Assembly: GCF_900176565.1 (NCBI RefSeq)
Contig: NZ_FXEH01000006.1
Location: 186,001-250,000, forward strand
DNA length: 64,000 nucleotides
Source of the DNA: Thalassobacillus devorans
Lineage (GTDB): Bacteria > Bacillota > Bacilli > Bacillales > Halobacillaceae
Reading direction: 5' to 3'
Position numbers and translations under genes: made by a program. Numbering within the stretch: the first letter of the stretch is position 1; each line of letters opens with the position of its first letter. Below the pieces are notes generated by a model, which saw only the letters and a program-made list of their open reading frames with translations, was not told the origin of the DNA and did no database searches. Of this stretch, positions 1 through 64,000 are shown in pieces.

Positions 1-404
1 TGCTCTATTTGCTGATTCATGTCAACCTCATGGTGAGTGGCGAGACTGCGGATAATGGAACCACCTTGCTCTGTCAGGTAGTGGTCTAATTCCTCCAAAA
101 CCTGCTGATTGTCTGGTTTCGGTGCCGCTTTCTGGATAGGATTCTGCTGGCGCCATACCGAAGCATCGTCAATTTCACTTAATTCTTGCGGCGTCAATCC
201 GATATGAAGGGTACCTTCCAATGATTCTATTTTCAACTGGTCAAAATTATATTCTATTTTTTCTATCACTGTCCTGGGTTGATCGGAATGGTTTTGTTCA
301 AGGGATTCTAATTTTTGATACAAAGCCTTGATTTCTTTCTGCTGCTCTTGCAGCTGTTTCATCATCTGCTCCATGTACTGCTGCCATGAACCGTAATAAT
401 TCAT
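1..404 (-). CDS. gerPC: spore germination protein GerPC (partial, C-terminus beyond window)
   Basis: Third gene of a gerPABC... operon read on the minus strand; about 134 codons are visible and the gene runs off the left edge. The N-terminus begins MNYYGSWQQY and continues as a Gln/Glu-rich coiled coil (roughly residues 8-45), followed by a segment with IEKIEYNFDQLKIESLEGTL, the pattern I associate with GerPC. The ATG at 402-404 has a GGGGGTG Shine-Dalgarno; an ATG slightly upstream meets a stop at once. GerP proteins act in the inner spore coat and help germinants reach their receptors. Identification rests on the sequence pattern plus the two genes before it. Confidence 0.85.
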   Translation of the reverse strand, partial: MNYYGSWQQYMEQMMKQLQEQQKEIKALYQKLESLEQNHSDQPRTVIEKIEYNFDQLKIESLEGTLHIGLTPQELSEIDDASVWRQQNPIQKAAPKPDNQQVLEELDHYLTEQGGSIIRSLATHHEVDMNQQIE

Positions 405-474
405 TCCATCACCCCCGTTGGAATTAGGCTATATCCCTAATTTATGCAAAAGAACGTAAGCTGTGATTCTAAAA

Positions 475-708
475 TCATCCTCCTGGTGCTGAGAGCGGCA
501 CCATTGGTCCGCCACCAGGTTCATAGGTTCCTATCTCGCCTTCGAGAGGCTCAGCCAACGGAGCTGGTTCAGTAAAGCCCCCGGTGTTATACAGCTCAGC
601 ACGAGATTGAATCGAACCAGCGCTGCCTATTTGAAGAACCGAAGAATTGGTGACAGCGCCGATTTTCAGCAGGTTAATACAAATAGACTGGTGGATGGTG
701 ATACTCAT
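475..708 (-). CDS. gerPB: spore germination protein GerPB
   Basis: 77-residue protein, second gene of the gerP operon, starting 12 bp after gerPA ends. The motif INLLKIGAVTNSSVLQIGSAG followed by a TGGFTEP segment is characteristic of GerPB; the C-terminus is Gly/Pro-rich. AGGAGG lies at proper spacing before the ATG at 706-708. Like other GerP proteins it is presumably made in the mother cell and deposited in the coat, where it affects permeability to germinants (family knowledge). Confidence 0.88.
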   Translation of the reverse strand: MSITIHQSICINLLKIGAVTNSSVLQIGSAGSIQSRAELYNTGGFTEPAPLAEPLEGEIGTYEPGGGPMVPLSAPGG

Positions 709-720
709 AGTCGACGCCTC

Positions 721-939
721 CTATTTTTTTACTTTGGACTGGTCATAGACATCCCGGTCATTAACATAGGTGACAGATCTTCCTAAATCGACCCGGATTC
801 CATCTCCTGAATTGAATGATCCTCCGCCGGCAAATGTTTTTGCTGAACTGGTGGGAGCAATCATGTAAACGTCTCCGATATTGAAAATGCTGGACGAAGA
901 AATGGATAGGACTTTTACTGCGCCTACTTGTGCTGGCAT
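721..939 (-). CDS. gerPA: spore germination protein GerPA (GerPA/GerPF family)
   Basis: 72-residue protein. The start is set at the ATG at 937-939, directly behind AAAGGAGG; a longer open frame to 1146 exists but has no ribosome site and runs into the divergent gene. The MPAQVGAVKV start, the SIFNIGDV..I.P...AKTFAGGGSFNSGD core and the short tail are the conserved GerPA/GerPF pattern. Because gerPB and gerPC follow in the standard order, gerPA is preferred over gerPF. It is the first gene of the operon, so the operon promoter should lie in 940-1030; I could not identify a clear SigK promoter there. Confidence 0.88.
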   Translation of the reverse strand: MPAQVGAVKVLSISSSSIFNIGDVYMIAPTSSAKTFAGGGSFNSGDGIRVDLGRSVTYVNDRDVYDQSKVKK

Positions 940-1036
940 GATGAGCCTCCTTTTTAAATATGTATAAATTTTATTTAATCCTTCATCTATTAAGTTAGGA
1001 ATGAAAGCAGTAAAATATAATAAAGGAGTGAGCACG

Positions 1037-2221
1037 ATGAAGGACATTGGAACACCATTACGGGAAGCGGAACGGTTGGAATGGATTGATGCTGCCCGTG
1101 GTTTGGCCATCTTTGGTATATTCATGGTCAACGTTCCTGCTTTCAATGCGCCGTATTTTTTATACGGTGGGGAAGAAATCTACTGGTCTTCCGGGACTAG
1201 CCATACCATCCAGGCGATCATCGATATATTTTTCCAGGCCAGCTTTTATACGCTGTTCTCATTTTTATTCGGTTTCGGAATAGAAATGATGAGAGAGCGG
1301 CTTGTTGATAAAGGTTTACGCGCCAAATACGTTATCGGCCGCCGGTTAGTGATATTAATCGGTTTCGGACTCATCCACGCTTTTTTGATCTGGCACGGTG
1401 ATATATTACTATCCTATGGGCTAATTGGTTTATTGTTATTATTCTTCTTGAATCGTAAGAAAAAAACATTGTTGGCCTGGGGATTCAGTATGCTTTTGAT
1501 CTTCACTGTTTTTTTCACATTCAGCCTTTACAGCTTAGGTTCTGATTATGGGGGATGGGTGAATGAGCCTGCCATTGAACAGGCTGAAGAAAATTACGGA
1601 AACGGGACGTTATTCGATATCTGGTCCCAGAATCTCAATGATTGGAACTATACCAACGCCCCGATGAACTGGCCGTTTCTTATCATGAGTCTTTTGCCAA
1701 TGTTTTTGTTTGGGATGTATATCGCCCGGAAAAAATGGCTGCATCAGCCAAAAAGACATAAGAAGGCATTAGTTTCCTTATGGGCAGTGACATTCCTGTT
1801 ATTCCTCGTGTTTAAGGCAGGACCTTATCTCTTTGGGAATCCAGCCTGGTTCCAGTTAATGCAGGATAATATCGGAGGAAGTGCTTCTGCTGTCTTTTAC
1901 GTTGTCAGTGTTACTTTGCTGTATCAGTCTCCGATAGGGAAGCGGTGGTTGCGAGGATTAAGCTATGTCGGCAAGTTATCACTTTCCAACTATATTTTGC
2001 AGTCATTATTCGCTTTTTTGTTATTTTATTCCGTCGGATTTGGGCTGTATGGGCAAGTGTCCCCGTTATGGAGTGTTATAATCGTCGTCTTGTTTTACAG
2101 TGTGCAGACGATAGCAAGTAAATGGTGGCTGCAATCCTATCGTTACGGACCGTTAGAGTGGGTCTGGCGTACACTGACATATGGAAAAAAACAGCCATTA
2201 CGCAGGCGGCAGGAGGGGTAG
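1037..2221 (+). CDS. DUF418 family integral membrane protein (YeiB-like)
   Basis: 394-residue polytopic protein. It opens with RLEWIDAARGLAIFGIFMVN, the typical DUF418/YeiB start (a polar R-x-x-x-D-x-x-R-G then the first helix), followed by about nine more hydrophobic segments and a conserved SNYILQSL region near the end. ATG 1037 is preferred over the in-frame ATG 1001 because AAAGGAG sits 8 bp upstream. Function of the family is unproven; transport or envelope modification has been suggested. It is the first of three co-directional membrane-protein genes, and the next start lies 2 bp past its stop. Confidence 0.85.
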   Translation: MKDIGTPLREAERLEWIDAARGLAIFGIFMVNVPAFNAPYFLYGGEEIYWSSGTSHTIQAIIDIFFQASFYTLFSFLFGFGIEMMRERLVDKGLRAKYVIGRRLVILIGFGLIHAFLIWHGDILLSYGLIGLLLLFFLNRKKKTLLAWGFSMLLIFTVFFTFSLYSLGSDYGGWVNEPAIEQAEENYGNGTLFDIWSQNLNDWNYTNAPMNWPFLIMSLLPMFLFGMYIARKKWLHQPKRHKKALVSLWAVTFLLFLVFKAGPYLFGNPAWFQLMQDNIGGSASAVFYVVSVTLLYQSPIGKRWLRGLSYVGKLSLSNYILQSLFAFLLFYSVGFGLYGQVSPLWSVIIVVLFYSVQTIASKWWLQSYRYGPLEWVWRTLTYGKKQPLRRRQEG

Positions 2222-2223
2222 AA

Positions 2224-3423
2224 ATGAATAGGCAGCAAGTGAAGAGTGAAGGGAAGAAATGGGTCGATAAAGGAATTATTGAGAAGGATCAGTTAGAAGA
2301 AATAATAAAACTGTATCCGAATCGGAATCAGAAGCCTGTCTTATTGACCTTGGCCGCTATATTCATTGGATTGGGGTTTTTAAGCTTCATCGCATCCAAC
2401 TGGGGAGCAATCCCCCACATTGCCAGGATGGCGATCATCATCCTGGCGATGCTCGGATTTTATCTGGCAGGCGACCATGTTTACCGTAAACGATCGGAGG
2501 CAGTTGGAGTCAGCCTGCTCATCATAGCAGTGCTGATATTTGGCTCGGGAATATTCCTGACCGGGCAAATGTACAACTACACCTCATTCAGTGCTTTTCC
2601 ATTTTTTATATGGGCACTGGCTGCATTGCTGGTATTTGCGTTATTTGAAGAACGGACATTGTTTATACTGGCAATTATTATAGTGACGGTTGGACAGGTG
2701 TACAGTGTCGGCAATTTTTCAGAATATCATTTGCTGCTTGGCCTATTGTTTTTATTCGGCTTCGGTCATTTTGTCTATCACCGGGCTGATTGGCTGTATG
2801 GAACGTTATTTGCACTGAGCTACATGCTGCAGGCGCTTATCCTTAGTCTTGTCGAACATGAATCATTTCAATGGCTGATTCTTTATCTGCTGGTTCTTTA
2901 TGTTACAGGTCACGTTGTATCAAAGCCGGGAATCCGTATCCCGTTTACTAAACTGAGCGTGGCTGGTATGTTCATCCTCGCTATCTGGCAAGTATTCATG
3001 TTAGAGATCGATTATTTTATAGAATCCATAAATGGGGATATTCTATTTCTTGTCATCTGGGCGGTGCTTATGGTAGCAGCTGTTTATCTTTTATGGAGCA
3101 GGGATAACCTGATTCTGATGCTCAATCTGGTACTGTTTTTACCAGTCTTTTTCCTGGAAGCAGGATCGATGCTCGTACTGATGCTTCTCTTCATATATGC
3201 GCTTGGCTGGCTGCTGCGGGGCTATCAGACAGAGGAATCGGACTTGGTAACCAAAGGGACAGTGGCCTTCGTCCTTAGTACCATCGTCGCTTATATTCAA
3301 CTGGCTTGGGACTTTATGGATAAATCACTGTTCTTCTTTATTGGCGGCATCCTGTTGTTTCTGCTCAGCTTCTTTCTTGAACGGAAGCGTAGGAATTTAT
3401 CGAAAAGGGGGCAGGAAATATGA
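2224..3423 (+). CDS. DUF2157 domain-containing membrane protein
   Basis: 399-residue protein. The N-terminal soluble stretch (about residues 1-45, WVDKGIIEKDQLEEIIKLYP) is followed by around twelve predicted membrane segments, the layout of DUF2157 proteins, which precede GDYXXLXY proteins in many bacteria. AGGAGGGG sits just before the ATG at 2224, which lies 2 bp after the previous stop, and the gene overlaps the next one by 4 bp (ATGA). The operon structure suggests the two downstream products work together at the membrane; biochemical role unknown. Confidence 0.83.
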   Translation: MNRQQVKSEGKKWVDKGIIEKDQLEEIIKLYPNRNQKPVLLTLAAIFIGLGFLSFIASNWGAIPHIARMAIIILAMLGFYLAGDHVYRKRSEAVGVSLLIIAVLIFGSGIFLTGQMYNYTSFSAFPFFIWALAALLVFALFEERTLFILAIIIVTVGQVYSVGNFSEYHLLLGLLFLFGFGHFVYHRADWLYGTLFALSYMLQALILSLVEHESFQWLILYLLVLYVTGHVVSKPGIRIPFTKLSVAGMFILAIWQVFMLEIDYFIESINGDILFLVIWAVLMVAAVYLLWSRDNLILMLNLVLFLPVFFLEAGSMLVLMLLFIYALGWLLRGYQTEESDLVTKGTVAFVLSTIVAYIQLAWDFMDKSLFFFIGGILLFLLSFFLERKRRNLSKRGQEI

Positions 3424-3926
3424 AGCGTTTCGCCTTCTATATTATTGTCGCTGCTCAGGTGTTGTTTTTAGTCGGCATGTCGGTCGCCTATTATGCTATG
3501 GATGCCTTTGGGGAAACAATTCAGCTGAAAACAGCCCCGATTGATCCCCGTGATCTTTTCTACGGGGATTACGTTATATTGAATTATGAAATAGAAACCA
3601 TTGATGCAGGAAAATGGTCAGGAGCGGTGCCAGAATATGGAGAGATCGTTTATGTTCTTCTTGAAGAAGGAGAAAATGGACTTTATCAGGTTGCAGCAGC
3701 ATCTCAGGAAAAGCTGGACCCAGCTGCAGGGCAGGTACGCTTAAAGGGAAAATATCAATGGCATAACGATGGACGGTCTGAGCACATGGTCACTTATGGA
3801 ATTAACCGTTACCATGTGGAAGAAAATACGGGGGAACAGTATGAGCAGCAAAGAGATGATATAATTGTCGAAGTAGTTGTCGCTCCATGGGGACAGAAAA
3901 AAATCGTTAATTTAAAGATAGACTAA
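3420..3926 (+). CDS. GDYXXLXY domain protein
   Basis: 168-residue protein with an N-terminal membrane anchor (about residues 5-27) and the signature GDYVILNY at residues 49-56 that names this family. It overlaps the DUF2157 gene by ATGA, implying translational coupling. The family almost always sits next to a DUF2157 gene, as here, which supports a shared but unknown envelope role. The stop is followed 5 bp later by a strong inverted repeat plus T run that should end the three-gene transcript. Confidence 0.87.
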   Translation: MKRFAFYIIVAAQVLFLVGMSVAYYAMDAFGETIQLKTAPIDPRDLFYGDYVILNYEIETIDAGKWSGAVPEYGEIVYVLLEEGENGLYQVAAASQEKLDPAAGQVRLKGKYQWHNDGRSEHMVTYGINRYHVEENTGEQYEQQRDDIIVEVVVAPWGQKKIVNLKID

Positions 3927-3931
3927 AGAAT

Positions 3932-3974
3932 GCAGTTCATTTAGAAGTATTAAACCTTTAAATGAACTGCTTTT
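3932..3974 (+). terminator. intrinsic terminator after the DUF418-DUF2157-GDYXXLXY operon
   Basis: A perfect 12-bp inverted repeat (GCAGTTCATTTA at 3932-3943, complement at 3959-3970) is followed by TTTT. It separates the operon from the small downstream ORF. Confidence 0.8.
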
Positions 3975-3998
3975 CTCGAAGAAAAGGAGGGATGAATC

Positions 3999-4196
3999 AT
4001 TCACCCAAGGCGAAGGATCTTCTCCGTTATAAAACGTTGGCAAGTTGTTCTGTTCATTTCCATTGCTCCGGTTGTCTTATTTGTATTGCTCCCAGATAAT
4101 ACCCCTGCCTATTTTCTTGTATTATTGTTGTTAACAGGGGTGATTATTGAAATCATGTATACCAAAAGGTGGATAAAAGACAAAGGTAAGTTCTAG
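3999..4196 (+). CDS. small two-helix membrane protein, probable ATT start
   Basis: An open frame of 65 codons encodes two hydrophobic helices (VVLFISIAPVVLFVLLP and PAYFLVLLLLTGVIIEI) with basic ends (HPRRR..., TKRWIKDKGK). There is no ATG, GTG or TTG at its beginning: a TGA stands at 3993-3995 and the codons after it are ATC, ATT, CAC. A perfect AGGAGG at 3985-3990 lies 8 nt before the ATT at 3999 (5 nt before ATC at 3996), so initiation at ATT is the simplest reading. The ATG at 3992 is in another frame, only 1 nt from the Shine-Dalgarno, and gives a 34-residue non-hydrophobic product. A sequencing frameshift is the alternative. Function unknown. Confidence 0.6.
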   Translation: MHPRRRIFSVIKRWQVVLFISIAPVVLFVLLPDNTPAYFLVLLLLTGVIIEIMYTKRWIKDKGKF

Positions 4197-4204
4197 CTCA
4201 TAGG

Positions 4205-5068
4205 TTATCCGTTGACTGGTATACCACCGTTGACGTGTATCATTTGGCCGGTGACATAGCTGGAGTCATCACTGGCTAAGTAAACATAGGCCGGCGCAAG
4301 CTCTCTAGGCTGCCCTGGCCGTCCCATCGGATTATCGGAACCGAATTCGGCTACCTGCTGTTTATCGAAGCTGGCTGGAATAAGGGGGGTCCAAATCGGA
4401 CCAGGAGCAACACCATTTACACGGATACTTTGACCGACCAGTGACTTTGCCAAGGAACGGGTGAAGGTGGTAATGGCACCTTTGGTAGCAGAATAATCAA
4501 TTAACTGTTCGTTCCCTTCGTAAGCAGTTACAGATGAAGTGTTAATAATACTGCCCCCCTTTTTCATATGAGGGAGCACCGCCTTAGTCATATAGAAGTA
4601 AGAAAAGAAGTTGACCCGGAAGGTGTTCTCCATTTGCTCATTAGTAATATGGAGAAAGTTTTTCTGAGGAAATTGAATGGCAGCGTTATTAACCAGAATA
4701 TCGACTTTGCCCATACTCTTGATGATTTGTTTAACTGATGACTCGCAAAAATCGGCCTGACCGATATCTCCGTTGATCACTTCGCACCTGCTGCCCTCGT
4801 TCTCCACGAGTTGCTTTGTCAACTGGGCATCTTCATGTTCGTCAAAGTAAAGAATAGCGACATCTGCACCTTCTTTGGCGAAATATACGCCTACAGCCCG
4901 GCCGATTCCACTGTCTCCACCAGTTATAATAGCAACTTTTCCTTGCAATTTACCACTGCCTTTATAGCTTTTATCGTCATATTCAGGCAGCGGTTTCATT
5001 TCATTTTCAAAGCCGGGCTGGCGGTTCTGATGCTGCTTTGGCTGTATTTCTTTCTTTTGGCTAGACAT
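4205..5068 (-). CDS. SDR family oxidoreductase (general-stress-protein-39-like)
   Basis: 287-residue short-chain dehydrogenase. The N-terminal tail (about 40 residues, Gln/Lys/Pro-rich) precedes the nucleotide-binding TGGDSGIG at 49-56, then NNAA, a catalytic Ser in NTSSVTAY, and YSATK. This tail-plus-SDR layout matches the GSP39/YdaD/YhdF group. Start chosen at ATG 5066-5068, 9 nt after AGGAGG; an ATG three codons upstream is too close to the ribosome site. Substrate unknown; B. subtilis relatives are stress-induced. A SigB-like element lies about 40-65 bp upstream. Confidence 0.88.
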   Translation of the reverse strand: MSSQKKEIQPKQHQNRQPGFENEMKPLPEYDDKSYKGSGKLQGKVAIITGGDSGIGRAVGVYFAKEGADVAILYFDEHEDAQLTKQLVENEGSRCEVINGDIGQADFCESSVKQIIKSMGKVDILVNNAAIQFPQKNFLHITNEQMENTFRVNFFSYFYMTKAVLPHMKKGGSIINTSSVTAYEGNEQLIDYSATKGAITTFTRSLAKSLVGQSIRVNGVAPGPIWTPLIPASFDKQQVAEFGSDNPMGRPGQPRELAPAYVYLASDDSSYVTGQMIHVNGGIPVNG

Positions 5069-5108
5069 ATGAATCATCCTCCTATGTATTAATAGATGTA
5101 GACTTAGA

Positions 5109-5132
5109 TTGCCCAGCCCGTAAAGTTTTAAC
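5109..5132 (-). promoter_or_regulatory. possible SigB-type promoter for the SDR gene
   Basis: On the minus strand GTTAAA and GGGCAA are separated by 12 bp, close to the general-stress consensus GTTTAA-N12-15-GGGWAW but with mismatches. Plausible because GSP39 relatives are SigB-dependent; not proven. Confidence 0.3.
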
Positions 5133-5134
5133 AC

Positions 5135-5549
5135 AGCAGGGAACCGTATTATTCCCCGGGCAATTTTTTGTCGATAGGACCTTGATAAAGGGGAGAAGAG
5201 AAGCGATACACTAGCGATCTGCGGAGCGGTTAAAACCTCTTTGTTATAAGAAAACAGGCGATACGCCTATGAAATCACCGGGAAGTCTGTAGCTTTTGTA
5301 GCGAGGGACGATATAAAAACTATAGCTAATAGGCAGCTTCTAGAAAAGCGATCCATCGTAAGTCCAAGTGGATTATAGGTAATGAGAAGCAGAAAAAAAG
5401 GTGATATTGGAGGGGGATTGCCCTGGTCTATTCCTTTAGATATGGGCTTATTGACTCTTTTTATTTTTTCTGTCATATCGGTTGACGATACATCTTGCAA
5501 ATTATCTGAAAAACCTTCATATTAGAAATTAGAGAGAAGGAGGTCCGAT
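5135..5549. other. intergenic region without a convincing gene
   Basis: About 410 bp between the divergent SDR and MerR-like genes. Short frames occur on both strands (for example 5380-5523 plus and 5267-5500 minus) but none has a credible ribosome site or recognisable product. A good AGGAGG for the next gene is at 5538-5543. I see no strong hairpin or repeat. Confidence 0.5.
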
Positions 5550-6257
5550 ATGCGACACGATATACAACCGAATGAACGAGCATATACCACCAAGGAAGTA
5601 GCGGAAGAGGTAGGTATTGCAACGCCGACTGTGCGAAAGTATGGCCAGAAGTTGGAACGGAATGGATATGAGTTTTTCAAAGACGGCGACCGTCGCATCT
5701 TCGTCAGGTCTGATGTCGAAGCGCTTATAGCGATACGCGATACGGACAAGCCTCTGGATGTAATAACGAAGGAACTGGTAGAACAGCAAAAAGAACGGTT
5801 GGAATCAGAGGAGACCGCTGTAGCGGTAAACGATACATATGATCAATTCCTTCAGGATCCTGCACAAATGAAGGAATTCTTTCAAATGCTAGCTAATGAA
5901 CTTGCAGCCTCGAGAGAAATGAACATGCAGCTGACCAATGAAGTATCTCAGCTTAAGACGACAGTTTCCCGTCTCCAGCAGGATCACCATGTCATCAGCT
6001 CGGGTATCGGCAACTCGGCGCAAAAGACACAGGCCAAGTTGGAACGATTGACCGAACAGCAAAAAAACCATTACGAAACGTTATTGGAACAAGAAAGAGA
6101 GCGGAGCGAAATGCTTCGGGAAGAAATGAAAAGCATGCGGGAAGAGCAGCAGAGGGAATGGCGTATGCAGAGTGACTTCAATAAACGTCTGGAACAAACG
6201 GTACAGGAAAAACCTCAAGGAATTTGGGGCCGATTTTTCGCCCTGTTCCGGCAATAA
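5550..6257 (+). CDS. MerR-type HTH protein with long coiled coil
   Basis: 235 residues. An N-terminal winged-helix of the MerR type (YTTKEVAEEVGIATPTVRKYGQKLERNGYEF, about residues 11-45, then a DRRIFVRSDVEAL wing) is followed by a Gln/Glu/Lys-rich coiled coil (about 70-225) and a C-terminal aromatic amphipathic stretch GIWGRFFALFRQ. This architecture resembles RacA-like/DUF3967-type DNA-anchoring proteins more than metabolite-sensing MerR regulators. The terminal amphipathic helix could contact membrane (inference). AGGAGG precedes the ATG. It is a single-gene unit ending in a terminator shared with rocD. Confidence 0.7.
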   Translation: MRHDIQPNERAYTTKEVAEEVGIATPTVRKYGQKLERNGYEFFKDGDRRIFVRSDVEALIAIRDTDKPLDVITKELVEQQKERLESEETAVAVNDTYDQFLQDPAQMKEFFQMLANELAASREMNMQLTNEVSQLKTTVSRLQQDHHVISSGIGNSAQKTQAKLERLTEQQKNHYETLLEQERERSEMLREEMKSMREEQQREWRMQSDFNKRLEQTVQEKPQGIWGRFFALFRQ

Positions 6258-6273
6258 GCTATAAAATGAATAA

Positions 6274-6308
6274 AACCGAGCCTGAATATCGGATCAGGCT
6301 CGGTTTTT
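6274..6308. terminator. bidirectional terminator between MerR-like gene and rocD
   Basis: A perfect 12-bp stem AACCGAGCCTGA / TCAGGCTCGGTT with an 8-nt loop, flanked by T runs on both strands, lies between the two convergent genes. Confidence 0.88.
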
Positions 6309-6309
6309 C

Positions 6310-7503
6310 TTATGATAAAACTTCTTTGATATGGTCGATCGCCCATTCTAAATCATTGCGGTTAATGATTAATGGAGGCGCGAAACGGATGACGTTTTCA
6401 TGTGTCTCTTTGCATAACAGGCCTTTTTCCTTTAACTGTTCGCAATAAGGACGGGCCGCTTCCGTAAGCTCCACGCCAATGAACAACCCTTTTCCGCGAA
6501 CTTCTTTGATAACCGGGTTGTTGATTTTTTTCAATTCACCCATCATCAGGTTCCCCAATTCCAGCGAGCGGTCCGCCAGCTTTTCATCTTCCAGTACTTC
6601 AAGGGAAGCCAGTGATACAGCGCAAGCAAGCGGATTACCGCCAAATGTAGAGCCGTGGGAGCCTGGGTTGAAGACGCCGAGGATTTCACGGTTGGCTACT
6701 ACTGTAGAAATCGGGAAGACACCTCCGCCAAGCGCTTTACCTAAAATCAACATATCAGGTGTGACATTCTCCCAGTCGCAGGCGAACATTTTTCCAGTTC
6801 GAGCCAGTCCTGCCTGAATTTCATCGGCAATGAACAGGACGTTGTTTTCTTTACAAACTTCTGAAGCTTCTTTTAAGAAACCTTCTGGAGGGATGACAAT
6901 TCCAGCCTCTCCCTGGATCGGTTCAATTAAAAATCCTGCTGTGTTTTCTGTGATTGCTTCTTTTAATGCATCAATATCTCCATAAGGAACCAATTTGATG
7001 CCAGGAAGCATTGGACCGAAGCCGCGTTGATATTCTTCTTCAGAAGAAAGAGAAACAGCAGTCATCGTCCGGCCATGGAAGTTTCCTGTACATGCAATGA
7101 TTTCTGCCTGATTGTCCGCAACACCTTTGACATCGTATGCCCAGCGGCGAGCAGCTTTGATTGCAGTTTCGACAGCTTCAGCACCAGTGTTCATCGGAAG
7201 TGCCATTTCTTTATTGGTCAGCTTACAGATCTTTTCATACCATGGTCCGAGCTGGTCGTTGTGGAAGGCGCGTGATGTAAGAGTCACACGGTCTGCCTGG
7301 TTTTTGAGTGCTTCAATGATTCGTGGGTGACGGTGCCCCTGATTGACAGCCGAATAAGCACTGAGCATGTCCATATAACGGTTGCCTTCTGGATCCTCTA
7401 CCCAGACACCTTCTGCCTTTTCTACTACAATCGGTAGCGGGTGATAGTTCTTTGCACCGAATTCCTGGGTCTGATCAATGATTTCTTGACTAGTTCTTGT
7501 CAT
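6310..7503 (-). CDS. rocD: ornithine aminotransferase
   Basis: 397-residue class-III PLP aminotransferase that converts ornithine plus 2-oxoglutarate to glutamate-semialdehyde and glutamate, feeding arginine into proline/glutamate. It shows [15 protein letters not shown], the [12 protein letters not shown] cofactor region, GNFHGRT, FIADEIQ (PLP-interacting Asp) and ILGKALGGG with the Schiff-base Lys. Length agrees with Bacillus RocD (about 400). The start at 7501-7503 follows GGAGGG; the longer frame to 7539 lacks a site. It stands alone here rather than beside rocE/rocF. Confidence 0.93.
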
Positions 7504-7673
7504 TCTATCCCTCCATAACATTCGAAAATCTTCATCCATTATAACAGGTTTTTGAGCAATTTTCTCTTTAGTCTAAAAATTCCTTCGGAAAGGTTTAATA
7601 GAGGTTTTGTTAGGAATATTCTGTGTAAACATGGTACTATAACGGTAGATTGATAGGAAAAGGAGGAAGTTTG

Positions 7674-8033
7674 GTGGCACATTTACATATCACCGCCTGG
7701 GTGATAGCTTTAGCACTATTAATGCTTGTTCTGACGTTTTCACGTGCAGGTAACGCAAAAGCTGCTAAGATTACACAAATGGTTATGCGGTTGTTTTATT
7801 TAGTCATTTTATATTCTGGAGGCAGCCTATTCGCTTCCTATGCGAATATCGGCGTACTTGTCATTGTAAAGATGCTTGTCGGCCTTTGGGTAATAGCAGC
7901 GATAGAAATGGTTTCCATTAAAGTGTCGAAAGGGCAGCCGGCATCAAGCTGGTGGATTCAGCTTGTTGTTTCGTTCGTATTGGCACTGATTCTCGGTTTT
8001 GGCTTTATGCCATTAGGTATTCTTCCAGCTTAA
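7674..8033 (+). CDS. yisL: YisL family membrane protein (DUF1516)
   Basis: 119 residues, four predicted membrane segments. The start AHLHITAWVIAL and the AKITQMVMRLFYLVI segment match YisL. The GTG at 7674 follows AGGAGG; the overlapping TTG at 7671 is an alternative. In B. subtilis yisL also lies close upstream of asnO, as here. Function unknown. A GTTTAA plus AGGAAT pair upstream (about 7593-7618) vaguely resembles a SigB promoter. Confidence 0.82.
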   Translation: MAHLHITAWVIALALLMLVLTFSRAGNAKAAKITQMVMRLFYLVILYSGGSLFASYANIGVLVIVKMLVGLWVIAAIEMVSIKVSKGQPASSWWIQLVVSFVLALILGFGFMPLGILPA

Positions 8034-8045
8034 TAATTAGTTGTA

Positions 8046-8077
8046 CTGTCCGGATATTACATCCGGGCAGTTTTTTT
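8046..8077 (+). terminator. terminator after yisL
   Basis: CTGTCCGGAT / ATCCGGGCAG stem with a 5-nt loop, followed directly by seven T. Confidence 0.88.
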
Positions 8078-8185
8078 ATGAGTTTATTAAATATTAATCT
8101 CCAGATAAGCTCCCAATTGCAGAAAACTCAGTTTCGAGACGTTAGGTAGCAATTATGGTGGCTGGGAAAACGGTGAGAATTTACA

Positions 8186-8214
8186 TCATAAGTGTAAGTC
8201 CGTTCACATATACT
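8186..8214 (+). promoter_or_regulatory. possible SigE-type promoter of asnO
   Basis: TCATAAG, a 14-bp spacer and CATATACT agree well (5/7 and 7/8) with the sporulation SigE consensus. In B. subtilis asnO is expressed during sporulation under SigE, which makes this match meaningful; still a prediction. Confidence 0.4.
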
Positions 8215-8254
8215 AGTTTATCTTTTTTAGCTAACCAAAGGAGTGGCTCGATAT

Positions 8255-10105
8255 ATGTGCGGAATTGTCGGATGGACGGATTTCAATAAAGACTTGAGTT
8301 GTACCTTTGATACCATCACAGCAATGGGAAGAGCGCTGGAGCACCGTGGGCCCGATGAAGGAAATCAGTGGTTCGGCCGGCATACAGCGTTTGGCCATCA
8401 GCGGCTGATTGTCATTGATCCTAAAGGTGGCAGGCAGCCGATGACGAGGCAGGCTGGAGAGAAACGCTATACGTTATGTTACAATGGGGAGCTTTACAAT
8501 ACGGAAGACGTGAGGGCTGAGCTGGCAAGTAGAGGCTGGTCCTTTCGCTCTCATTCTGATACGGAAGTACTCCTGACAAGTTATATGCAATGGGGAGAAA
8601 GCTGTGTCGATCACCTGAATGGTATTTTTGCTTTTGCCGTGTGGGATGAAGCGAAGCAAAAGCTTTTCCTGGCAAGGGACCGGCTTGGAGTTAAGCCGCT
8701 ATTTTATACAGAGGTGGATGGTGGATTATTGTTCGCTTCTGAAATAAAAGGACTGCTCGCTCATCCGAATGTAGAGGCTGCATTAGACGACACAGGTCTA
8801 CATGAGCTATTGGCGCTGGGGCCGTCACGGACGCCTGGATGTGGCGTCTTCAAAGGAATCTATGATTTACGGCCCGGTCATTGTGCTGTCTATACAAAGC
8901 CGGGTGGTTTAAAGATATCAAGGTATTGGAATGTGGAGAGTAAGCCACATTCTGATAATCTCGATATGACAGTGGCAAAGGTACGGGAGTTGTTCCTGGA
9001 TGCTGTCAATCGCCAGCTCGTTTCCGATGTCCCCCTCGGCACATTTTTATCTGGAGGGGTCGATTCAAGTGCAATCACAGCCATTGCTGCAGAAAAGTAC
9101 CGGGCATCTAACAAAGGGGCGCTTGATACCTTCTCTATCGATTTTGAAGGCAACGATAAGCATTTCAAAGCCAATCCGTTTCAGCCGACGAGTGATAAAG
9201 ATTTTATCGCAATGATCCAAAAAGAACATGGCACCAACCACCATAGCTGTATCGCGGACAATGAACGGTTAGTAAAGCTATTGAAAGAGGCAACGGTGTT
9301 CCGGGATTTGCCGGGGATGGCGGATGTGGATTCATCTTTGCTATGGTTCTGTGGGGAAGTGGAAGATAAAGTTACGGTTGGTTTATCAGGAGAGTGCGCG
9401 GATGAAATTTTCGGAGGGTACCCTTGGTTTTATCGAAAGGAAGAATTAGAACGGGAAGGTTTTCCGTGGATTCGGTCTTTAGACTTTAGAAACAGTCTCC
9501 TGAAACAAGAATGGCAGCAGAAGCTTGACTTGAAAGGCTATATGCTCGCCCGTTACCAGGAAACAATAGACGAAATGCCAAAGCTGCCGGGCGAATCAGC
9601 GGCAGAAGAGAAGCGGAGGCAGATGTTTTATTTGAATATGAACTGGTTCATGCAAACGTTGCTCGACCGGAAGGACCGGATGAGCATGGGAGCGAGTCTC
9701 GAGGTACGTGTGCCATTCAGTGACCATCATTTGGTCGAATATGTCTGGAATGTTCCGTGGAAAATGAAGCATTTAGATGGAAAAGAAAAAGGGCTGCTAC
9801 GGAAGGCGTTAGAAGGTATTTTGCCGGATGAGGTATTGTACCGGAAGAAAAACCCTTACCCGAAAACACACAACCCTCTTTATACCGAAGCAGTGGTTAC
9901 ATGGATGAATGAAATTATTGCAGATAAGCAGGCACCTATTTTTGATTTATTCGAACGGACACAGCTGAAACAACTAGCGGATTCTAAAGGAAAGGCTGTC
10001 GATGTACCGTGGTTTGGACAGTTGATGACCGGTCCCCAGCTCTTAGCGCACCTCTGTCAAATCAACTACTGGCTTGAACACTATAAAGTATCTATTAAAA
10101 ATTGA
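8255..10105 (+). CDS. asnO: asparagine synthase (glutamine-hydrolysing), AsnO type
   Basis: 616 residues. The start is fixed at ATG 8255 because processing must expose the catalytic Cys2 of MCGIVG; the GTG at 8243 would bury it. N-terminal class-II glutamine amidotransferase (EHRGPDEG, CYNGELYN, SHSDTEVLL) is followed by the synthetase domain with the PP-loop FLSGGVDSSA and GLSGECADEIFGGY. It makes asparagine from aspartate, ATP and glutamine. Length matches B. subtilis AsnO (about 614), and the yisL neighbour supports asnO over asnB/asnH. A bidirectional terminator follows. Confidence 0.92.
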   Translation: MCGIVGWTDFNKDLSCTFDTITAMGRALEHRGPDEGNQWFGRHTAFGHQRLIVIDPKGGRQPMTRQAGEKRYTLCYNGELYNTEDVRAELASRGWSFRSHSDTEVLLTSYMQWGESCVDHLNGIFAFAVWDEAKQKLFLARDRLGVKPLFYTEVDGGLLFASEIKGLLAHPNVEAALDDTGLHELLALGPSRTPGCGVFKGIYDLRPGHCAVYTKPGGLKISRYWNVESKPHSDNLDMTVAKVRELFLDAVNRQLVSDVPLGTFLSGGVDSSAITAIAAEKYRASNKGALDTFSIDFEGNDKHFKANPFQPTSDKDFIAMIQKEHGTNHHSCIADNERLVKLLKEATVFRDLPGMADVDSSLLWFCGEVEDKVTVGLSGECADEIFGGYPWFYRKEELEREGFPWIRSLDFRNSLLKQEWQQKLDLKGYMLARYQETIDEMPKLPGESAAEEKRRQMFYLNMNWFMQTLLDRKDRMSMGASLEVRVPFSDHHLVEYVWNVPWKMKHLDGKEKGLLRKALEGILPDEVLYRKKNPYPKTHNPLYTEAVVTWMNEIIADKQAPIFDLFERTQLKQLADSKGKAVDVPWFGQLMTGPQLLAHLCQINYWLEHYKVSIKN

Positions 10106-10212
10106 CACATGAAGAGCTTCCCGTGGTCACAGTAGTCTGGGGATGTGAGCTAAGTTACATCTGTCATTTGATGCAATTTTATACGTAATTTACATTCATC
10201 TAATTTCACAAA

Positions 10213-10254
10213 AAACCAGCCGTCCACGAGCAGTTTGGGGCGGCTGGTTTTCTT
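10213..10254. terminator. bidirectional terminator between asnO and cyclomaltodextrinase
   Basis: Stem AAACCAGCCG / CGGCTGGTTT with T-rich ends on both strands, placed between convergent genes. Confidence 0.85.
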
Positions 10255-10262
10255 TAAAGTGG

Positions 10263-12071
<1,809 letters not shown>

Positions 12072-12085
12072 TTACGTATAGTCTA

Positions 12086-12114
12086 AAAGTAGACAAATTA
12101 AGATTGAAAGTCAA
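12086..12114 (-). promoter_or_regulatory. candidate SigA promoter of cyclomaltodextrinase
   Basis: On the minus strand TTGACT, 17 bp, then TACTTT. The -35 is good and the -10 weak. The -10 overlaps a small palindrome GTCTACTTTTAGAC. Confidence 0.4.
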
Positions 12115-12144
12115 TGAAAACATACACGTCTTACGAGCTGTTTT

Positions 12145-12158
12145 TGTAAGCGTTATCT
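12145..12158. promoter_or_regulatory. catabolite-responsive element (cre)
   Basis: TGTAAGCGTTATCT matches the CcpA consensus TGWAAGCGYTWWCA at 13 of 14 positions. It lies between the two divergent maltose promoters, upstream of both, so glucose control of the whole cluster through CcpA is likely. Confidence 0.7.
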
Positions 12159-12209
12159 AACCTTTCTTAATGGAAAAATAAACAACTTATGAAAACTAGT
12201 AAATTTGTC

Positions 12210-12237
12210 TTGCAAATTATTTTGGATTTTGTATAAT
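12210..12237 (+). promoter_or_regulatory. SigA promoter of malE
   Basis: TTGCAA, 16-bp spacer, perfect TATAAT; 93 bp before the malE start codon. Confidence 0.72.
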
Positions 12238-12253
12238 TAGAATCAAGATGTGT

Positions 12254-12267
12254 GCAATCGTTTTCGC
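12254..12267 (+). promoter_or_regulatory. LacI-type (MalR) operator downstream of the malE promoter
   Basis: GCAATCGTTTTCGC, a near-palindrome with the CGTTT core, begins about 17 bp past the -10 hexamer, so a bound repressor would block transcription. Confidence 0.6.
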
Positions 12268-12329
12268 GAAATTAATTTGAAATCGGTTACATAGGTCTTG
12301 AATTTATATACCTTTGGGAGGTCAATACA

Positions 12330-13631
12330 ATGAAGAAATGGTTAGGTATGTTGTTTGCCGCACTATTAATTATCGGTGCACTTGCTGCCTGTGGTCCGGA
12401 TGAAAGTGGACAAGAAGATAGTGAAGCAGAAGGTGGAGACACAACAGAAACAGAAGGCAGTTCTGAAGAAAATATGCCGGAAAAGCCTGAGAAACTGACA
12501 GTCTGGATGAACGCTGAAGAAAAACAGGAAGACGCGTTGAAAGACATCACAGCGAAATATACAGAAGAAAATGACATCGAAGTTGAAATTGTCCCAGTTT
12601 CTATGCTGGATCAAATTGAAAAATTAGATGTAGAAGGTCCTGCCGGCAACGGTCCGGATATTATTTTCCAGCCGCATGATCGAATCGGTGACCTTGTACT
12701 GAAAGGGCTTGTCGACCCTGTTAACCTGGGTGATAAAGAAAGTGAATATAATGAAACTGCAATCGATGCTGTTACTTATGATGGCGACATTTGGGGATAT
12801 CCTGCAGTAACGGAAACTTATGCATTGTTCTACAATAAATCTCTTGTTGACGAAGCACCTGAAACTATGGAAGATTTGATGACAATCGCTGAGAATGACA
12901 CGAATGCAAGTGAAGATAAATTCGGCTTCCTTATGGAAGGTGCAAACTTCTACTTCACTTACCCGTTCTTCTCTGGTAATGGTGCTTATGTATTTGCTAA
13001 CGAAGACGGAAACTATGATATTGAAGATATTGGGTTGAACAACGAAGGAGCTGTCAAAGGCGGCGAGTTGATCCAATCCTGGTTTGACAATGGATACATT
13101 CCACAGGATCTTACTCCAGATATCATGAATGGTTTGTTTAAGGAAGGTAAAGTATCTACGGTTATCAATGGTCCTTGGATGGTTCGTGAATATCAGGATG
13201 CGATCGGTGACGACCTGGCAGCTGCTCCACTTCCATTATTGGAAAATGGTGAAAATCCAAGTTCTTTCGTAGGTGTGAAATCTTATATGCTTTCTTACTA
13301 CTCTGAGAACAAAGAGTGGGCGGAAGATTTGATGGCATTCATTACGAACAGTGAAAATGCGATGACTTACTATGACATGGCTGGTGAAATGCCTGCACGC
13401 GCAGATTCTATCGAGCAGCCGGAGATTGCGGAAGATGAAATTATGTCTGCATTTGCTGAACAGTCAACATACGGTGAGCCAATGCCTGGTGTTCCTGCCA
13501 TGCAGCAAGTGTGGGATCCAATCAATGATGCGCTTTCATTCATCTCTAAAGGAGAGCCTGTCGATGAAGTACTGGATGAAGCAGTACAAATTATTCAGGA
13601 CAACATCGAAGCATCAGGTGCTGGACAATAA
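12330..13631 (+). CDS. malE: maltose/maltodextrin ABC transporter substrate-binding lipoprotein
   Basis: 433 residues. Lipoprotein signal with lipobox LAAC (Cys at about 22), then a very acidic linker (about 24-50) and a type-I solute-binding fold with KLTVWMN at the domain start and PAVTETYALFYN and GPWMVREYQ segments typical of MalE/MdxE. It captures maltodextrins outside the cell and delivers them to MalFG. GGGAGG precedes the ATG. The strongly acidic surface fits a salt-adapted organism. Dedicated promoter and operator upstream; a long hairpin separates it from malF, so more of this protein than of the permeases is expected. Confidence 0.92.
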   Translation: MKKWLGMLFAALLIIGALAACGPDESGQEDSEAEGGDTTETEGSSEENMPEKPEKLTVWMNAEEKQEDALKDITAKYTEENDIEVEIVPVSMLDQIEKLDVEGPAGNGPDIIFQPHDRIGDLVLKGLVDPVNLGDKESEYNETAIDAVTYDGDIWGYPAVTETYALFYNKSLVDEAPETMEDLMTIAENDTNASEDKFGFLMEGANFYFTYPFFSGNGAYVFANEDGNYDIEDIGLNNEGAVKGGELIQSWFDNGYIPQDLTPDIMNGLFKEGKVSTVINGPWMVREYQDAIGDDLAAAPLPLLENGENPSSFVGVKSYMLSYYSENKEWAEDLMAFITNSENAMTYYDMAGEMPARADSIEQPEIAEDEIMSAFAEQSTYGEPMPGVPAMQQVWDPINDALSFISKGEPVDEVLDEAVQIIQDNIEASGAGQ

Positions 13632-13663
13632 ATAGAAGAGAGAAACTCTCATAATAAGAGAGT

Positions 13664-13706
13664 AAAATGGAGGATGGAAGGCGGACAGCCTTCCATCTCC
13701 CATTTT
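13664..13706 (+). other. malE-malF intercistronic hairpin
   Basis: A long imperfect stem (core GGAAGGC / GCCTTCC, extended by AATGG/CCATT-type pairing) with a 5-nt loop and no proper T run. Hairpins here commonly protect the upstream mRNA or cause partial termination so the binding protein exceeds the permeases; that role is inferred. Confidence 0.6.
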
Positions 13707-13731
13707 CATTACCACCGGGGAGGACATTATT

Positions 13732-15030
13732 ATGGCAAAGGATGATAAAAAAGCAGCATTTGATCTTAAACAGCCCCGCAATATTGCTACTTTATTATCT
13801 GTCTTCGTTCCAGGTCTGGGACAAATGTATAATAGGCGTTTTATTAAAGGAATTTTGTTATTCGTTATTGCAGTTTCTTTCTTATTGGCATTTTGGGACT
13901 ATATCGATATCGGGATATGGGGATTGTTCACACTGGGAACGATTCCACGTGAACACCATTCCATCCAGTTATTGATTCAGGGGTTCATATCCTTAGTAGT
14001 TCTGTTCTTTGGTATCGCTATTTATATTTACAACGTTAAAGATGCTCGTAATGATGCGATTGCTAGAGAAGCCGGAAAACCGAATCCGACCTTTTTCAGG
14101 GCAATGCAGGATTTTTATGACAGAGGGTTTCCTTATTTCATGATCCTGCCTGGATTTTTGATGTTGATATTCATTGTCGTGTTGCCGTTGGCATTCATGG
14201 TTTCGTTGGCATTTACCAACTACAACCAGTACAATGCTCCACCACGTAAGCTGCTCGACTGGGTCGGCTTTGACAACTTTGTCAATTTGGTGAATGTGCA
14301 GATATGGCAGGATACATTTCTGAATGTATTCACATGGACGATCGTCTGGACAGTAGTAGCAACAACGTTACAGATCGTTCTCGGGTTATTCCTGGCATTG
14401 CTCGTCAATGATAAGCGAATCAAGTTCAAGCGTACGATTCGTACCGTATTGATTCTGCCTTGGGCGGTCCCGGCTTTTGTATCAATTTTGATTTTTTCTG
14501 CATTATTCAACCCGACCTTTGGTGCGGTCAACCGGGATATTCTTAGCCAGTTTGGCATGATGATCCCATGGCTGTCCGATCCTTTTTGGGCAAAAGTAGC
14601 ACTGATCATGATTCAGACATGGCTTGGGTTCCCATTCGTATTTGCTTTATTCACGGGTGTTCTGCAGAGTGTTCCGCAAGATATGTATGAAGCTGCCGAT
14701 GTTGATGGCGGTACCCGCCTGCAGAAGTTCCGCTTCATCACACTGCCACACTTGCTTTATGCGACTGCACCGTTATTGATTATGCAATACGCGGGGAACT
14801 TCAACAACTTTAATATCATCTATCTTTTCAACGAGGGGGATCCAGCGGTCCGTGGGCAATCCGCTGGCGGCACAGATATCCTGATTTCCTGGGTATACAA
14901 ACTGACTTTTGAAACCAATAACTATAATATGGCAGCAGCCATCACGATTATCATGGGACTGGTTGTCTCGATATTCGCATTCTTCCAATTCCGGAAAACG
15001 GCTGCATTTAAAGAGGAGGGACGTTACTGA
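13732..15030 (+). CDS. malF: maltodextrin ABC transporter permease MalF
   Basis: 432 residues. An unusual N-terminal part (about 1-105) with LSVFVPGLGQMYNRRFIKG and two or three helices precedes the standard six-helix permease core that starts at about residue 130 (ILPGFLMLIFIVVLPLAFM). The coupling loop EAADVDGGTRLQKFRFITLPHL (EAA motif) is at about 320-340. It imports dextrins together with MalG. GGGGAGG precedes the ATG; the stop overlaps the malG start by one base (TGATG). No ATPase gene is in the cluster, so a shared MsmX-type ATPase is likely (family knowledge). Confidence 0.92.
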   Translation: MAKDDKKAAFDLKQPRNIATLLSVFVPGLGQMYNRRFIKGILLFVIAVSFLLAFWDYIDIGIWGLFTLGTIPREHHSIQLLIQGFISLVVLFFGIAIYIYNVKDARNDAIAREAGKPNPTFFRAMQDFYDRGFPYFMILPGFLMLIFIVVLPLAFMVSLAFTNYNQYNAPPRKLLDWVGFDNFVNLVNVQIWQDTFLNVFTWTIVWTVVATTLQIVLGLFLALLVNDKRIKFKRTIRTVLILPWAVPAFVSILIFSALFNPTFGAVNRDILSQFGMMIPWLSDPFWAKVALIMIQTWLGFPFVFALFTGVLQSVPQDMYEAADVDGGTRLQKFRFITLPHLLYATAPLLIMQYAGNFNNFNIIYLFNEGDPAVRGQSAGGTDILISWVYKLTFETNNYNMAAAITIIMGLVVSIFAFFQFRKTAAFKEEGRY

Positions 15031-15878
15031 TGGCTATGAACACAAAGACAAAATCGAAAATCGAAGTAACGTTCATTTATCTGTTCCTCGGACTTATGTT
15101 CATCATCATCGCCTATCCATTACTGTGGACCATTATGATGAGCATAAACCCAGGGACGAATATGCTGGTAACAAAAATGCTGCCGGACAATCCGACATTG
15201 GAGCATTATAAATGGCTGTTTACAGATCCCAGAAGTGATTATGTCATCTGGTACAAAAATAGTCTTATTGTTGCTTTTGCTAACGCAATCGGTTCCGTTG
15301 TCCTGACGTCACTTGTGGCTTATGCATTTTCCCGCTACCATTTCATCGGGAAGAAATACGGTTTATACATGTTCTTGCTACTGCAAATGTTCCCGGCATT
15401 AATGGGAATGGTTGCATTGTATATCCTGCTCAGTACAATTGGACTAATCGACTCACTGTTCGGTTTGACATTGATTTACCTTGGCGGGCAGATTCCTTTC
15501 AACGCATGGCTTGTCAAAGGGTACTTCGATACGATTCCAAAAGAGCTGGACGAAGCCGCGAAAATCGATGGCGCTGGTCATTTGAAAATTTTCTGGACTA
15601 TCATGCTTCCGCTTGCGAAACCGATTCTGGCAGTAGTCGCACTGTTTAATTTTATGGCGCCGTTCATGGACTTCCTTTTACCGCGGATCGTATTGACCAG
15701 TCCGGAAAATTATACGCTCGCACTTGGATTGTTCAATTTTATCAATGATCAGTTTTCCAATAACTTTACACGTTTTGCTGCCGGGGCAATTCTGATCGCT
15801 GTTCCGATTGCTTTAGTGTTCCTGCTTTTGCAGCGTTATTTGATTTCAGGATTGACATCTGGAGCGACCAAAGGATAA
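15030..15878 (+). CDS. malG: maltodextrin ABC transporter permease MalG
   Basis: 282-residue, six-helix permease. The cytoplasmic EAA loop reads ELDEAAKIDGAGHLKIFWTIMLPL. The product ends SGLTSGATKG, the normal C-terminal tail of MalG proteins. The start codon overlaps the malF stop by one base, so translation is coupled. Partner of MalF in the inner complex. Confidence 0.92.
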   Translation: MAMNTKTKSKIEVTFIYLFLGLMFIIIAYPLLWTIMMSINPGTNMLVTKMLPDNPTLEHYKWLFTDPRSDYVIWYKNSLIVAFANAIGSVVLTSLVAYAFSRYHFIGKKYGLYMFLLLQMFPALMGMVALYILLSTIGLIDSLFGLTLIYLGGQIPFNAWLVKGYFDTIPKELDEAAKIDGAGHLKIFWTIMLPLAKPILAVVALFNFMAPFMDFLLPRIVLTSPENYTLALGLFNFINDQFSNNFTRFAAGAILIAVPIALVFLLLQRYLISGLTSGATKG

Positions 15879-15921
15879 TAGGGAATGGAAACTTAATTTT
15901 TTATGATGAGGGGGAGCGGAA

Positions 15922-17475
15922 ATGAGGATAAAAGCACTGTTAACCTTGTGCATCATTCCGTTTCTTCTTTTTTATTCTTTTCCTATGGTTGCTTTAGGAG
16001 CTGAAGAAAAAGAAGATGATTGGCAAGAAGAAATGATTTACTTTATCATGGTCGATCGTTTTTTTAACGGTAATTTCGATAACGACTATGAAGTGGATAC
16101 GGATGATCCAAAAGCATATCACGGTGGTGATATCGATGGAATTATCCAGCAGTTGGATTATATTCAGAGCCTTGGATATACGGCCATCTGGATTACACCG
16201 ATTATGAAAAACGAGCCGAAGGGCTATCACGGCTACTGGATTGAAGATTTTATGGAAGTAGAAGAGCATTTTGGAACCATGGAAGATGCCAAACGTCTGG
16301 TGGAAGAAGCCCATAAAAGGGATATGAAAGTGCTGTTTGATTTCGTTGTGAACCATACCGGCTACCAGCATCCATGGCTGGAGGATCCTGAGAAGGAAGA
16401 TTGGTTCCATGAAGTGCAGAGAATGATTGGGGAAAGTCCGTCGGTATTGGAAAATGCCTGGCTCGCCGGTCTGCCTGATTTAGATACGGAAAATCCAGAA
16501 GTGAAAGAATACTTATTTGACGCGGCTGAATTTTGGATAGAAGAAACTGGAGTGGACGGCTTCCGGCTCGATACCGTTAAACATGTACCGAAAGACTTTT
16601 GGAAAGAATTTAACGACCATGTTAAGAGCATTGATCCTGACTTCTTCTTGCTTGGGGAGGTCTGGCATGATAATCCAAGGGAGATAGCTGCATATGAGGA
16701 AACTGGTATTGATTCGTTCGTGGATTTTCCGTTATACAATGCAATGGACCAGTCTTTTCAGGCAGCTGGAAACTCGCTGACCGGCCCGTTAAGTATCTGG
16801 AAGACGAACGAGGAAAGGTATCAACGCCCCGAGATGCTCAGTTCTTTCATTGATAACCATGACACCGTTCGGTTTACAAGGCGTGCCGTGGAAAATAATC
16901 AAAACCCGGTGACACGCTGGAAACTGGCTTTGACCTATCAATTCACCATGCCGGAAATTCCGATTACCTACTATGGAACAGAAATACCATTAGATGGCGG
17001 AGAAGATCCGGATAACCGTAAAATGATGAATGTAAAGGCAGCCGATGAAGAGCTGAAGCAGCGGATTGAGCAGTTGACATCGATGCGACAAGAATTCCCG
17101 GCACTGACGAAAGGGGATTACAAAGAACTTTATAATGAAGATGGCATGGCTGCTTATCAGCGTTCTTATAAAGATGAAACGTTAATTGCCGTGATTAACA
17201 ATGACACAGGGACTCGTACAGTTGAGCTGACGGACCTGCCATCAGGAAAACAGCTGCGTGGCATGCTGACCGATGATATTGCTCGTGAAGTTGAAGATGG
17301 CACCTACCATGTAGCCATGGAACGAGAACAGGCAGAAGTATATCTTGTAGAAGAAGATACCGGGCTGAACTGGGGATTCCTGCTGTTTATCGGAGGGGTC
17401 TTCGCGGCGTTTGTAGTTGCCGTCATCTTTTTAAGCAGAAAAAGTAAAACTGCAGAGACCGATGGAATAATGTAA
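15922..17475 (+). CDS. secreted, C-terminally membrane-anchored alpha-amylase (GH13)
   Basis: 517 residues. N-terminal signal peptide (about 1-27, ending ALGAEEK), GH13 catalytic domain with FVVNH (141-145), nucleophile Asp217 in GFRLDTVKH, Glu246 in GEVWHD and Asp314 in NHD. A C-terminal transmembrane helix (about 480-503, WGFLLFIGGVFAAFVVAVIFL) followed by basic residues would hold the enzyme on the outer membrane face. It should cut starch-type glucans into dextrins that MalE captures at the same surface. GGGGGAG lies before the ATG; the gene follows malG by 43 bp. Confidence 0.88.
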   Translation: MRIKALLTLCIIPFLLFYSFPMVALGAEEKEDDWQEEMIYFIMVDRFFNGNFDNDYEVDTDDPKAYHGGDIDGIIQQLDYIQSLGYTAIWITPIMKNEPKGYHGYWIEDFMEVEEHFGTMEDAKRLVEEAHKRDMKVLFDFVVNHTGYQHPWLEDPEKEDWFHEVQRMIGESPSVLENAWLAGLPDLDTENPEVKEYLFDAAEFWIEETGVDGFRLDTVKHVPKDFWKEFNDHVKSIDPDFFLLGEVWHDNPREIAAYEETGIDSFVDFPLYNAMDQSFQAAGNSLTGPLSIWKTNEERYQRPEMLSSFIDNHDTVRFTRRAVENNQNPVTRWKLALTYQFTMPEIPITYYGTEIPLDGGEDPDNRKMMNVKAADEELKQRIEQLTSMRQEFPALTKGDYKELYNEDGMAAYQRSYKDETLIAVINNDTGTRTVELTDLPSGKQLRGMLTDDIAREVEDGTYHVAMEREQAEVYLVEEDTGLNWGFLLFIGGVFAAFVVAVIFLSRKSKTAETDGIM

Positions 17476-17532
17476 ACTAAATACTAAGAGGAAGCAGCAA
17501 TTTGAAATCAAATGGAATAGAAGGTGAGTGTC

Positions 17533-18576
17533 ATGGGAGTTACCATTAAGGAAGTGGCCAAAGCGGCAGGCGTGGCGCCGTCTACGGTGTCACGGGTCAT
17601 TGCGGATAACCCGAGAATCAGTCCTGCTACAAAAAAACGTGTAAGGAAGGCGATGAAAGAATTAGGGTACCATCCTAATGTTAATGCGAGGAGTCTGGTC
17701 CGAAGTTCCACCCAGGCAATCGGTGTCGTCATGCCTTCAAGCGCAGATAAAGCCTTACAAAACCCCTTCTTCCCTGAGGTGCTTCGTGGCATTAGTGCAG
17801 TAGCCCATGACCTCGAATATTCCCTGCTGCTCTCCACAGGAGAAACGGAAGAAGAAATATTGGAAGGCGTTCAACGAATGGTATACGGAAATCGTGTCGA
17901 TGGGGTCATCCTGCTATACTCAAGATTAAAGGACAAAGTGATGGAGTTTCTTTATGAGCAGAATTTTCCGTTTGTCATTGTAGGGAAACCGAATGAAAAT
18001 ACCGATACGATCAGTCATGTCGATAATGATAATATCCGGGCTTCCAGGGAAATCACCGAACATCTGATTGAACTCGGCCATCGGTGTATCGGTTTTATTG
18101 GCGGGTCTAAGGACTTGGCAGTCACTGTAGATCGAATGACAGGTTACGAAGAGGCACTTAAAAAAGCTGGACTGAAAGCGAAAAAAGATTATCGCGTCCA
18201 TACAGAGTTCTTAAAGTCAGGTGGACGAAAAGCGGTTCATGAACTTTTTTCCCTCCCGGAACCACCGACAGGGCTTGTCATCTCAGATGATTTGATGAGC
18301 ATCGGTGTGATCAACATGCTGGAAGAGTTCGGGTTGTATGTACCCGAAGACGTATCCATCGTGAGTTTTAATAATGTTTACATGGCGGAAGTGACACGCC
18401 CTCCACTTACAACGGTGGACATTAATATTTATGAACTTGGCGCTCAGGCATCCAAATGTCTGATTGAAAAAATACAAAATAAAAATGAACCGGCCAAGCG
18501 TATCATCGTGCCATTTGAAATTAAGCACCGTTTATCAACACAGCCATTGAACGAAGAAACAACCAAGAGAGCCTAA
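17533..18576 (+). CDS. malR: LacI-family transcriptional regulator of the maltose cluster
   Basis: 347 residues. N-terminal LacI HTH (VTIKEVAKAAGVAPSTVSRVIADNPRIS) with hinge helix NARSLVRS, then a periplasmic-binding-like effector domain. ATG 17533 chosen behind AAGGTGAG; nearby in-frame GTG codons are weaker. It presumably binds the CGTTT-centred operators at 12040, 12254 and 18606 and is released by maltose or a dextrin. The malR name reflects context; ligand and targets are inferred. Confidence 0.85.
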   Translation: MGVTIKEVAKAAGVAPSTVSRVIADNPRISPATKKRVRKAMKELGYHPNVNARSLVRSSTQAIGVVMPSSADKALQNPFFPEVLRGISAVAHDLEYSLLLSTGETEEEILEGVQRMVYGNRVDGVILLYSRLKDKVMEFLYEQNFPFVIVGKPNENTDTISHVDNDNIRASREITEHLIELGHRCIGFIGGSKDLAVTVDRMTGYEEALKKAGLKAKKDYRVHTEFLKSGGRKAVHELFSLPEPPTGLVISDDLMSIGVINMLEEFGLYVPEDVSIVSFNNVYMAEVTRPPLTTVDINIYELGAQASKCLIEKIQNKNEPAKRIIVPFEIKHRLSTQPLNEETTKRA

Positions 18577-18605
18577 AGCGGGTTCTCTCTTTTTCCCGCT
18601 GAGAT

Positions 18606-18617
18606 GCAAACGTTTGC
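18606..18617 (+). promoter_or_regulatory. perfect LacI-type palindrome before maltose phosphorylase
   Basis: GCAAACGTTTGC is a perfect 12-bp palindrome, 26 bp before the maltose phosphorylase start codon and just after a small hairpin that follows malR. It suggests that this last gene can be regulated separately from the rest of the operon. Confidence 0.65.
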
Positions 18618-18643
18618 CTAAACTAATCCAGAGGTGATGAAAA

Positions 18644-20935
18644 ATGAAACAGATTTGCAAGATTGATGAATGGAAAGTGATCGAGGACAAGCTGCACCCG
18701 GAGGATAACCGACTGGCTGAAAGTCTAATGAGCATTGGAAACGGTCAGATGGGAATGCGTGGTAATTTTGAAGAGACCTATTCCGGTGATACACATCAAG
18801 GCACCTATGTCGGTGGGATCTATTACCCGGATAAGACCCGGGTCGGCTGGTGGAAAAATGGCTACCCGGAGTATTTCGCTAAAGTTTTGAATGCACCAAA
18901 CGTGACCGGTATCCGTGTGTTTCTTGATGGAGAAGAATTGGACTTGCATACGTGGAAAGTACACGATTTTAAACGCGAATTGAACATGAAACATGGCTAT
19001 CTGTATCGTGAATTCGATGTAACAAGCCCGGAGGGTAAACATATTATGGGGAAGGTCACTCGTTTCTTTTCTATCGTGACCACCTCTACTATTGCCATTA
19101 AGTATGAAGTGGCCTCTGAAGACTTTGATGGAAAAATTACCTTTCAGCCATACATGGATGGCGATGTCCGCAATGAAGATGCTAACTATGACGAGGATTT
19201 CTGGATGCCCGCCCACCATGAAGCAAATAAAGAAATTGCTGCATTGACCATGCGTACACGGAAAACGGAATTTGATGTGTCTGCTGCGATGAAAGCTCAG
19301 CTGGTTGGTCAGGAAACTCAAATGGAAGAGTTTACAAATGGAGAAGAATATGTCGGCCAAAAGCTCTCAGCTAATATCAAGTCCGGTGGAAAAGTGACGT
19401 TTTACAAGTACATCGCTGTCACCTCAAGCCGCCACTTTGATAAAGAGGTGCTTGCAGATGAAGCGAAACAACAAGTAGAAAATGCGGCTAAAGAAGGGTT
19501 CACTACTCTGTTCAAACAGCAAATGGAGGCCTGGGAACGCCGCTGGAACCATGCGGATGTAACGGTAGGCGGGGATGCATCTGCCCAGCAGGGAATCCGG
19601 TTTAATATTTTCCAGTTATATAATACGTACACAGGCGAAGATGCCCTGTTGAATATTGGTCCTAAAGGGTTTACCGGGGAAAAATATGGCGGTAGCACCT
19701 ATTGGGATACCGAAGCATACTGCCTGCCCTTCTACCTGGGAACAGCAGATGCTGAAGTTGCACGTAACCTATTAATCTATCGTTATCGCCATTTGGAAAA
19801 AGCGAAAGAGAATGCCGCCAAGCTTGGCATGGAAGGTGCACTCTACCCAATGGTGACGATGAACGGGGAAGAGTCACACAATGAATGGGAAATCACGTTC
19901 GAGGAAATTCACCGTAACGGTGCTATCGCTCATGCTATTTGGAACTACGTCAACTACACCGGTGATACATCCTACTTGCCGGAATACGGATTTGAAGTAC
20001 TGGCGGAAATCAGCCGCTATTGGGCAAGCCGGGTCAACTACAATCCTCGGAAAGGAAAGTATATGATTCTCGGTGTTACCGGACCGAATGAATATGAAAA
20101 CAACGTCAACAATAACTGGCATACGAACCGGATGGCCGCCTGGACACTTGAATACACACTTTCTGTGGCTTTGTTCTTAGAGCGCAATCATCAGAAGCGG
20201 TTCGTCGAGTTGAAAAATCACTTAGGTCTTACTGACGATGATTTTGATCATTGGAAAGATATCATTGAGCACATGTATTATCCGGTCGATGAGCAGCTTG
20301 GTGTGTATTTGCAGCAGGATGGCTTCCTTGATAAAGATCTGATACATGTAAGTGACCTTGATGAAGAGCATTTACCGCTTAATCAGAATTGGTCGTGGGA
20401 TCGTATTCTGCGCTCCTGCTTCATCAAACAGGCAGATGTCTTGCAAAGCATGTACTTTTTGAATCATCGCTTTCCGTTGGAAGAGAAGAAACGCAACTTC
20501 GACTTCTATGAGCCGATGACGGTCCATGAGTCCTCGTTGTCACCGTGTGTCCATTCGATTATCGCAGCGGAAATCGGCTACGAGGAAAAAGCATATGAAA
20601 TGTATTTGAGGACGGCGAGACTGGATCTGGATAACTACAACAACGACACAGAAGACGGGCTGCACATCACAAGCATGGCAGGATCGTGGCTATCCATCGT
20701 CCATGGGTTTGCAGGCATGCGTGTTGTAAAAGGGGAATTACATTTCAAACCGTTTATTCCGAAAGCCTGGGATAACTATACCTTCAAAATCAATTTCCGA
20801 GGTCACTTGATCAAGGTGAGTGTCGACCACCAGCAAGTGGTAATCACTCAGGAAGAAGGCAGCGACTTCAGCCTTTATATTCATGGTGAAGAAAACAATT
20901 TACCAACCGCTGGTATCGTAACAATTAAGCAGTAG
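18644..20935 (+). CDS. maltose phosphorylase (GH65)
   Basis: 763 residues. GH65 features: N-terminal LMSIGNGQMGMRGNFEE, KYGGSTYWDTEAYC in the barrel, and the proposed general acid Glu483 in VTGPNEYENN, equivalent to Glu487 of Lactobacillus maltose phosphorylase. It splits maltose with phosphate into glucose and beta-glucose-1-phosphate. The usual partner, beta-phosphoglucomutase, is not encoded next to it; an unrelated transporter follows. GAGGTGATG gives the ribosome site. Trehalose or kojibiose specificity cannot be excluded from sequence, but the cluster argues for maltose. Confidence 0.88.
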   Translation: MKQICKIDEWKVIEDKLHPEDNRLAESLMSIGNGQMGMRGNFEETYSGDTHQGTYVGGIYYPDKTRVGWWKNGYPEYFAKVLNAPNVTGIRVFLDGEELDLHTWKVHDFKRELNMKHGYLYREFDVTSPEGKHIMGKVTRFFSIVTTSTIAIKYEVASEDFDGKITFQPYMDGDVRNEDANYDEDFWMPAHHEANKEIAALTMRTRKTEFDVSAAMKAQLVGQETQMEEFTNGEEYVGQKLSANIKSGGKVTFYKYIAVTSSRHFDKEVLADEAKQQVENAAKEGFTTLFKQQMEAWERRWNHADVTVGGDASAQQGIRFNIFQLYNTYTGEDALLNIGPKGFTGEKYGGSTYWDTEAYCLPFYLGTADAEVARNLLIYRYRHLEKAKENAAKLGMEGALYPMVTMNGEESHNEWEITFEEIHRNGAIAHAIWNYVNYTGDTSYLPEYGFEVLAEISRYWASRVNYNPRKGKYMILGVTGPNEYENNVNNNWHTNRMAAWTLEYTLSVALFLERNHQKRFVELKNHLGLTDDDFDHWKDIIEHMYYPVDEQLGVYLQQDGFLDKDLIHVSDLDEEHLPLNQNWSWDRILRSCFIKQADVLQSMYFLNHRFPLEEKKRNFDFYEPMTVHESSLSPCVHSIIAAEIGYEEKAYEMYLRTARLDLDNYNNDTEDGLHITSMAGSWLSIVHGFAGMRVVKGELHFKPFIPKAWDNYTFKINFRGHLIKVSVDHQQVVITQEEGSDFSLYIHGEENNLPTAGIVTIKQ

Positions 20936-20965
20936 AATTCTAAGTACTTTAATACCTCACAACCA

Positions 20966-20991
20966 AGCTCAGAGCTTTTATGCTCTGAGCT
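20966..20991 (+). terminator. terminator-like hairpin after maltose phosphorylase
   Basis: Perfect 10-bp stem AGCTCAGAGC / GCTCTGAGCT with a 6-nt loop; the downstream T run is interrupted, so efficiency is uncertain. Confidence 0.6.
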
Positions 20992-21088
20992 GCTCTTGTA
21001 TTAGAAGAGACCTTCTAAAAATGAGAGTCTCGTAGGGTTAAGCTTTCCCGGAATAATAGAAAATCCATTTCCTGGTGTGATAGGATAG

Positions 21089-22024
21089 GTGGAGGCAAGG
21101 GAGGGGTGCCTTATTTATCCATATATCTTACTTATATTCGTTATTATATTCTTTTCAGGTAATATCCTTGTCGGTAAGGCAATTAATGAACTACCGCCGT
21201 TTACCATCGCTTTTTTCCGTCTGGCGGTCGCCTTTATCGTCATTTTGCCGATTGGATTACGTGGAGCGATTCAGTACCGGCACAGTTATATGGAACATAA
21301 AAAGCCATTTCTTATTATCACGCTGACAGGGATTACGTTTTTCAATACGTTCATCTACGGAGCGCTTCAATTTACTTCTTCGACAAACGTCTCTGTTCTT
21401 GAAACTGTGATTCCCGTTGCGACGGTTGTATTAAGCGCGTTTCTTTTAAAAGAAAAACTGGCCGGCGTTCAGTGGCTGGGCATCGTGCTTTCTCTGATAG
21501 GGGCTGTCTGGGTGGTGATGGACGGTCGGATTTTACAGCTGACTTTGATAGATTGGAATATCGGGGATGTCATCATGATAGGGGCCATCCTGACCTGGGC
21601 TGTCTACTCGATCATGGTGAAACAGTATATGCACTTATTCCAGACCTATGGAACGCTGCTTGTAATGACAGGAGTATCGGTGGTCGTATTATTTCCTATT
21701 GTCCTTACAGAGTGGCTGGTGGTTGGAATGCCCTCTTTGGATATATCTAAGATCACCGGTTTGTTGTATTTAGGAATTTTCCCATCTTTTATTGCCTTAA
21801 GCATGTACAACCGCGCTGTAGAACTGACAAGCGCCTCCAAGTCAGCAGTTTTTCTCAATTTCCTGCCTGTTGTAACCATGGTTGGTGCCTATTTTTGGCT
21901 GGGTGAATCGATTACTCCAATGCAAATAGTCGGGGCGCTCGTTGTTATTGGTGGGGTCATCCTGACTACTCAGTTCGGTAAATCGCAAAAAGAGTTGGAG
22001 CAGGGGATCGATTTGGAAAATTAA
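21089..22024 (+). CDS. EamA/DMT-superfamily transporter
   Basis: About 304-311 residues, ten predicted helices in two EamA repeats (…SGNILVGKAINELPPFTIAFFRLAVAF; …ASKSAVFLNFLPVVTMVGAYFWLGESI). Exports or imports small metabolites; substrate not predictable. The start is uncertain: the GTG at 21089 has no clear ribosome site, whereas a strong GGGAGGGG at 21099-21106 lies 6 nt before an in-frame ATT at 21113 that would give YPYILLIF as the N-terminus, a better-looking first helix. Confidence 0.82.
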   Translation: MEAREGCLIYPYILLIFVIIFFSGNILVGKAINELPPFTIAFFRLAVAFIVILPIGLRGAIQYRHSYMEHKKPFLIITLTGITFFNTFIYGALQFTSSTNVSVLETVIPVATVVLSAFLLKEKLAGVQWLGIVLSLIGAVWVVMDGRILQLTLIDWNIGDVIMIGAILTWAVYSIMVKQYMHLFQTYGTLLVMTGVSVVVLFPIVLTEWLVVGMPSLDISKITGLLYLGIFPSFIALSMYNRAVELTSASKSAVFLNFLPVVTMVGAYFWLGESITPMQIVGALVVIGGVILTTQFGKSQKELEQGIDLEN

Positions 22025-22085
22025 AGCCAGCAGTTTTTCAATGAGTTATAATAATAGTAAAGGGTTCAGGGTGGAGGAATTACTA

Positions 22086-22943
22086 GTGAAAATCACTTCT
22101 CATACACATGTTGATGAACAACTGGCAAAAGAGATACGCAGATTAGAAAATAATATAAAAGAGTATGATGGAATAAGAAATGAAATGTATATTGCCGATA
22201 ATCTGAACTTCGATGCCTCCTTGCCATGGGTCTTTACAATGCATAATGAAGAAGAGCTAATTTCGGTAGTTACAGCGTTCATACCTTCCAAAAAAGAAAT
22301 AGAGCTGATGGGCATCACTCATCCGGGACATAGAAGAAACGGATATTTTTCTATTTTGGAAAAGCAAGTCTATGAAACCTGGGACAAACATAACATTCCA
22401 TCACTGCTTTATGTCTTGAATGAAGATTCCCATTCTGGCAAGGCGGTGGCAGTAAAGAGGGAAGCTGTTTATCAATATACAGAGTTCCAAATGGAGTATA
22501 CAGCTGACGATCTTGAAAAAGGGACATGTAACTTGGAGATCCTGCGTGCGGGAGAGAATGATTTAGAAATACTAGCTGAGATTCAGGAGCGGGCATTCGG
22601 TCTGCCTCGGGAAGATGCCCGTACTTTCATTAACCTGGCTTTGAACAAATCGAACCATTACTTGTTCATTGGCTATTTGAATAACACCCCTGTCACGATG
22701 GGAGCGGCAGCCTTCTTGGAAGAAGCTTCCTCCATTTATGGTGTCTGCGTGCTTCCTGAACATCAAGGCTTTGGCTATGGCCGGGAGCTGATGGTTCATC
22801 TGGTTAAGGCATCAGAACAGTTGTCTGATCAAAAAATAACCCTGGAAGTCGATAGTAAAAACGAACGTGCATACCAGTTATATCGCAAACTTGGTTTTGT
22901 TGCGACTACCTCCACAGGATATTACAGAAAATCATTAATTTAG
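22086..22943 (+). CDS. tandem GNAT-family N-acetyltransferase
   Basis: 285 residues containing two GNAT folds. The first (about 1-135) has a MGITHPGHRRNGYFSIL acetyl-CoA loop; the second (about 155-285) has VCVLPEHQGFGYGRELM. The start GTG 22086 is 8 nt after GGAGG; the longer frame to 22041 lacks a site. Substrate unknown. Its start is close (61 bp) to the end of the EamA transporter gene, so co-transcription is possible. Confidence 0.8.
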   Translation: MKITSHTHVDEQLAKEIRRLENNIKEYDGIRNEMYIADNLNFDASLPWVFTMHNEEELISVVTAFIPSKKEIELMGITHPGHRRNGYFSILEKQVYETWDKHNIPSLLYVLNEDSHSGKAVAVKREAVYQYTEFQMEYTADDLEKGTCNLEILRAGENDLEILAEIQERAFGLPREDARTFINLALNKSNHYLFIGYLNNTPVTMGAAAFLEEASSIYGVCVLPEHQGFGYGRELMVHLVKASEQLSDQKITLEVDSKNERAYQLYRKLGFVATTSTGYYRKSLI

Positions 22944-22954
22944 CTTTTTAAAAG

Positions 22955-22990
22955 GTCCGTTTCCCTATCCATCTCTCACGGTAACGGACC
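22955..22990 (-). terminator. hairpin between GNAT gene and DUF4349 gene
   Basis: GGTCCGTT / AACGGACC stem with a long loop; on the minus strand it is followed by TTTT, so it may end the DUF4349 transcript. Modest strength. Confidence 0.45.
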
Positions 22991-23042
22991 CATGTAACTT
23001 TAAACAGAGACTTCAACTAACTGGAGCTTACTGCACTTTTTA

Positions 23043-23936
23043 CTAGTCCTGATTGGTGGGACGGCGCTTTCGTCTGCGTATAAGCCACCAGATAAGCGGA
23101 ATGGCGAGCAATACAAGGATGGGGGAGTAACCGATCAGTGCCACGACCATCCAGGAAATCGCTTGTGTCAGACCATTCAGTGACTGGACAAATGCCTGCT
23201 TCGTTTTCTCCCACGTATTTAAGTCCTGGTCCTTCAAATCGGGAACGTTTACTTTCGTTTCAGTTATGGACAGGCTCACGGTAGAATAGTCGCTTTGATT
23301 TTCCAGGTAGTTCATTTTTCCCTTGATGGTTTCGATTTCTTCCTGCACACGCTCCAAGTCTTGTGAAATCTCAATGAGATCTTCCGTCTTTTCGGCATCA
23401 TCCATAAACGTGAGCAGTCGCTCTTCTATTTTTTCTTTTGCTTTCAGGCGTGATTCCAAATCGACGTATTCTTCGGTCACATCCCGTCCGGAGATATTAC
23501 GGGAACCAATATTGTCACTGTAACTGCCAAGGTCATCGATAAAAGGGCGGAAGTTTTCCTGCGGCACGCGAATTCTGATATTGGCGCTCCGCTGTCCTTG
23601 TTCCATCTTGTGTACGTTAGCCTCGATAATATAAGCTTCTTGCTTGTCGATATGACTTTCCAGCTGCTCATAAAATGAATCATAATCTCTTGTACGGAGA
23701 GAGACGTCTGCATGGTAGACCATCATTTGCTCCTGTACATTTCCGATTACATTGTTTGTGTCTGAAGTCATTTCTCCTTCAGATAGACTATCATTTTTTT
23801 GAGCGGTATCTGGCATAGAGCTATCTTCTTCTGTAGCCATATCCATTCCTTCATTGGATTCGCTTCTGTCTTCAATATTGCTGCATGCCCCCAGTATAAG
23901 GAACACCCCAATGGCTATTCCAACTATTTTTTTCAT
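23043..23936 (-). CDS. DUF4349 domain lipoprotein
   Basis: 297 residues. Lipoprotein signal with LGAC lipobox (Cys about 18), a short acidic Ser/Asp/Glu linker, the DUF4349 domain (VYHADVSLRTRDYDSFYEQLESHI…) with a coiled coil (about 150-215, KEKIEERLLTFMDDAEKTEDLIEI…), and a C-terminal membrane helix followed by the basic tail RRRKRRPTNQD. So it is lipid-anchored outside and also spans the membrane. Function unknown; the family has been linked to envelope stress. Confidence 0.8.
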   Translation of the reverse strand: MKKIVGIAIGVFLILGACSNIEDRSESNEGMDMATEEDSSMPDTAQKNDSLSEGEMTSDTNNVIGNVQEQMMVYHADVSLRTRDYDSFYEQLESHIDKQEAYIIEANVHKMEQGQRSANIRIRVPQENFRPFIDDLGSYSDNIGSRNISGRDVTEEYVDLESRLKAKEKIEERLLTFMDDAEKTEDLIEISQDLERVQEEIETIKGKMNYLENQSDYSTVSLSITETKVNVPDLKDQDLNTWEKTKQAFVQSLNGLTQAISWMVVALIGYSPILVLLAIPLIWWLIRRRKRRPTNQD

Positions 23937-23986
23937 TACAACGCCCCCTTTAACAGGTTAGTCGCTCGATGTAACAAAAATGTTAC

Positions 23987-24021
23987 AAAAAAACTGCAGG
24001 CTCTCTTTTCAGAAAGCCTGC
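23987..24021 (-). terminator. terminator after the CoA-disulfide reductase/rhodanese gene
   Basis: Minus-strand hairpin with core stem GCAGGCT / AGCCTGC followed by seven T. Confidence 0.8.
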
Positions 24022-24034
24022 GGTGGGTTTACTC

Positions 24035-24331
24035 TTATACTAATTGCGTTTCTTTTTTAATTCCATTGGCAATGGAATAGGTTTTCCAGCCGCCATCGAG
24101 GTTACGTGCGTCAAACCCGTTGAGTCGAAGCAGTTTGGTTGCCAGGTAACCACGCAGGCCGACTTGGCAATTGACATGGATTGGTTTGTCTTTAGGCAGC
24201 TCTTCCATACGGTGGCGCAGATCGTGTAATGGAATATTGATTGCCCCTGGAATGAAGCCTTGTTCGAGTTCTTTCGCATCCCGGACGTCCAGTACAACAT
24301 CGCCCTGGCTTACTTTTTTTTTCGATTTCAT
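24035..24331 (-). pseudogene. rhodanese domain of the CoA-disulfide reductase fusion, shifted out of frame
   Basis: This frame encodes the C-terminal rhodanese domain (VVLDVRDAKELEQGFIPGAINIPLHDLR…, active Cys in CQVGLRG) that normally continues the reductase in CoADR-RHD fusions. It is one base out of frame with the reductase because of an A9 run (plus-strand T9 at 24314-24322): eight A would read EIEKKVSQGDVVLDV without a break. The shifted frame has its own ATG at 24329-24331 (MKSKKKVS) but no good ribosome site. Either a sequencing error, a real mutation, or slippage-prone expression. Confidence 0.75.
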
Positions 24332-25700
24332 CCCAGTGGGTGATTTCAACAGCACCATCGATAATGTTCTCTGCAACATACCCAAGCATATTGACCGGGT
24401 CTTTTGCAGAAGAGAATGGAGGTGCATAAGCAAGCTCCAAGTCTGGCAAGTCATGGACAGTCAAATCACCTTTGATAGCCGTGGCAAGTACGTCAATCCG
24501 TTTGTCTACGCCATCTTTTCCAACGATTTGGGCACCGTAGATTTTGCCGTTTTCAGGGTTGAACAGCATTTTCATGGCTAGTGATTCAGCTCCTGGATAG
24601 TATCCGGCATGGGAAGCAGGATGGATATGAATCGCTTCATACTTCCAGCCAAGATTCTTCAGACGCTTCTCGTTAACACCAGTGGCAGCAACAGTATAGT
24701 CGAATACTTTCACAATAGAAGTCCCCAACGTACCAGGATAAGCTTCTTTTCGGCCATAGATGTTGTTCGCTACAATCCGGCCCTGGCGATTAGCAGGCCA
24801 GGCAAGTGGCACCATCACTGGTTCTTTCGTAATATAGTCCTGAACTTCGATCGCGTCACCGATCGCATAGATGGATGGATCGCTTGTTTGCATATACTCG
24901 TTGACGACGATACCCCTACGGGCACCAAGTTCTAAACCTGCATCATGGGCGAGTGTGCTTTCTGGTTGAACCCCGATGGAAAGGACGATCATATCCGTAT
25001 CGATCACCTTGCCGCTTTCGAGGGCCACAATGTCCCCTTTATTGACAGATGCAATACCATCGCCAAGGATCAATTCCACGCCTTTTTCACGAAGGTGTTC
25101 ATGGACGATAGCTGCCATTTCCGGGTCGATTGGTGCCATGACTTGCGGTCCTTTTTCTACGACAGTTACTTTAGCACCACGATCAGCAAGGTTCTCAGCC
25201 ATTTCAAGACCAATGAATCCTCCACCAATAACCGTTACGTGCTTCGGCTGTTTTTCATCGACATATGCTTTAATCCGGTCTGTATCCGGAATGTTTCTTA
25301 ATGTAAAATAGGTGCTTTCTTTCAATCCAGGAAGTGGGGGCACAATCGGCTTGGCTCCTGGAGATAGAATTAAATCATCATAGCTTTGCTGGTAAACTTC
25401 TCCAGTTTTCAAATCTTTGATTTCAATTTGTTTTTCTTCACGATTAATTTTTTGAACTTCTGCAGAAGTGCGAATATCCATATTAAAGCGGGCTTCCATA
25501 CGATCGACCGTCTGAACAAGCAGCTTACTTCGTTCTTCGATAGTTCCTCCGATATAGTATGGCAAGCCGCAGTTTGCGAATGAAATATATTCTCCTCGTT
25601 CAATTAAGATGATTTGGCTTTCCTCATCTAATCTTCTCAATCTGGCAGCGGCTGTAGCACCACCAGCAACTCCTCCAACAATTACAATCTTTTTAGACAT
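24192..25700 (-). CDS. cdr: CoA-disulfide reductase (FAD/NAD-dependent), rhodanese fusion interrupted by frameshift
   Basis: Pyridine nucleotide-disulfide reductase of the CoADR/Nox type. FAD motif VIVGGVAGGATAAARLRR at the N-terminus, single active Cys44 in SFANCGLPYY, NAD motif VIGGGFIGLEMAENL, and IYAIGDAIEV. It reduces CoA disulfide or persulfides; with rhodanese it handles sulfane sulfur. Start at 25698-25700 after GGGAGG. About 460 residues are authentic, up to THWDEIEKK; the following residues (SKPGRCCTGRPG...) are a shifted-frame tail that replaces the rhodanese domain. A promoter with a GC-rich operator-like spacer lies upstream. Confidence 0.85.
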   Translation of the reverse strand: MSKKIVIVGGVAGGATAAARLRRLDEESQIILIERGEYISFANCGLPYYIGGTIEERSKLLVQTVDRMEARFNMDIRTSAEVQKINREEKQIEIKDLKTGEVYQQSYDDLILSPGAKPIVPPLPGLKESTYFTLRNIPDTDRIKAYVDEKQPKHVTVIGGGFIGLEMAENLADRGAKVTVVEKGPQVMAPIDPEMAAIVHEHLREKGVELILGDGIASVNKGDIVALESGKVIDTDMIVLSIGVQPESTLAHDAGLELGARRGIVVNEYMQTSDPSIYAIGDAIEVQDYITKEPVMVPLAWPANRQGRIVANNIYGRKEAYPGTLGTSIVKVFDYTVAATGVNEKRLKNLGWKYEAIHIHPASHAGYYPGAESLAMKMLFNPENGKIYGAQIVGKDGVDKRIDVLATAIKGDLTVHDLPDLELAYAPPFSSAKDPVNMLGYVAENIIDGAVEITHWDEIEKKSKPGRCCTGRPGCERTRTRLHSRGNQYSITRSAPPYGRAA

Positions 25701-25728
25701 TTTATTTTCCTCCCTAACCATTGTATTA

Positions 25729-25766
25729 ATACCCCTAACCGTATGATATAACGGGGAGGGGGTAAT
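25729..25766. promoter_or_regulatory. CsoR/CstR-like operator candidate
   Basis: ATACCCC and GGGGGTAAT form an imperfect inverted repeat whose GC-rich part fills the spacer of the reductase promoter. CstR persulfide sensors use operators with C-tract and G-tract arms and control rhodanese/CoADR genes in other Firmicutes. No cstR gene is visible in the window. Confidence 0.4.
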
Positions 25767-25771
25767 TACAA
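25743..25771 (-). promoter_or_regulatory. SigA promoter of the CoA-disulfide reductase gene
   Basis: On the minus strand TTGTAA, 17-bp spacer, TATCAT, about 50 bp upstream of the start codon. Confidence 0.6.
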
Positions 25772-25946
25772 CAGGTAAACAAGCAGTTTATGTTACAAAT
25801 TTGTGAATGAGTGAACATTGGAAGGTTTTCGGTAATATTGAAGAAGTTGGGCATGAATATAAAAAGGATTAGAAAACTTGCTCATCTCCAAGTCCTTATG
25901 GCGAAAGTCTGGCTATTTTTTAATAATGTTAAACTTCCTTAAAGCA

Positions 25947-25979
25947 TAAAAAAGCTGCCTCCTTCTTGGAAGAGGCAGC
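25947..25979 (-). terminator. terminator after the DegV gene
   Basis: GCTGCCTC / GAGGCAGC stem; on the minus strand it is followed by six T. The remaining 25772-25946 stretch holds nothing I can support. Confidence 0.82.
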
Positions 25980-26009
25980 ATGGAAATACATGAAGAGAGA
26001 GATGAAAAC

Positions 26010-26870
26010 TCATTTGTAAGGTTTGTTGAGAAAGAAAAGAGCGATGGTACCCGGTCCGGCATGGGCGCCGATCACGGAGCCAACCATCTCGATATGGATT
26101 TGTTTGGTGCCAAATTCGTCACGGATCATCATGGCCAATTGCTCTGCGTTTTCCAGATCATCACCGTGGCTGATGGCAATTGGCTGGTTGGAAAGGTCTT
26201 CGCCACGTTCTTTCATGACTTCCACCATTCGCTTCAAGACTTTTTTAGAACCGCGGATTTTTTCCAGTGGGATGAGTTTACCATCTTCTACATGAAGCAA
26301 AGGCTTAATTTTCAAGAGTGTCCCGACAAAAGCTGCTGTCTTGCTGACGCGCCCGCCACGATATAAATATTCTAAGTCATCGACCGTGAAAATGTGTTCC
26401 ATATGTTTGGCATGATAGGTGCAAGTATCAAGGATTTCCTGTACCGATGCACCTTCCGCAGCCAGTTCAGCGGCACGCAGTACGACAAGTCCGTAACCTA
26501 AGGAAGCACATTTGGTATCAACAACATGCAACTCAAAATCCGGGTACTCTGTTTTCACTTCATCTTCCATCATTTTTGCTGTCTGATATGTACCGGATAA
26601 TTCGGAAGAGAAAGCGAAATAAATGCATGGCTGGCCAGTCTCCGCATAGCGTGTGAAAACTTCCTGGAAGGTCTGTGGGGAGACTTGAGAGGTTTTTGGT
26701 GCAGCCCCGTCCCGCATTGCGTCATACACTTTTTTCGGGGTGATGGTCTTACCATCAAGATATTCCTCTTCATTCAACGTTACTTTCAGTGGTACCATTT
26801 CAATGTTATAACGTTCGAAATGGTCGTGGGACAAATCACTTGCCGAATCAGCAATGATTTTAACATCCAT
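26010..26870 (-). CDS. DegV family fatty-acid-binding protein (YitS-like)
   Basis: 286 residues. DegV start VKIIADSASDLS, then PLKVTLNEEEYLDG, TSQVSPQTF, SSELSGTYQTA and RGGRVSKTAAFVG are all family hallmarks. DegV (FakB-type) proteins hold a fatty acid for phosphorylation by FakA. Start ATG 26868-26870 lies 7 nt after AAGGTG; another ATG two codons upstream is too close. It stands where yitS stands in B. subtilis, divergent from yitT. Confidence 0.88.
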   Translation of the reverse strand: MDVKIIADSASDLSHDHFERYNIEMVPLKVTLNEEEYLDGKTITPKKVYDAMRDGAAPKTSQVSPQTFQEVFTRYAETGQPCIYFAFSSELSGTYQTAKMMEDEVKTEYPDFELHVVDTKCASLGYGLVVLRAAELAAEGASVQEILDTCTYHAKHMEHIFTVDDLEYLYRGGRVSKTAAFVGTLLKIKPLLHVEDGKLIPLEKIRGSKKVLKRMVEVMKERGEDLSNQPIAISHGDDLENAEQLAMMIRDEFGTKQIHIEMVGSVIGAHAGPGTIALFFLNKPYK

Positions 26871-27187
26871 TAACATTCACCTTCTTATAATAAGGAATAA
26901 ATTAAGCTTGTTTGTTTCAAGTTTATGACTATAATAGGAAACTGTCAAAACATTTCGCACGGATGGCGGGTATTTTGTGATTATTTTTTCCTAGAGTGGG
27001 GAACTGAGAATTGGTGCTTGATTTTCGCGGAACGTGGTGATAAAAAAAGAATAGCGCTTTTTTGTACTTATAGTATAGTTAGCTATTATAAAAGGTTAAA
27101 AGTGCAGGGGATACGAAGGCTTTTGGTGTAAAAGTTGACGAAAAGCCTGAATATTTTAATTAGATGAGTGTTTGGAAGGAGGCCCTT
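26871..27187. other. divergent degV-yitT intergenic region
   Basis: Contains a candidate yitT promoter at 27062-27089 (TTGTAC, 16 bp, TATTAT). Downstream lies an inverted repeat AGGCTTTT...AAAAGCCT around 27115-27150, possibly an attenuator in the yitT leader. A short plus-strand open frame (26925-27131) has no credible start. No gene supported. Confidence 0.5.
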
Positions 27188-28039
27188 ATGTTTTCATTTG
27201 AATTAAAGCGAATTGTTGTTGTTATATTCGGCGCTATCTTAAACGCGTTTGCCCTGAACTTATTCTTGATTGAAGCGAATGTCTACGCAAGCGGTTTTAC
27301 AGGTGTCGCTCAGCTGACAGCAAGTGTGTTAGGTGATTTTCTGGGGATACCAGGGGTAAGTACAGGTTTGCTGCTGTTCTTACTGAATATTCCGGTAGCT
27401 ATCCTCGGGTGGTATAAAGTAGGAAAAGGATTTACGATCTACAGTGCATTGTCAGTTGCTTTCACTACGATTGCACTTGGTATTGTACCCGTCAGACAGC
27501 TTTCTGAGGACATTATCCTGAATGCTGTTTTCGGCGGAGTGCTTGGGGGCGCCGGAGTCGGGCTGACATTGAAGTGGGGTGCTTCCACTGGCGGGCTCGA
27601 TATCGTAGCGATGGTATTATCACGGATGAAAGACCGTCCGATCGGAATTTATTTTCTAATATTAAACAGTATCATCATCGCGATGGCCGGGATTCTGTAT
27701 GAACCGGAAAACGCTTTGTATACGTTATTGACGTTATATGTGACAACGCGTGTAATCGACGCTATCCATACCCGTCACGAGAAACTTACAGCCATGATCA
27801 TTACTACCAAGGCTGCAGAGCTGGAAAAAGCGATCCATTCCAAAATGGTACGAGGCATCACTACCTTGCCGGCTCGTGGGGCGTTTACCCAGCAGGATAA
27901 AAATATGCTTGTGATGGTCATTACCCGATATGAACTATATGACCTGCAAGGCATCATTAATGAAGTCGATCCACAGGCGTTCACGAATATCGTACAAACT
28001 ACAGGCATATTCGGATTTTTCCGAAAAGACGACAAATAA
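27188..28039 (+). CDS. yitT: YitT family membrane protein (DUF161/DUF2179)
   Basis: 283 residues. Five or six N-terminal helices with LFLIEANVYASGFTGVAQL and WGASTGGLDIVA, then a cytoplasmic DUF2179 domain (KLTAMIITTKAAELEKAI…, DPQAFTNIVQTTGIFGFF). AAGGAGG lies before ATG 27188; the frame open to 27164 lacks a site. Function of the family is unknown. Gene order DegV-YitT-BsuPI matches B. subtilis yitS-yitT-ipi. Confidence 0.88.
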   Translation: MFSFELKRIVVVIFGAILNAFALNLFLIEANVYASGFTGVAQLTASVLGDFLGIPGVSTGLLLFLLNIPVAILGWYKVGKGFTIYSALSVAFTTIALGIVPVRQLSEDIILNAVFGGVLGGAGVGLTLKWGASTGGLDIVAMVLSRMKDRPIGIYFLILNSIIIAMAGILYEPENALYTLLTLYVTTRVIDAIHTRHEKLTAMIITTKAAELEKAIHSKMVRGITTLPARGAFTQQDKNMLVMVITRYELYDLQGIINEVDPQAFTNIVQTTGIFGFFRKDDK

Positions 28040-28105
28040 TGTAACTTTTGGAAAGATGGAACGTCTATATAGATGAACGGATATAAATAAAGGATGTGAC
28101 GGTAT

Positions 28106-29005
28106 ATGAAAAGGGGATGGATGCTTTTTTTCGGGCTGATGGTACTGCTTTTTTCAGCAGCCTGTGGAGTAGATGATAACCAAGGGGACTCTGGGAATGA
28201 AGAAGCCGAAGAAACGATGAAAGAGGAAGAAACAAATAGTGAAAATGAAGAGGCGGGTGAGAATGTTATCAAAAAAGCGGTTAATGATCTTGCTATGCAT
28301 TCGGAAATCAAACCAGAAAAAGACAAGGTGCTCTTCCAGTTTTCTATAGAAAACCAGGGAGATGAAGCTTATGAACTTGGTTTCACCTCTGGACAAAAGT
28401 ATGAAATTGTCGTTAAAAATGATGCCGATGAAGAAGTATACCGCTTCTCGGAAGGTCAGATGTTCACTCAGGCCCTGGAAACGAAAACTTTAGAGCCAGG
28501 GGACAGTTTAAGCTTTGAAGAAGAGTGGTCGGATGGAGTAGGACCTGGCGATTATAATGCCGCGATTTCGATTGAAGCCAATTCGGTCAACAGCCAGACA
28601 CTCGAGTCGAAACCATTCCAAGTGTCAAGAGCTTTTACTGTGGAAGGTGACAATCCTCCTGCCCAGGAAGATGAAGCTTCTGAAGCTCCAGCAGAAGGAG
28701 AAGCGTTCCGAAACATTGAAGTTTCAGGAGAGAATGGATCTTATATCATTACTGGAGAAGCGAAAGTATTTGAAGGGTCGTTTATATACAATGTCGAAGA
28801 CGGGCATAATATGTTGATTGAAAACACGACACATGAAGTCGATGAAGCAGCTCCGTCCTGGTCATCCTTCGAGCTTGAAATTGAACTAAGCGAAGATCAG
28901 GTACCGGAATATGGAGCGCTGACATTGACCCTATTTGAAATCGATCCGAAGAGTGGCAATCCGACCAACGTGAACTATATACCCCTGGAACAGTTCCAAG
29001 GTTGA
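28106..29005 (+). CDS. lipoprotein with BsuPI and Gmad2-type immunoglobulin domains
   Basis: 299 residues. Lipobox SAAC (Cys about 22), a very acidic linker (about 25-58), a BsuPI-type domain (about 62-175; LFQFSIENQGDEAYELGFTSG, VYRFSEGQMFTQAL), a second acidic linker, and a C-terminal Gmad2-like Ig domain (about 205-299; GSYIITGEAKVFEGSFIYNVEDG). B. subtilis has the protease inhibitor gene ipi (BsuPI) at the same place, but Ipi is a short intracellular protein, so this longer secreted form is a domain variant. Confidence 0.8.
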   Translation: MKRGWMLFFGLMVLLFSAACGVDDNQGDSGNEEAEETMKEEETNSENEEAGENVIKKAVNDLAMHSEIKPEKDKVLFQFSIENQGDEAYELGFTSGQKYEIVVKNDADEEVYRFSEGQMFTQALETKTLEPGDSLSFEEEWSDGVGPGDYNAAISIEANSVNSQTLESKPFQVSRAFTVEGDNPPAQEDEASEAPAEGEAFRNIEVSGENGSYIITGEAKVFEGSFIYNVEDGHNMLIENTTHEVDEAAPSWSSFELEIELSEDQVPEYGALTLTLFEIDPKSGNPTNVNYIPLEQFQG

Positions 29006-29034
29006 TTGTCAAATATACATCTATATAACACACA

Positions 29035-29070
29035 AAAAAGCTTAGAGAAAACAACATCTCTAAGCTTTTT
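29035..29070. terminator. bidirectional terminator after the BsuPI lipoprotein
   Basis: Perfect 14-bp stem AAAAAGCTTAGAGA / TCTCTAAGCTTTTT with an 8-nt loop. Confidence 0.88.
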
Positions 29071-29110
29071 CTATTTCAATAATACTCATTTCGTTATCTA
29101 TTTAGAGGTA

Positions 29111-29146
29111 AAAAAAGAGTATAAAATCCGTTAGGATTTTATACTC
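29111..29146 (-). terminator. terminator of the NifU-N protein gene
   Basis: GAGTATAAAATCC / GGATTTTATACTC stem, loop GTTA, followed by a T run on the minus strand. Confidence 0.85.
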
Positions 29147-29160
29147 GATTAGTGATGACT

Positions 29161-29424
29161 TTAGTAGTTATGCTTTTGGAATACTTCTTCGATTTTTGGA
29201 GTGAGGTTGTCCCATTCTGCATCGAACTTCTTATTGACGGTAATGAAATTCTGGAAACCGAAAACGTTATCCACGCCTTCCACTTCCATTAAATCGTTCA
29301 ATATTTCATGTTCACTTGTCTGACCCGCCATGACAGATACACTTCCGTCACCGCTGAAAATCATGGAATCGGTTGTGAATTTCATTGCATTCGGATTCGG
29401 TGTTGCTTCTACTTTTACACTCAT
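29161..29424 (-). CDS. NifU N-terminal (Nfu_N) domain protein
   Basis: 87 residues beginning MSVKVEATPNPNAMKFTTD, the hallmark of the Nfu N-terminal domain, and consisting of nothing but that domain (no C-terminal CxxC cluster-binding domain). It may help Fe-S protein assembly or be a client-binding module (family inference). GAGGAGG is upstream; the ATG immediately before (29425-29427) is an equal alternative start. Single-gene unit with its own terminator. Confidence 0.85.
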   Translation of the reverse strand: MSVKVEATPNPNAMKFTTDSMIFSGDGSVSVMAGQTSEHEILNDLMEVEGVDNVFGFQNFITVNKKFDAEWDNLTPKIEEVFQKHNY

Positions 29425-29568
29425 CATTAAAAACCTCCTCAATACATCTGCTCTTATTTTATCAAAAATCTACGGTTTCACAAAAGATTCTCTTTTACCC
29501 GAGTTAACACTATAATAGGAATGGTAAAATAAGTTACATATGGAATCAGGTACGAAAGGGAGAGGATC

Positions 29569-29991
29569 ATGTACCGGAACGGATTATGGGTAGGAACTAC
29601 GGCCGGTCTCGCCATTGGAATTTTCCTCTGGATAGTGGAGAAAGCGACCGGTGTTAAAGTGTATACATTATTAATGAATGTCGATTTCATACCATGGATC
29701 GGTAAGTTTGACTGGCCTGTCTATGTCGAATGGCTTTTCCATTTGATTATTTCCTGGGGAATAGGGATGGTTTTTGTCTTTTTATTGCGAAATTCCATGA
29801 TAGATAGTCATTCCCATCAATGGTCACTGGCATTGACTCTGGCAACCCTGGCAGGCCTGACTTATTTCCCTCTTACTGCATTAGCGGTCAAGGAAACACC
29901 GGCTATTGACAGCATTTCCGCAATTTTTTTCTGGTCTGCCGGTCATGGATTATACGCAGTTGTCATGAAGCTGACCTATCGGGACAGCTGA
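29569..29991 (+). CDS. conserved hypothetical membrane protein
   Basis: 140 residues with four predicted helices (LWVGTTAGLAIGIFLWIVE; WLFHLIISWGIGMVFVFLL; WSLALTLATLAGLTYFPL; AIFFWSAGHGLYAVVM). GGGAGAGG lies before the ATG. I do not recognise a family with confidence. Downstream, an NAD(P)-binding protein follows 75 bp after the stop. Confidence 0.7.
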   Translation: MYRNGLWVGTTAGLAIGIFLWIVEKATGVKVYTLLMNVDFIPWIGKFDWPVYVEWLFHLIISWGIGMVFVFLLRNSMIDSHSHQWSLALTLATLAGLTYFPLTALAVKETPAIDSISAIFFWSAGHGLYAVVMKLTYRDS

Positions 29992-30066
29992 TATTCATGT
30001 TTGAAACAGGCGCCTGAGTGATACATGAAATATGCAAAGAATTTTTGTAGACAAGGAGCGGATAGA

Positions 30067-30705
30067 ATGAAGGTACTTGTAGCTGGAGCGAACGGGCATA
30101 CTGGTCGACTACTGGTACAGTATTTGGATGCTGCCGGACATGAGGCGTATGCCATGGTACGAAAAGAAGAGCAGAAAGAGGACATGGAAGGATTGGGAGG
30201 AATCCCGGTTCTTGCTGATCTAGAGAGTGACGTCGGGCATGCTGTGAAAGGAAAGGACGCTGTGATTTTTGCGGCAGGTTCCGGATCAAGCACACCACCC
30301 GAAAAAACGAAAGATGTGGATCGTGATGGCGCGATCAACCTGATCAAAGAGACCGAAAAGCTTGGCAGAGCACCAAAGTTCATTATGCTAAGCGCAATGA
30401 AAGCGGACAATCCGGAAGAAGGACCGGAGAAATTGGAGTATTATTTGAAAATGAAAGGGGAAGCGGACGAATACTTACGCAGCACGGAGCTTGATTACAC
30501 GATTGTTCGTCCGGGAGCCTTGACTCATGAAGAGGGCACGAGCAAAATCAAAGTAGGAAAATCTGTTGATCGCGGGTCTGTAGCACGTGCAGATGTTGCA
30601 AAGACAATGATTGCCTGCCTGGAAGAGGCTAATGCTTACCGTAAAACATTTGAAATGGTAGAAGGCGATACGCAGATCGAAGACGCGTTGAAAACATTAG
30701 AATAA
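30067..30705 (+). CDS. NAD(P)-binding atypical SDR (YhfK-like)
   Basis: 212 residues. The Rossmann motif ANGHTGR occupies the N-terminus (MKVLVAGANGHTG), followed by FAAGSGS and the DYTIVRPGALTHEEG segment of SDR_a5/YhfK proteins, with RADVAKTMIACLE near the end. No classical YxxxK, typical of atypical SDRs. AAGGAG at 30054-30059 sets ATG 30067. Substrate unknown. Confidence 0.85.
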   Translation: MKVLVAGANGHTGRLLVQYLDAAGHEAYAMVRKEEQKEDMEGLGGIPVLADLESDVGHAVKGKDAVIFAAGSGSSTPPEKTKDVDRDGAINLIKETEKLGRAPKFIMLSAMKADNPEEGPEKLEYYLKMKGEADEYLRSTELDYTIVRPGALTHEEGTSKIKVGKSVDRGSVARADVAKTMIACLEEANAYRKTFEMVEGDTQIEDALKTLE

Positions 30706-30714
30706 ACACGACAA

Positions 30715-30750
30715 AAGGCTGACCCAGGTGACTGGATCAGCCTTCTTTTG
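30715..30750. terminator. bidirectional terminator after the YhfK-like gene
   Basis: AAGGCTGA / TCAGCCTT stem with inner pairing (CCAG/CTGG) and T runs on both strands between convergent genes. Confidence 0.85.
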
Positions 30751-30764
30751 TTGCGGGTGATAAA

Positions 30765-31019
30765 TTACAGCTCGTTATGGCGTCGTAACTGCTCTTCAAG
30801 CTGCTGAAGCTGCTGCTTTTCTTCAGGAGTACTATCAGCATAAGCGGACTGAATGGCCTGTTGAGCCGCCTGCTTTTCCTGCTCGTTGAATTGGCCGCGA
30901 CCTGCGTTGGTGATACGGTTGACGGCATTTTTAGCAGTCTGCATTAGGTTGTTGCCGCCCTGGTTGGCTGCATTCATGGCATTCTGCATCATATTATTAT
31001 TATTTTGCTTGTTGTCCAT
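30765..31019 (-). CDS. small Asn/Gln-rich protein
   Basis: 84 residues; Asn/Met/Gln-rich N-terminus, then a helical segment (QFNEQEKQAAQQAIQSAYADSTPEEKQQLQQLEEQLRRH). It resembles the small DUF3813-type proteins of Bacillaceae, but I am not certain. Strong AGGAGG upstream. It starts 1 bp after the stop of the preceding small gene, so the two form an operon. Function unknown. Confidence 0.72.
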   Translation of the reverse strand: MDNKQNNNNMMQNAMNAANQGGNNLMQTAKNAVNRITNAGRGQFNEQEKQAAQQAIQSAYADSTPEEKQQLQQLEEQLRRHNEL

Positions 31020-31020
31020 C

Positions 31021-31170
31021 CTAAAAACCTCCTACAGTATGACGGTCAGCTTCTTCACGTTTTCGTTCGACGTCTGAAAAGCGTTCCCGATAAGGAAACC
31101 GTTCATCATGCTTCTTCACAGCATCTGAACCCTGTTGTACAAATCGTTTGGATTTGTTGTTCTTTGCCAT
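31021..31170 (-). CDS. small basic/charged hypothetical protein
   Basis: 49 residues (MAKNNKSKRFVQQGSDAVKKHDERFPYRERFSD…), highly charged. ATG 31168-31170 follows GGGAGGG; the longer open frame to 31263 runs through the upstream terminator. Co-transcribed with the Asn/Gln-rich gene that follows. No recognised family; size and charge recall small spore or DNA-associated proteins, which is only an impression. Confidence 0.65.
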   Translation of the reverse strand: MAKNNKSKRFVQQGSDAVKKHDERFPYRERFSDVERKREEADRHTVGGF

Positions 31171-31188
31171 AACAAGACCCTCCCGAAT

Positions 31189-31225
31189 TAAAAAAGCCTG
31201 AACGTTTTTTTCAAAACGCTCAAGC
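31189..31225 (-). terminator. terminator after the HAD hydrolase gene
   Basis: 13-bp stem (GCTTGAGCGTTTT / AAAACGTTCAGGC, two wobble pairs) followed by six T on the minus strand. Confidence 0.75.
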
Positions 31226-31271
31226 TTATTATGGCTCGTATAGGTTTTCTTATACCTCGACAAAATATGGG

Positions 31272-32105
31272 TTAGATGGCTTTTGTGTTCAATTTTAAAT
31301 AATCTTCCAGGAAGCTGCCGATGCCATCTTCCATGTTCGAATGGGTGACGTGTTTGGCAATGCTTTTCAATTCATCAATTCCATTCTTCATCGCAACGCC
31401 CACACCGGCATAATCAATCATTTCTAAATCGTTGTCCTCATCCCCGAAGGCAATGATCCGGTCTTTCGGGATATGATAATAGCGACTTATTTTATCTAGA
31501 CCGACCGCTTTGTTCAATCCTTTACGGACGATTTCAATAACATGGTAAGGTGCTCCCCATTTTCGATGTTCAATCATTTCGGCATGATTATCTTCCAGCC
31601 CTTGACGCAAGGATGGAATCTGATGTTCATGGGGATAAATAAGTAACGAAGTAGGGTCTTCTTTCAGTTGATGTTTTAAGTTTCCTACAGTTACTGGGTT
31701 TGTATCCCCGGTCGCATGGAAAAGTTCCATGACTTCCTCATCATGCTGATCCAGATAGACATCATCCTTGATCTCGGCCAGCAGGTTTCTTACTTCCAGC
31801 TCATAGCAGTCATGGATAATGCTTTTTGCTGTCCGGATCGGAAGCGGGGAGTGGAGCGCATCCCATTGATGGTCTTTCGGATGGTGGATTAACGCCCCGT
31901 TGAAATTTACCATCGGAGTACCCAGGCCGAGTTCATGATAGTAGTCGATGCTGGCCCGATGCGGCCTTCCGGTAGCGATGACGACTACGTGGCCTTCCTC
32001 TTTCGCTTTCAGTACCGCCCGTTTAGTTCGGTCACTGATTGTTTTTTCATCGGTCAGTAATGTACCGTCTAAGTCCAATGCAATCAAATGCTGTTGTTTA
32101 CTCAT
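31272..32105 (-). CDS. yitU: Cof-type HAD hydrolase (YitU-like)
   Basis: 277 residues. Catalytic Asp11/Asp13 in ALDLDGTLL, motif II Thr in IATGRPH, a large type-IIB cap (about 85-195), and FGDEDNDLEMI for metal binding. Members dephosphorylate sugar phosphates, flavin precursors or PLP. AGGTG precedes the ATG. The divergent neighbour is the YitV-like hydrolase, as for yitU and yitV in B. subtilis. Confidence 0.86.
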   Translation of the reverse strand: MSKQQHLIALDLDGTLLTDEKTISDRTKRAVLKAKEEGHVVVIATGRPHRASIDYYHELGLGTPMVNFNGALIHHPKDHQWDALHSPLPIRTAKSIIHDCYELEVRNLLAEIKDDVYLDQHDEEVMELFHATGDTNPVTVGNLKHQLKEDPTSLLIYPHEHQIPSLRQGLEDNHAEMIEHRKWGAPYHVIEIVRKGLNKAVGLDKISRYYHIPKDRIIAFGDEDNDLEMIDYAGVGVAMKNGIDELKSIAKHVTHSNMEDGIGSFLEDYLKLNTKAI

Positions 32106-32269
32106 ATCTTTTCACCTCGTTGTTCTATAGTGTATCGGTTTTCCTTTGATTTGGAAAGTGATACTGCTTTCAAAATCTGTATACCCATGTTACGATTTGA
32201 TTATATGATGGTAATATTAGGATGATTTTAAAATTGCGTAAAGTTTTTGAAAAGAAGGGACAAAGAGAT

Positions 32270-33043
32270 ATGGTAACGGTCTATCGAGAATTTATTGAAG
32301 AAATCCCGGTATTAGTAATTGTTGAAGCTGAAAAATACAACCAGCCGCTTCCAGTAGTTACATACTTCCATGGTTTTACTTCTGCAAAAGAACATAACCT
32401 TGCGCAAGCTTATCTGTTAGCACGGAAAGGTTTCCGTGTCCTGCTTCCAGACAGCATGTATCACGGCGAAAGAGAAGTAGATCAAACGCAGGAAGAACTC
32501 CAATTCAAATTCTGGGACATTGTCCTGGCCAATCTGGACGAATTAAAAACGATTAAAACTGCAATCGATGAAAAAGGATGGACGAAAGGGAAACGGTTCG
32601 TCGTAGCTGGAACAAGCATGGGCGGAGTAACAACAGCGGCGGCGTTGACGCAATTTCCTTGGGTGGATGGTGCTGCCGTTATGATGGGCTCACCAAAACC
32701 AGTAGAATTTGCGGAAAAGATGCTGGCGGATGTCCGTAATATGGGTGTCGAAATGCCGATCACTGCTGAAGAGGTTGACGAACTGATGAGTTCTTTAGCC
32801 GAGATTGATCTTTCCAGGCAAATGGAAAAACTTCATGGCCGGCCGATTTTCTTCTGGCATGGAGATGCTGACCCTGTCGTACCATTTGAACATTCCTATG
32901 ATTTCTATAATGAAGCGATCCAGCATTATAAAAATCCGGAAAATATCCGGTTTTTACGGGAGATTGGAAAAGATCATAAAGTTACCCGGTTCGCAATTTT
33001 GGAAATGGTCGATTGGATGGATCATCAATTTAATCAAGAATAA
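32270..33043 (+). CDS. yitV: alpha/beta hydrolase, YitV-like esterase
   Basis: 257 residues, alpha/beta-hydrolase fold. YFHGFTSAKEHNL forms the oxyanion region, the nucleophile Ser sits in GTSMGG, the acid in HGDADPVVPF and the His in GKDHKV. Length fits YitV (about 255). ATG 32270 is chosen behind AGAAGGGA; the upstream in-frame start is not supported. Followed by the YitW homologue as in B. subtilis. Substrate unknown. Confidence 0.87.
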   Translation: MVTVYREFIEEIPVLVIVEAEKYNQPLPVVTYFHGFTSAKEHNLAQAYLLARKGFRVLLPDSMYHGEREVDQTQEELQFKFWDIVLANLDELKTIKTAIDEKGWTKGKRFVVAGTSMGGVTTAAALTQFPWVDGAAVMMGSPKPVEFAEKMLADVRNMGVEMPITAEEVDELMSSLAEIDLSRQMEKLHGRPIFFWHGDADPVVPFEHSYDFYNEAIQHYKNPENIRFLREIGKDHKVTRFAILEMVDWMDHQFNQE

Positions 33044-33118
33044 GTGATAGGAATCATTTTAATCCCAGTGGAATTTTGTTTATAATAGGAATGAACATTC
33101 AGGAAGGGGGAAAGATTC

Positions 33119-33430
33119 GTGGATAAAGCATTAGAAGAAAATCTTATGGGCGCACTTGAAAACGTCATTGACCCTGAACTTGGGATAGATATCGTCAATC
33201 TTGGACTTGTATATGGTGTAGATGTAGACGAGAATAACACATGCACAGTGACCATGACATTGACAGCGATGGGCTGCCCATTAGCTGGAGTCATTGAACA
33301 GGATGTAAGACGCGCACTTGCCGATATTCCAGAAGTAGAGGAAGTCAACGTAAATATTGTATGGAATCCTCCTTGGACAAAGGACAAGATGAGTCGCTAC
33401 GCGAAAATCGCACTAGGAATTCCAGATTGA
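33119..33430 (+). CDS. yitW: DUF59/MIP18-family Fe-S assembly factor (YitW/SufT-like)
   Basis: 103 residues from a GTG behind GGAAGGGGG. VIDPELGIDIVNLGLVYGV, TLTAMGCPLAG with the conserved Cys, and VNIVWNPPWTKDKMS define the family. It assists maturation of Fe-S proteins (SufT/MIP18 family). A paralogue lies in this window at 36429-36725. It has its own -10 (TATAAT at 33081) and terminator. Confidence 0.88.
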   Translation: MDKALEENLMGALENVIDPELGIDIVNLGLVYGVDVDENNTCTVTMTLTAMGCPLAGVIEQDVRRALADIPEVEEVNVNIVWNPPWTKDKMSRYAKIALGIPD

Positions 33431-33443
33431 TTACTTCTTGAGA

Positions 33444-33472
33444 GGCTCTGCCAATAACGGCAGAGCCTTTTG
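33444..33472 (+). terminator. terminator after yitW
   Basis: Perfect GGCTCTGCC / GGCAGAGCC stem, 6-nt loop, TTTT. Confidence 0.88.
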
Positions 33473-33553
33473 ACTACCCAGGATGTTTAAAGAATCTGTC
33501 ACAGCTTTATTTGGAAAAAAGCTTTACAATATACATAGAGTGGAGGGAAGCTT

Positions 33554-34078
33554 ATGCCGGACTATCAATCTTTTCCGATCATTCAAGTGATCGGATATAA
33601 AAACAGCGGGAAAACAACGATGATGAATCGCCTGATTCGTTATGCTTCGGAACAGGGGCTAAGAACAGCGTCATTAAAACATCACGGGCATTCGGACAGT
33701 TTAGAGCCGATGCATGCAGGAACGGATAGTTTTCAGCATCAGGAATCCGGGGCATTTTTGACTGGTGTAGAAGGAGGCGGCTCCTTACAGCTTGAATTCG
33801 GAAAAGGTTTGGACGTTTCCCTCAAGCAGCTCATTAACATTTATGAGAACTTTTCACCGAATTTGCTGTTAATCGAAGGGTACAAGCGGGAAGTATATCC
33901 AAAAATCCTGATGGCCCGAACAAAAGAAGATTTCGAACTGGTTCATCAGATTGCCAATATCCGTGCTGTCGTCTGCTGGGAGAAAGATATGGAGCCATCT
34001 GTTGATGTACCGGTATTTTATATCGAAACGATTGAAGAGCATTTGGGTGAATTGATATATTTGTGCAAAGAGGTGTAA
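33554..34078 (+). CDS. mobB: molybdopterin-guanine dinucleotide biosynthesis protein MobB
   Basis: 174 residues with P-loop GYKNSGKTT (about 13-21), LKHHGH, and the LLIEGYKREVYPKI segment typical of MobB. It is a GTP-binding accessory of MobA in attaching GMP to molybdopterin. GGAGGG precedes the ATG. First gene of a three-gene molybdenum-cofactor operon; the enzymes MoaA, MoaC, MoeA and MobA are not in the window. Confidence 0.9.
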   Translation: MPDYQSFPIIQVIGYKNSGKTTMMNRLIRYASEQGLRTASLKHHGHSDSLEPMHAGTDSFQHQESGAFLTGVEGGGSLQLEFGKGLDVSLKQLINIYENFSPNLLLIEGYKREVYPKILMARTKEDFELVHQIANIRAVVCWEKDMEPSVDVPVFYIETIEEHLGELIYLCKEV

Positions 34079-34081
34079 GTC

Positions 34082-34549
34082 GTGAGCAATAAGTTTTGGA
34101 TTTCAGAGAAAGCCTTGGATATACAGGAAGTTGTCGATCTCGTCACCAGAAGAGAAGCGGGTGCTATTAATACATTCATTGGAACGGTCCGTGAATTCAC
34201 CAAGGGTAAGCGAACGCTATTATTAGAGTATCAGGCATATGTACCGATGGCAGAAAAGAAGCTAGCCCAAATCGGTGAAGAGATCAAAGAAAAATGGCCG
34301 GACGCTGACACTGCAATCGCACACCGGATCGGCCGGCTGGATATTACGGATATTGCCGTCGTCATTGCGGTATCCACGCCACATCGCGCTGACTCCTATG
34401 ACGCGAGTCGCTACGCGATCGAGCGCATTAAAGAAATCGTGCCCATTTGGAAAAAAGAACACTGGGAAAACGGAGAAGAGTGGATCGGCGATCAGAAAGA
34501 ACAAAAAGCTTATCCGAAAGGACAACCAGACGAGGAGGATCTGACATGA
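34082..34549 (+). CDS. moaE: molybdopterin synthase large subunit MoaE
   Basis: 155 residues from GTG 34082 (GAGGTG upstream), 3 bp after mobB. AGAINTFIGTVREFTKG, LLLEYQAYVPMAEKKL, IAHRIGRLDI and the C-terminal IPIWKKEHWENGEEWI (VPIWKKE) are conserved MoaE features, with the catalytic Lys region intact. It transfers sulfur from MoaD thiocarboxylate to precursor Z. It overlaps moaD by 4 bp. Confidence 0.92.
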   Translation: MSNKFWISEKALDIQEVVDLVTRREAGAINTFIGTVREFTKGKRTLLLEYQAYVPMAEKKLAQIGEEIKEKWPDADTAIAHRIGRLDITDIAVVIAVSTPHRADSYDASRYAIERIKEIVPIWKKEHWENGEEWIGDQKEQKAYPKGQPDEEDLT

Positions 34550-34779
34550 ATAAAATTCTGTTGTTTGCAGGACTGCAGGAAAAAGCAGGGAAAGCAGAAT
34601 TACAGCTGGAGGCGGTCAATAAAAGCATCGCAGAAGTGAAGGGAATGCTGAAAGACAGCTATCAGCTGGACGAAATCGATACGTCGATGGCAGCCGTAAA
34701 TGAAGAGTATGCTAATGGTGACTTTGTCGTAAAAGAAGGAGACACGATTGCCTTTATTCCGCCGGTCAGCGGGGGATGA
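34546..34779 (+). CDS. moaD: molybdopterin synthase sulfur-carrier subunit MoaD
   Basis: 77-residue beta-grasp protein with the essential C-terminal Gly-Gly (IPPVSGG). Starts inside the moaE stop (ATGA) behind GAGGAGG. Partner of MoaE. The coding end is followed 17 bp later by the GAGACAA repeat array, then by the IS3 insertion, so the 3' UTR of this operon is now interrupted. Confidence 0.92.
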   Translation: MNKILLFAGLQEKAGKAELQLEAVNKSIAEVKGMLKDSYQLDEIDTSMAAVNEEYANGDFVVKEGDTIAFIPPVSGG

Positions 34780-34785
34780 TTTCCT

Positions 34786-34887
34786 GACGTTAAGAGAGAC
34801 AATTCCTTTGTATGAGAAACAAATCGTTCTATATATGCGCTGTATGGCGCTGGATGAGAGACTTTTTCGCAAATAAGAGAGACAATT
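34786..34887 (+). repeat. 21-nt periodic GAGACAA array A, left part
   Basis: Degenerate units with a GAGACAA-like core at 34796, 34816 (GAAACAA), 34837 (decayed), 34858 (GAGACTT) and 34879: steps of 20, 21, 21 and 21. Each core usually follows a purine-rich TAAGA or TGA lead. It lies in the 3' UTR of moaD and is cut by the IS3-family element immediately after the AATT that forms the target duplication. Confidence 0.75.
34884..34887. other. IS target duplication, left copy (AATT)
   Basis: AATT at 34884-34887 is repeated at 36312-36315 on the other side of the element. Deleting the IS and one copy restores a 21-nt step in the repeat array. Confidence 0.7.
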
Positions 34888-35015
34888 TGGAATTCTGTCA
34901 ATAAAGTGGACAAAAATAGATCACTCAGCGGGCCACTTTTTCTTCCGCGTGTTTTCTTCCGAAACACTTGGATGCCTCCGCATAAAGGGAAGGATACCAA
35001 AACCGATCCTACCCT

Positions 35016-35876
35016 TTATGCAGAGGGAGTTTGTTCTGAAGCGAGCTTCTGACTTTGGCCCGAATAATAGGCCTTTTCTTTTTCAATAGGGCTCTTATCA
35101 TCCAAGAAGGAATGCATACGCTTCTGGTTATAAAATTTAATATAAAATTGAACAGCTAAAATAGCTTCAGCTTTTGTAGGGAATACGTATTTATACAAGT
35201 ACTCCTTTTTTAATGAGGCAAAGAAACTTTCGACACAGGCGTTATCATAGGGTGTGCCTTTCCGACTCATGCTTATTGTAGCTTGGGCTTCTTCAAGGGT
35301 TTCTACATAAGCCCTGGAACAGTATTGGGATCCTTGATCTGAATGATGGATCCATCCTGCTTCTGGCTCCCGAAGGGAGATAGCTTCTTCTAAGGCATGT
35401 AGAGATAGCGATTGTTTCATATGGTCGTCAATACGAAAACTGATAATACGGCGAGAATACAGGTCCATGACAGGATTTAGATACAAGAATCCTTCACCAG
35501 TATGAATATAGGTAATATCTGTAGCCCAGACCTTGTTCGGAGCTTCTGGTTGAAACTCTCGTTTCAAATGGTTAGGAAAAGTTTGATTGGCATGTTTCGA
35601 ATCGGTAGTCGCTACAAATTTCTTTGGTGGCACTGCATACAGTTCTAACTCTCTCATACGGTTAGTCACTTTCTTCAAGGAAACCGATAGTCCATCCTCA
35701 TCCCGGATTTTTTTATGAATACGAGGGCTGCCGTAACACCCATGATTATCGTGATAGTGAAATAGAATTCGCTCATCTAAATAACGATTGAATGCTTCCC
35801 GCTCTGTTTCTGGCCGCTCTAACCTGTGGAGGTAAGCATAATAGCCGGATGTAGACACACCAAGAACTTCGCACAT
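35016..35876 (-). CDS. IS3-family transposase OrfB (DDE integrase domain)
   Basis: 286 residues from the first ATG; the real product is probably an OrfAB fusion. HTH_21-like start (STSGYYAYLHR), NHGCYGSPRI, then the DDE catalytic core: Asp in WATDITYI, Asp in HHSDQGSQY and Glu in CVESFFASLKKE. The frame stays open upstream of the ATG (…KFEFIYEHRTEHTVSK), overlapping the end of orfA in the -1 frame. An AAAAAG run near 35930 is a plausible slippery site. Confidence 0.92.
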   Translation of the reverse strand: MCEVLGVSTSGYYAYLHRLERPETEREAFNRYLDERILFHYHDNHGCYGSPRIHKKIRDEDGLSVSLKKVTNRMRELELYAVPPKKFVATTDSKHANQTFPNHLKREFQPEAPNKVWATDITYIHTGEGFLYLNPVMDLYSRRIISFRIDDHMKQSLSLHALEEAISLREPEAGWIHHSDQGSQYCSRAYVETLEEAQATISMSRKGTPYDNACVESFFASLKKEYLYKYVFPTKAEAILAVQFYIKFYNQKRMHSFLDDKSPIEKEKAYYSGQSQKLASEQTPSA

Positions 35877-35923
35877 CTTCGATACGGTGTGTTCTGTACG
35901 ATGTTCATAAATGAACTCGAACT

Positions 35924-36232
35924 TTACTCTTTTTCTTGCGTGAAGATGTGCATTGCCTTTTTTAATATTTCGGCTTCCTCCTGAGCTTCAAGCTTCTCTT
36001 GCCGTTCTTTTTCATACATCTCTTTGTACTCAGAGGCCGTTAATAGCTGGTTTTGTTCCTCTTTTTCTGCGTTCTTCTGCTTGTCACGATAGCTCCCTAC
36101 CCACCGCTTAACGGTACCGTAAGGTAAATTGAGCTTGTTGCAAATATCAGTCATTTTATGTCCGTCTAGGACAATCATTTTAGCTACATACTCTTTAAAT
36201 TCCGAACTGTAACTCTTCATTTTTTTAGTCAA
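35924..36232 (-). CDS. IS3-family transposase OrfA (HTH)
   Basis: 102 residues: N-terminal HTH (SSEFKEYVAKMIVLDGHKMTDICNKLNLPYGTVKRWV) and a C-terminal coiled coil/leucine zipper (about 60-100). It binds the terminal repeats. It ends a few codons past a run of A where ribosomes would shift by -1 into orfB. Confidence 0.9.
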   Translation of the reverse strand: MTKKMKSYSSEFKEYVAKMIVLDGHKMTDICNKLNLPYGTVKRWVGSYRDKQKNAEKEEQNQLLTASEYKEMYEKERQEKLEAQEEAEILKKAMHIFTQEKE

Positions 36233-36311
36233 GTGAACACGTCCTTAATTTAAGCTTTAGGTCGATTAAAACATGGCTCACTACCTGTGTCCACTTTCTA
36301 TACTAGTTCCA

Positions 36312-36380
36312 AATTTTTTAAAAAAGAGAGACAATATCGGAAAAAAGAGTGACAAGACAGCTGCAATAGAGACAACCCAC
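36312..36380 (+). repeat. 21-nt periodic GAGACAA array A, right part
   Basis: Cores at 36328, 36349 (GTGACAA) and 36369. Subtracting the 1428 bp of IS plus one duplication puts 36328 at 34900, exactly 21 nt after the last core on the left side. The array ends about 15 bp before an intrinsic terminator. Confidence 0.75.
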
Positions 36381-36388
36381 GGCCGTAT

Positions 36389-36427
36389 AAAAAGCTCAGC
36401 CCCGTACCAAGGGAGCTGAGCTTTTTT
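36389..36427. terminator. bidirectional terminator after array A / DUF59 gene
   Basis: GCTCAGC / GCTGAGC stem flanked by A and T runs; serves the moaD transcript on the plus strand and the DUF59 operon on the minus strand. Confidence 0.82.
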
Positions 36428-36428
36428 G

Positions 36429-36725
36429 CTACATTAACATTTCTTTCGCGCGGCTGCTCATTTTCTCTGGCGACCAGGCTGGATGCCAGACCAATTCGAC
36501 GTGGACATCATTGACTTCATCAATCCCGTAAATCATCGCTTCAGCTCCACTTACGATACTATCATGAAGGGGACAGCCCGGGGTGGTCAGCGTCATCTGG
36601 ACGTGAACATCGTTCGTTTCATTCACATTTATTTGGTAAACCAGGCCGAGATCAACGATATTGATGCCAAGTTCCGGATCAATCACCTGATACAATGCTT
36701 CTTCCACTTGTTTTGTCATTTCCAT
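36429..36725 (-). CDS. DUF59/MIP18-family metal-sulfur cluster assembly factor
   Basis: 98 residues: VIDPELGINIVDLGLVYQI, MTLTTPGCPLHDS with the conserved Cys, and VELVWHPAWSPEKMS. Paralogue of the YitW protein at 33119. Starts at 36725 with GGAGTG upstream, 17 bp after the heme-copper-like gene, so it is the last gene of the four-gene Fnr-boxed operon. It probably helps mature an Fe-S protein of the anaerobic/NO response (inference from context). Confidence 0.87.
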   Translation of the reverse strand: MEMTKQVEEALYQVIDPELGINIVDLGLVYQINVNETNDVHVQMTLTTPGCPLHDSIVSGAEAMIYGIDEVNDVHVELVWHPAWSPEKMSSRAKEMLM

Positions 36726-36742
36726 TGGAAATCACTCCTTGA

Positions 36743-37996
36743 TTATCTAGTCAATACCCGGGCAATTGAAATTACATATAAGGCAGAGGCTATGGTCAAA
36801 ATTCCCTGGGAAGTAAAAGTAAGCACAGGGAGGCCAATCATAGCGGTGACCGCTAGTCCGATCACACCAAAGGTCATCGTTGTAAACAGGATGGTACCCC
36901 ATTTTTCCTGGGTCATCGCTTTCAAGGTTGGGACTTCTTTTTTACCAACACTGCCGGAATATTTATGGGTCCACCATAAGAAGGGGACAATTTTATACAA
37001 GTAACCCATGATGCTGAAAATGATCCAAATCATAATATATAAGTAAACGAGCCAGCTCCACACGGTAGCATTGGTTACTTGTAAAACGTTCATCAGCAGG
37101 GCAGTGGTATGCAGCAGCCAGCCAAATCCGATGGCAATTAAGGAAAAAATGAATGGCTGATCAAGCTTTTTCTTGATTCGTTTCTTTATGATTTCTTTCA
37201 TATCAAGCGCATAACCGGTAAAGCCTAGCCATAATAGACCCCAGCCAATAATGGTAAAAGGCCAGGTCCCAATCCATACGGCAACAACCAAAACAATAAG
37301 TCCACTTACATAACTGCCAAGAGCTGGTTTTGCCCATTTCATTGAAAATCCGTGAGACAAGCTGAACATTGGTACCATTTTATAGGAGAAGCCGAAAATC
37401 AACAGCGTAAACCAGCCGGTCAGGCCGAAAATCAAATGAGATTTGAAAAAGGCATCATAATTTCTGATTGTTCCGAACGCCAGGTTCCATGTCAGCGTCA
37501 GTCCGGCAACGATCGTCAATAAGAAAAATACCAGGGCACTTCCGACAAACCAGGTCATAACATTTACTTTTTCCTGCTTAAGGAGCGTCATGGCAATTTG
37601 GAAGAGAAACATCAGAATGCCGATGACGGTTAGAACCCCGGCGAAAATCGCGACACCAGGCCTTACCGAAAGGGCAATAGACAGTCCGGCTACACCAATT
37701 GCAGTAACAAAAAATTGGAGAAATCCAAACTTTTCATTCCAAATCGGTGTCAAAAAGGCTACAGGCACCAGCTGATACATGGCACCCATTACGACCATCA
37801 CTGCCCAGCCAAGCAACAAAAAGTGGGCAGCCATCCATAAGTCCGGCATCCGGAAAATACCATTGCTCAGAGCAGAGGTATTCATCCAGAGCAGCGACTG
37901 GGCAAGTGCGAATGAGACAAGTCCGAACAGGATGAAGGCGAGCGGCAACTTGATATTCGTTTCGGTTTTGGTCTGCGTTTGCATTTGAGGGATCAT
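36743..37996 (-). CDS. heme-copper oxidase subunit I-like membrane protein
   Basis: 417 residues, about twelve predicted helices. His residues lie in WMAAHFLLLGWAV, FKSHLIFGLTGWF and WLLHTTALLMN, and VVMGAMYQLVPVAF and SYKMVPMFSLSHG recall cbb3/NorB-like and NnrS-like proteins, but the full Cu-B ligand set of an oxidase is not evident. ATG 37994-37996 chosen; a GTG at 38003-38005 overlapping the preceding stop is an alternative. Third gene of a DUF2249-DUF2249-this-DUF59 operon. A role in NO or low-oxygen metabolism is inferred. Confidence 0.72.
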   Translation of the reverse strand: MIPQMQTQTKTETNIKLPLAFILFGLVSFALAQSLLWMNTSALSNGIFRMPDLWMAAHFLLLGWAVMVVMGAMYQLVPVAFLTPIWNEKFGFLQFFVTAIGVAGLSIALSVRPGVAIFAGVLTVIGILMFLFQIAMTLLKQEKVNVMTWFVGSALVFFLLTIVAGLTLTWNLAFGTIRNYDAFFKSHLIFGLTGWFTLLIFGFSYKMVPMFSLSHGFSMKWAKPALGSYVSGLIVLVVAVWIGTWPFTIIGWGLLWLGFTGYALDMKEIIKKRIKKKLDQPFIFSLIAIGFGWLLHTTALLMNVLQVTNATVWSWLVYLYIMIWIIFSIMGYLYKIVPFLWWTHKYSGSVGKKEVPTLKAMTQEKWGTILFTTMTFGVIGLAVTAMIGLPVLTFTSQGILTIASALYVISIARVLTR

Positions 37997-37997
37997 A

Positions 37998-38213
37998 TCA
38001 TTCACCAGATTTCGTTATGGTTATCCGGAAGCTTCCGTCTTCTTGCTCCTCCGTTTCATAATGGTGGCCGAGTTCATCTAGTTCCGCGAATAAGAACATC
38101 GGACGGCGGTCATTGATGATGACAAGCGCTTCCTTGGTGGTCAGGTCTTCCAAAGCAGAGAGTGTCCGCATCATTGGCTGGGGGGGTTCTAATCCACGGT
38201 TATCGAGAATCAT
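37998..38213 (-). CDS. DUF2249 protein (second in operon)
   Basis: 71 residues: ILDNRGLEPPQPMMRTLSALEDLTTKEALVIINDRRPMFLFAELDELGHHY, the DUF2249 pattern (TusA-like fold). Start ATG overlaps the previous stop by 4 bp (ATGA). Relatives commonly sit with NO reductase, Crp/Fnr regulators and heme-copper-like proteins, as here. Biochemical role unknown. Confidence 0.85.
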   Translation of the reverse strand: MILDNRGLEPPQPMMRTLSALEDLTTKEALVIINDRRPMFLFAELDELGHHYETEEQEDGSFRITITKSGE

Positions 38214-38461
38214 TGCACCTCACCTGCTCGTTTATAGAACGTGACTTGCCAATGTTTCGGCTCGATTTGTTCTAAATGGTGGTCGTAGCCTTTTTTGGCC
38301 ATTACTTTCAAAAGTGGTATAGGCTTGAACGGGGCGTGGAGAAGCAATGCCTCTCCCTCTTTCAGTCCCTTTACCGCATTCATGATTTTATGGAACGGAT
38401 CATTCTTCAATTTTAAATCTTCGCGTACGTCCAGCTCTACGATAGCAGCTTGTTCTTCCAT
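38210..38461 (-). CDS. DUF2249 protein (first in operon)
   Basis: 83 residues: VELDVREDLKLKNDPFHKIMNAVKGLKEGEALLLHAPFKPIPLLKVMAKKGYDHHLEQ. ATG 38459-38461 with GAGGTG upstream; a GTG three codons earlier overlaps the ribosome site. First gene after an Fnr-type promoter (box at 38520-38535). Divergent in sequence from the second DUF2249 protein, so the pair is not a recent duplication. Confidence 0.85.
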   Translation of the reverse strand: MEEQAAIVELDVREDLKLKNDPFHKIMNAVKGLKEGEALLLHAPFKPIPLLKVMAKKGYDHHLEQIEPKHWQVTFYKRAGEVQ

Positions 38462-38492
38462 TACGATCACCTCATCTTCACTTGATACCTAC

Positions 38493-38535
38493 ATGATAAT
38501 CATTTTCAATTAATCAGGTAGTGACACATATCACA
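38493..38535 (-). promoter_or_regulatory. class II Fnr-type promoter of the DUF2249/heme-copper operon
   Basis: Minus strand: TGTGA-N6-TCACT (38520-38535) and TATCAT as -10 (38493-38498). With +1 near 38486 the box is centred at -41.5, the classical class II activator position. The box differs from TGTGA-N6-TCACA at one base. Confidence 0.72.
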
Positions 38536-38537
38536 GG

Positions 38538-39230
38538 TTAAAAAAGTTCATCTTCTAAAGCTTCCGGATGGAGCATGAAATAACCGTCAAAATCACTGTA
38601 GACAAGGTTGTTTTTTTTCAATTGAGTCAATGTCCGGCTGACGGTTTCCCTGCTCGAGCCGATCATATTGGCAAGTTCCCGATTAGTGAAATGGGAGCGG
38701 AGTTTCACCCAGCCGTCTTTATCTTCATTGCCGTAAAGCTTACTGAGGCGAATCAGCAGCATGATGATCTGTTCATACGTATTATGAAGGATTTGTTCTT
38801 CCAAACGATTTTGCAAATCGACGATTTTATCACCGAGCACCTTGAATAGTTTGACGGATATCTCCGGATGGTTGATTAGCGTCTGTTCGAAAGACGGGAT
38901 CGGTATGTGAACGAGGGTGGCTTCGTCCAGTATCTCTGCATGGGCCGGACATTCATCTTTCCGGAAAAACCCCTGGTGGGGAAACATATCTCCTGGCTGG
39001 AGTACGTTGACGATCTGTTCTTTGCCGTGAAAGTCGGTTTTGTATATCTTTACGCGGCCTTTATTGATGAAGTAGACATTTTGAAGCGGATCCCCCTGCA
39101 TGAAAACATGAGTTCCGGCACGGTATTGCCGTGATCTAGCCAGCTCTAGCACTGGTTCCATTTCTATATCAGTCAAATCTTTGAATATAGGAACATTCTG
39201 TAACAATTGCTGTGTGGAATGGAATCTCAC
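38538..39230 (-). CDS. Crp/Fnr-family transcriptional regulator
   Basis: About 230 residues: N-terminal cyclic-nucleotide-binding-like beta roll (HVFMQGDPLQNVYFINKGRVKIY), dimer helix, and a C-terminal HTH (FTNRELANMIGSSRETVSRTLTQLKKNNL). Only one Cys, so no Fe-S cluster of the Fnr type; signal unknown, NO via heme is a possibility. Start uncertain: GTG at 39228-39230 has AAAGGA 8 nt upstream, ATG 39237-39239 overlaps it. It lies between the DUF2249 operon and the divergent NO reductase gene, so it probably controls one or both. Confidence 0.85.
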   Translation of the reverse strand: MRFHSTQQLLQNVPIFKDLTDIEMEPVLELARSRQYRAGTHVFMQGDPLQNVYFINKGRVKIYKTDFHGKEQIVNVLQPGDMFPHQGFFRKDECPAHAEILDEATLVHIPIPSFEQTLINHPEISVKLFKVLGDKIVDLQNRLEEQILHNTYEQIIMLLIRLSKLYGNEDKDGWVKLRSHFTNRELANMIGSSRETVSRTLTQLKKNNLVYSDFDGYFMLHPEALEDELF

Positions 39231-39336
39231 AATCAACATCCTTTCTTATCCAATTTCTACTATATAGTGTATCATCCAAAAGCTGTATTTTTGATGCTAC
39301 TTTTTGAACAATTTATAACTATCTTTATACGTTGGC

Positions 39337-39352
39337 TGTGATGAAAATCATA
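39337..39352. promoter_or_regulatory. Crp/Fnr-type box between the regulator and qNOR genes
   Basis: TGTGA-N6-TCATA. On the minus side a TATAAA at 39312-39317 lies at about the class II distance, pointing to autoregulation of the regulator gene; on the plus side no good -10 is seen, but the site is 82 bp before the qNOR start. Confidence 0.5.
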
Positions 39353-39433
39353 GGGGCCTGTTGCTTCTTCTCACACCCCATTAGCAAAAGCAGGAGTAAC
39401 ATGAGGGCATACCAACGAAAGGATGTGAACGTG

Positions 39434-41800
39434 ATGGGGGTTAAAAAGCTGGAAGAATGGCAACAGAAAGAAGCTAAACCAACCACCAAAAACGGTCTAC
39501 TTAAATCTATTTTAATTGTTACTTTATTAGCAAGCTTCACAGTCTTAATTGTCGGAGGGTTCTGGATCTTTGAAAATATGGCTCCTCGTCCGATGGAAGC
39601 GACAAGTTCAGACGGCGAAGTAGTTATGACTCAGGATTCGATCATCGGCGGTCAGGCAGTTTTCCAGAAATACGGCCTGATGGATTATGGAACGGTGCTG
39701 GGTCACGGTTCTTATATGGGGCCTGATTATACAGCAGAAGCACTAAAAGTGTATACGCTCGGAATGCAGGACTTTTATGCAATGGAAGATCACAATCAAG
39801 CCTATGCTGATCTGAATCCTGAACAGCAGACGGTCATTAAAGAAAGAGTTATCTCGGAGATGCGGGTCAACCGTTTCAATGAAGAAACAAACGAACTGCC
39901 GCTTACTGATGCACAGGTATTCGGGTTAGAACGAGTCGAAGCTTATTATCAGGATATTTTCAACAATGGAGACGGCTGGGGATTGAAGGCAGGTTTGATC
40001 CAGGAAGAGCACGTGCCTGGTGCAGGGGAGCGGCTTTACGTGGCTGACAGTGACCAGATCACGCAGATCTCCCACTTCTTCTTCTGGACAGCGTGGCTTT
40101 CCAGTACGGAGCGGCCGGATGATGATATCACCTATACAAATAACTGGCCATACTTTGAAGATGCCGGCAATACGATGGCTTTCTCAGCAGTGTGGTGGAG
40201 TGGAGCCAGTGTAACCGTACTTATCCTATTTGTAGGTTTGATATTGTTTGTGTTTTATCGTTATCACCTGGGTATGCAGGAAGCCTATACGGAAGACAAC
40301 TATCCTACGTTCAATCTGGCGAAACAAAGCTTAACGAGTTCACAGGTAAAATCAGCGAAATACTTCCTGGTTGTTGCCTTGTTGTTCCTCGTGCAGGTCA
40401 TGTTTGGTGCCCTGATGGCGCACTATTACGTCGAACCGGATTCATTCTTCGGCATGGACTGGATATTTGAACTTCTGCCATTCAGTATCGCAAAAGGTTA
40501 CCACTTGCAGCTTGCCATCTTCTGGATTGCGACCGCTTGGCTCGGAATGGGAATATTCGTTGCACCGATTGTTGGAGGACATGAACCGAAGCGGCAAGGA
40601 CTGCTTGTTGACATCCTGTTCTGGGCGCTTGTTGTCTTAGTAGGCGGTTCCATGATCGGTCAATGGCTTGGTGTCAACGGCTACCTTGGCAATTTGTGGT
40701 TTCTGCTTGGACATCAGGGATGGGAGTACTTAGAGCTCGGCCGGATCTGGCAAGTGATTCTTGTTGTCGGGATGTTGATTTGGCTGTACATCGTTTATCG
40801 GGGCATTAGGCACGGTTTAAAGAAGGAGCGCGATAAAGGCGGCCTTGTTCACCTGTTGTTCTACGCCTCTATTGCGGTGCCAGCGTTCTATATCTTTGCT
40901 TTCTTCATCAACCCAGGTGCCAACTTCACGATGTCTGACTACTGGCGCTGGTGGATCATCCATCTTTGGGTAGAAGGTATTTTTGAAGTATTCGCCGTAG
41001 TTGTTATTGGTTTCCTGTTAGTCCGAATGAAATTGGTTACAAAAAGCTCAACAGTCAAAGCTTTGTACTTCCAGCTGATCATCCTGCTTGGAAGTGGGGT
41101 TATTGGTATCGGTCACCATTATTACTATAATGGCTCAGCCGAAGCCTGGATAGCTCTAGGATCTGTATTTAGTGCTTTAGAAGTTATTCCATTAACATTA
41201 CTAGTCCTGGAAGCTTATGAACAATATAAAATGATGCGTGCCGGAGGAGTCGATTTCCCGTACAAGTCTACATTCTGGTTCCTGATTTCCACCGCCATAT
41301 GGAATCTGGTTGGAGCAGGGGTCCTAGGGTTCCTGATCAACCTGCCAGCAGTAAGCTATTTCGAACACGGTCAGTTCCTGACACCAGCACATGGGCACGG
41401 GGCGATGATGGGGGTATACGGAATGTTCGCCATTGCCGTATTGCTCTATTCCTTAAGAAACATCGTCCGGCCGGAGAAATGGAATGATACTTGGCTGAAA
41501 ATTTCCTGCTGGGCATTAAATATCGGTCTTGCCGGAATGATTCTTATTTCCCTATTACCGATAGGATTCCTGCAGCTGAAAGAAGCTTTCGATAATGGAT
41601 ACTGGGCTTCACGTGATGCAACGTTCCTGCAGCAGGATATCATCCAGGATTTACTGACCATCCGTTCCGTACCTGATGTTATTTTTATCGCCGGTGTTGT
41701 GATTCTCGCAGTGTTCGCAGTAAGAGCTATGTTCCATCTGCGTCCTGCTACTCATAAAGAAGAAGAGCCATTGCCAATTGATGATTTGGAAGAAAATTAA
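39434..41800 (+). CDS. norZ: quinol-dependent nitric oxide reductase (qNOR)
   Basis: 788 residues. N-terminal helix then a soluble NorC-like domain (about 60-260, MTQDSIIGGQAVFQKYGLMDYGTVLGHG...YTAEAL) fused to a twelve-helix NorB-like core with HLQLAIFWIATAWL, the Glu/His region RWWIIHLWVEGIFEVF, GHHYYYNG and HGHGAMMGVYGMF. It reduces two NO to N2O with quinol electrons in the membrane. ATG 39434 chosen (AAAGGA upstream); upstream in-frame starts would overlap the Fnr-type box. Followed 19 bp later by a DUF2249 gene. Confidence 0.92.
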   Translation: MGVKKLEEWQQKEAKPTTKNGLLKSILIVTLLASFTVLIVGGFWIFENMAPRPMEATSSDGEVVMTQDSIIGGQAVFQKYGLMDYGTVLGHGSYMGPDYTAEALKVYTLGMQDFYAMEDHNQAYADLNPEQQTVIKERVISEMRVNRFNEETNELPLTDAQVFGLERVEAYYQDIFNNGDGWGLKAGLIQEEHVPGAGERLYVADSDQITQISHFFFWTAWLSSTERPDDDITYTNNWPYFEDAGNTMAFSAVWWSGASVTVLILFVGLILFVFYRYHLGMQEAYTEDNYPTFNLAKQSLTSSQVKSAKYFLVVALLFLVQVMFGALMAHYYVEPDSFFGMDWIFELLPFSIAKGYHLQLAIFWIATAWLGMGIFVAPIVGGHEPKRQGLLVDILFWALVVLVGGSMIGQWLGVNGYLGNLWFLLGHQGWEYLELGRIWQVILVVGMLIWLYIVYRGIRHGLKKERDKGGLVHLLFYASIAVPAFYIFAFFINPGANFTMSDYWRWWIIHLWVEGIFEVFAVVVIGFLLVRMKLVTKSSTVKALYFQLIILLGSGVIGIGHHYYYNGSAEAWIALGSVFSALEVIPLTLLVLEAYEQYKMMRAGGVDFPYKSTFWFLISTAIWNLVGAGVLGFLINLPAVSYFEHGQFLTPAHGHGAMMGVYGMFAIAVLLYSLRNIVRPEKWNDTWLKISCWALNIGLAGMILISLLPIGFLQLKEAFDNGYWASRDATFLQQDIIQDLLTIRSVPDVIFIAGVVILAVFAVRAMFHLRPATHKEEEPLPIDDLEEN

Positions 41801-41819
41801 TTATTAGGAGGAGTTTATT

Positions 41820-42059
41820 ATGAAAAAACAAGAATTTGCCGCTAAGATTTATGCGCCGGAAATTGAGCCGAGAGTACGTCACCCAAGGATTCTTGATACT
41901 TTCGATGAGTTAGAAAGCGGTGAAGTAATGGAGCTCACAAACGATCATGACCCACGGCCGCTGCACTATCAGTTCATGGTAGAGCGGGAGAGCCAGTTTG
42001 AGTGGGAGTATCTAGAGAAAGGTCCGGAACAATGGCGGGTAGCCATTGCTAAAAAGTAA
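41820..42059 (+). CDS. DUF2249 protein downstream of qNOR
   Basis: 79 residues: HPRILDTFDELESGEVMELTNDHDPRPLHYQFMVERESQFEWEYLEKGPEQWRVAI, a clear DUF2249. AGGAGGAG before the ATG. It forms an operon with qNOR and is the third DUF2249 protein in 4 kb. A TusA-like fold suggests redox or sulfur/iron handling, but no function is established. Confidence 0.87.
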   Translation: MKKQEFAAKIYAPEIEPRVRHPRILDTFDELESGEVMELTNDHDPRPLHYQFMVERESQFEWEYLEKGPEQWRVAIAKK

Positions 42060-42075
42060 TCAATAGAGAAACTCT

Positions 42076-42121
42076 GGCTGTTCCGAAAGTCTGTCATAGG
42101 CTTTTGGAACAGCCTGTTTTT
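42076..42121 (+). terminator. terminator after the qNOR-DUF2249 operon
   Basis: GGCTGTTCC / GGAACAGCC stem with inner pairing, followed by TGTTTTTG. Confidence 0.8.
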
Positions 42122-42233
42122 GCTTTGATGAGGTAAACGGAAACGTCGATATGCAGTTCTTCAACCAAAGGGAGCGTACTTGTAAAACGTGCTTGAAACC
42201 AGTGATTGTAGAAGACGGTTTCCTCTATAACAT

Positions 42234-42408
42234 GGGTTCTTTACTCCCATCCTTCGGATGGGGTGGTTGGGAAACTGCGAGTCTCCCGCGGGAGAAGGAG
42301 CCAGGCGAGACCCCACAGGGAGTGAAACGACCGAGGAGGCTTGCCGGTTCCCCGCAGGAAAGCGAGTAGTTTCTCAGCCACCCCTGACTCGATTATAGTA
42401 AAGAACCC
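42234..42408. repeat. palindromic intergenic repeat element, about 175 bp
   Basis: Perfect 12-bp terminal inverted repeats (GGGTTCTTTACT / AGTAAAGAACCC) enclose nested pairings: CCCATCC-TTC-GGATGGG, GGGGTGGTTGGGAAACT with AGTTTCTCAGCCACCCC, and CTCCCGCGGGAG. GC-richer than its surroundings. No coding capacity that I believe. It looks like a MITE-type or structured-RNA repeat of the kind scattered through Bacillaceae chromosomes. Confidence 0.65.
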
Positions 42409-42527
42409 TTGATATCTCAAAATTACTTCTTCGACTTTTCGCCCCTATTGTTGCATAAGGAATCTATCTTGGTTAACTGCACAATTTATGAAAACTTTAT
42501 GACGAAACGAGAAAAGAGTCCATTTCT

Positions 42528-42570
42528 TGTGATGTATATCACTACTTACCGTCACATTCTTCGCTACAAT
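42528..42570 (+). promoter_or_regulatory. class II Fnr promoter of the radical SAM gene
   Basis: TGTGA-N6-TCACT at 42528-42543 and TACAAT at 42565-42570. With +1 near 42577 the box is centred at -41.5, the same geometry as the DUF2249-operon promoter. Confidence 0.75.
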
Positions 42571-42626
42571 TGAACCATGATAATAGTGTTAACCAAGTTC
42601 GAAGGTAGCACGAAGGAGGGGACGTC

Positions 42627-43751
42627 ATGTTCAACCGTGACTATAATGAAAATCCTTTTATTGTGATATGGGAATTGACGAGAGCATGTGAGCTGAAATG
42701 TTTGCATTGCCGTGCGGAAGCTCAATACAGAAGGGATCCTCGTGAACTGTCATTCGAGGACGGGAAGAAATTAATTGATGATATATATGAAATGGATAAT
42801 CCGATGCTCGTATTTACTGGAGGCGACCCGTTGATGCGGCCGGATGTATTCGATATTGCAGAATATGCGGTGGAAAAAGGGGTGCGCGTATCGATGACCC
42901 CATCCGCTACACCGAATGTGACCAAGGAGGCGATGGAAAAAGCGAAGGAAGTCGGCCTGTCCAGATGGGCGTTCAGCCTGGATGGTCCAAATGCAGCTAT
43001 TCACGATCATTTCCGTGGAACCTCGGGGTCCTTTGATCTGACGATGAATGCAATCAAATACTTACATGAATTAAATATGCCGATCCAGATCAATACCGTC
43101 ATATCCAGGTACAACTACGATCATCTTGATGAAATGGCTGCCTTAATCGAAGAATTGGACTGTGTGTTGTGGAGTGTGTTTTTCCTTGTTCCAACAGGAC
43201 GGGGACAGGAGAAGGATATGATTACCCCCGTCGAACACGAAAAAACGTTCAAATGGCTGTACGAATTATCGAAGCGGGTTCCTTTTGATATCAAAACGAC
43301 TGCAGCCCAGCACTATCGCCGGGTAGTGATTCAGAACAAGATGAGAGAAAAGCAGGCGACCGGTGAAGGCATCAATTATCAGGATGCATTGATGAACGGG
43401 ACAACGGGGCAAATAGATGGTTTGGGTAGAGCACCAAAGGGGGTCAATGACGGCAACGGCTTTGTATTCATTTCCCATATAGGGGACGTTTATCCCAGCG
43501 GCCTGCTTCCAATTAAAGCCGGCAATGTAAAAGAAACACCTTTAGCTGATATTTACCGCGATTCTGAGGTATTCCAAAATCTCCGTAACCCGGATGCCTA
43601 TAAAGGGAAGTGCGGGGTATGTGAGTTCCGCCATGTATGTGGAGGTTCCAGATCGCGGGCCTATGCTATGACCGGTGATTATATGGAAAGTGAACCATAT
43701 TGCGTCTATATACCGAAAGCTTTACGAGGTAAAAAGAAAAACGTTGTGTGA
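42627..43751 (+). CDS. radical SAM/SPASM protein (TIGR04053/heme-d1-like family)
   Basis: 374 residues. Radical SAM cluster C-x3-C-x2-C in RACELKCLHC (about 16-25), TGGDPLMRP SAM-binding region, and a C-terminal SPASM cluster (KCGVCEFRHVCGG, then YC near 362). Related to NirJ/AhbD-like enzymes; may modify a heme or peptide. AAGGAGG before ATG 42627. Under an Fnr-type promoter, followed 58 bp later by ywiC, so likely part of the oxygen-limitation response. Substrate unknown. Confidence 0.85.
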   Translation: MFNRDYNENPFIVIWELTRACELKCLHCRAEAQYRRDPRELSFEDGKKLIDDIYEMDNPMLVFTGGDPLMRPDVFDIAEYAVEKGVRVSMTPSATPNVTKEAMEKAKEVGLSRWAFSLDGPNAAIHDHFRGTSGSFDLTMNAIKYLHELNMPIQINTVISRYNYDHLDEMAALIEELDCVLWSVFFLVPTGRGQEKDMITPVEHEKTFKWLYELSKRVPFDIKTTAAQHYRRVVIQNKMREKQATGEGINYQDALMNGTTGQIDGLGRAPKGVNDGNGFVFISHIGDVYPSGLLPIKAGNVKETPLADIYRDSEVFQNLRNPDAYKGKCGVCEFRHVCGGSRSRAYAMTGDYMESEPYCVYIPKALRGKKKNVV

Positions 43752-43809
43752 AAAGGGTCGCCCGGTACTGCCGGGCGATGATCAACACTAATAGAACGAG
43801 GTGACATGT

Positions 43810-44526
43810 ATGAAGTTGTTTCTCCCTAAGCAACACGGGGCATGGGCAATGCTGACCGTTCCATTCCTGTTAGGGATAGCAGCGGGTGGATTTCATTGGT
43901 TCCAACTGCCGCTGTTTGTCGGCTGGATTGCCTTGTACTTAGCAACTTACCCACTGATTCTTGCTGTGAAAAAGAAGAAAGTACGATTTCATTTAACATG
44001 GTTCCTCCGCTATTTCACTGTTGCGCTAATCTTTGCCCTGCCTGTACTAATTGTAGAGCCGACCTTATTCCTGATTGCTTTGATGATGATGCCATTTTTT
44101 ATCATTAATCTTTGGTTCGGGAAAAGAAACAAGGACCGTTCGCTTTGGAACGACTTTGCTGCGATCACCGCTTTCGGCATTGGCGGACTGGGTTCCTATT
44201 ACCTGGGGGCAGGATACATTGATGAACCGGCCTGGAACGTTTTCCTGTTGGCAGTATTGTTTTTCTATGGCAGTGCCTTCTTTGTCAAAACAATGATCAG
44301 GGAAAAGAAAAATCCAGCTTTCCGCTGGATTTCATGGACATATCATTTGATTGTGGTAGGGTTGTTTCTCGCAACAGGAGCATGGCTGGTTACATTAGCC
44401 TTCATTCCAAGTCTTGTTCGTGCTGTCTATTTACATGGAAAGCAACTGAAACCGATGCAAATCGGGATACTTGAAATCGGAAACTCCTTGTTTTTCCTGA
44501 TTATCGTATCTTCTGGTTTCATTTAA
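43810..44526 (+). CDS. ywiC: YwiC-like membrane protein
   Basis: 238 residues, about seven helices, beginning FLPKQHGAWAMLTVPFLLG, the YwiC family signature. ATG 43810 lies 6 nt after GAGGTG; an in-frame GTG at 43801 overlaps that site. In B. subtilis ywiC lies near fnr and nitrate respiration genes; here it is convergent with fnr and the stops overlap by a few bases. Function unknown. Confidence 0.86.
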   Translation: MKLFLPKQHGAWAMLTVPFLLGIAAGGFHWFQLPLFVGWIALYLATYPLILAVKKKKVRFHLTWFLRYFTVALIFALPVLIVEPTLFLIALMMMPFFIINLWFGKRNKDRSLWNDFAAITAFGIGGLGSYYLGAGYIDEPAWNVFLLAVLFFYGSAFFVKTMIREKKNPAFRWISWTYHLIVVGLFLATGAWLVTLAFIPSLVRAVYLHGKQLKPMQIGILEIGNSLFFLIIVSSGFI

Positions 44527-45224
44527 TCAATACTGCATAATACAATCGGGCAGTTTTCACAATTAATTTCATCCTTTAAATACTGGAGGTCCTTGACGAC
44601 AATGTTATTATTTTCCATCGTAAGGACTTCTTTCTTTTTCAAGTCACTGAGTAATCGATTGACGCTTTCACGGGAGGTGCCGCAAAAGTTAGCCAATTCC
44701 TGGTTTGTCAGTACGATATCGATAAAAATGCCATCGGCACGTTTAATACCATAGCTGTTTGTCAGTCGGATGATCGTCGAATAGAGTGCTCCTTTTTTAC
44801 CGTGTAAAACGAGGTCACGGAATTTGGTCTGTGTCTTTCGGAAATGCTCGCTCATCCATTTCATAAATTCGAAAGCCAGCTCGGTATTGGTAAGCAGCTC
44901 TTTCTCCAGGTTTTCTTTTTTAATGACTGCCACCTCTGCATCCTCCATGACTTTAGCATTCAGGAGATAGGTCGCATCATCGGTAAATAGCGTCAGTTCC
45001 CCGATGATATCCCCTTTTTGACAGATGCGGAGCGATAATTCCCGACCATCCGGAGACATCTTGCTGATCTGGATTCTGCCGGACTGGATGATATACATCT
45101 GATCGGCATCTTCCCCTTCCTGGAATAAAAAACGGTTCTTATCGATTTTTTGGATATGGTCGACGGATGAAAGCAGTTCTTTCAAATCGTTAGATATGGA
45201 ATGTTTACTCAGTTGCTTCTCCAT
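44523..45224 (-). CDS. fnr: Fe-S cluster anaerobic regulator Fnr (Bacillus type)
   Basis: 233 residues. Cyclic-nucleotide-binding-like domain (FLFQEGEDADQMYIIQSGRIQI), dimer helix, HTH (LTNQELANFCGTSRESVNRLLSDL), and a C-terminal Cys motif C222-x2-C225-x4-C230, equivalent to the [4Fe-4S] ligands C227, C230 and C235 of B. subtilis Fnr. It should sense oxygen and bind TGTGA-N6-TCACA boxes, several of which are nearby. Start at 45222-45224 behind AAGGTGGG; upstream in-frame codons are not needed. Confidence 0.9.
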   Translation of the reverse strand: MEKQLSKHSISNDLKELLSSVDHIQKIDKNRFLFQEGEDADQMYIIQSGRIQISKMSPDGRELSLRICQKGDIIGELTLFTDDATYLLNAKVMEDAEVAVIKKENLEKELLTNTELAFEFMKWMSEHFRKTQTKFRDLVLHGKKGALYSTIIRLTNSYGIKRADGIFIDIVLTNQELANFCGTSRESVNRLLSDLKKKEVLTMENNNIVVKDLQYLKDEINCENCPIVLCSID

Positions 45225-45304
45225 ACGCGCAATCCCACCTTTATTATTTATCACTGATCGTGGCATGCTGGTTAATTTTAGTAAGTATTAAAGTATTACT
45301 TCTC

Positions 45305-45333
45305 ATTTAAAATCATATCGCTAGGTACGTCAA
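45305..45333 (-). promoter_or_regulatory. SigA promoter of fnr
   Basis: Minus strand TTGACG, 17 bp, TTAAAT, about 80 bp before the start codon. Confidence 0.55.
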
Positions 45334-45370
45334 GATAGAACTTGACAATTAGCTGTTGTCCATGAATCAG

Positions 45371-45400
45371 AAAAAAAGAGAATGGTTTTCACCATCCTCT
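45371..45400 (-). terminator. terminator after uppP
   Basis: AGAGGATGGT / ACCATTCTCT stem (one wobble), GAAA loop, then seven T on the minus strand. Confidence 0.8.
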
Positions 45401-45430
45401 TTCAGCTTATAGTGTTTATTCGGAAATTGG

Positions 45431-45446
45431 TGTGACATTTATCACA
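45431..45446. promoter_or_regulatory. perfect-consensus Fnr box downstream of uppP
   Basis: TGTGA-CATTTA-TCACA matches the Fnr consensus at every defined base and touches the uppP stop codon. On the minus strand TATAAG lies at 45406-45411, near class II distance, which would drive transcription toward fnr. Confidence 0.6.
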
Positions 45447-46268
45447 TCACCCCAAAATAATGATGGCAATGGCCCCGACAATAAAGCAATAGAACGCGAA
45501 ATATTTAAGGTTCCCCTTCGCCATAATATTCATAAACCATAGCAATGCATAGTAAGTAGCGATGATGGAGGCGAGTACGGCAAGCAGCCAGAGCATCCAC
45601 ATTTCGGCAATATTATCCTGAAGCAAATCGCCGATAGACATGACCATCGTTCCAAGACTGATCGGAACATATAATAAGAAAGAAAAGCGAAGCGCAGTTT
45701 CCTGTTTCATGCCAAGCAGCATCGCTGCCACGATAGTAGCACCGGAACGGCTGATTCCCGGCATCAATGCTACCGATTGGGCGAGCCCGACAATCAAGGC
45801 ATCTTTCCAGGTGAGTCCTCCCTCGCCTCTAGAGCCACGGATATTCCGGATGATCCATAAGGCAATACCGGTAATGATCAACGTGACACCGACAAGCTGT
45901 GGTGCTTTGAACGTTTCGCCGATCCAGTCTTCAAACAGAAGGCCAAGCACCCCGGCAGGAATAGTGCCGATCACAAGGTAAACGATAAACATGAATTCTG
46001 ATTTATTTTTTTCTTCTTTACGTACTGCATAGCTGATGCCATTTTGGGCAAGTCGGACGATGTCTTTTCGGTAGACGATCAGGACAGCGATCAGTGAGCC
46101 GAAATTGAGCAGCACTTCAAGCTGGAGCCCTTCAAGGTTCATACCAAAAATCGACTGCAGCAGGGACAAATGCCCGCTGGATGAAATCGGGATCGGTTCT
46201 GTGAATCCCTGGAACAACCCTAAAAATATGTATTTGACTAATAACCAAAATTCTGTAGAAGCTTCCAT
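45447..46268 (-). CDS. uppP: undecaprenyl-diphosphatase (BacA/UppP)
   Basis: 273 residues, about eight helices, with both catalytic motifs: GFTEPIPISSSGHL near the N-terminus (usual form EFLPISSTGH) and PGISRSGAT. It recycles undecaprenyl pyrophosphate for wall synthesis. AGGAGG precedes ATG 46268. Single-gene unit. Confidence 0.93.
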   Translation of the reverse strand: MEASTEFWLLVKYIFLGLFQGFTEPIPISSSGHLSLLQSIFGMNLEGLQLEVLLNFGSLIAVLIVYRKDIVRLAQNGISYAVRKEEKNKSEFMFIVYLVIGTIPAGVLGLLFEDWIGETFKAPQLVGVTLIITGIALWIIRNIRGSRGEGGLTWKDALIVGLAQSVALMPGISRSGATIVAAMLLGMKQETALRFSFLLYVPISLGTMVMSIGDLLQDNIAEMWMLWLLAVLASIIATYYALLWFMNIMAKGNLKYFAFYCFIVGAIAIIILG

Positions 46269-46415
46269 CTATCTTACCTCCTGGGTGATCATTACTTTAA
46301 TAAAAGAAATCTTATTGTAAACTTATGCTTGTCCCTGTCTGTCATGAACCCGGACGAATGATTGGTTGAAGAATGCACATGATAACACTATATAGAATAA
46401 AAAGGAGTGTACACA

Positions 46416-46595
46416 ATGGGCCAAAGACACCAATTTCGAGCGGGTGATCATGCACCGAACAACGGTATTTATGTTGAAATCGGCGAGACAGGCAGTATGG
46501 TGACCGAGCCGCAGCAAATCAGGCTGAAGGCTGGCGATCGTTTTCCTGAAACCAAAAATCAGGATCGCATCTGGACATATAAACGCAAACCTTAA
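46416..46595 (+). CDS. yjzC: YjzC family small protein
   Basis: 59 residues: MGQRHQFRAGDHAPNNGIYVEIGETGSMV...LKAGDRFPETKNQDRIWTYKRKP, closely similar to B. subtilis YjzC. AAGGAG lies at good spacing. Next to yjzD as in B. subtilis. Function unknown. Confidence 0.9.
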   Translation: MGQRHQFRAGDHAPNNGIYVEIGETGSMVTEPQQIRLKAGDRFPETKNQDRIWTYKRKP

Positions 46596-46612
46596 TATAC
46601 CACAACATACAA

Positions 46613-46690
46613 AAGGCTGTCTCCCAAAATTGTGAACGCCACTCGAAAGAAGTGCGTTCGACCAATGGAGACAGCCTCTTACTTTTTACA
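46613..46690. terminator. bidirectional terminator between yjzC and yjzD
   Basis: AGGCTGTCTCC / GGAGACAGCCT outer stem with inner hairpin GAACGCCACT / AGTGCGTTC; T-rich on both sides. Confidence 0.75.
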
Positions 46691-46768
46691 TTTTTGCTAA
46701 GGGAAAAACTAAGGCTTTCACCAGTTGGCGAAAACCTTCAGTTTTTCTAATTCATTTAAGAATGATGG

Positions 46769-46942
46769 CTAAGCTTCGTCGGTAATCAGAGTTTCCCCAA
46801 GAACAATCGCTGCTCCGGAAAATAGGATGGTCAATACAACGACCTGTCCCATACTGAAGGAACCGCCGACCATATTGCTGATAACATAGGTAATCATAAA
46901 GCTTAATAAGAAAGCCCAAAAAATAGTCCAAAAGAAACGCAT
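46769..46942 (-). CDS. yjzD: YjzD-like small membrane protein (DUF2929)
   Basis: 57 residues (MRFFWTIFWAFLLSFMITYV... ...GETLITDEA) with two hydrophobic helices. The start is ATG 46940-46942 behind GAGGTG. The N-terminus and length agree with YjzD/DUF2929, and the neighbour yjzC supports it. A different, longer frame over the same region (46752-46967) is a shadow. Function unknown. Confidence 0.8.
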   Translation of the reverse strand: MRFFWTIFWAFLLSFMITYVISNMVGGSFSMGQVVVLTILFSGAAIVLGETLITDEA

Positions 46943-47089
46943 AGCTGTTCACCTCATTTATACACATTCTTTCATTAGTTTACCAAACCCGCTAAGAAAA
47001 ATAAATATGAAATCGCTTTAGTTGGTTAATATTTGAATAACCGCCCCCTTTGACTGAATAAATATCATATAGCGAAGGGGGATGCACAC

Positions 47090-47686
47090 ATGGTTTATAT
47101 CATCGATTCTTGTTTCCATTGGGTAGGTTTTCATTTGGTCCAGCATTTACTTACAGAAGGAAAAGAAGTAATTGGTATTGATCAGGTTGAAACCAGCAAA
47201 CGGGAGAACCTTTATTTTTATATTGGCCGGAACAGCCGTTTCCAGCATTTCCATTCCCTAAAGGAAATGGATCGGCACTGTCATCAGGAACACACTGAAG
47301 CCGCTATCCGTATCGAGGATTCTAATAGGGAGGCAGCAGGAGGTTTTGGCGCAATACTCCTATGTGAAAGTGTGGAGGCGCTTATGGAGGAGAAAGGAGA
47401 GCGTCTGGATTTGCCGCCTTTATACGGAGAGTGGATGCCAAGAGATGAATCATTTGCTTATATAGGAAGGGAACCGATTTTGTTCAATGAACTATTTCAA
47501 CGGAAAGATGCCTCGTATATAGAAGACTTTCTTGCTCGTTTTCTTACTAAATTAACCGAGAGAGGAATATCAGCTGTTAAGGAAGTGTATAGAATGGAGC
47601 AACTGGCAGATACAAGCGATCGGGAAAAAATATACTCCCAATTGCAGAACCATTATCAAAGACATCAGCAATTTTATGAAGATTAG
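47090..47686 (+). CDS. conserved hypothetical, degenerate NAD-epimerase-like (YjaV position)
   Basis: 198 residues. The N-terminus VYIIDSCFHWVGFHLVQHLLTEGKEVIGID looks like a Rossmann epimerase start that has lost the GxxGxxG glycines; the rest is not recognisable. It occupies the place of yjaU/yjaV between yjzD and med in B. subtilis. GAAGGGGG precedes the ATG. It may be a catalytically inactive relative of nucleotide-sugar epimerases. Confidence 0.7.
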   Translation: MVYIIDSCFHWVGFHLVQHLLTEGKEVIGIDQVETSKRENLYFYIGRNSRFQHFHSLKEMDRHCHQEHTEAAIRIEDSNREAAGGFGAILLCESVEALMEEKGERLDLPPLYGEWMPRDESFAYIGREPILFNELFQRKDASYIEDFLARFLTKLTERGISAVKEVYRMEQLADTSDREKIYSQLQNHYQRHQQFYED

Positions 47687-47779
47687 GTTAATATTCCTAC
47701 TAATTCATTTACTTATTACAAACAATATAGTTAAAATAAGAGTAACATAGAGACAGCCGACGCAGTAGGAGTGCTTATA

Positions 47780-48733
47780 GTGAAAAAAATCATCATACTT
47801 AACCTAATCGCCATGATGCTATTGGCCGGATGTAAAATCGGCTTTACCGAGGGGGAAATCAGATCCGTCGGAATGCTGGTGGAGACGACGATTCACGATC
47901 AGGCCTGGGGACAAAAAGGTTACAAAGGTTTAATGAACATCCAAGAGGAATACGATGTTGATGTTTATTTTAAAGAAGGCATTAAAAGTCAGCTTGATGT
48001 AAATAAAGCCGTAGATGAACTCATAGACAAAGGGGTTAACGTAATTTTTGGGCATAGCAGTACGTATGGCGAATATTTCAAAGAAATCCATGAGGAGTAC
48101 CCTGAAGTTCATTTTGTGTATTTCAATGGCGGTTATGCGGCCGATAACGTCACCAGTCTCAATTTCAGTTCAGTAGCTATGGGATTCTTTGGCGGCGTGG
48201 TTGCTGGCAATATGACCAGCACGGATCAAGTAGGTTTGATTGCTGCTCATGAATGGCAGCCGGAAGTGGAGGGCTTTTACGAAGGCGTAAAGTACAGCAA
48301 TCCGGAAGCGATTGTTAATTTTTCGTTTGTGAATAGCTGGGATGACACAAAACGGGCAATGGACCTGTATGACCAGATGGCGCAGCAGGGAGCTGACGTG
48401 TTTTATCCGGCCGGTGATGCTTTCAACCCTCCAATGATCCAGCAGATTCAGAATGACGGTCTTTATGCGATCGGCTATGTTTCGGATCAATCTTCGCTTG
48501 GGGAAGGAACGGTCCTGACAAGTACAGTCCAGCATGTAGAGGAATTATATATGATAGCTATGGAAAAATTGATGGATGGGAGCCTGCCAGGCGAAGTCCT
48601 GACTTTCGATTTTCAGGATGACGCCATCTCCATGGGAAAATTCAGCCCTAATGTTCCTGAGAACGTGAGGGAAGAAGTGAATCAGATGGTGAACACCTAT
48701 ATTGAAACAGGGAAGTTGCCTACACAGCGGTAA
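47780..48733 (+). CDS. med: BMP-family lipoprotein, Med-like
   Basis: 317 residues from GTG 47780 (TAGGAG upstream). Lipobox MLLAGC (Cys about 18), then a basic-membrane-protein/PnrA-type binding fold (IRSVGMLVETTIHDQAWGQKGYKGL, NVTSLNFSSVAMGFFGGVVAGNM). In B. subtilis Med, a BMP-type lipoprotein affecting competence via ComK, lies at this position before fabH. No comZ follows here; instead there is a repeat array and a terminator. Confidence 0.82.
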   Translation: MKKIIILNLIAMMLLAGCKIGFTEGEIRSVGMLVETTIHDQAWGQKGYKGLMNIQEEYDVDVYFKEGIKSQLDVNKAVDELIDKGVNVIFGHSSTYGEYFKEIHEEYPEVHFVYFNGGYAADNVTSLNFSSVAMGFFGGVVAGNMTSTDQVGLIAAHEWQPEVEGFYEGVKYSNPEAIVNFSFVNSWDDTKRAMDLYDQMAQQGADVFYPAGDAFNPPMIQQIQNDGLYAIGYVSDQSSLGEGTVLTSTVQHVEELYMIAMEKLMDGSLPGEVLTFDFQDDAISMGKFSPNVPENVREEVNQMVNTYIETGKLPTQR

Positions 48734-48794
48734 AATGAAGCCCTGCTTTCTAATGAAGGGAAAACAGTAGTTTATTTAATTCTCAAGACTAAAA

Positions 48795-48962
48795 ATTTAT
48801 TGAGACAATCTAACTGTAAGAGTGACAATATAGGAAAGAAGAGAGGCAAAGTCAAGAGTAAGTGAGACGTTTTACTTGCGAAGAGAGAAAAATTTTTTAA
48901 AAAAAGAGACAAAATTAAAAATATGAGAGCATTGGCGGTTGTCATAGAGACAATCCGTGAGA
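48795..48962 (+). repeat. 21-nt periodic GAGACAA array B
   Basis: Eight degenerate units with cores at 48802 (GAGACAA), 48822 (GTGACAA), 48843 (GAGGCAA), 48864 (GAGACGT), 48885 (GAGAAAA), 48906 (GAGACAA), 48927 (GAGCATT) and 48947 (GAGACAA). Steps are 20,21,21,21,21,21,20. Units usually begin TAAGA or AAAGA. It fills the 3' UTR of med and ends at the base of an intrinsic terminator. Units differ too much for a CRISPR and there is no spacer/repeat contrast. Confidence 0.8.
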
Positions 48963-48991
48963 GCACCTCCGCAAACTGGAGGTGCTTTTTT
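48963..48991. terminator. bidirectional terminator after array B
   Basis: GCACCTCC / GGAGGTGC stem, 7-nt loop, six T, between convergent med and a small minus-strand gene. Confidence 0.87.
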
Positions 48992-48993
48992 AG

Positions 48994-49194
48994 TCACTTT
49001 TTATTTTTGAATTCATCGATGGTTTGGCTTAAATTTTTGATATAAGGGTTAAAAGCGTTATAGGTGTCAGACATATTTTTCATAAATTCCATCCAATCGA
49101 AGGGTAACTTCTTCAAACGTGTTCTCTTTTGCCTGGTTCGATCGTCAAACAGGAAAGCATCGAACGGGTCCCGTTTCTTCTTATAAGCTGTCAT
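48994..49194 (-). CDS. small basic hypothetical protein
   Basis: 66 residues, Lys/Arg-rich (MTAYKKKRDPFDAFLFDDRTRQKRTRLKKLPFDWMEFMKNM...). Strong AGGAGGTGG before the ATG supports expression. It lies between med and fabH where B. subtilis has comZ and yjzB, but on the opposite strand and without recognisable similarity. A short helical protein; function unknown. Confidence 0.72.
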   Translation of the reverse strand: MTAYKKKRDPFDAFLFDDRTRQKRTRLKKLPFDWMEFMKNMSDTYNAFNPYIKNLSQTIDEFKNKK

Positions 49195-49256
49195 TTGCCC
49201 ACCTCCTGCAATAGCTTATGTCAGCAGGGGATACGCATGTGGGCGCAGGGTGTTTA

Positions 49257-49285
49257 TTGACTTGCTAAAATAAGGGTTATACATT
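49257..49285 (+). promoter_or_regulatory. SigA promoter of fabH-fabF
   Basis: TTGACT, 17 bp, TACATT, about 59 bp before the fabH start. Confidence 0.65.
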
Positions 49286-49288
49286 AAA

Positions 49289-49310
49289 ATTAGGACCAAG
49301 TCATAATAAT
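49289..49310 (+). promoter_or_regulatory. weak FapR-like operator
   Basis: ATTAGGACCAAG resembles the FapR half-site ATTAGTACCTAG and sits just past the -10, where FapR sites lie in Bacillus fab promoters. The second half-site is poor. Confidence 0.3.
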
Positions 49311-49343
49311 TAGTAATAGATACTACCATAAGGGGATGGATAT

Positions 49344-50282
49344 ATGAAAGCTGGAATTTTAGGTACAGGTCATTTTGTACCGGAAAAAGTCCTCACGAAT
49401 AAAGATTTAGAGAAAATGGTTGATACGAGTGATGAATGGATCAAGACGAGAACAGGGATAGAAGAACGCCGGATCGCTGAAGATGATATGGATTCATCGG
49501 ATATGGCATTCCGTGCTTCTGAACGCGCGCTTGCCAATGCTGGTGTAAAAGCGGAAGATCTGGATATGATTCTTGTCGCTACGGTGACACCGGATACGCC
49601 TTTCCCATCGGTTTCCTGTATGATCCAGGACCGTCTCGGGGCTAAGGGAGCTGCAGCCATGGATGTCAGTGCTGCTTGTACTGGCTTCATGTACGGTTTG
49701 TCGACAGCCAAGCAGTTTATCGAATGCGGAGACTATAAAAATATTTTAGTAGTAGGTGTGGAAAAGCTTTCGAAAATCGTCGACTGGGAGGATAGAAATA
49801 CCGCTGTCCTGTTCGGTGACGGTGCAGGCGCTGCTGTCGTTGGACCTGTCAGTGAAGGAAAAGGGATCCTTTCCTATGAACTGGGTGCAGATGGCGCTGG
49901 TGGCGAGCATCTGTACCAGGACGAAGAAGATCATCTCTATATGAACGGGCGCGAAGTCTTCAAATTCGCTGTGCGCCGGATGCCGGAAGCCTCGGTTAAT
50001 GTGGTTGAAAAAGCCGGCTTCAATAAAGAGGATGTGGATTATTTAATCCCACACCAGGCAAATATTCGCATCATGGAAGCAGCCCGCGAACGCCTTGGTA
50101 TTTCGGAAGAGAAAATGGCGATTAAAGTAAATAAATATGGAAACAATTCTGCAGCTTCCATCCCAATCGCTTTGTCTGAAGCAGTAGAAGAAGGTAAAAT
50201 AAAAGAAGATGACCTGGTCGTGCTCGTCGGTTTCGGCGGCGGTTTGACTTGGGGAGCAGTCGCCCTTCGTTGGGGCAAGTAG
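49344..50282 (+). CDS. fabH: 3-oxoacyl-ACP synthase III (FabH)
   Basis: 312 residues. Catalytic triad Cys112 in SAACTGF, His237 in PHQAN and Asn267 in YGNNSAAS. Condenses acyl-CoA (branched primers in Bacilli) with malonyl-ACP to start fatty acid synthesis. Length matches FabHA (312). The ATG lies behind AAGGGG; fabF follows 18 bp after the stop. Confidence 0.95.
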
Positions 50283-50300
50283 TAGAAGGAGGAAGCAGGT

Positions 50301-51539
50301 ATGGAAAATAAACGTGTGGTCATTACAGGACTTGGAGCAGTTTCCCCTGTTGGAAACAATGTTAAAGATATGTGGGATAACATCACTTCCGGTAATTCCG
50401 GCATTGATACGATGACCAAAATTAATAAAGACGAATACCCTGCCAAAGTGGCAGCGGAAGTGAAGGATTTCGACCCGACGGATTTCATCGAAAAAAAGGA
50501 AGCGCGTAAGATGGATCCATTCACTCAGTATGCGGTAGCCGCTTCCTTGATGGCTGTCAAAGACGCCAATCTGGAAATTACCGAAGAGAACGCCTACCGT
50601 ACTGGTGTCTGGATCGGTTCAGGAATCGGGGGTATGGGAACGTATGAGGAACAGTTCGAAAAGTTCCAAAAGAAAGGCTACCGCCGTGTCAGCCCGTTCT
50701 TTATTCCCATGATGATTCCAGATATGGCAGCAGGACAGGTTTCAATCACATTGGGTGCAAAAGCGATGAACTCTTGTACCGTTACAGCATGTGCCTCCGG
50801 TGCGAACTCTATCGGTGATGCATTCAAGGTCATCCAGCGCGGTGATGCTGATATTATGATCACCGGGGGAACTGAATCTCCGATGAATAAAATGTCATTT
50901 GCTGGTTTTTCATCTGCGAAGGCTTTGTCTTTCAATGAAGATCCAAAAACAGCTAGCCGTCCATTTGATAAAAACCGTGATGGTTTCGTTATGGGTGAAG
51001 GTTCAGGAATTCTTGTGATGGAAACATTGGAATCCGCACAGAAACGCGGGGCTCATATTTATGGAGAAATCGTCGGCTATGGTTCTACAGGTGATGCACA
51101 TCATATCACGGCACCGGCACCAGAAGGGGAAGGAGCCGTTCGTGCGATGAAGCAGGCACTGGAAGATGCCGGTATGAGTGCGGAAGATATCGGCTACATC
51201 AATGCTCATGGGACATCTACCGAATTGAATGACAAGTTTGAAACGATGGCTGCCAAGCAGGTGTTCGGAGAGCACGCACGCAAGCTGGCGATGTCATCTA
51301 CCAAATCAATGACTGGTCACTTGCTGGGTGCTGCAGGGGCTATCGAAGCCATCATTTCCTTGAAAGCGATCGAGGATGGCATCCTGCCTCCAACGATTAA
51401 TTACGAAACCCCGGATCCGGATTGTGATCTGGATTATGTACCGAATGAAGCACGTAAACAGCAAGTGGATGCTGTCATGAGTAACTCGCTTGGTTTCGGA
51501 GGCCATAACGCCAGCCTTGTTTTCAAAAAATATCAATAA
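50301..51539 (+). CDS. fabF: 3-oxoacyl-ACP synthase II (FabF)
   Basis: 412 residues. Cys164 in VTACASG, His in [11 protein letters not shown] and His in [15 protein letters not shown] give the Cys-His-His triad. Elongates acyl-ACP. AGAAGGAGG before the ATG. Same operon as fabH, as in B. subtilis fabHA-fabF; followed by a terminator. Confidence 0.95.
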
Positions 51540-51550
51540 CAATCATAAGA

Positions 51551-51585
51551 AAAGGTGCGATCCTGTAATAGGAACGCACCTTTTT
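51551..51585 (+). terminator. terminator after fabF
   Basis: AAAGGTGCG / CGCACCTTT stem with a 15-nt loop and TTTTT. Confidence 0.82.
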
Positions 51586-51598
51586 ATTATTTATAATT

Positions 51599-52579
51599 TT
51601 AATTAGTGGTGTTTTCTTCTTTCAACCCAAAAAACTCCTGCAAAGCTTCCCGGTTTACCTGTTCGTCATGAGCAAGAACCGAGCCTGCATGACTGTATCT
51701 TTCATCCCAATAAGAACCTTCGACTGGAATACGTAATGTCTCTATATTTTCAGGTGCATTGAAGATGAAATCTTTGCCAAGTCCTACCATCTTACTATTA
51801 GAAATATTGGTATCGATATAAGGTTGAATTGTTCCTACCAGACGAGGTACTTTAAGCAGGCCTTTAGCAGAAACGACTTCATCTTTCATTAATTTGATAA
51901 CTTCCTGCTGACGGTTTACTCGACCGAAGTCACTGTCTGCGTCACCACGGTACCTGGCATATCCCAGCAGTTCTTCTCCGTGAAGCTTTTGTGTGCCTGG
52001 CTGCAAATCAACGGCACCTTCATGGTACATGCGGTGATCTACATCAACTTCGATACCGTCTGGAGCAACGGTATCGACAATTTGTGTAAACCCATCAAAA
52101 TCGACGATGGAATAATACTCAGTACTGATACCAAAGTTTTCTTCTATTGTTTGACGTAATAATTCAGGACCTCCAAGAGCAAAAGCAGCATTCAATTTAT
52201 TATAGCCATGCCCGGGAATGTTTACATAAGTGTCCCGCATTAAGGAAGCGAGCTTCGCTTTCTTTTCGCCAGGTTCGTACTGAGCAATCATGATTGTATC
52301 TGTTCGTCGTACTTCTTCTTTTTCATTTTTATCAATACCTAAGAGAAGGACAGTGGTTTTTCCGTCTTTATTATCTACACCCTGAAAGTCATTTTTATAT
52401 TGGCTTTCTTCAAGATTTCCTTCTGATTCTCCCATCGCATCCCTTTTACCGGCCATATATTCATAACTTGCAACCCCGGTGCCAATGATTAGAAAAAGTA
52501 AGAATAACACTAGAAGCATTTTTCTTTTTCTTCTTTTTTTCCGGTGGCGTTGTTTATATTCTGAACGTGTGGTTTCCAA
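51599..52579 (-). CDS. LytR-CpsA-Psr (LCP) family wall-polymer ligase
   Basis: 326 residues from a TTG start behind GAGGTG. Basic cytoplasmic tail (HRKKRRKRK), one membrane helix (about 21-41), then the LCP domain: LLLGIDKNEKEEVRRTDTIMIAQY, SLMRDTYVNI, YNKLNAAFALGG, and GYARYRGDADSDFGRVNRQQEV with the conserved Arg/Asp cluster. LCP enzymes attach teichoic or other polymers to peptidoglycan. TagU/TagT/TagV cannot be told apart from sequence alone. Confidence 0.9.
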   Translation of the reverse strand: METTRSEYKQRHRKKRRKRKMLLVLFLLFLIIGTGVASYEYMAGKRDAMGESEGNLEESQYKNDFQGVDNKDGKTTVLLLGIDKNEKEEVRRTDTIMIAQYEPGEKKAKLASLMRDTYVNIPGHGYNKLNAAFALGGPELLRQTIEENFGISTEYYSIVDFDGFTQIVDTVAPDGIEVDVDHRMYHEGAVDLQPGTQKLHGEELLGYARYRGDADSDFGRVNRQQEVIKLMKDEVVSAKGLLKVPRLVGTIQPYIDTNISNSKMVGLGKDFIFNAPENIETLRIPVEGSYWDERYSHAGSVLAHDEQVNREALQEFFGLKEENTTN

Positions 52580-52726
52580 AGTATCACCTCATTTTGTATC
52601 CACCACTCCTATTAATTTACCGCTTATAGAAGCTATAGTAAATAGTTTTTACGGATGATATCGTTTTCATGTCATGTTACCAGCATTTGGCTCATATATT
52701 TAACAAAAAATGGACAGGCTGGAGGG

Positions 52727-52945
52727 ATGGATATCATATACTGGTTCTTTTTTTTAATAGGCTTTGGTTTTACCGTCAGTGGAGGTATATCCTTGATTTC
52801 ATACATGAATCTCCTTCCAGCAGGTTTTACCTGGATTGAATACCTTCAGTTTGTCCAGACACGCAGTGAGTGCTGGTTATTCCCCGTAGGAATCATTGTG
52901 ATGCTGCTCTCGACCTTAAAAATTGGACAATCCCCTTGTCAATAA
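52727..52945 (+). CDS. small two-helix membrane protein
   Basis: About 72 residues: DIIYWFFFLIGFGFTVSGGISLISYMNLLPAG...YLQFVQTRSECWLFPVGIIVMLLSTLKIGQSPCQ, two hydrophobic helices. GGAGGG at 52721-52726 abuts the ATG at 52727, giving no spacing, so the true start could be a nearby non-standard codon (ATC 52733) or the upstream ATG 52655 (96 residues), which lacks a ribosome site. Function unknown. Confidence 0.6.
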   Translation: MDIIYWFFFLIGFGFTVSGGISLISYMNLLPAGFTWIEYLQFVQTRSECWLFPVGIIVMLLSTLKIGQSPCQ

Positions 52946-53026
52946 TTTCATTGTAAGAATAAAACTTCCAAATTTGGCCATACTGATGGCAAAAGAAATT
53001 AAAGGGATGGAAGGTGAGTACCGGGT

Positions 53027-53791
53027 ATGTTGTATTTACATGATGTTTGGGTGAATTGGTTCGAAGGGGAAGAAAATGGCTATAACGTTTCTCCATTTCA
53101 TGAGTGGCGCAAAGAAGATGGGATTGAATTATTGGATCAGGCACCGCTGCTATATGTTCCTGACGAATTGTATCAATTCATAGAAAATGACTTGCAGGAT
53201 TTACCGATCAGTTTGTTAGAATCCATCCACCGAAGAGCTTACTTAAGAAAAAATCAGGAACGCAATTCCCTCGATTATGCGGCAATTGTCACCAATGGCA
53301 ATGCAGTACTGGCGTTTGATACGCTTGGATATACACTGCCTGTACGAAAAAGCCGTTTAATACCACGTCAGGAAAGACTTGCCTTGGAAATGGTAGAAGG
53401 TCAGAAGGTGAATGATTACGACTGGGATCCTTCGCTAAACAAAAAAGAACATCATATCCTTTCATTGTCACCGGAATATATGCTGGGATTGACAAGGAAG
53501 GAAAGGCAGTTGAAGCAATTATTGATGATGGCCCTTGATCAGCTGCAGCACAGTGACAATCCTGAGGAAATCCGCTACTGGCTGACGGAATGGGAGCCGA
53601 GTCATTACCCGATGGTAAAAGAATATACAATTGAACAAGCCTGGCATAAACTCTATGCAGGGACAACCCCAGGCTGGAGTAAAGCTCATGAAGAGCTATG
53701 CGGCAAATTGATAAAAGGACAGCCGTTCTTTGAAAAGATATGGGAAATTGAAAACCATAAAGCAGAAGAAGGAATAAAAAACCAGAATTGA
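53027..53791 (+). CDS. yjbA: YjbA family protein (DUF3603)
   Basis: 254 residues: [42 protein letters not shown]... matches YjbA, and the gene lies just before (convergent with) trpS as in B. subtilis. AAGGTGAG upstream. Soluble; function unknown. The terminator stem begins inside its last codons. Confidence 0.87.
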
Positions 53792-53816
53792 AGTTTGACT
53801 TCAATTCTGGTTTTTT
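53782..53816 (+). terminator. terminator overlapping the yjbA stop
   Basis: Perfect 13-bp stem CCAGAATTGAAGT / ACTTCAATTCTGG, 3-nt loop, six T. Confidence 0.88.
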
Positions 53817-53835
53817 GATGAGGAAAGGTCGTTTA

Positions 53836-54849
<1,014 letters not shown>

Positions 54850-54895
54850 TTAGTATGTTATTGCTGATCCTAGGTCAATACACGCTTTTATAGAG

Positions 54896-55134
54896 CATAA
54901 AAAAAGCCCATTCTCCCTCTAAAAAGAAGGGACGAATGAACCGTGGTACCACCCTTGTTACCCCGAAAAATTCGGGATCACTTAACCTTTAACGCAGGGA
55001 TACGTCGTCTGAGACGAAGCTCCAAAGCCCAATTCCCGGATTCCTTTGTCAGCTGTTTCCACCAGCCACAGCCTCTCTATAGACAGGGAGGTCCGGTACT
55101 TCACTTTTTCATCACTGATAACTATTGATATTCT
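54896..55134 (-). ncRNA. T-box riboswitch leader of trpS (tRNA-Trp responsive)
   Basis: The conserved T-box sequence AGGGTGGTACCACGG lies at about 54941-54955 on the minus strand. Upstream is a long stem I with an AGTA/GAA loop-E pair and a TGG (Trp) specifier after GAAT near 55030. Downstream a hairpin with CCCTTC.../...GAGGG and a T7 run (54900-54940) is the terminator that uncharged tRNA-Trp prevents. Stem I terminal part contains GGCTGGTGG. The match of TGG with trpS is consistent. Confidence 0.92.
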
Positions 55135-55140
55135 AAAAAA

Positions 55141-55169
55141 ATTATAATGAATTTACCTAATATATGCAA
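55141..55169 (-). promoter_or_regulatory. SigA promoter of the trpS T-box transcript
   Basis: Minus strand TTGCAT, 17 bp, TATAAT. Transcription should start near 55134. Confidence 0.7.
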
Positions 55170-55170
55170 A

Positions 55171-55542
55171 TCAAGCGTAATAGTACAGCAGCAGCAATGT
55201 CATTACGATTGTAAGTAAGGCTCCTTGAAACACGAAATTCGTAACAACGCTTTTGTTTATTTTTTGTGAGGGAAGGGATTTTTCCTTCCAACTTTCCATA
55301 TAATCGGTGTTTTTTGTAAATCGATTTACTACAGCACGAAACCCATAAGTCATAGAGTCAAAGAATCCGCCTTGGATCACCCACATTAATAAACCCAATA
55401 GTAAATAGAAGAGGCTGATGTAAAACAAAACATCTATATAGTGAAACAAATTATAAACAGGAGCCAAGATAAAAAACAGGAGGGTGGTCAAGCCTAAGTT
55501 AATGATAAAAAACAGCCACTTATTCTTTAATAACGCCAACAC
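55171..55542 (-). CDS. DUF3899 membrane protein
   Basis: 123 residues. Two N-terminal helices (LFFIINLGLTTLLFFIL, VLFYISLFYLLLGLLMWVIQGGFFDSMTYGFR), a polar middle and one C-terminal helix: the DUF3899 layout. It starts at GTG 55540-55542 or the TTG next to it, behind AAGGAAGGA. Upstream neighbour of the trpS leader; function unknown. Confidence 0.8.
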   Translation of the reverse strand: MLALLKNKWLFFIINLGLTTLLFFILAPVYNLFHYIDVLFYISLFYLLLGLLMWVIQGGFFDSMTYGFRAVVNRFTKNTDYMESWKEKSLPSQKINKSVVTNFVFQGALLTIVMTLLLLYYYA

Positions 55543-55900
55543 AAATCCTTCCTTTCATTAGCCTGCCATACAACCCAAAAACCTAATAAACATTATAGCA
55601 TGAAAATAATCACCCGGTTGTTAGAAACAAAGGAAGATTACAAGCGTTTTTACAGGCTGTAACTTTAAAGTCATGATTTTCAAATTCAAACATATATATG
55701 GAAAAATTGTTGCTTTATCATCATTTTTTGTAGGTAAATAGAACTAAATTATGTCATTCAAACGTAATAATGACAAGGTTTTATAAATTTCTGTAAAATT
55801 TTCTAATGCAAAATTGTTTGAAAACTTGTATAATTCATATTGTGGATTAATCATCTGCGTAAAAATTTAGAAAATTATATTTTTGGGGAGGTCATTTTTC
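55543..55900. promoter_or_regulatory. oppA upstream region with promoter and CodY-like box
   Basis: AT-rich. A TATAAT at 55829-55834 is the likely -10 for opp. AAAATTTAGAAAATT at 55862-55876 matches the CodY consensus AATTTTCWGAAAATT at 12 of 15 bases and lies in the leader, where CodY could block transcription under amino-acid sufficiency. No coding sequence seen in 55543-55820. Confidence 0.4.
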
Positions 55901-57613
55901 ATGAGAAAGACAAACTGGTTATTGCTGGCACTAGCACTTGTGCTAAGCATGTTCCTGGTAGCTTGCTCAGGCGGCAATGATGATAACGCCGGCGGCAACG
56001 ATTCAGGAGAAGATACGTCTTCTGAAGAAGGCGGAAGTGAAGAAGCGGAAGGCGGAGAGCCTAGTGGGGAGCAAGTACTTAACTTGATCGAAGGTTCTCA
56101 AATTCCAACAATGGATTCATCCCACGCTACTGACGCCGTTGCGTTCCAATGGTTGGGAGAAACTATGGAAGGTCTTTATCGCTTGAATGAAGATGCTCAA
56201 CCTGAACCAGCAATCGCTGAAGGTGAGCCTGAAGTAAGTGAAGATGGTCTGGAGTGGACAATCAAATTGCGCGAAGATGCCGTTTGGTCTAACGGAGACC
56301 CTGTTACAGCAAACGACTTCGTTTTTGCTTGGCAGCGTGCGATCGATCCGGAAACAGGATCTGAGTACGGTCCATTCATGATGAACGATGTACTTAAGAA
56401 CGCTACTGCTATCAACAATGGTGAAGCAGACGTTGAAGAACTAGGTGTAGAAGCTACTGGCGACTACGAATTGAAAATTACGCTTGAAAAGGAAGTTCCT
56501 TACTTCCATAGTCTATTGACATTTGGTACTTACCTGCCACTTAACGAAGACTTTGTTACAGAACAAGGCGATGACTACGCTTTGACTTCTGACAATCTAC
56601 TATACAACGGTCCTTTCATCCTTGAAGACTGGGATCCAAAGGCTAATGAAAGCTGGAAGTTGACAAAGAACGAAGATTACTGGGATGCAGAAAATGTAAC
56701 CCTTGAAACAATCAATGTAAACGTTGTAAAAGAAACTAGCACTGGTGTTAACCTTTACGAAAATGGTGAAATCGATCGTGCCGGTCTATCTTCTGAATTT
56801 GTTGAAAAATACGCTGGCTCTGAAGATTATCGCACAATGCCTGAACCTGTTCTATTCTACTTGAAGATGAACCAGGAAAATGAAGCACTTGCTAATGCGG
56901 ATATCCGTAAAGCGATCGCAATGTCTATCGACAAGCAATCACTTGTAGACGTTATCCTTGCTAACGGTTCTATCCCATCAAATGGTGCCGTTCCGGAAGA
57001 TTTCGTTTCTCACCCAGAATCTGGTGAAGATTTCCGTGAGCTTAATGGTGACTTGATCACAAGTGATAAGGAAAAAGCAAAAGAGCATTGGGAAAAAGGC
57101 CTGGAAGCTCTAGGTACTGATTCTGTAACACTTCGCTTCCTTGGCGGTGACTCTGAAGTTGCCAAAGAAATGGATGACTATCTTATCAACCAATTGGAAG
57201 AAAACCTGGAAGGCTTAAGCCTTGAACTTTCTTCTGTACCTTTCGAAGAGCGTATCGCTCGTGATGAAAAGTCTGACTATGATATCCAAAACTCTGGTTG
57301 GGGTCCTGACTATCTTGATGCCAGCACATGGTTGAACATGTGGATGTCTGACAGCCCGTACATGACAATGAACTACAATAGCGAGAAATATGATTCCTTA
57401 ATGCAAGAAGCTAATAACGACCTATTGACAGATCTTCCTGCTCGTTTCGATAAGATGCTAGAAGCTGAAAAAGTTCTTATCGAAGAAGATACAGCGATCG
57501 CTCCGCTTTACCAGCGTTCCCGTGCGTATCTATGGAGACCATCTGTTAAAGGTGTCCAGTTCAATCCAATGGGGGCAGACTTCACATATAAACACGCATA
57601 TATTGAAGAGTAA
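55901..57613 (+). CDS. oppA: oligopeptide ABC transporter substrate-binding lipoprotein OppA
   Basis: 570 residues. Lipobox LVAC (Cys about 22), acidic Gly/Asp/Glu linker (about 24-58), then the SBP_bac_5 fold with EGLYRLNEDAQPEPAIAEG, TIKLREDAVWSNGDPVTANDFVFAWQRA, and LEDWDPKANESWKLTKNEDYWDA. Binds extracellular peptides. ATG 55901 lies 9 nt after GGGGAGG; an upstream in-frame start (55883) overlaps that site. The acidic character again fits a halophile. Separated from oppB by an attenuator-like hairpin. Confidence 0.93.
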   Translation: MRKTNWLLLALALVLSMFLVACSGGNDDNAGGNDSGEDTSSEEGGSEEAEGGEPSGEQVLNLIEGSQIPTMDSSHATDAVAFQWLGETMEGLYRLNEDAQPEPAIAEGEPEVSEDGLEWTIKLREDAVWSNGDPVTANDFVFAWQRAIDPETGSEYGPFMMNDVLKNATAINNGEADVEELGVEATGDYELKITLEKEVPYFHSLLTFGTYLPLNEDFVTEQGDDYALTSDNLLYNGPFILEDWDPKANESWKLTKNEDYWDAENVTLETINVNVVKETSTGVNLYENGEIDRAGLSSEFVEKYAGSEDYRTMPEPVLFYLKMNQENEALANADIRKAIAMSIDKQSLVDVILANGSIPSNGAVPEDFVSHPESGEDFRELNGDLITSDKEKAKEHWEKGLEALGTDSVTLRFLGGDSEVAKEMDDYLINQLEENLEGLSLELSSVPFEERIARDEKSDYDIQNSGWGPDYLDASTWLNMWMSDSPYMTMNYNSEKYDSLMQEANNDLLTDLPARFDKMLEAEKVLIEEDTAIAPLYQRSRAYLWRPSVKGVQFNPMGADFTYKHAYIEE

Positions 57614-57654
57614 TTTATATATGAGAGTTTCATACCTCTTTGGTAGAGGAGAGG

Positions 57655-57695
57655 GAGAGTGTACTGCCATTCAGTGGCATATACTCTCTTTTTCC
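57655..57695 (+). terminator. attenuator/terminator between oppA and oppB
   Basis: Imperfect stem GAGAGT.TACTGCCA / TGGCATATACTCTC, 5-nt loop, then TTTTT. Likely gives partial termination so OppA exceeds the other subunits. Confidence 0.65.
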
Positions 57696-57790
57696 GTTTA
57701 AGGACATTTTTTGAATTATTAGAACATTGAATGATTATTCATAAAAGATGAATCATTATTCACATTAATTGAGGAATAGGAGGGATAAGG

Positions 57791-58720
57791 ATGGCTAAAT
57801 ACATTTTCCAACGGCTTGTATACATGTTTATCACCTTGTTTATCATCGCAACCGCTTCATTCTTCCTGATGAAGCAGCTGCCAGGTTCTCCTTTTAAAGC
57901 CGAAGAAAAGCTTTCCGCAGCGCAGCTGGAGATTTTGTATGAAAAGTATAATTTAAATGATCCACTGCCGATCCAATATCTTAACTACTTGGGCAACTTG
58001 TTTCAAGGCGACTTAGGAGTATCGTTCCAAATGAATAACCAGCCGGTTACAGAAATTTTAATGAGCCGAATTCCTGTATCAGCTCACCTGGGAATTCAAG
58101 CTATGATTATAGGTACAATTATCGGGATGTTATTAGGAGTAGTTGCTGCGTTATATAGCAATTCTGTAATTGACTATGCATCCAACATTATTTCTGTTAT
58201 TGGAATATCGATTCCATCGTTTATATTTGCTGGTTTACTCCAATATTATCTGGGGGTTGAATTAGGAATTCTACCAGTTGCATTCTGGGGTTCTTTTGCC
58301 CATACAATCATGCCGACGATTGCATTGGCAATATTCCCGCTGGCGATATCAGCCAGGTTTGTCCGGACAGAGTTGATTGAAGTGTTAGGATCCGACTATA
58401 TCGTAACAGCACGTGCTAAAGGGGTAAGCAACGCAACACTAATGTTCAAACACGGTTTACGTAATGCATTGATTCCACTCGTTACTGTAATGGGACCAAT
58501 GGCGGTCAGCTTGATGACTGGTACGCTGGTAATTGAGCAGATTTTTGCCGTGCCTGGAATTGGTGAACAGTTCGTAACTTCCATTATGACGGACGACTTT
58601 CCGATTATCATGGGAACTACACTATTCTTCGCCTTTTTCTTCATCTTGATTATTCTCGTCATCGATATTCTATATGGAATCATCGATCCGCGTATTCGAA
58701 TCGCTGGGGGTAAAGACTAA
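57791..58720 (+). CDS. oppB: oligopeptide ABC transporter permease OppB
   Basis: 309 residues, six helices, OppB-type N-terminus FQRLVYMFITLFIIATASFFLMKQLPGSPF and an EAA-like loop with ARAKGVSNATLMFKHGLRNALIP. AGGAGG before the ATG. The stop overlaps the oppC start by one base. Confidence 0.94.
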   Translation: MAKYIFQRLVYMFITLFIIATASFFLMKQLPGSPFKAEEKLSAAQLEILYEKYNLNDPLPIQYLNYLGNLFQGDLGVSFQMNNQPVTEILMSRIPVSAHLGIQAMIIGTIIGMLLGVVAALYSNSVIDYASNIISVIGISIPSFIFAGLLQYYLGVELGILPVAFWGSFAHTIMPTIALAIFPLAISARFVRTELIEVLGSDYIVTARAKGVSNATLMFKHGLRNALIPLVTVMGPMAVSLMTGTLVIEQIFAVPGIGEQFVTSIMTDDFPIIMGTTLFFAFFFILIILVIDILYGIIDPRIRIAGGKD

Positions 58721-59859
58721 TGGCAAAAGATAATTTAGATAGAGATTTATTCGTACCTGCAAAGCAAGATGATGAAGGTAGTGAAAAAATCCAGCGTCCC
58801 AGTCTAAGCTACTGGCAGGATGCTTGGATTCGCCTGCGTAAAAACAAAGGTGCCATTTTTGGCATGATTGTACTCTTCATCATTTTCATTATGGCGATTA
58901 TTGGTCCTTTCTTTAACGAAAAGGGAATCAATGATCAGGACTTAGGCTTATCAAAATTGCCTCCAAGGGTCCAGGGGCTTGAAGATGTTCGCTGGTTAGG
59001 CTTGGATGGTACAAAGTCAGATACTTTTGAAGCATCTAGTGTCGAGGCAGCCAAAGAACGTCTGCGTCAGCGCTACACACAGCGTGATGACGAATTCATG
59101 ACGTATGATGTTAAGAGTGACAAAGACGGCAGCGCGGAAGTCACAGGTTATTTTCATATCTACGAAGCCAAGGGTTTGCAAGATCAATACTATTGGTTTG
59201 GTACAGATACCTTAGGCCGTGACCTATTCACAAGGACTTGGTATGGTACCCGTATTTCTTTATACATTGCATTCTTGGCTGCGGCAATAGATATGGTTAT
59301 CGGGGTCGCATATGGTGGTATTTCTGCCTATTATGGCGGCCGGGTCGATGATGTCATGCAGCGGATTATTGAAATTCTTGTTGGTATTCCGAACTTAGTC
59401 GTGGTTATTCTGATGATTATGATTCTGGATCCCGGCATCATTTCCATAACCATCGCCCTTACGATCACCGGTTGGATAGGTATGGCACGGATTGTAAGGG
59501 GACAAGTGCTGAAATTGAAGAACCAGGAATTCGTCCTGGCATCACGGACGTTAGGTTCCTCCAACACCCGAATTCTAAGTAAACATCTTATTCCTAATAC
59601 CTTAGGAATGATTATTGTTAATACAATGTTCACGATTCCTTCCGCGATTTTCTTCGAAGCTTTCTTAAGCTTCATTGGTTTAGGGTTGCAGTCACCGCAA
59701 GCATCGTTGGGAACCTTGATTAATGATGGGTTTAAAGCGTTACAAATCAACCCATATATTATGATTTTCCCTGCAATCGTGATTTCCCTTATCATGATCG
59801 CGTTCAACATATTGGCAGATGGACTTCGGGATGCCTTAGATCCGAAGATGCGTGAATAG
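58720..59859 (+). CDS. oppC: oligopeptide ABC transporter permease OppC
   Basis: 379 residues. First helix at about 45-65, then a long extracytoplasmic segment (about 66-160, with KERLRQRYTQRDDEFMTYDVKSDKDGSAEV) before FGTDTLGRDLFTRTWYGTRISL and the five-helix core; EAA loop RTLGSSNTRILSKHLIPNTLG. The inserted segment makes it longer than Gram-negative OppC, as in other Bacilli. Confidence 0.94.
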   Translation: MAKDNLDRDLFVPAKQDDEGSEKIQRPSLSYWQDAWIRLRKNKGAIFGMIVLFIIFIMAIIGPFFNEKGINDQDLGLSKLPPRVQGLEDVRWLGLDGTKSDTFEASSVEAAKERLRQRYTQRDDEFMTYDVKSDKDGSAEVTGYFHIYEAKGLQDQYYWFGTDTLGRDLFTRTWYGTRISLYIAFLAAAIDMVIGVAYGGISAYYGGRVDDVMQRIIEILVGIPNLVVVILMIMILDPGIISITIALTITGWIGMARIVRGQVLKLKNQEFVLASRTLGSSNTRILSKHLIPNTLGMIIVNTMFTIPSAIFFEAFLSFIGLGLQSPQASLGTLINDGFKALQINPYIMIFPAIVISLIMIAFNILADGLRDALDPKMRE

Positions 59860-59874
59860 GAGGCAGGTGCAACA

Positions 59875-60942
59875 ATGGAAAATATATTAGAAGTGAAAGA
59901 CTTGAATATTTCCTTCGATACCTATGGGGGAGAAGTTAAAGCGATCCGCGGTGTCTCCTTTGATCTAAAGAAAGGGGAAACACTTGCAATTGTAGGAGAA
60001 TCAGGCTCAGGTAAGTCAGTTACGACTAGAGCGATTGCCCGGCTGATTCCTTCACCGCCAGGACGTATCACGAGTGGAGAAATTTTGTTTGAAGGTAAAG
60101 ATTTAGTTAAAGCAAGTGAAAAACAAATGCAAAATATTCGTGGGAAAGATATATCAACGATATTTCAGGATCCAATGACGTCATTGAATCCTACGATGAA
60201 AATCGGCAACCAGATCATGGAGGGCTTGATCAAGCACCAGAAAATGCCCCGTGGTCAGGCTAAGAAACGGACGGTTGAGCTATTGGAATTGGTCGGACTG
60301 CCAAATGCGTCTGAACGAGTGGATCAGTATCCTCACCAATTTTCTGGTGGTCAGCGTCAGCGGGTTGTAGTCGCAATCGCACTGGCTTGTAACCCAAAAA
60401 TTCTTATTGCCGATGAGCCAACAACCGCATTGGATGTAACGATTCAAGCGCAAATTCTTGAATTGATGAAAGATATTCAGAAGAAAACCGACAGTTCCAT
60501 CATTTTTATCACGCATGACCTTGGTGTCGTAGCTAACGTTGCCGATCGTGTAGCTGTCATGTATGCCGGTAAAATTGTGGAGATTGGTACAGTAGATGAT
60601 ATTTTCTATAATCCGAAACATCCATACACCTGGGGGCTGCTAGGTTCCATGCCGACACTGGATAGTAACGAAGAAGAACTTGTCGCTATTCCTGGGTCGC
60701 CTCCGGATATGCTGAAGCCGCCAAAAGGGGATGCATTCGCTCCAAGGAATGAATATGCTTTGGAGATTGATAAAGTGCAAGAACCGCCAATGTTCAAGGT
60801 GTCGGAGACTCATTACGCTGCAACCTGGCTGCTTCATGAGTATGCTCCTGATATCGAACCACCTGAAGCCGTCAAGAAACGGATGAAAGGGTTCGCCAAA
60901 ACAGGGACCATCCGTACATCTGAGGAAGGTGAAAAATCATGA
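59875..60942 (+). CDS. oppD: oligopeptide ABC transporter ATPase OppD
   Basis: 355 residues. Walker A GESGSGKSV, signature FSGGQRQRV, Walker B ILIADEPTTALD, and the C-terminal oligopeptide-type extension. AGGAGG lies before the ATG. Overlaps oppF by 4 bp (ATGA). Confidence 0.94.
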   Translation: MENILEVKDLNISFDTYGGEVKAIRGVSFDLKKGETLAIVGESGSGKSVTTRAIARLIPSPPGRITSGEILFEGKDLVKASEKQMQNIRGKDISTIFQDPMTSLNPTMKIGNQIMEGLIKHQKMPRGQAKKRTVELLELVGLPNASERVDQYPHQFSGGQRQRVVVAIALACNPKILIADEPTTALDVTIQAQILELMKDIQKKTDSSIIFITHDLGVVANVADRVAVMYAGKIVEIGTVDDIFYNPKHPYTWGLLGSMPTLDSNEEELVAIPGSPPDMLKPPKGDAFAPRNEYALEIDKVQEPPMFKVSETHYAATWLLHEYAPDIEPPEAVKKRMKGFAKTGTIRTSEEGEKS

Positions 60943-61874
60943 GCAAAGAAAAATTACTTGAAGTCAAAAACCTTAAACAGCATTTCCGTACCGGAAGACA
61001 TAGTGTCGTAAAGGCGGTTGATGGAATCAGCTTTGACATTTATGAAGGGGAAACATTCGGCCTTGTAGGGGAGTCTGGTTGTGGCAAATCTACAACTGGT
61101 CGTACGATTATCCGCTTGTATAATGCTACGGACGGGGAAGTGAAGTTTCAGGGAGAAGATGTGCATGGAAAAAAATCTGCGAAGGATTTGAAGAAGTTTA
61201 ACCGCAGAATGCAAATGATTTTCCAGGATCCATACGCATCCCTGAATCCTCGAATGACTGTCATGGATATCATTGCGGAAGGTATTGATATTCATGGTCT
61301 GGCTGATTCTCAGGAGGCACGAAAAAAACGTGTCTACGACCTATTGGAAACTGTTGGATTAAATAAAGAACACGCCAACCGCTACCCACATGAATTCAGT
61401 GGCGGTCAGCGTCAGAGAATTGGAATTGCCCGGGCACTTGCAGTTGATCCAAGCTTCATAATCGCTGATGAGCCGATATCCGCACTTGACGTGTCCATTC
61501 AGGCTCAGGTAGTCAACTTGATGAAGAAATTGCAAAAAGAAAATAACTTGACCTATTTGTTCATCGCGCATGACTTATCGATGGTCAAGTATATCAGTGA
61601 CCGTATTGGTGTTATGTATTTTGGGAGAATCGTTGAACTGGCTGATTCCGATGAATTGTATGCCAATCCGATGCACCCCTATACCAAATCATTACTATCC
61701 GCTATCCCGTTACCGGATCCGGACTATGAGCGTAATCGTATCCGGACAACCTATGATCCAAGCCAGAACGATACCAGTGAAGAGCCTGAATTTCGTGAGG
61801 TGCGACCTGATCATTGGGTATTATGTACAACGAAGGAATTCGAGCATTATAAAAAAGAATATGCGTCCGTTTAA
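60939..61874 (+). CDS. oppF: oligopeptide ABC transporter ATPase OppF
   Basis: 311 residues. Walker A GESGCGKSTTGR, signature FSGGQRQRIGI, Walker B FIIADEPISALD, and the C-terminal oligopeptide-type region (DPSQNDTSEEPEFREVRPDHWV). Last gene of the oppABCDF operon; in B. subtilis this system also imports signalling peptides for competence and sporulation. Confidence 0.94.
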   Translation: MSKEKLLEVKNLKQHFRTGRHSVVKAVDGISFDIYEGETFGLVGESGCGKSTTGRTIIRLYNATDGEVKFQGEDVHGKKSAKDLKKFNRRMQMIFQDPYASLNPRMTVMDIIAEGIDIHGLADSQEARKKRVYDLLETVGLNKEHANRYPHEFSGGQRQRIGIARALAVDPSFIIADEPISALDVSIQAQVVNLMKKLQKENNLTYLFIAHDLSMVKYISDRIGVMYFGRIVELADSDELYANPMHPYTKSLLSAIPLPDPDYERNRIRTTYDPSQNDTSEEPEFREVRPDHWVLCTTKEFEHYKKEYASV

Positions 61875-61890
61875 CAACGGCTAGAATTAA

Positions 61891-61930
61891 GGCAAGGTAC
61901 GTTCTTATAAGAATGTCGCCTTGCCTTTTT
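61891..61930 (+). terminator. terminator of the opp operon
   Basis: GGCAAGG / CCTTGCC outer stem with inner GTTCTTATAAGAAT pairing, then TTTTT. Confidence 0.85.
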
Positions 61931-62070
61931 GTATATATTTAAAGGAAGAAATTAGTTCATATGATATATTTTGGTGTATTTCTACAATATTTCACAAAAT
62001 AGTCTACCAATAAGTAGTAATCCTCTTTTATAATAGAAGATAGTAAAAAAATGGGGGAGTAGGATTTAAT

Positions 62071-63306
62071 ATGGGAAAAACTTTCAGACAGCTTAAGAGA
62101 TTCATGACTATCAGTTTGTTGACGATTCTGGCACTTATTCCGGTACATACGCTGCACGCTGAAGACAACGAAGGCGAAGGGGAAGTATTGCCAGTAAAGG
62201 ATTTACAAGTACGGGAAATGTCACTGGAGCTTTTGAACAATGAGAAACCAGCAGCCAGGTTCGTTTATAATTCAGGATTGACGTTTGAGTACCCGGATGC
62301 TGTACGTGGAATCTATGTAACGGGAAATTCAGCCGGGGGCAGTCGTTTCGAGTCGTTGCTTGATCTGGTTGAATCGACAGATTTGAACGCAATGGTTATC
62401 GATATTAAAGAAGATCATGGGAATATCACATTCAAACCTGATGAAGATTCACCATATTATGATATCGCTCAGCCGTATATAAAAGAACCAAGAAAAATGC
62501 TCGAAGTCCTTGAAGAAAAAGGCATCTATCCGATTGCCCGGGTGGTAGTATTTAAAGATTCAATTTTGGCAAAAGAGCGTCCGGAGCTTTCTTTTAAGCA
62601 AAACGGGCAGGTATGGGTCAATGGACGAGGAGAAGCTTTCGTCAATCCATTTATGAAAGAAGTATGGGAGTACAACGTAGAAATTGCCAAAATGGCAGCA
62701 GAGCTTGGGTTTATGGATATCCAGTTCGACTACGTACGCTTCCCGGAAGGATTCGAGAATCGTGATGAAGAATTAGAATACGGTCAGGGTGAATATGCAG
62801 AATTAGAGGGAGATAATGTTCAAAAACGCGTGACAGCCGTGACTGACTTCGTCGCTTATGCGAGAGAGCAACTTCACAGCTATGGTGTTGATGTATCAGT
62901 TGATATCTTTGGGTATTCAGCTACGATTCCGGAAGCACCGGGGATTGGACAGAATTTCTCAAAAATCAGTTCAAATGTCGATGTCATCTCATCGATGATC
63001 TATCCGAGTCACTGGACTTCCTACTTCGGAATCGAAAAACCGGATACGCAGCCATACAAGCTTACTGTGGAATATGCCAAGGTGGAAAATGAAGTGTTAG
63101 GCAAGCTGGATAACGCGCCGACTTCACGTCCTTGGATACAGGACTTTGAAGCACCATGGCTTTACTCTGGACCTCCAACGCAATATGGTGTGAAAGAAGT
63201 GGAGGATCAGATCAGGGCATTAAATGAAAATGGTATTCATGAGTATTTGATTTGGAATCCAGGCAACAGCTATACGGAGGGCGTCGATTATACACCTCTG
63301 GACTAA
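62071..63306 (+). CDS. putative glycoside hydrolase, DUF4015 (secreted)
   Basis: 411 residues. N-terminal signal (about 1-30, ending TLHAED), then a TIM-barrel-like domain: VRGIYVTGNSAGG, LNAMVIDIKEDHGNITF, YPIARVVVFKDSILAKERPEL, DIQFDYVRFPEG with likely catalytic acids, DIFGYSATIP, and SSMIYPSHWTSYFG. This is the DUF4015 'putative glycosyl hydrolase' pattern. Substrate unknown; a cell-wall or exopolymer polysaccharide is plausible. GGGGGAG before the ATG. Confidence 0.85.
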   Translation: MGKTFRQLKRFMTISLLTILALIPVHTLHAEDNEGEGEVLPVKDLQVREMSLELLNNEKPAARFVYNSGLTFEYPDAVRGIYVTGNSAGGSRFESLLDLVESTDLNAMVIDIKEDHGNITFKPDEDSPYYDIAQPYIKEPRKMLEVLEEKGIYPIARVVVFKDSILAKERPELSFKQNGQVWVNGRGEAFVNPFMKEVWEYNVEIAKMAAELGFMDIQFDYVRFPEGFENRDEELEYGQGEYAELEGDNVQKRVTAVTDFVAYAREQLHSYGVDVSVDIFGYSATIPEAPGIGQNFSKISSNVDVISSMIYPSHWTSYFGIEKPDTQPYKLTVEYAKVENEVLGKLDNAPTSRPWIQDFEAPWLYSGPPTQYGVKEVEDQIRALNENGIHEYLIWNPGNSYTEGVDYTPLD

Positions 63307-63313
63307 AAATGAT

Positions 63314-63350
63314 AAAAAAGCATGGAAGCAATGGCTTCCATGCTTTTTTA
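63314..63350. terminator. terminator after the DUF4015 gene
   Basis: Perfect stem AAAAGCATGGAAGC / GCTTCCATGCTTTT, 4-nt loop, T run on both strands. Confidence 0.88.
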
Positions 63351-63408
63351 TTGTCTAGGAAATTATAAAATTCTCTTTTTGTGAATAACTTTACGTGGTG
63401 GGTTACAT

Positions 63409-63531
63409 CCAGCTTCAGCGCCTACCCCCTCGAGGTCTTAAGTCAATCCTCTCTGTGACCAAGAACGTCACGCCGAGGCTTGTCTTAAGCTTGTCGGGGG
63501 TGGGCAAGGCGCTTGCGCTTTTGTACTGTAG
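63409..63531. repeat. palindromic intergenic repeat with long hairpin
   Basis: AGCGCC-TACCCCC...TTAAG pairs with CTTAA...GGGGGT...GGCGCT, and the centre forms CCTC-GTGAC / GTCAC-GAGG. The AGCTTCAGCGCCTA...CCCCTCGAGG text is a type I recognise as a multicopy intergenic repeat of Bacillaceae. Noncoding; lies between convergent genes. Confidence 0.65.
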
Positions 63532-63537
63532 CTTAAC

Positions 63538-63723
63538 TTATTTGTGAGTTCCTCCGACTTTACGCCACGTATCCTGGTACGCACGCGACCTGCCTATAAA
63601 CTCATCCTTTTTTCCCCGGCTGAATAATTTGTTTCCAATACCGTTGACAGCAACACCGAGAAACGCGGTTGCGCCGATAATCCCTAACCCTAACAATGTA
63701 ATATCGAGCAGCAATGCACCCAT
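63538..63723 (-). CDS. small single-helix membrane protein
   Basis: 61 residues: MGALLLDITLLGLGIIGATAFLGVAVNGIGNKLFSRGKKDEFIGRSRAYQDTWRKVGGTHK, one hydrophobic helix then a basic tail. Strong AGGAGGGG before the ATG. No recognised family. Confidence 0.72.
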   Translation of the reverse strand: MGALLLDITLLGLGIIGATAFLGVAVNGIGNKLFSRGKKDEFIGRSRAYQDTWRKVGGTHK

Positions 63724-63820
63724 AGGCTCCCCTCCTTTTAACGGTTACTTTTATTTTAGTTTATGTTTAAAGAAAAGAAAAGCGGGAAAAGGTAATGTTG
63801 AAAATGCTTTCAAACATCGG

Positions 63821-63849
63821 TTAACAATTTTGAAAAAATTCGTTATAAT
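63821..63849 (+). promoter_or_regulatory. SigA promoter of yjbC
   Basis: TTAACA, 17 bp, TATAAT, 31 bp before the start codon. Confidence 0.65.
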
Positions 63850-63880
63850 GAGAACGACTAACTTGTAAGGGAGCAGATTT

Positions 63881-64000
63881 ATGAATTGGTATGAAAAGTT
63901 GAAACAATACTTTCCGATTGAAGAAATGAAATCACGCGAACATATGGAGACATTACTCAAAGAAAAAGGCGATGTTTATTTTAAGGACGAAGGTCCTCAT
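63881..64000 (+). CDS. yjbC: GNAT-family acetyltransferase YjbC (partial, 3' end beyond window)
   Basis: First 40 codons: MNWYEKLKQYFPIEEMKSREHMETLLKEKG..., very close to the N-terminus of B. subtilis YjbC, a putative acetyltransferase encoded just upstream of spx and downstream of the opp region. AAGGGAG precedes the ATG. spx would be expected beyond the window. Confidence 0.82.
   Translation, partial: MNWYEKLKQYFPIEEMKSREHMETLLKEKGDVYFKDEGPH

Follow-up and report, generated by a model that had tools for sequence, protein, structure and literature searches.

The eight short cores that follow the med gene belong to a dispersed family of phased arrays, which is present at about 38 loci in the genome of Thalassobacillus devorans studied here (G000). 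The window, i.e. the whole stretch of 64,000 nucleotides that was analysed, contains two of these arrays (Table 1). The core, GAGACAA, is non-palindromic and directional, and successive cores are set about two helical turns apart. We read the arrays as double-stranded DNA platforms for a putative oligomeric protein, which may act as insulators, road-blocks or chromosome anchors at gene ends, and this reading is given tentatively, with not quite an even chance of being right.

Table 1. Features of the window that concern the two arrays.
Feature	Position	Strand	Remarks	Basis
BMP-family lipoprotein gene (med)	47771..48733	+	upstream of array	Pfam PF02608, 2.5e-63
Eight-core phased array	48802..48953	+	cores at 48802, 48822, 48843, 48864, 48885, 48906, 48925/48927, 48947	
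Central units 4-6 of the med array	48864..48926	+	family-wide: AT-rich spacers	
Terminator-like hairpin AGCACCTCC/GGAGGTGCT followed by T run	48962..48991	+	shortly 3' of core 8	sequence
Small convergent ORF, 66 aa	48994..49194	-	no Pfam match	
Second family array, IS-split within unit 5	34796..36375	+		
IS3-like insertion sequence in second array	34888..36311	.	target duplication AATT(T)	
IS transposase (rve integrase core, HTH_21)	35016..35876	-		Pfam
First ORF of the IS (HTH_Tnp_1)	35924..36232	-		Pfam

The preliminary description had claimed eight GAGACAA-like cores in 48795..48962, and all of them were located there; the seventh, GAGAGCA, allows two choices of start. The family sequence model matches the array at G000:C4:234801-234955 with an E-value of 6.9e-21, the array (L236) itself being among the 29 training members of that model. 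Unlike the family pattern, its unit 4 spacer is not AT-rich. The gene name med is taken from the earlier sequence note, and the Pfam evidence is for the BMP family. No plus-strand ORF of at least 60 aa is found between med and the next gene (48734-48993); in Bacillus subtilis, med is followed by comZ. The placement in a 3' UTR that was first proposed holds at this locus, where the array lies between the med stop codon and the T-tract hairpin, but it is no rule for the family. The window's own med array is a poor survivor across relatives: judged by eye, just remnants of the array ends are left in the sister genome G004, the array of G001 is degenerate, and G002 has none at the med locus.

Taken singly, the med array is moderately periodic against dinucleotide shuffles, a comparison that the preliminary description had proposed since such periodicity might arise by chance. 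Ten pairs of exact 4-mers occur at lags of 20-21 (shuffle mean 2.65), which 19 of 2000 shuffles reach, and four pairs of exact 5-mers (shuffle mean 0.82), which 84 of 2000 reach. The array scores 62.1 as a chain of cores and the best of 1000 shuffles scores 24.0, though this comparison is partly circular because the scorer, which permits a pitch of 19-23 and favours 21, was tuned on the family. TRF at score 30 does not report the array, as fits units that share the core only. In the genome as a whole, the pattern GAGAC-N14..17-GAGAC-N14..17-GAGAC has ten matches while its reverse has none, and four cores at pitch 21 with at most three mismatches give 47 matches, overlapping ones inside one array being counted separately, against none for the reversed pattern. 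A DNA search with the med array likewise found a second, similar array. The whole-genome matches and their reversed controls thus show that the med repeat is real rather than a chance effect, and that it belongs to a family dispersed through the genome; the similar arrays that were to be looked for elsewhere in the genome do exist.

The size of this family was estimated with a sequence-only model built from 29 arrays. At E ≤ 0.01 it finds 44 segments in G000, which become 38 loci when six segment pairs are merged as halves of IS-split arrays, and the weakest few of these matches (E about 0.001-0.01, with rough calibration) may be due to chance. The corresponding number of segments is 37 in G004, partly by construction since 27 of the 29 arrays come from that genome, 14 in G001, 10 in G002 and one in G010, while G003, G005, G008, G023, and G062 have none at this threshold.

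The strict phase of about two helical turns that had been noticed at med is borne out by fixed pitches in the 29 arrays. These were picked for having at least eight cores, three nine-core chains being trimmed to eight with a first pitch of 20; all 29 have 20 bp as the first pitch and 21 bp as the fourth and as the fifth. Pitches two and three can be 20 or 21, pitch six ranges over 19-21, and pitch seven over 20-22. The distance from the first to the last core is 143-146 bp in every one of them. Chains of four to seven cores and a few of nine are also present, and eight is the commonest number in Thalassobacillus, so the number of units, whose co-variation the preliminary description had put forward for testing, does not vary freely. 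The spacers of units 1, 2, 3, and 7 vary from locus to locus. Those of units 4-6 have a GC content of 0.17-0.20 in the 29 arrays and contain short dyads. These AT-rich spacers may contribute bending, but a phased bend alone, which was among the roles first suggested, leaves the conserved core unexplained.

A comparison of G000 and G004 bears on what is conserved. Over 21 orthologous array pairs, 17 of which were found by their cores in both species so that core conservation is inflated, substitutions are seen at 39 of 664 core positions (the four GAGA positions; 5.9%), 193 of 1158 spacer positions (positions 7-14; 16.7%), 475 of 3984 non-coding flank positions (11.9%), and 627 of 8669 coding flank positions. 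Gap events number seven over 3138 array positions against 57 over 3984 positions of non-coding flank. In the four less biased pairs, which were reached from the G004 side and were still visible to the scanner in G000, the core has 17 changes in 136 positions and the spacer 54 in 240 (Fisher 0.02). The lower number of core changes and the rarity of gaps within the arrays suggest that selection acts, locus by locus, on the core as well as on the spacing. It had been suggested that selection acts on spacing and not on sequence; the first half of this agrees with the conserved spacing, but the core sequence is conserved as well.

Six loci where an array in G004 is matched by an alternative in G000 were aligned. 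At two of them (L329/L249 and L336/L259) the core type is switched at one site, TAGACAA in G000 versus GAGACAA in G004, with the same orientation and with flanks conserved in both species. At the other four, G000 lacks the array together with neighbouring DNA (L333, L323), is about three units shorter (L324, versus L241 in G004), or carries an IS (L331). By eye, none of the six comparisons has a clean insertion boundary or a clean empty site at the array ends. At a further locus, L242/L325, the G004 sequence is unrelated to the TAGACAA array that G000 has there. Hybrid arrays, in which GAGACAA cores flank central TAGACAA cores, occur at L230/L243 and L325:2936/L242, and are much alike in the two sister species.

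The second array of the window is uninterrupted in its G004 orthologue (L240). When G000 was searched with one end of the IS that splits it, six copies were found, all of them inside arrays, in one orientation relative to the array and at the same point of the unit. The entry point in the interrupted copies is in unit 4 or 5, and four of the five copies tested show target duplications of 4-5 bp. The shared register of all six copies means that the arrays are recognised as specific sites by at least one protein acting on DNA, be it the transposase or a partner from the host.

In Thalassobacillus the arrays are often found between convergent genes. With gene calls of at least 90 aa, and omitting L223 (weak score) and chains of fewer than five cores, this applies to 12 of the 21 G000 arrays and to 16 of the 33 from G004, as against 19 of 116 intergenic gaps of at least 120 bp in a background of 323 kb of G000 (Fisher 1.8e-4 and 3.3e-4, respectively); the two counts are non-independent as the genomes share most loci. 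Without the two IS-split rows, where the neighbour is an IS gene, the G000 count is 11 of 19 (Fisher 2.7e-4). Convergent placement is weaker elsewhere (14 of 53 in G010 and 4 of 20 loci of other genera), and it is a tendency of Thalassobacillus rather than a rule. Divergent placements number 1 of 21 in G000, 1 of 33 in G004, 6 of 53 in G010, and 1 of 20 in the other genera. Among the clustered nearest neighbours of the arrays no gene family has more than two members, and by eye the orientation of the arrays has no relation to GC skew, i.e. to replication polarity.

All 38 loci of G000 lie outside a stretch of 1,327 kb (C4 beyond 1.0 Mb and C1 before 460 kb; P 3.1e-7 for a zone that was chosen after looking at the data). 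The dnaA gene is on C1, and the sampled GC skew flips at C4 1.14-1.22 Mb. Given the inferred contig order, most of the array-free stretch belongs to the distal left replichore, and along the right replichore arrays occur up to about 0.2 Mb from the skew flip. Noc sites avoid the terminus, and such avoidance was considered for the arrays and dropped, as the skew flip puts the empty zone mainly in the distal left replichore.

In the mechanism that we propose, each core would bind one subunit, or one dimer, of a sequence-specific protein, and to judge from the spacing alone the bound subunits would all lie on one face of the helix. The eight sites could then nucleate a single oligomer with about 145-150 bp of DNA held or wrapped around it, the AT-rich middle spacers easing the bending. 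Such a complex might separate opposed transcription units as an insulator or road-block, or be an anchor that organises the chromosome; these roles are suggested by the location of the copies mainly at gene ends and, in Thalassobacillus, especially between convergent genes. The core type would be expected to change when the protein changes, and this would explain both the dominant core of each lineage and the replacement of cores at the same locus. A DNA-protein platform is favoured by the pitch near two helical turns, the lack of RNA structure (see below), the recognition by the IS, the placement on either side of terminators, and the replacement of cores with the layout kept. The multimeric binding site that the preliminary description had listed as a possible role is in our judgement probable, with a protein that is so far postulated. 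Several observations speak against the platform: the neighbourhoods tie no cognate gene to the arrays, G010 shows less enrichment between convergent genes and the 20 loci from other genera show none, the array-free stretch is not predicted, and several lineages have other core numbers (five or six, or more than eight).

The nearest working model is ParR bound to parC, to which the arrays may be likened in manner of working and not in membership. A parC centromere has tandem direct repeats of about 10-20 bp to which ParR binds. In parC the tandem direct repeats are also about two helical turns apart (20-bp repeats in pSK41), repeat sequence and spacing are specific for each family, and the DNA is wrapped round the oligomer (PMC9426499, in part). 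However, parC is one site beside parMR, while the arrays occupy about 38 chromosomal loci and have no gene family with more than two members among their nearest neighbours. If the platform reading is right, the arrays provide a system for testing how the specificity of a DNA-binding protein changes jointly with dozens of genomic sites, and bear on how convergent transcription units are separated or the nucleoid is organised in bacteria.

A selfish or mobile extragenic repeat of the REP or MITE kind, with cores that are recognition sites for a transposase or replicase acting in trans, and with copies that spread, decay, and are parasitised by IS, is an explanation that we regard as unlikely, if by no means far-fetched. 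The family is dispersed and extragenic with a high copy number, its core types differ by lineage, and its chromosomal spread is uneven, while near-alike copies with shared flanks occur in G010 and one paralogous pair in G004. REPs and BIMEs of enterobacteria and pseudomonads are similarly dispersed, and are targeted specifically by insertion sequences that include IS3-family elements (PMC1525189, in part), as the arrays are here. The units of REPs are palindromic, however, whereas the arrays consist of direct, phased cores and have fold z-scores that average near zero on both strands. MITEs share with the arrays that they are small, non-coding, and repeated, but neither terminal inverted repeats nor target-site duplications were seen by eye at L249, L259, L256, L238, L254, or L241. 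Furthermore, single copies look constrained after the divergence of the species, which is unexpected for pure parasites, and a neighbouring gene family that recurs above two members is lacking. Even if selfish, the arrays are a repeat family in which no palindromic units or inverted ends have been found so far, and in which all known copies of one IS have their target.

It is less probable again, and in our view improbable, that the arrays are transcribed RNA elements of 3' ends, where GAGACAA would be a protein-binding RNA motif or the antisense TTGTCTC repeats would aid termination. Many copies do lie between a stop codon and a hairpin, as at med, and tandem copies are more often sense than antisense relative to the preceding gene (17 versus 7 in G000 and G004 together, 20 versus 11 in G010). 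In the 20 loci from other genera, however, the two orientations are equally frequent (7 versus 7), and at nine of the 17 tandem-sense loci of G000 and G004 a terminator-like hairpin stands between the preceding gene and the array, which would often leave the array untranscribed from that gene. No fold beyond that of shuffles was found in the 29 arrays (mean z -0.27 sense and -0.05 antisense), and the pitch is close to two turns of the DNA helix. As between the RNA- and DNA-binding sites that had both been offered, the RNA option is therefore the weaker one, having a mild strand preference alone and no fold.

A neutral, decayed minisatellite made by slippage is very improbable. The units are short, tandem, and degenerate, L241 and L324 differ by about three units, and some of the longer G010 arrays are built of a repeated 82-bp module. 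The spacers of units 1, 2, 3, and 7 are nevertheless as unlike within an array as random letters (identity 0.268 versus 0.263), which argues that the array was not built by repeating one unit; spacers of the same index in different arrays have an identity of 0.309, and the AT-rich spacers of units 4-6 one of 0.471 within an array versus 0.340 for random letters. Minisatellite units are alike over their length, while here the core alone is shared, and unit number and pitches are position-specific with cores and spacing conserved. Antisense coding of heptapeptide repeats (21 nt being seven codons), for which a minus-strand frame of 64 aa is open at the med array (48772-48966), is hardly conceivable. 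It has no Pfam match, and in the arrays of Thalassobacillus and G010 the frame is lost wherever a pitch of 20 or 19 nt comes at its fixed place; lineages whose pitch is always 21 are uninformative on this point.

The arrays were also compared with catalogued elements. CRISPRs likewise have repeats set apart by unlike spacers, but their repeats are near-identical and of 23-50 bp, while the arrays have cores of 5-7 nt at a pitch of 20-21 nt, typically eight units, and dozens of loci; the view that the med array is not a CRISPR is thereby upheld. In Rfam the best match of the window is PyrR with 28.4 bits, below the gathering threshold of 54, and the arrays of L236, L239, L283, and L341 have no match at E ≤ 0.01. 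One G004 array has no match in the plasmid and phage collections, nor one G010 array in the plasmid collection. In agreement with the preliminary description, no name for the element was found, and no published description of such arrays was recognised in the literature searched, the scope of which left out most subscription papers, so that an earlier description is possible.

Related arrays with other cores are found outside the GAGACAA family. TAGACAA arrays with a first pitch of 20 occur in G001 and in G000, several with exactly eight cores and others with five to nine. G010, which is another genus of the same family, has CGGACA arrays with 21,21,21,21,19,21,21(,21) as the commonest pitch series, in which the first eight cores again cover 145 bp. 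Of 56 scored chains, 32 have eight or nine cores, the commonest numbers, and 24 are shorter or longer. In G033 and G259, from another family of the order, phased arrays with TTCGGACA have chains of seven to nine cores, eight in five of seven loci, and GGTTCG precedes the first GACA in five of seven. Further lineages have five to ten or more cores, some with pitch 21 throughout. It may be that these arrays constitute a Bacillales-wide class of nucleoprotein sites, typically with about eight phased cores over about 145 bp, in which each lineage has its own core and a co-evolving protein. At gene ends the sites would serve as insulators or anchors, and a change of the protein would rewrite the code across the genome, which would let sister species carry different codes at one locus. 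This generalisation is doubtful, though a good deal short of improbable. If it is right, a well-studied bacterial order harbours chromosomal sites of a kind that is difficult to annotate, as only core and spacing are conserved.

A tally of the pattern across the order is no evidence on its own, since 59 of 249 genomes match and the reversed controls match in 44 genomes; examination of these genomes covered the fetched loci. A scan of named genomes gave at least 119 stretches, and among the matches listed most are exact minisatellites or coding-like repeats; the present array type is seen there in Thalassobacillus devorans, and a related one in Virgibacillus halodenitrificans (L070). The latter consists of two adjoining arrays with a 20/21-nt pitch (L070:5384-5830), one with GAGACA-like cores preceded by CC and the other alternating 20- and 21-nt units. 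G031 has 21-nt arrays of the form GAGACTAAATCC..CTACC on C51, C56, C62, and C117, which are more uniform than those of Thalassobacillus. In G010 a second dispersed repeat of about 120 bp, GC-rich (GGCGAGACTCCCGCGGGAG...) and with no Rfam match in the two loci searched (L283 and L341), follows the array at L276, L283, L337, L341, L353, L363, and L364, and array and repeat together seem to form a composite unit of roughly 480 bp.
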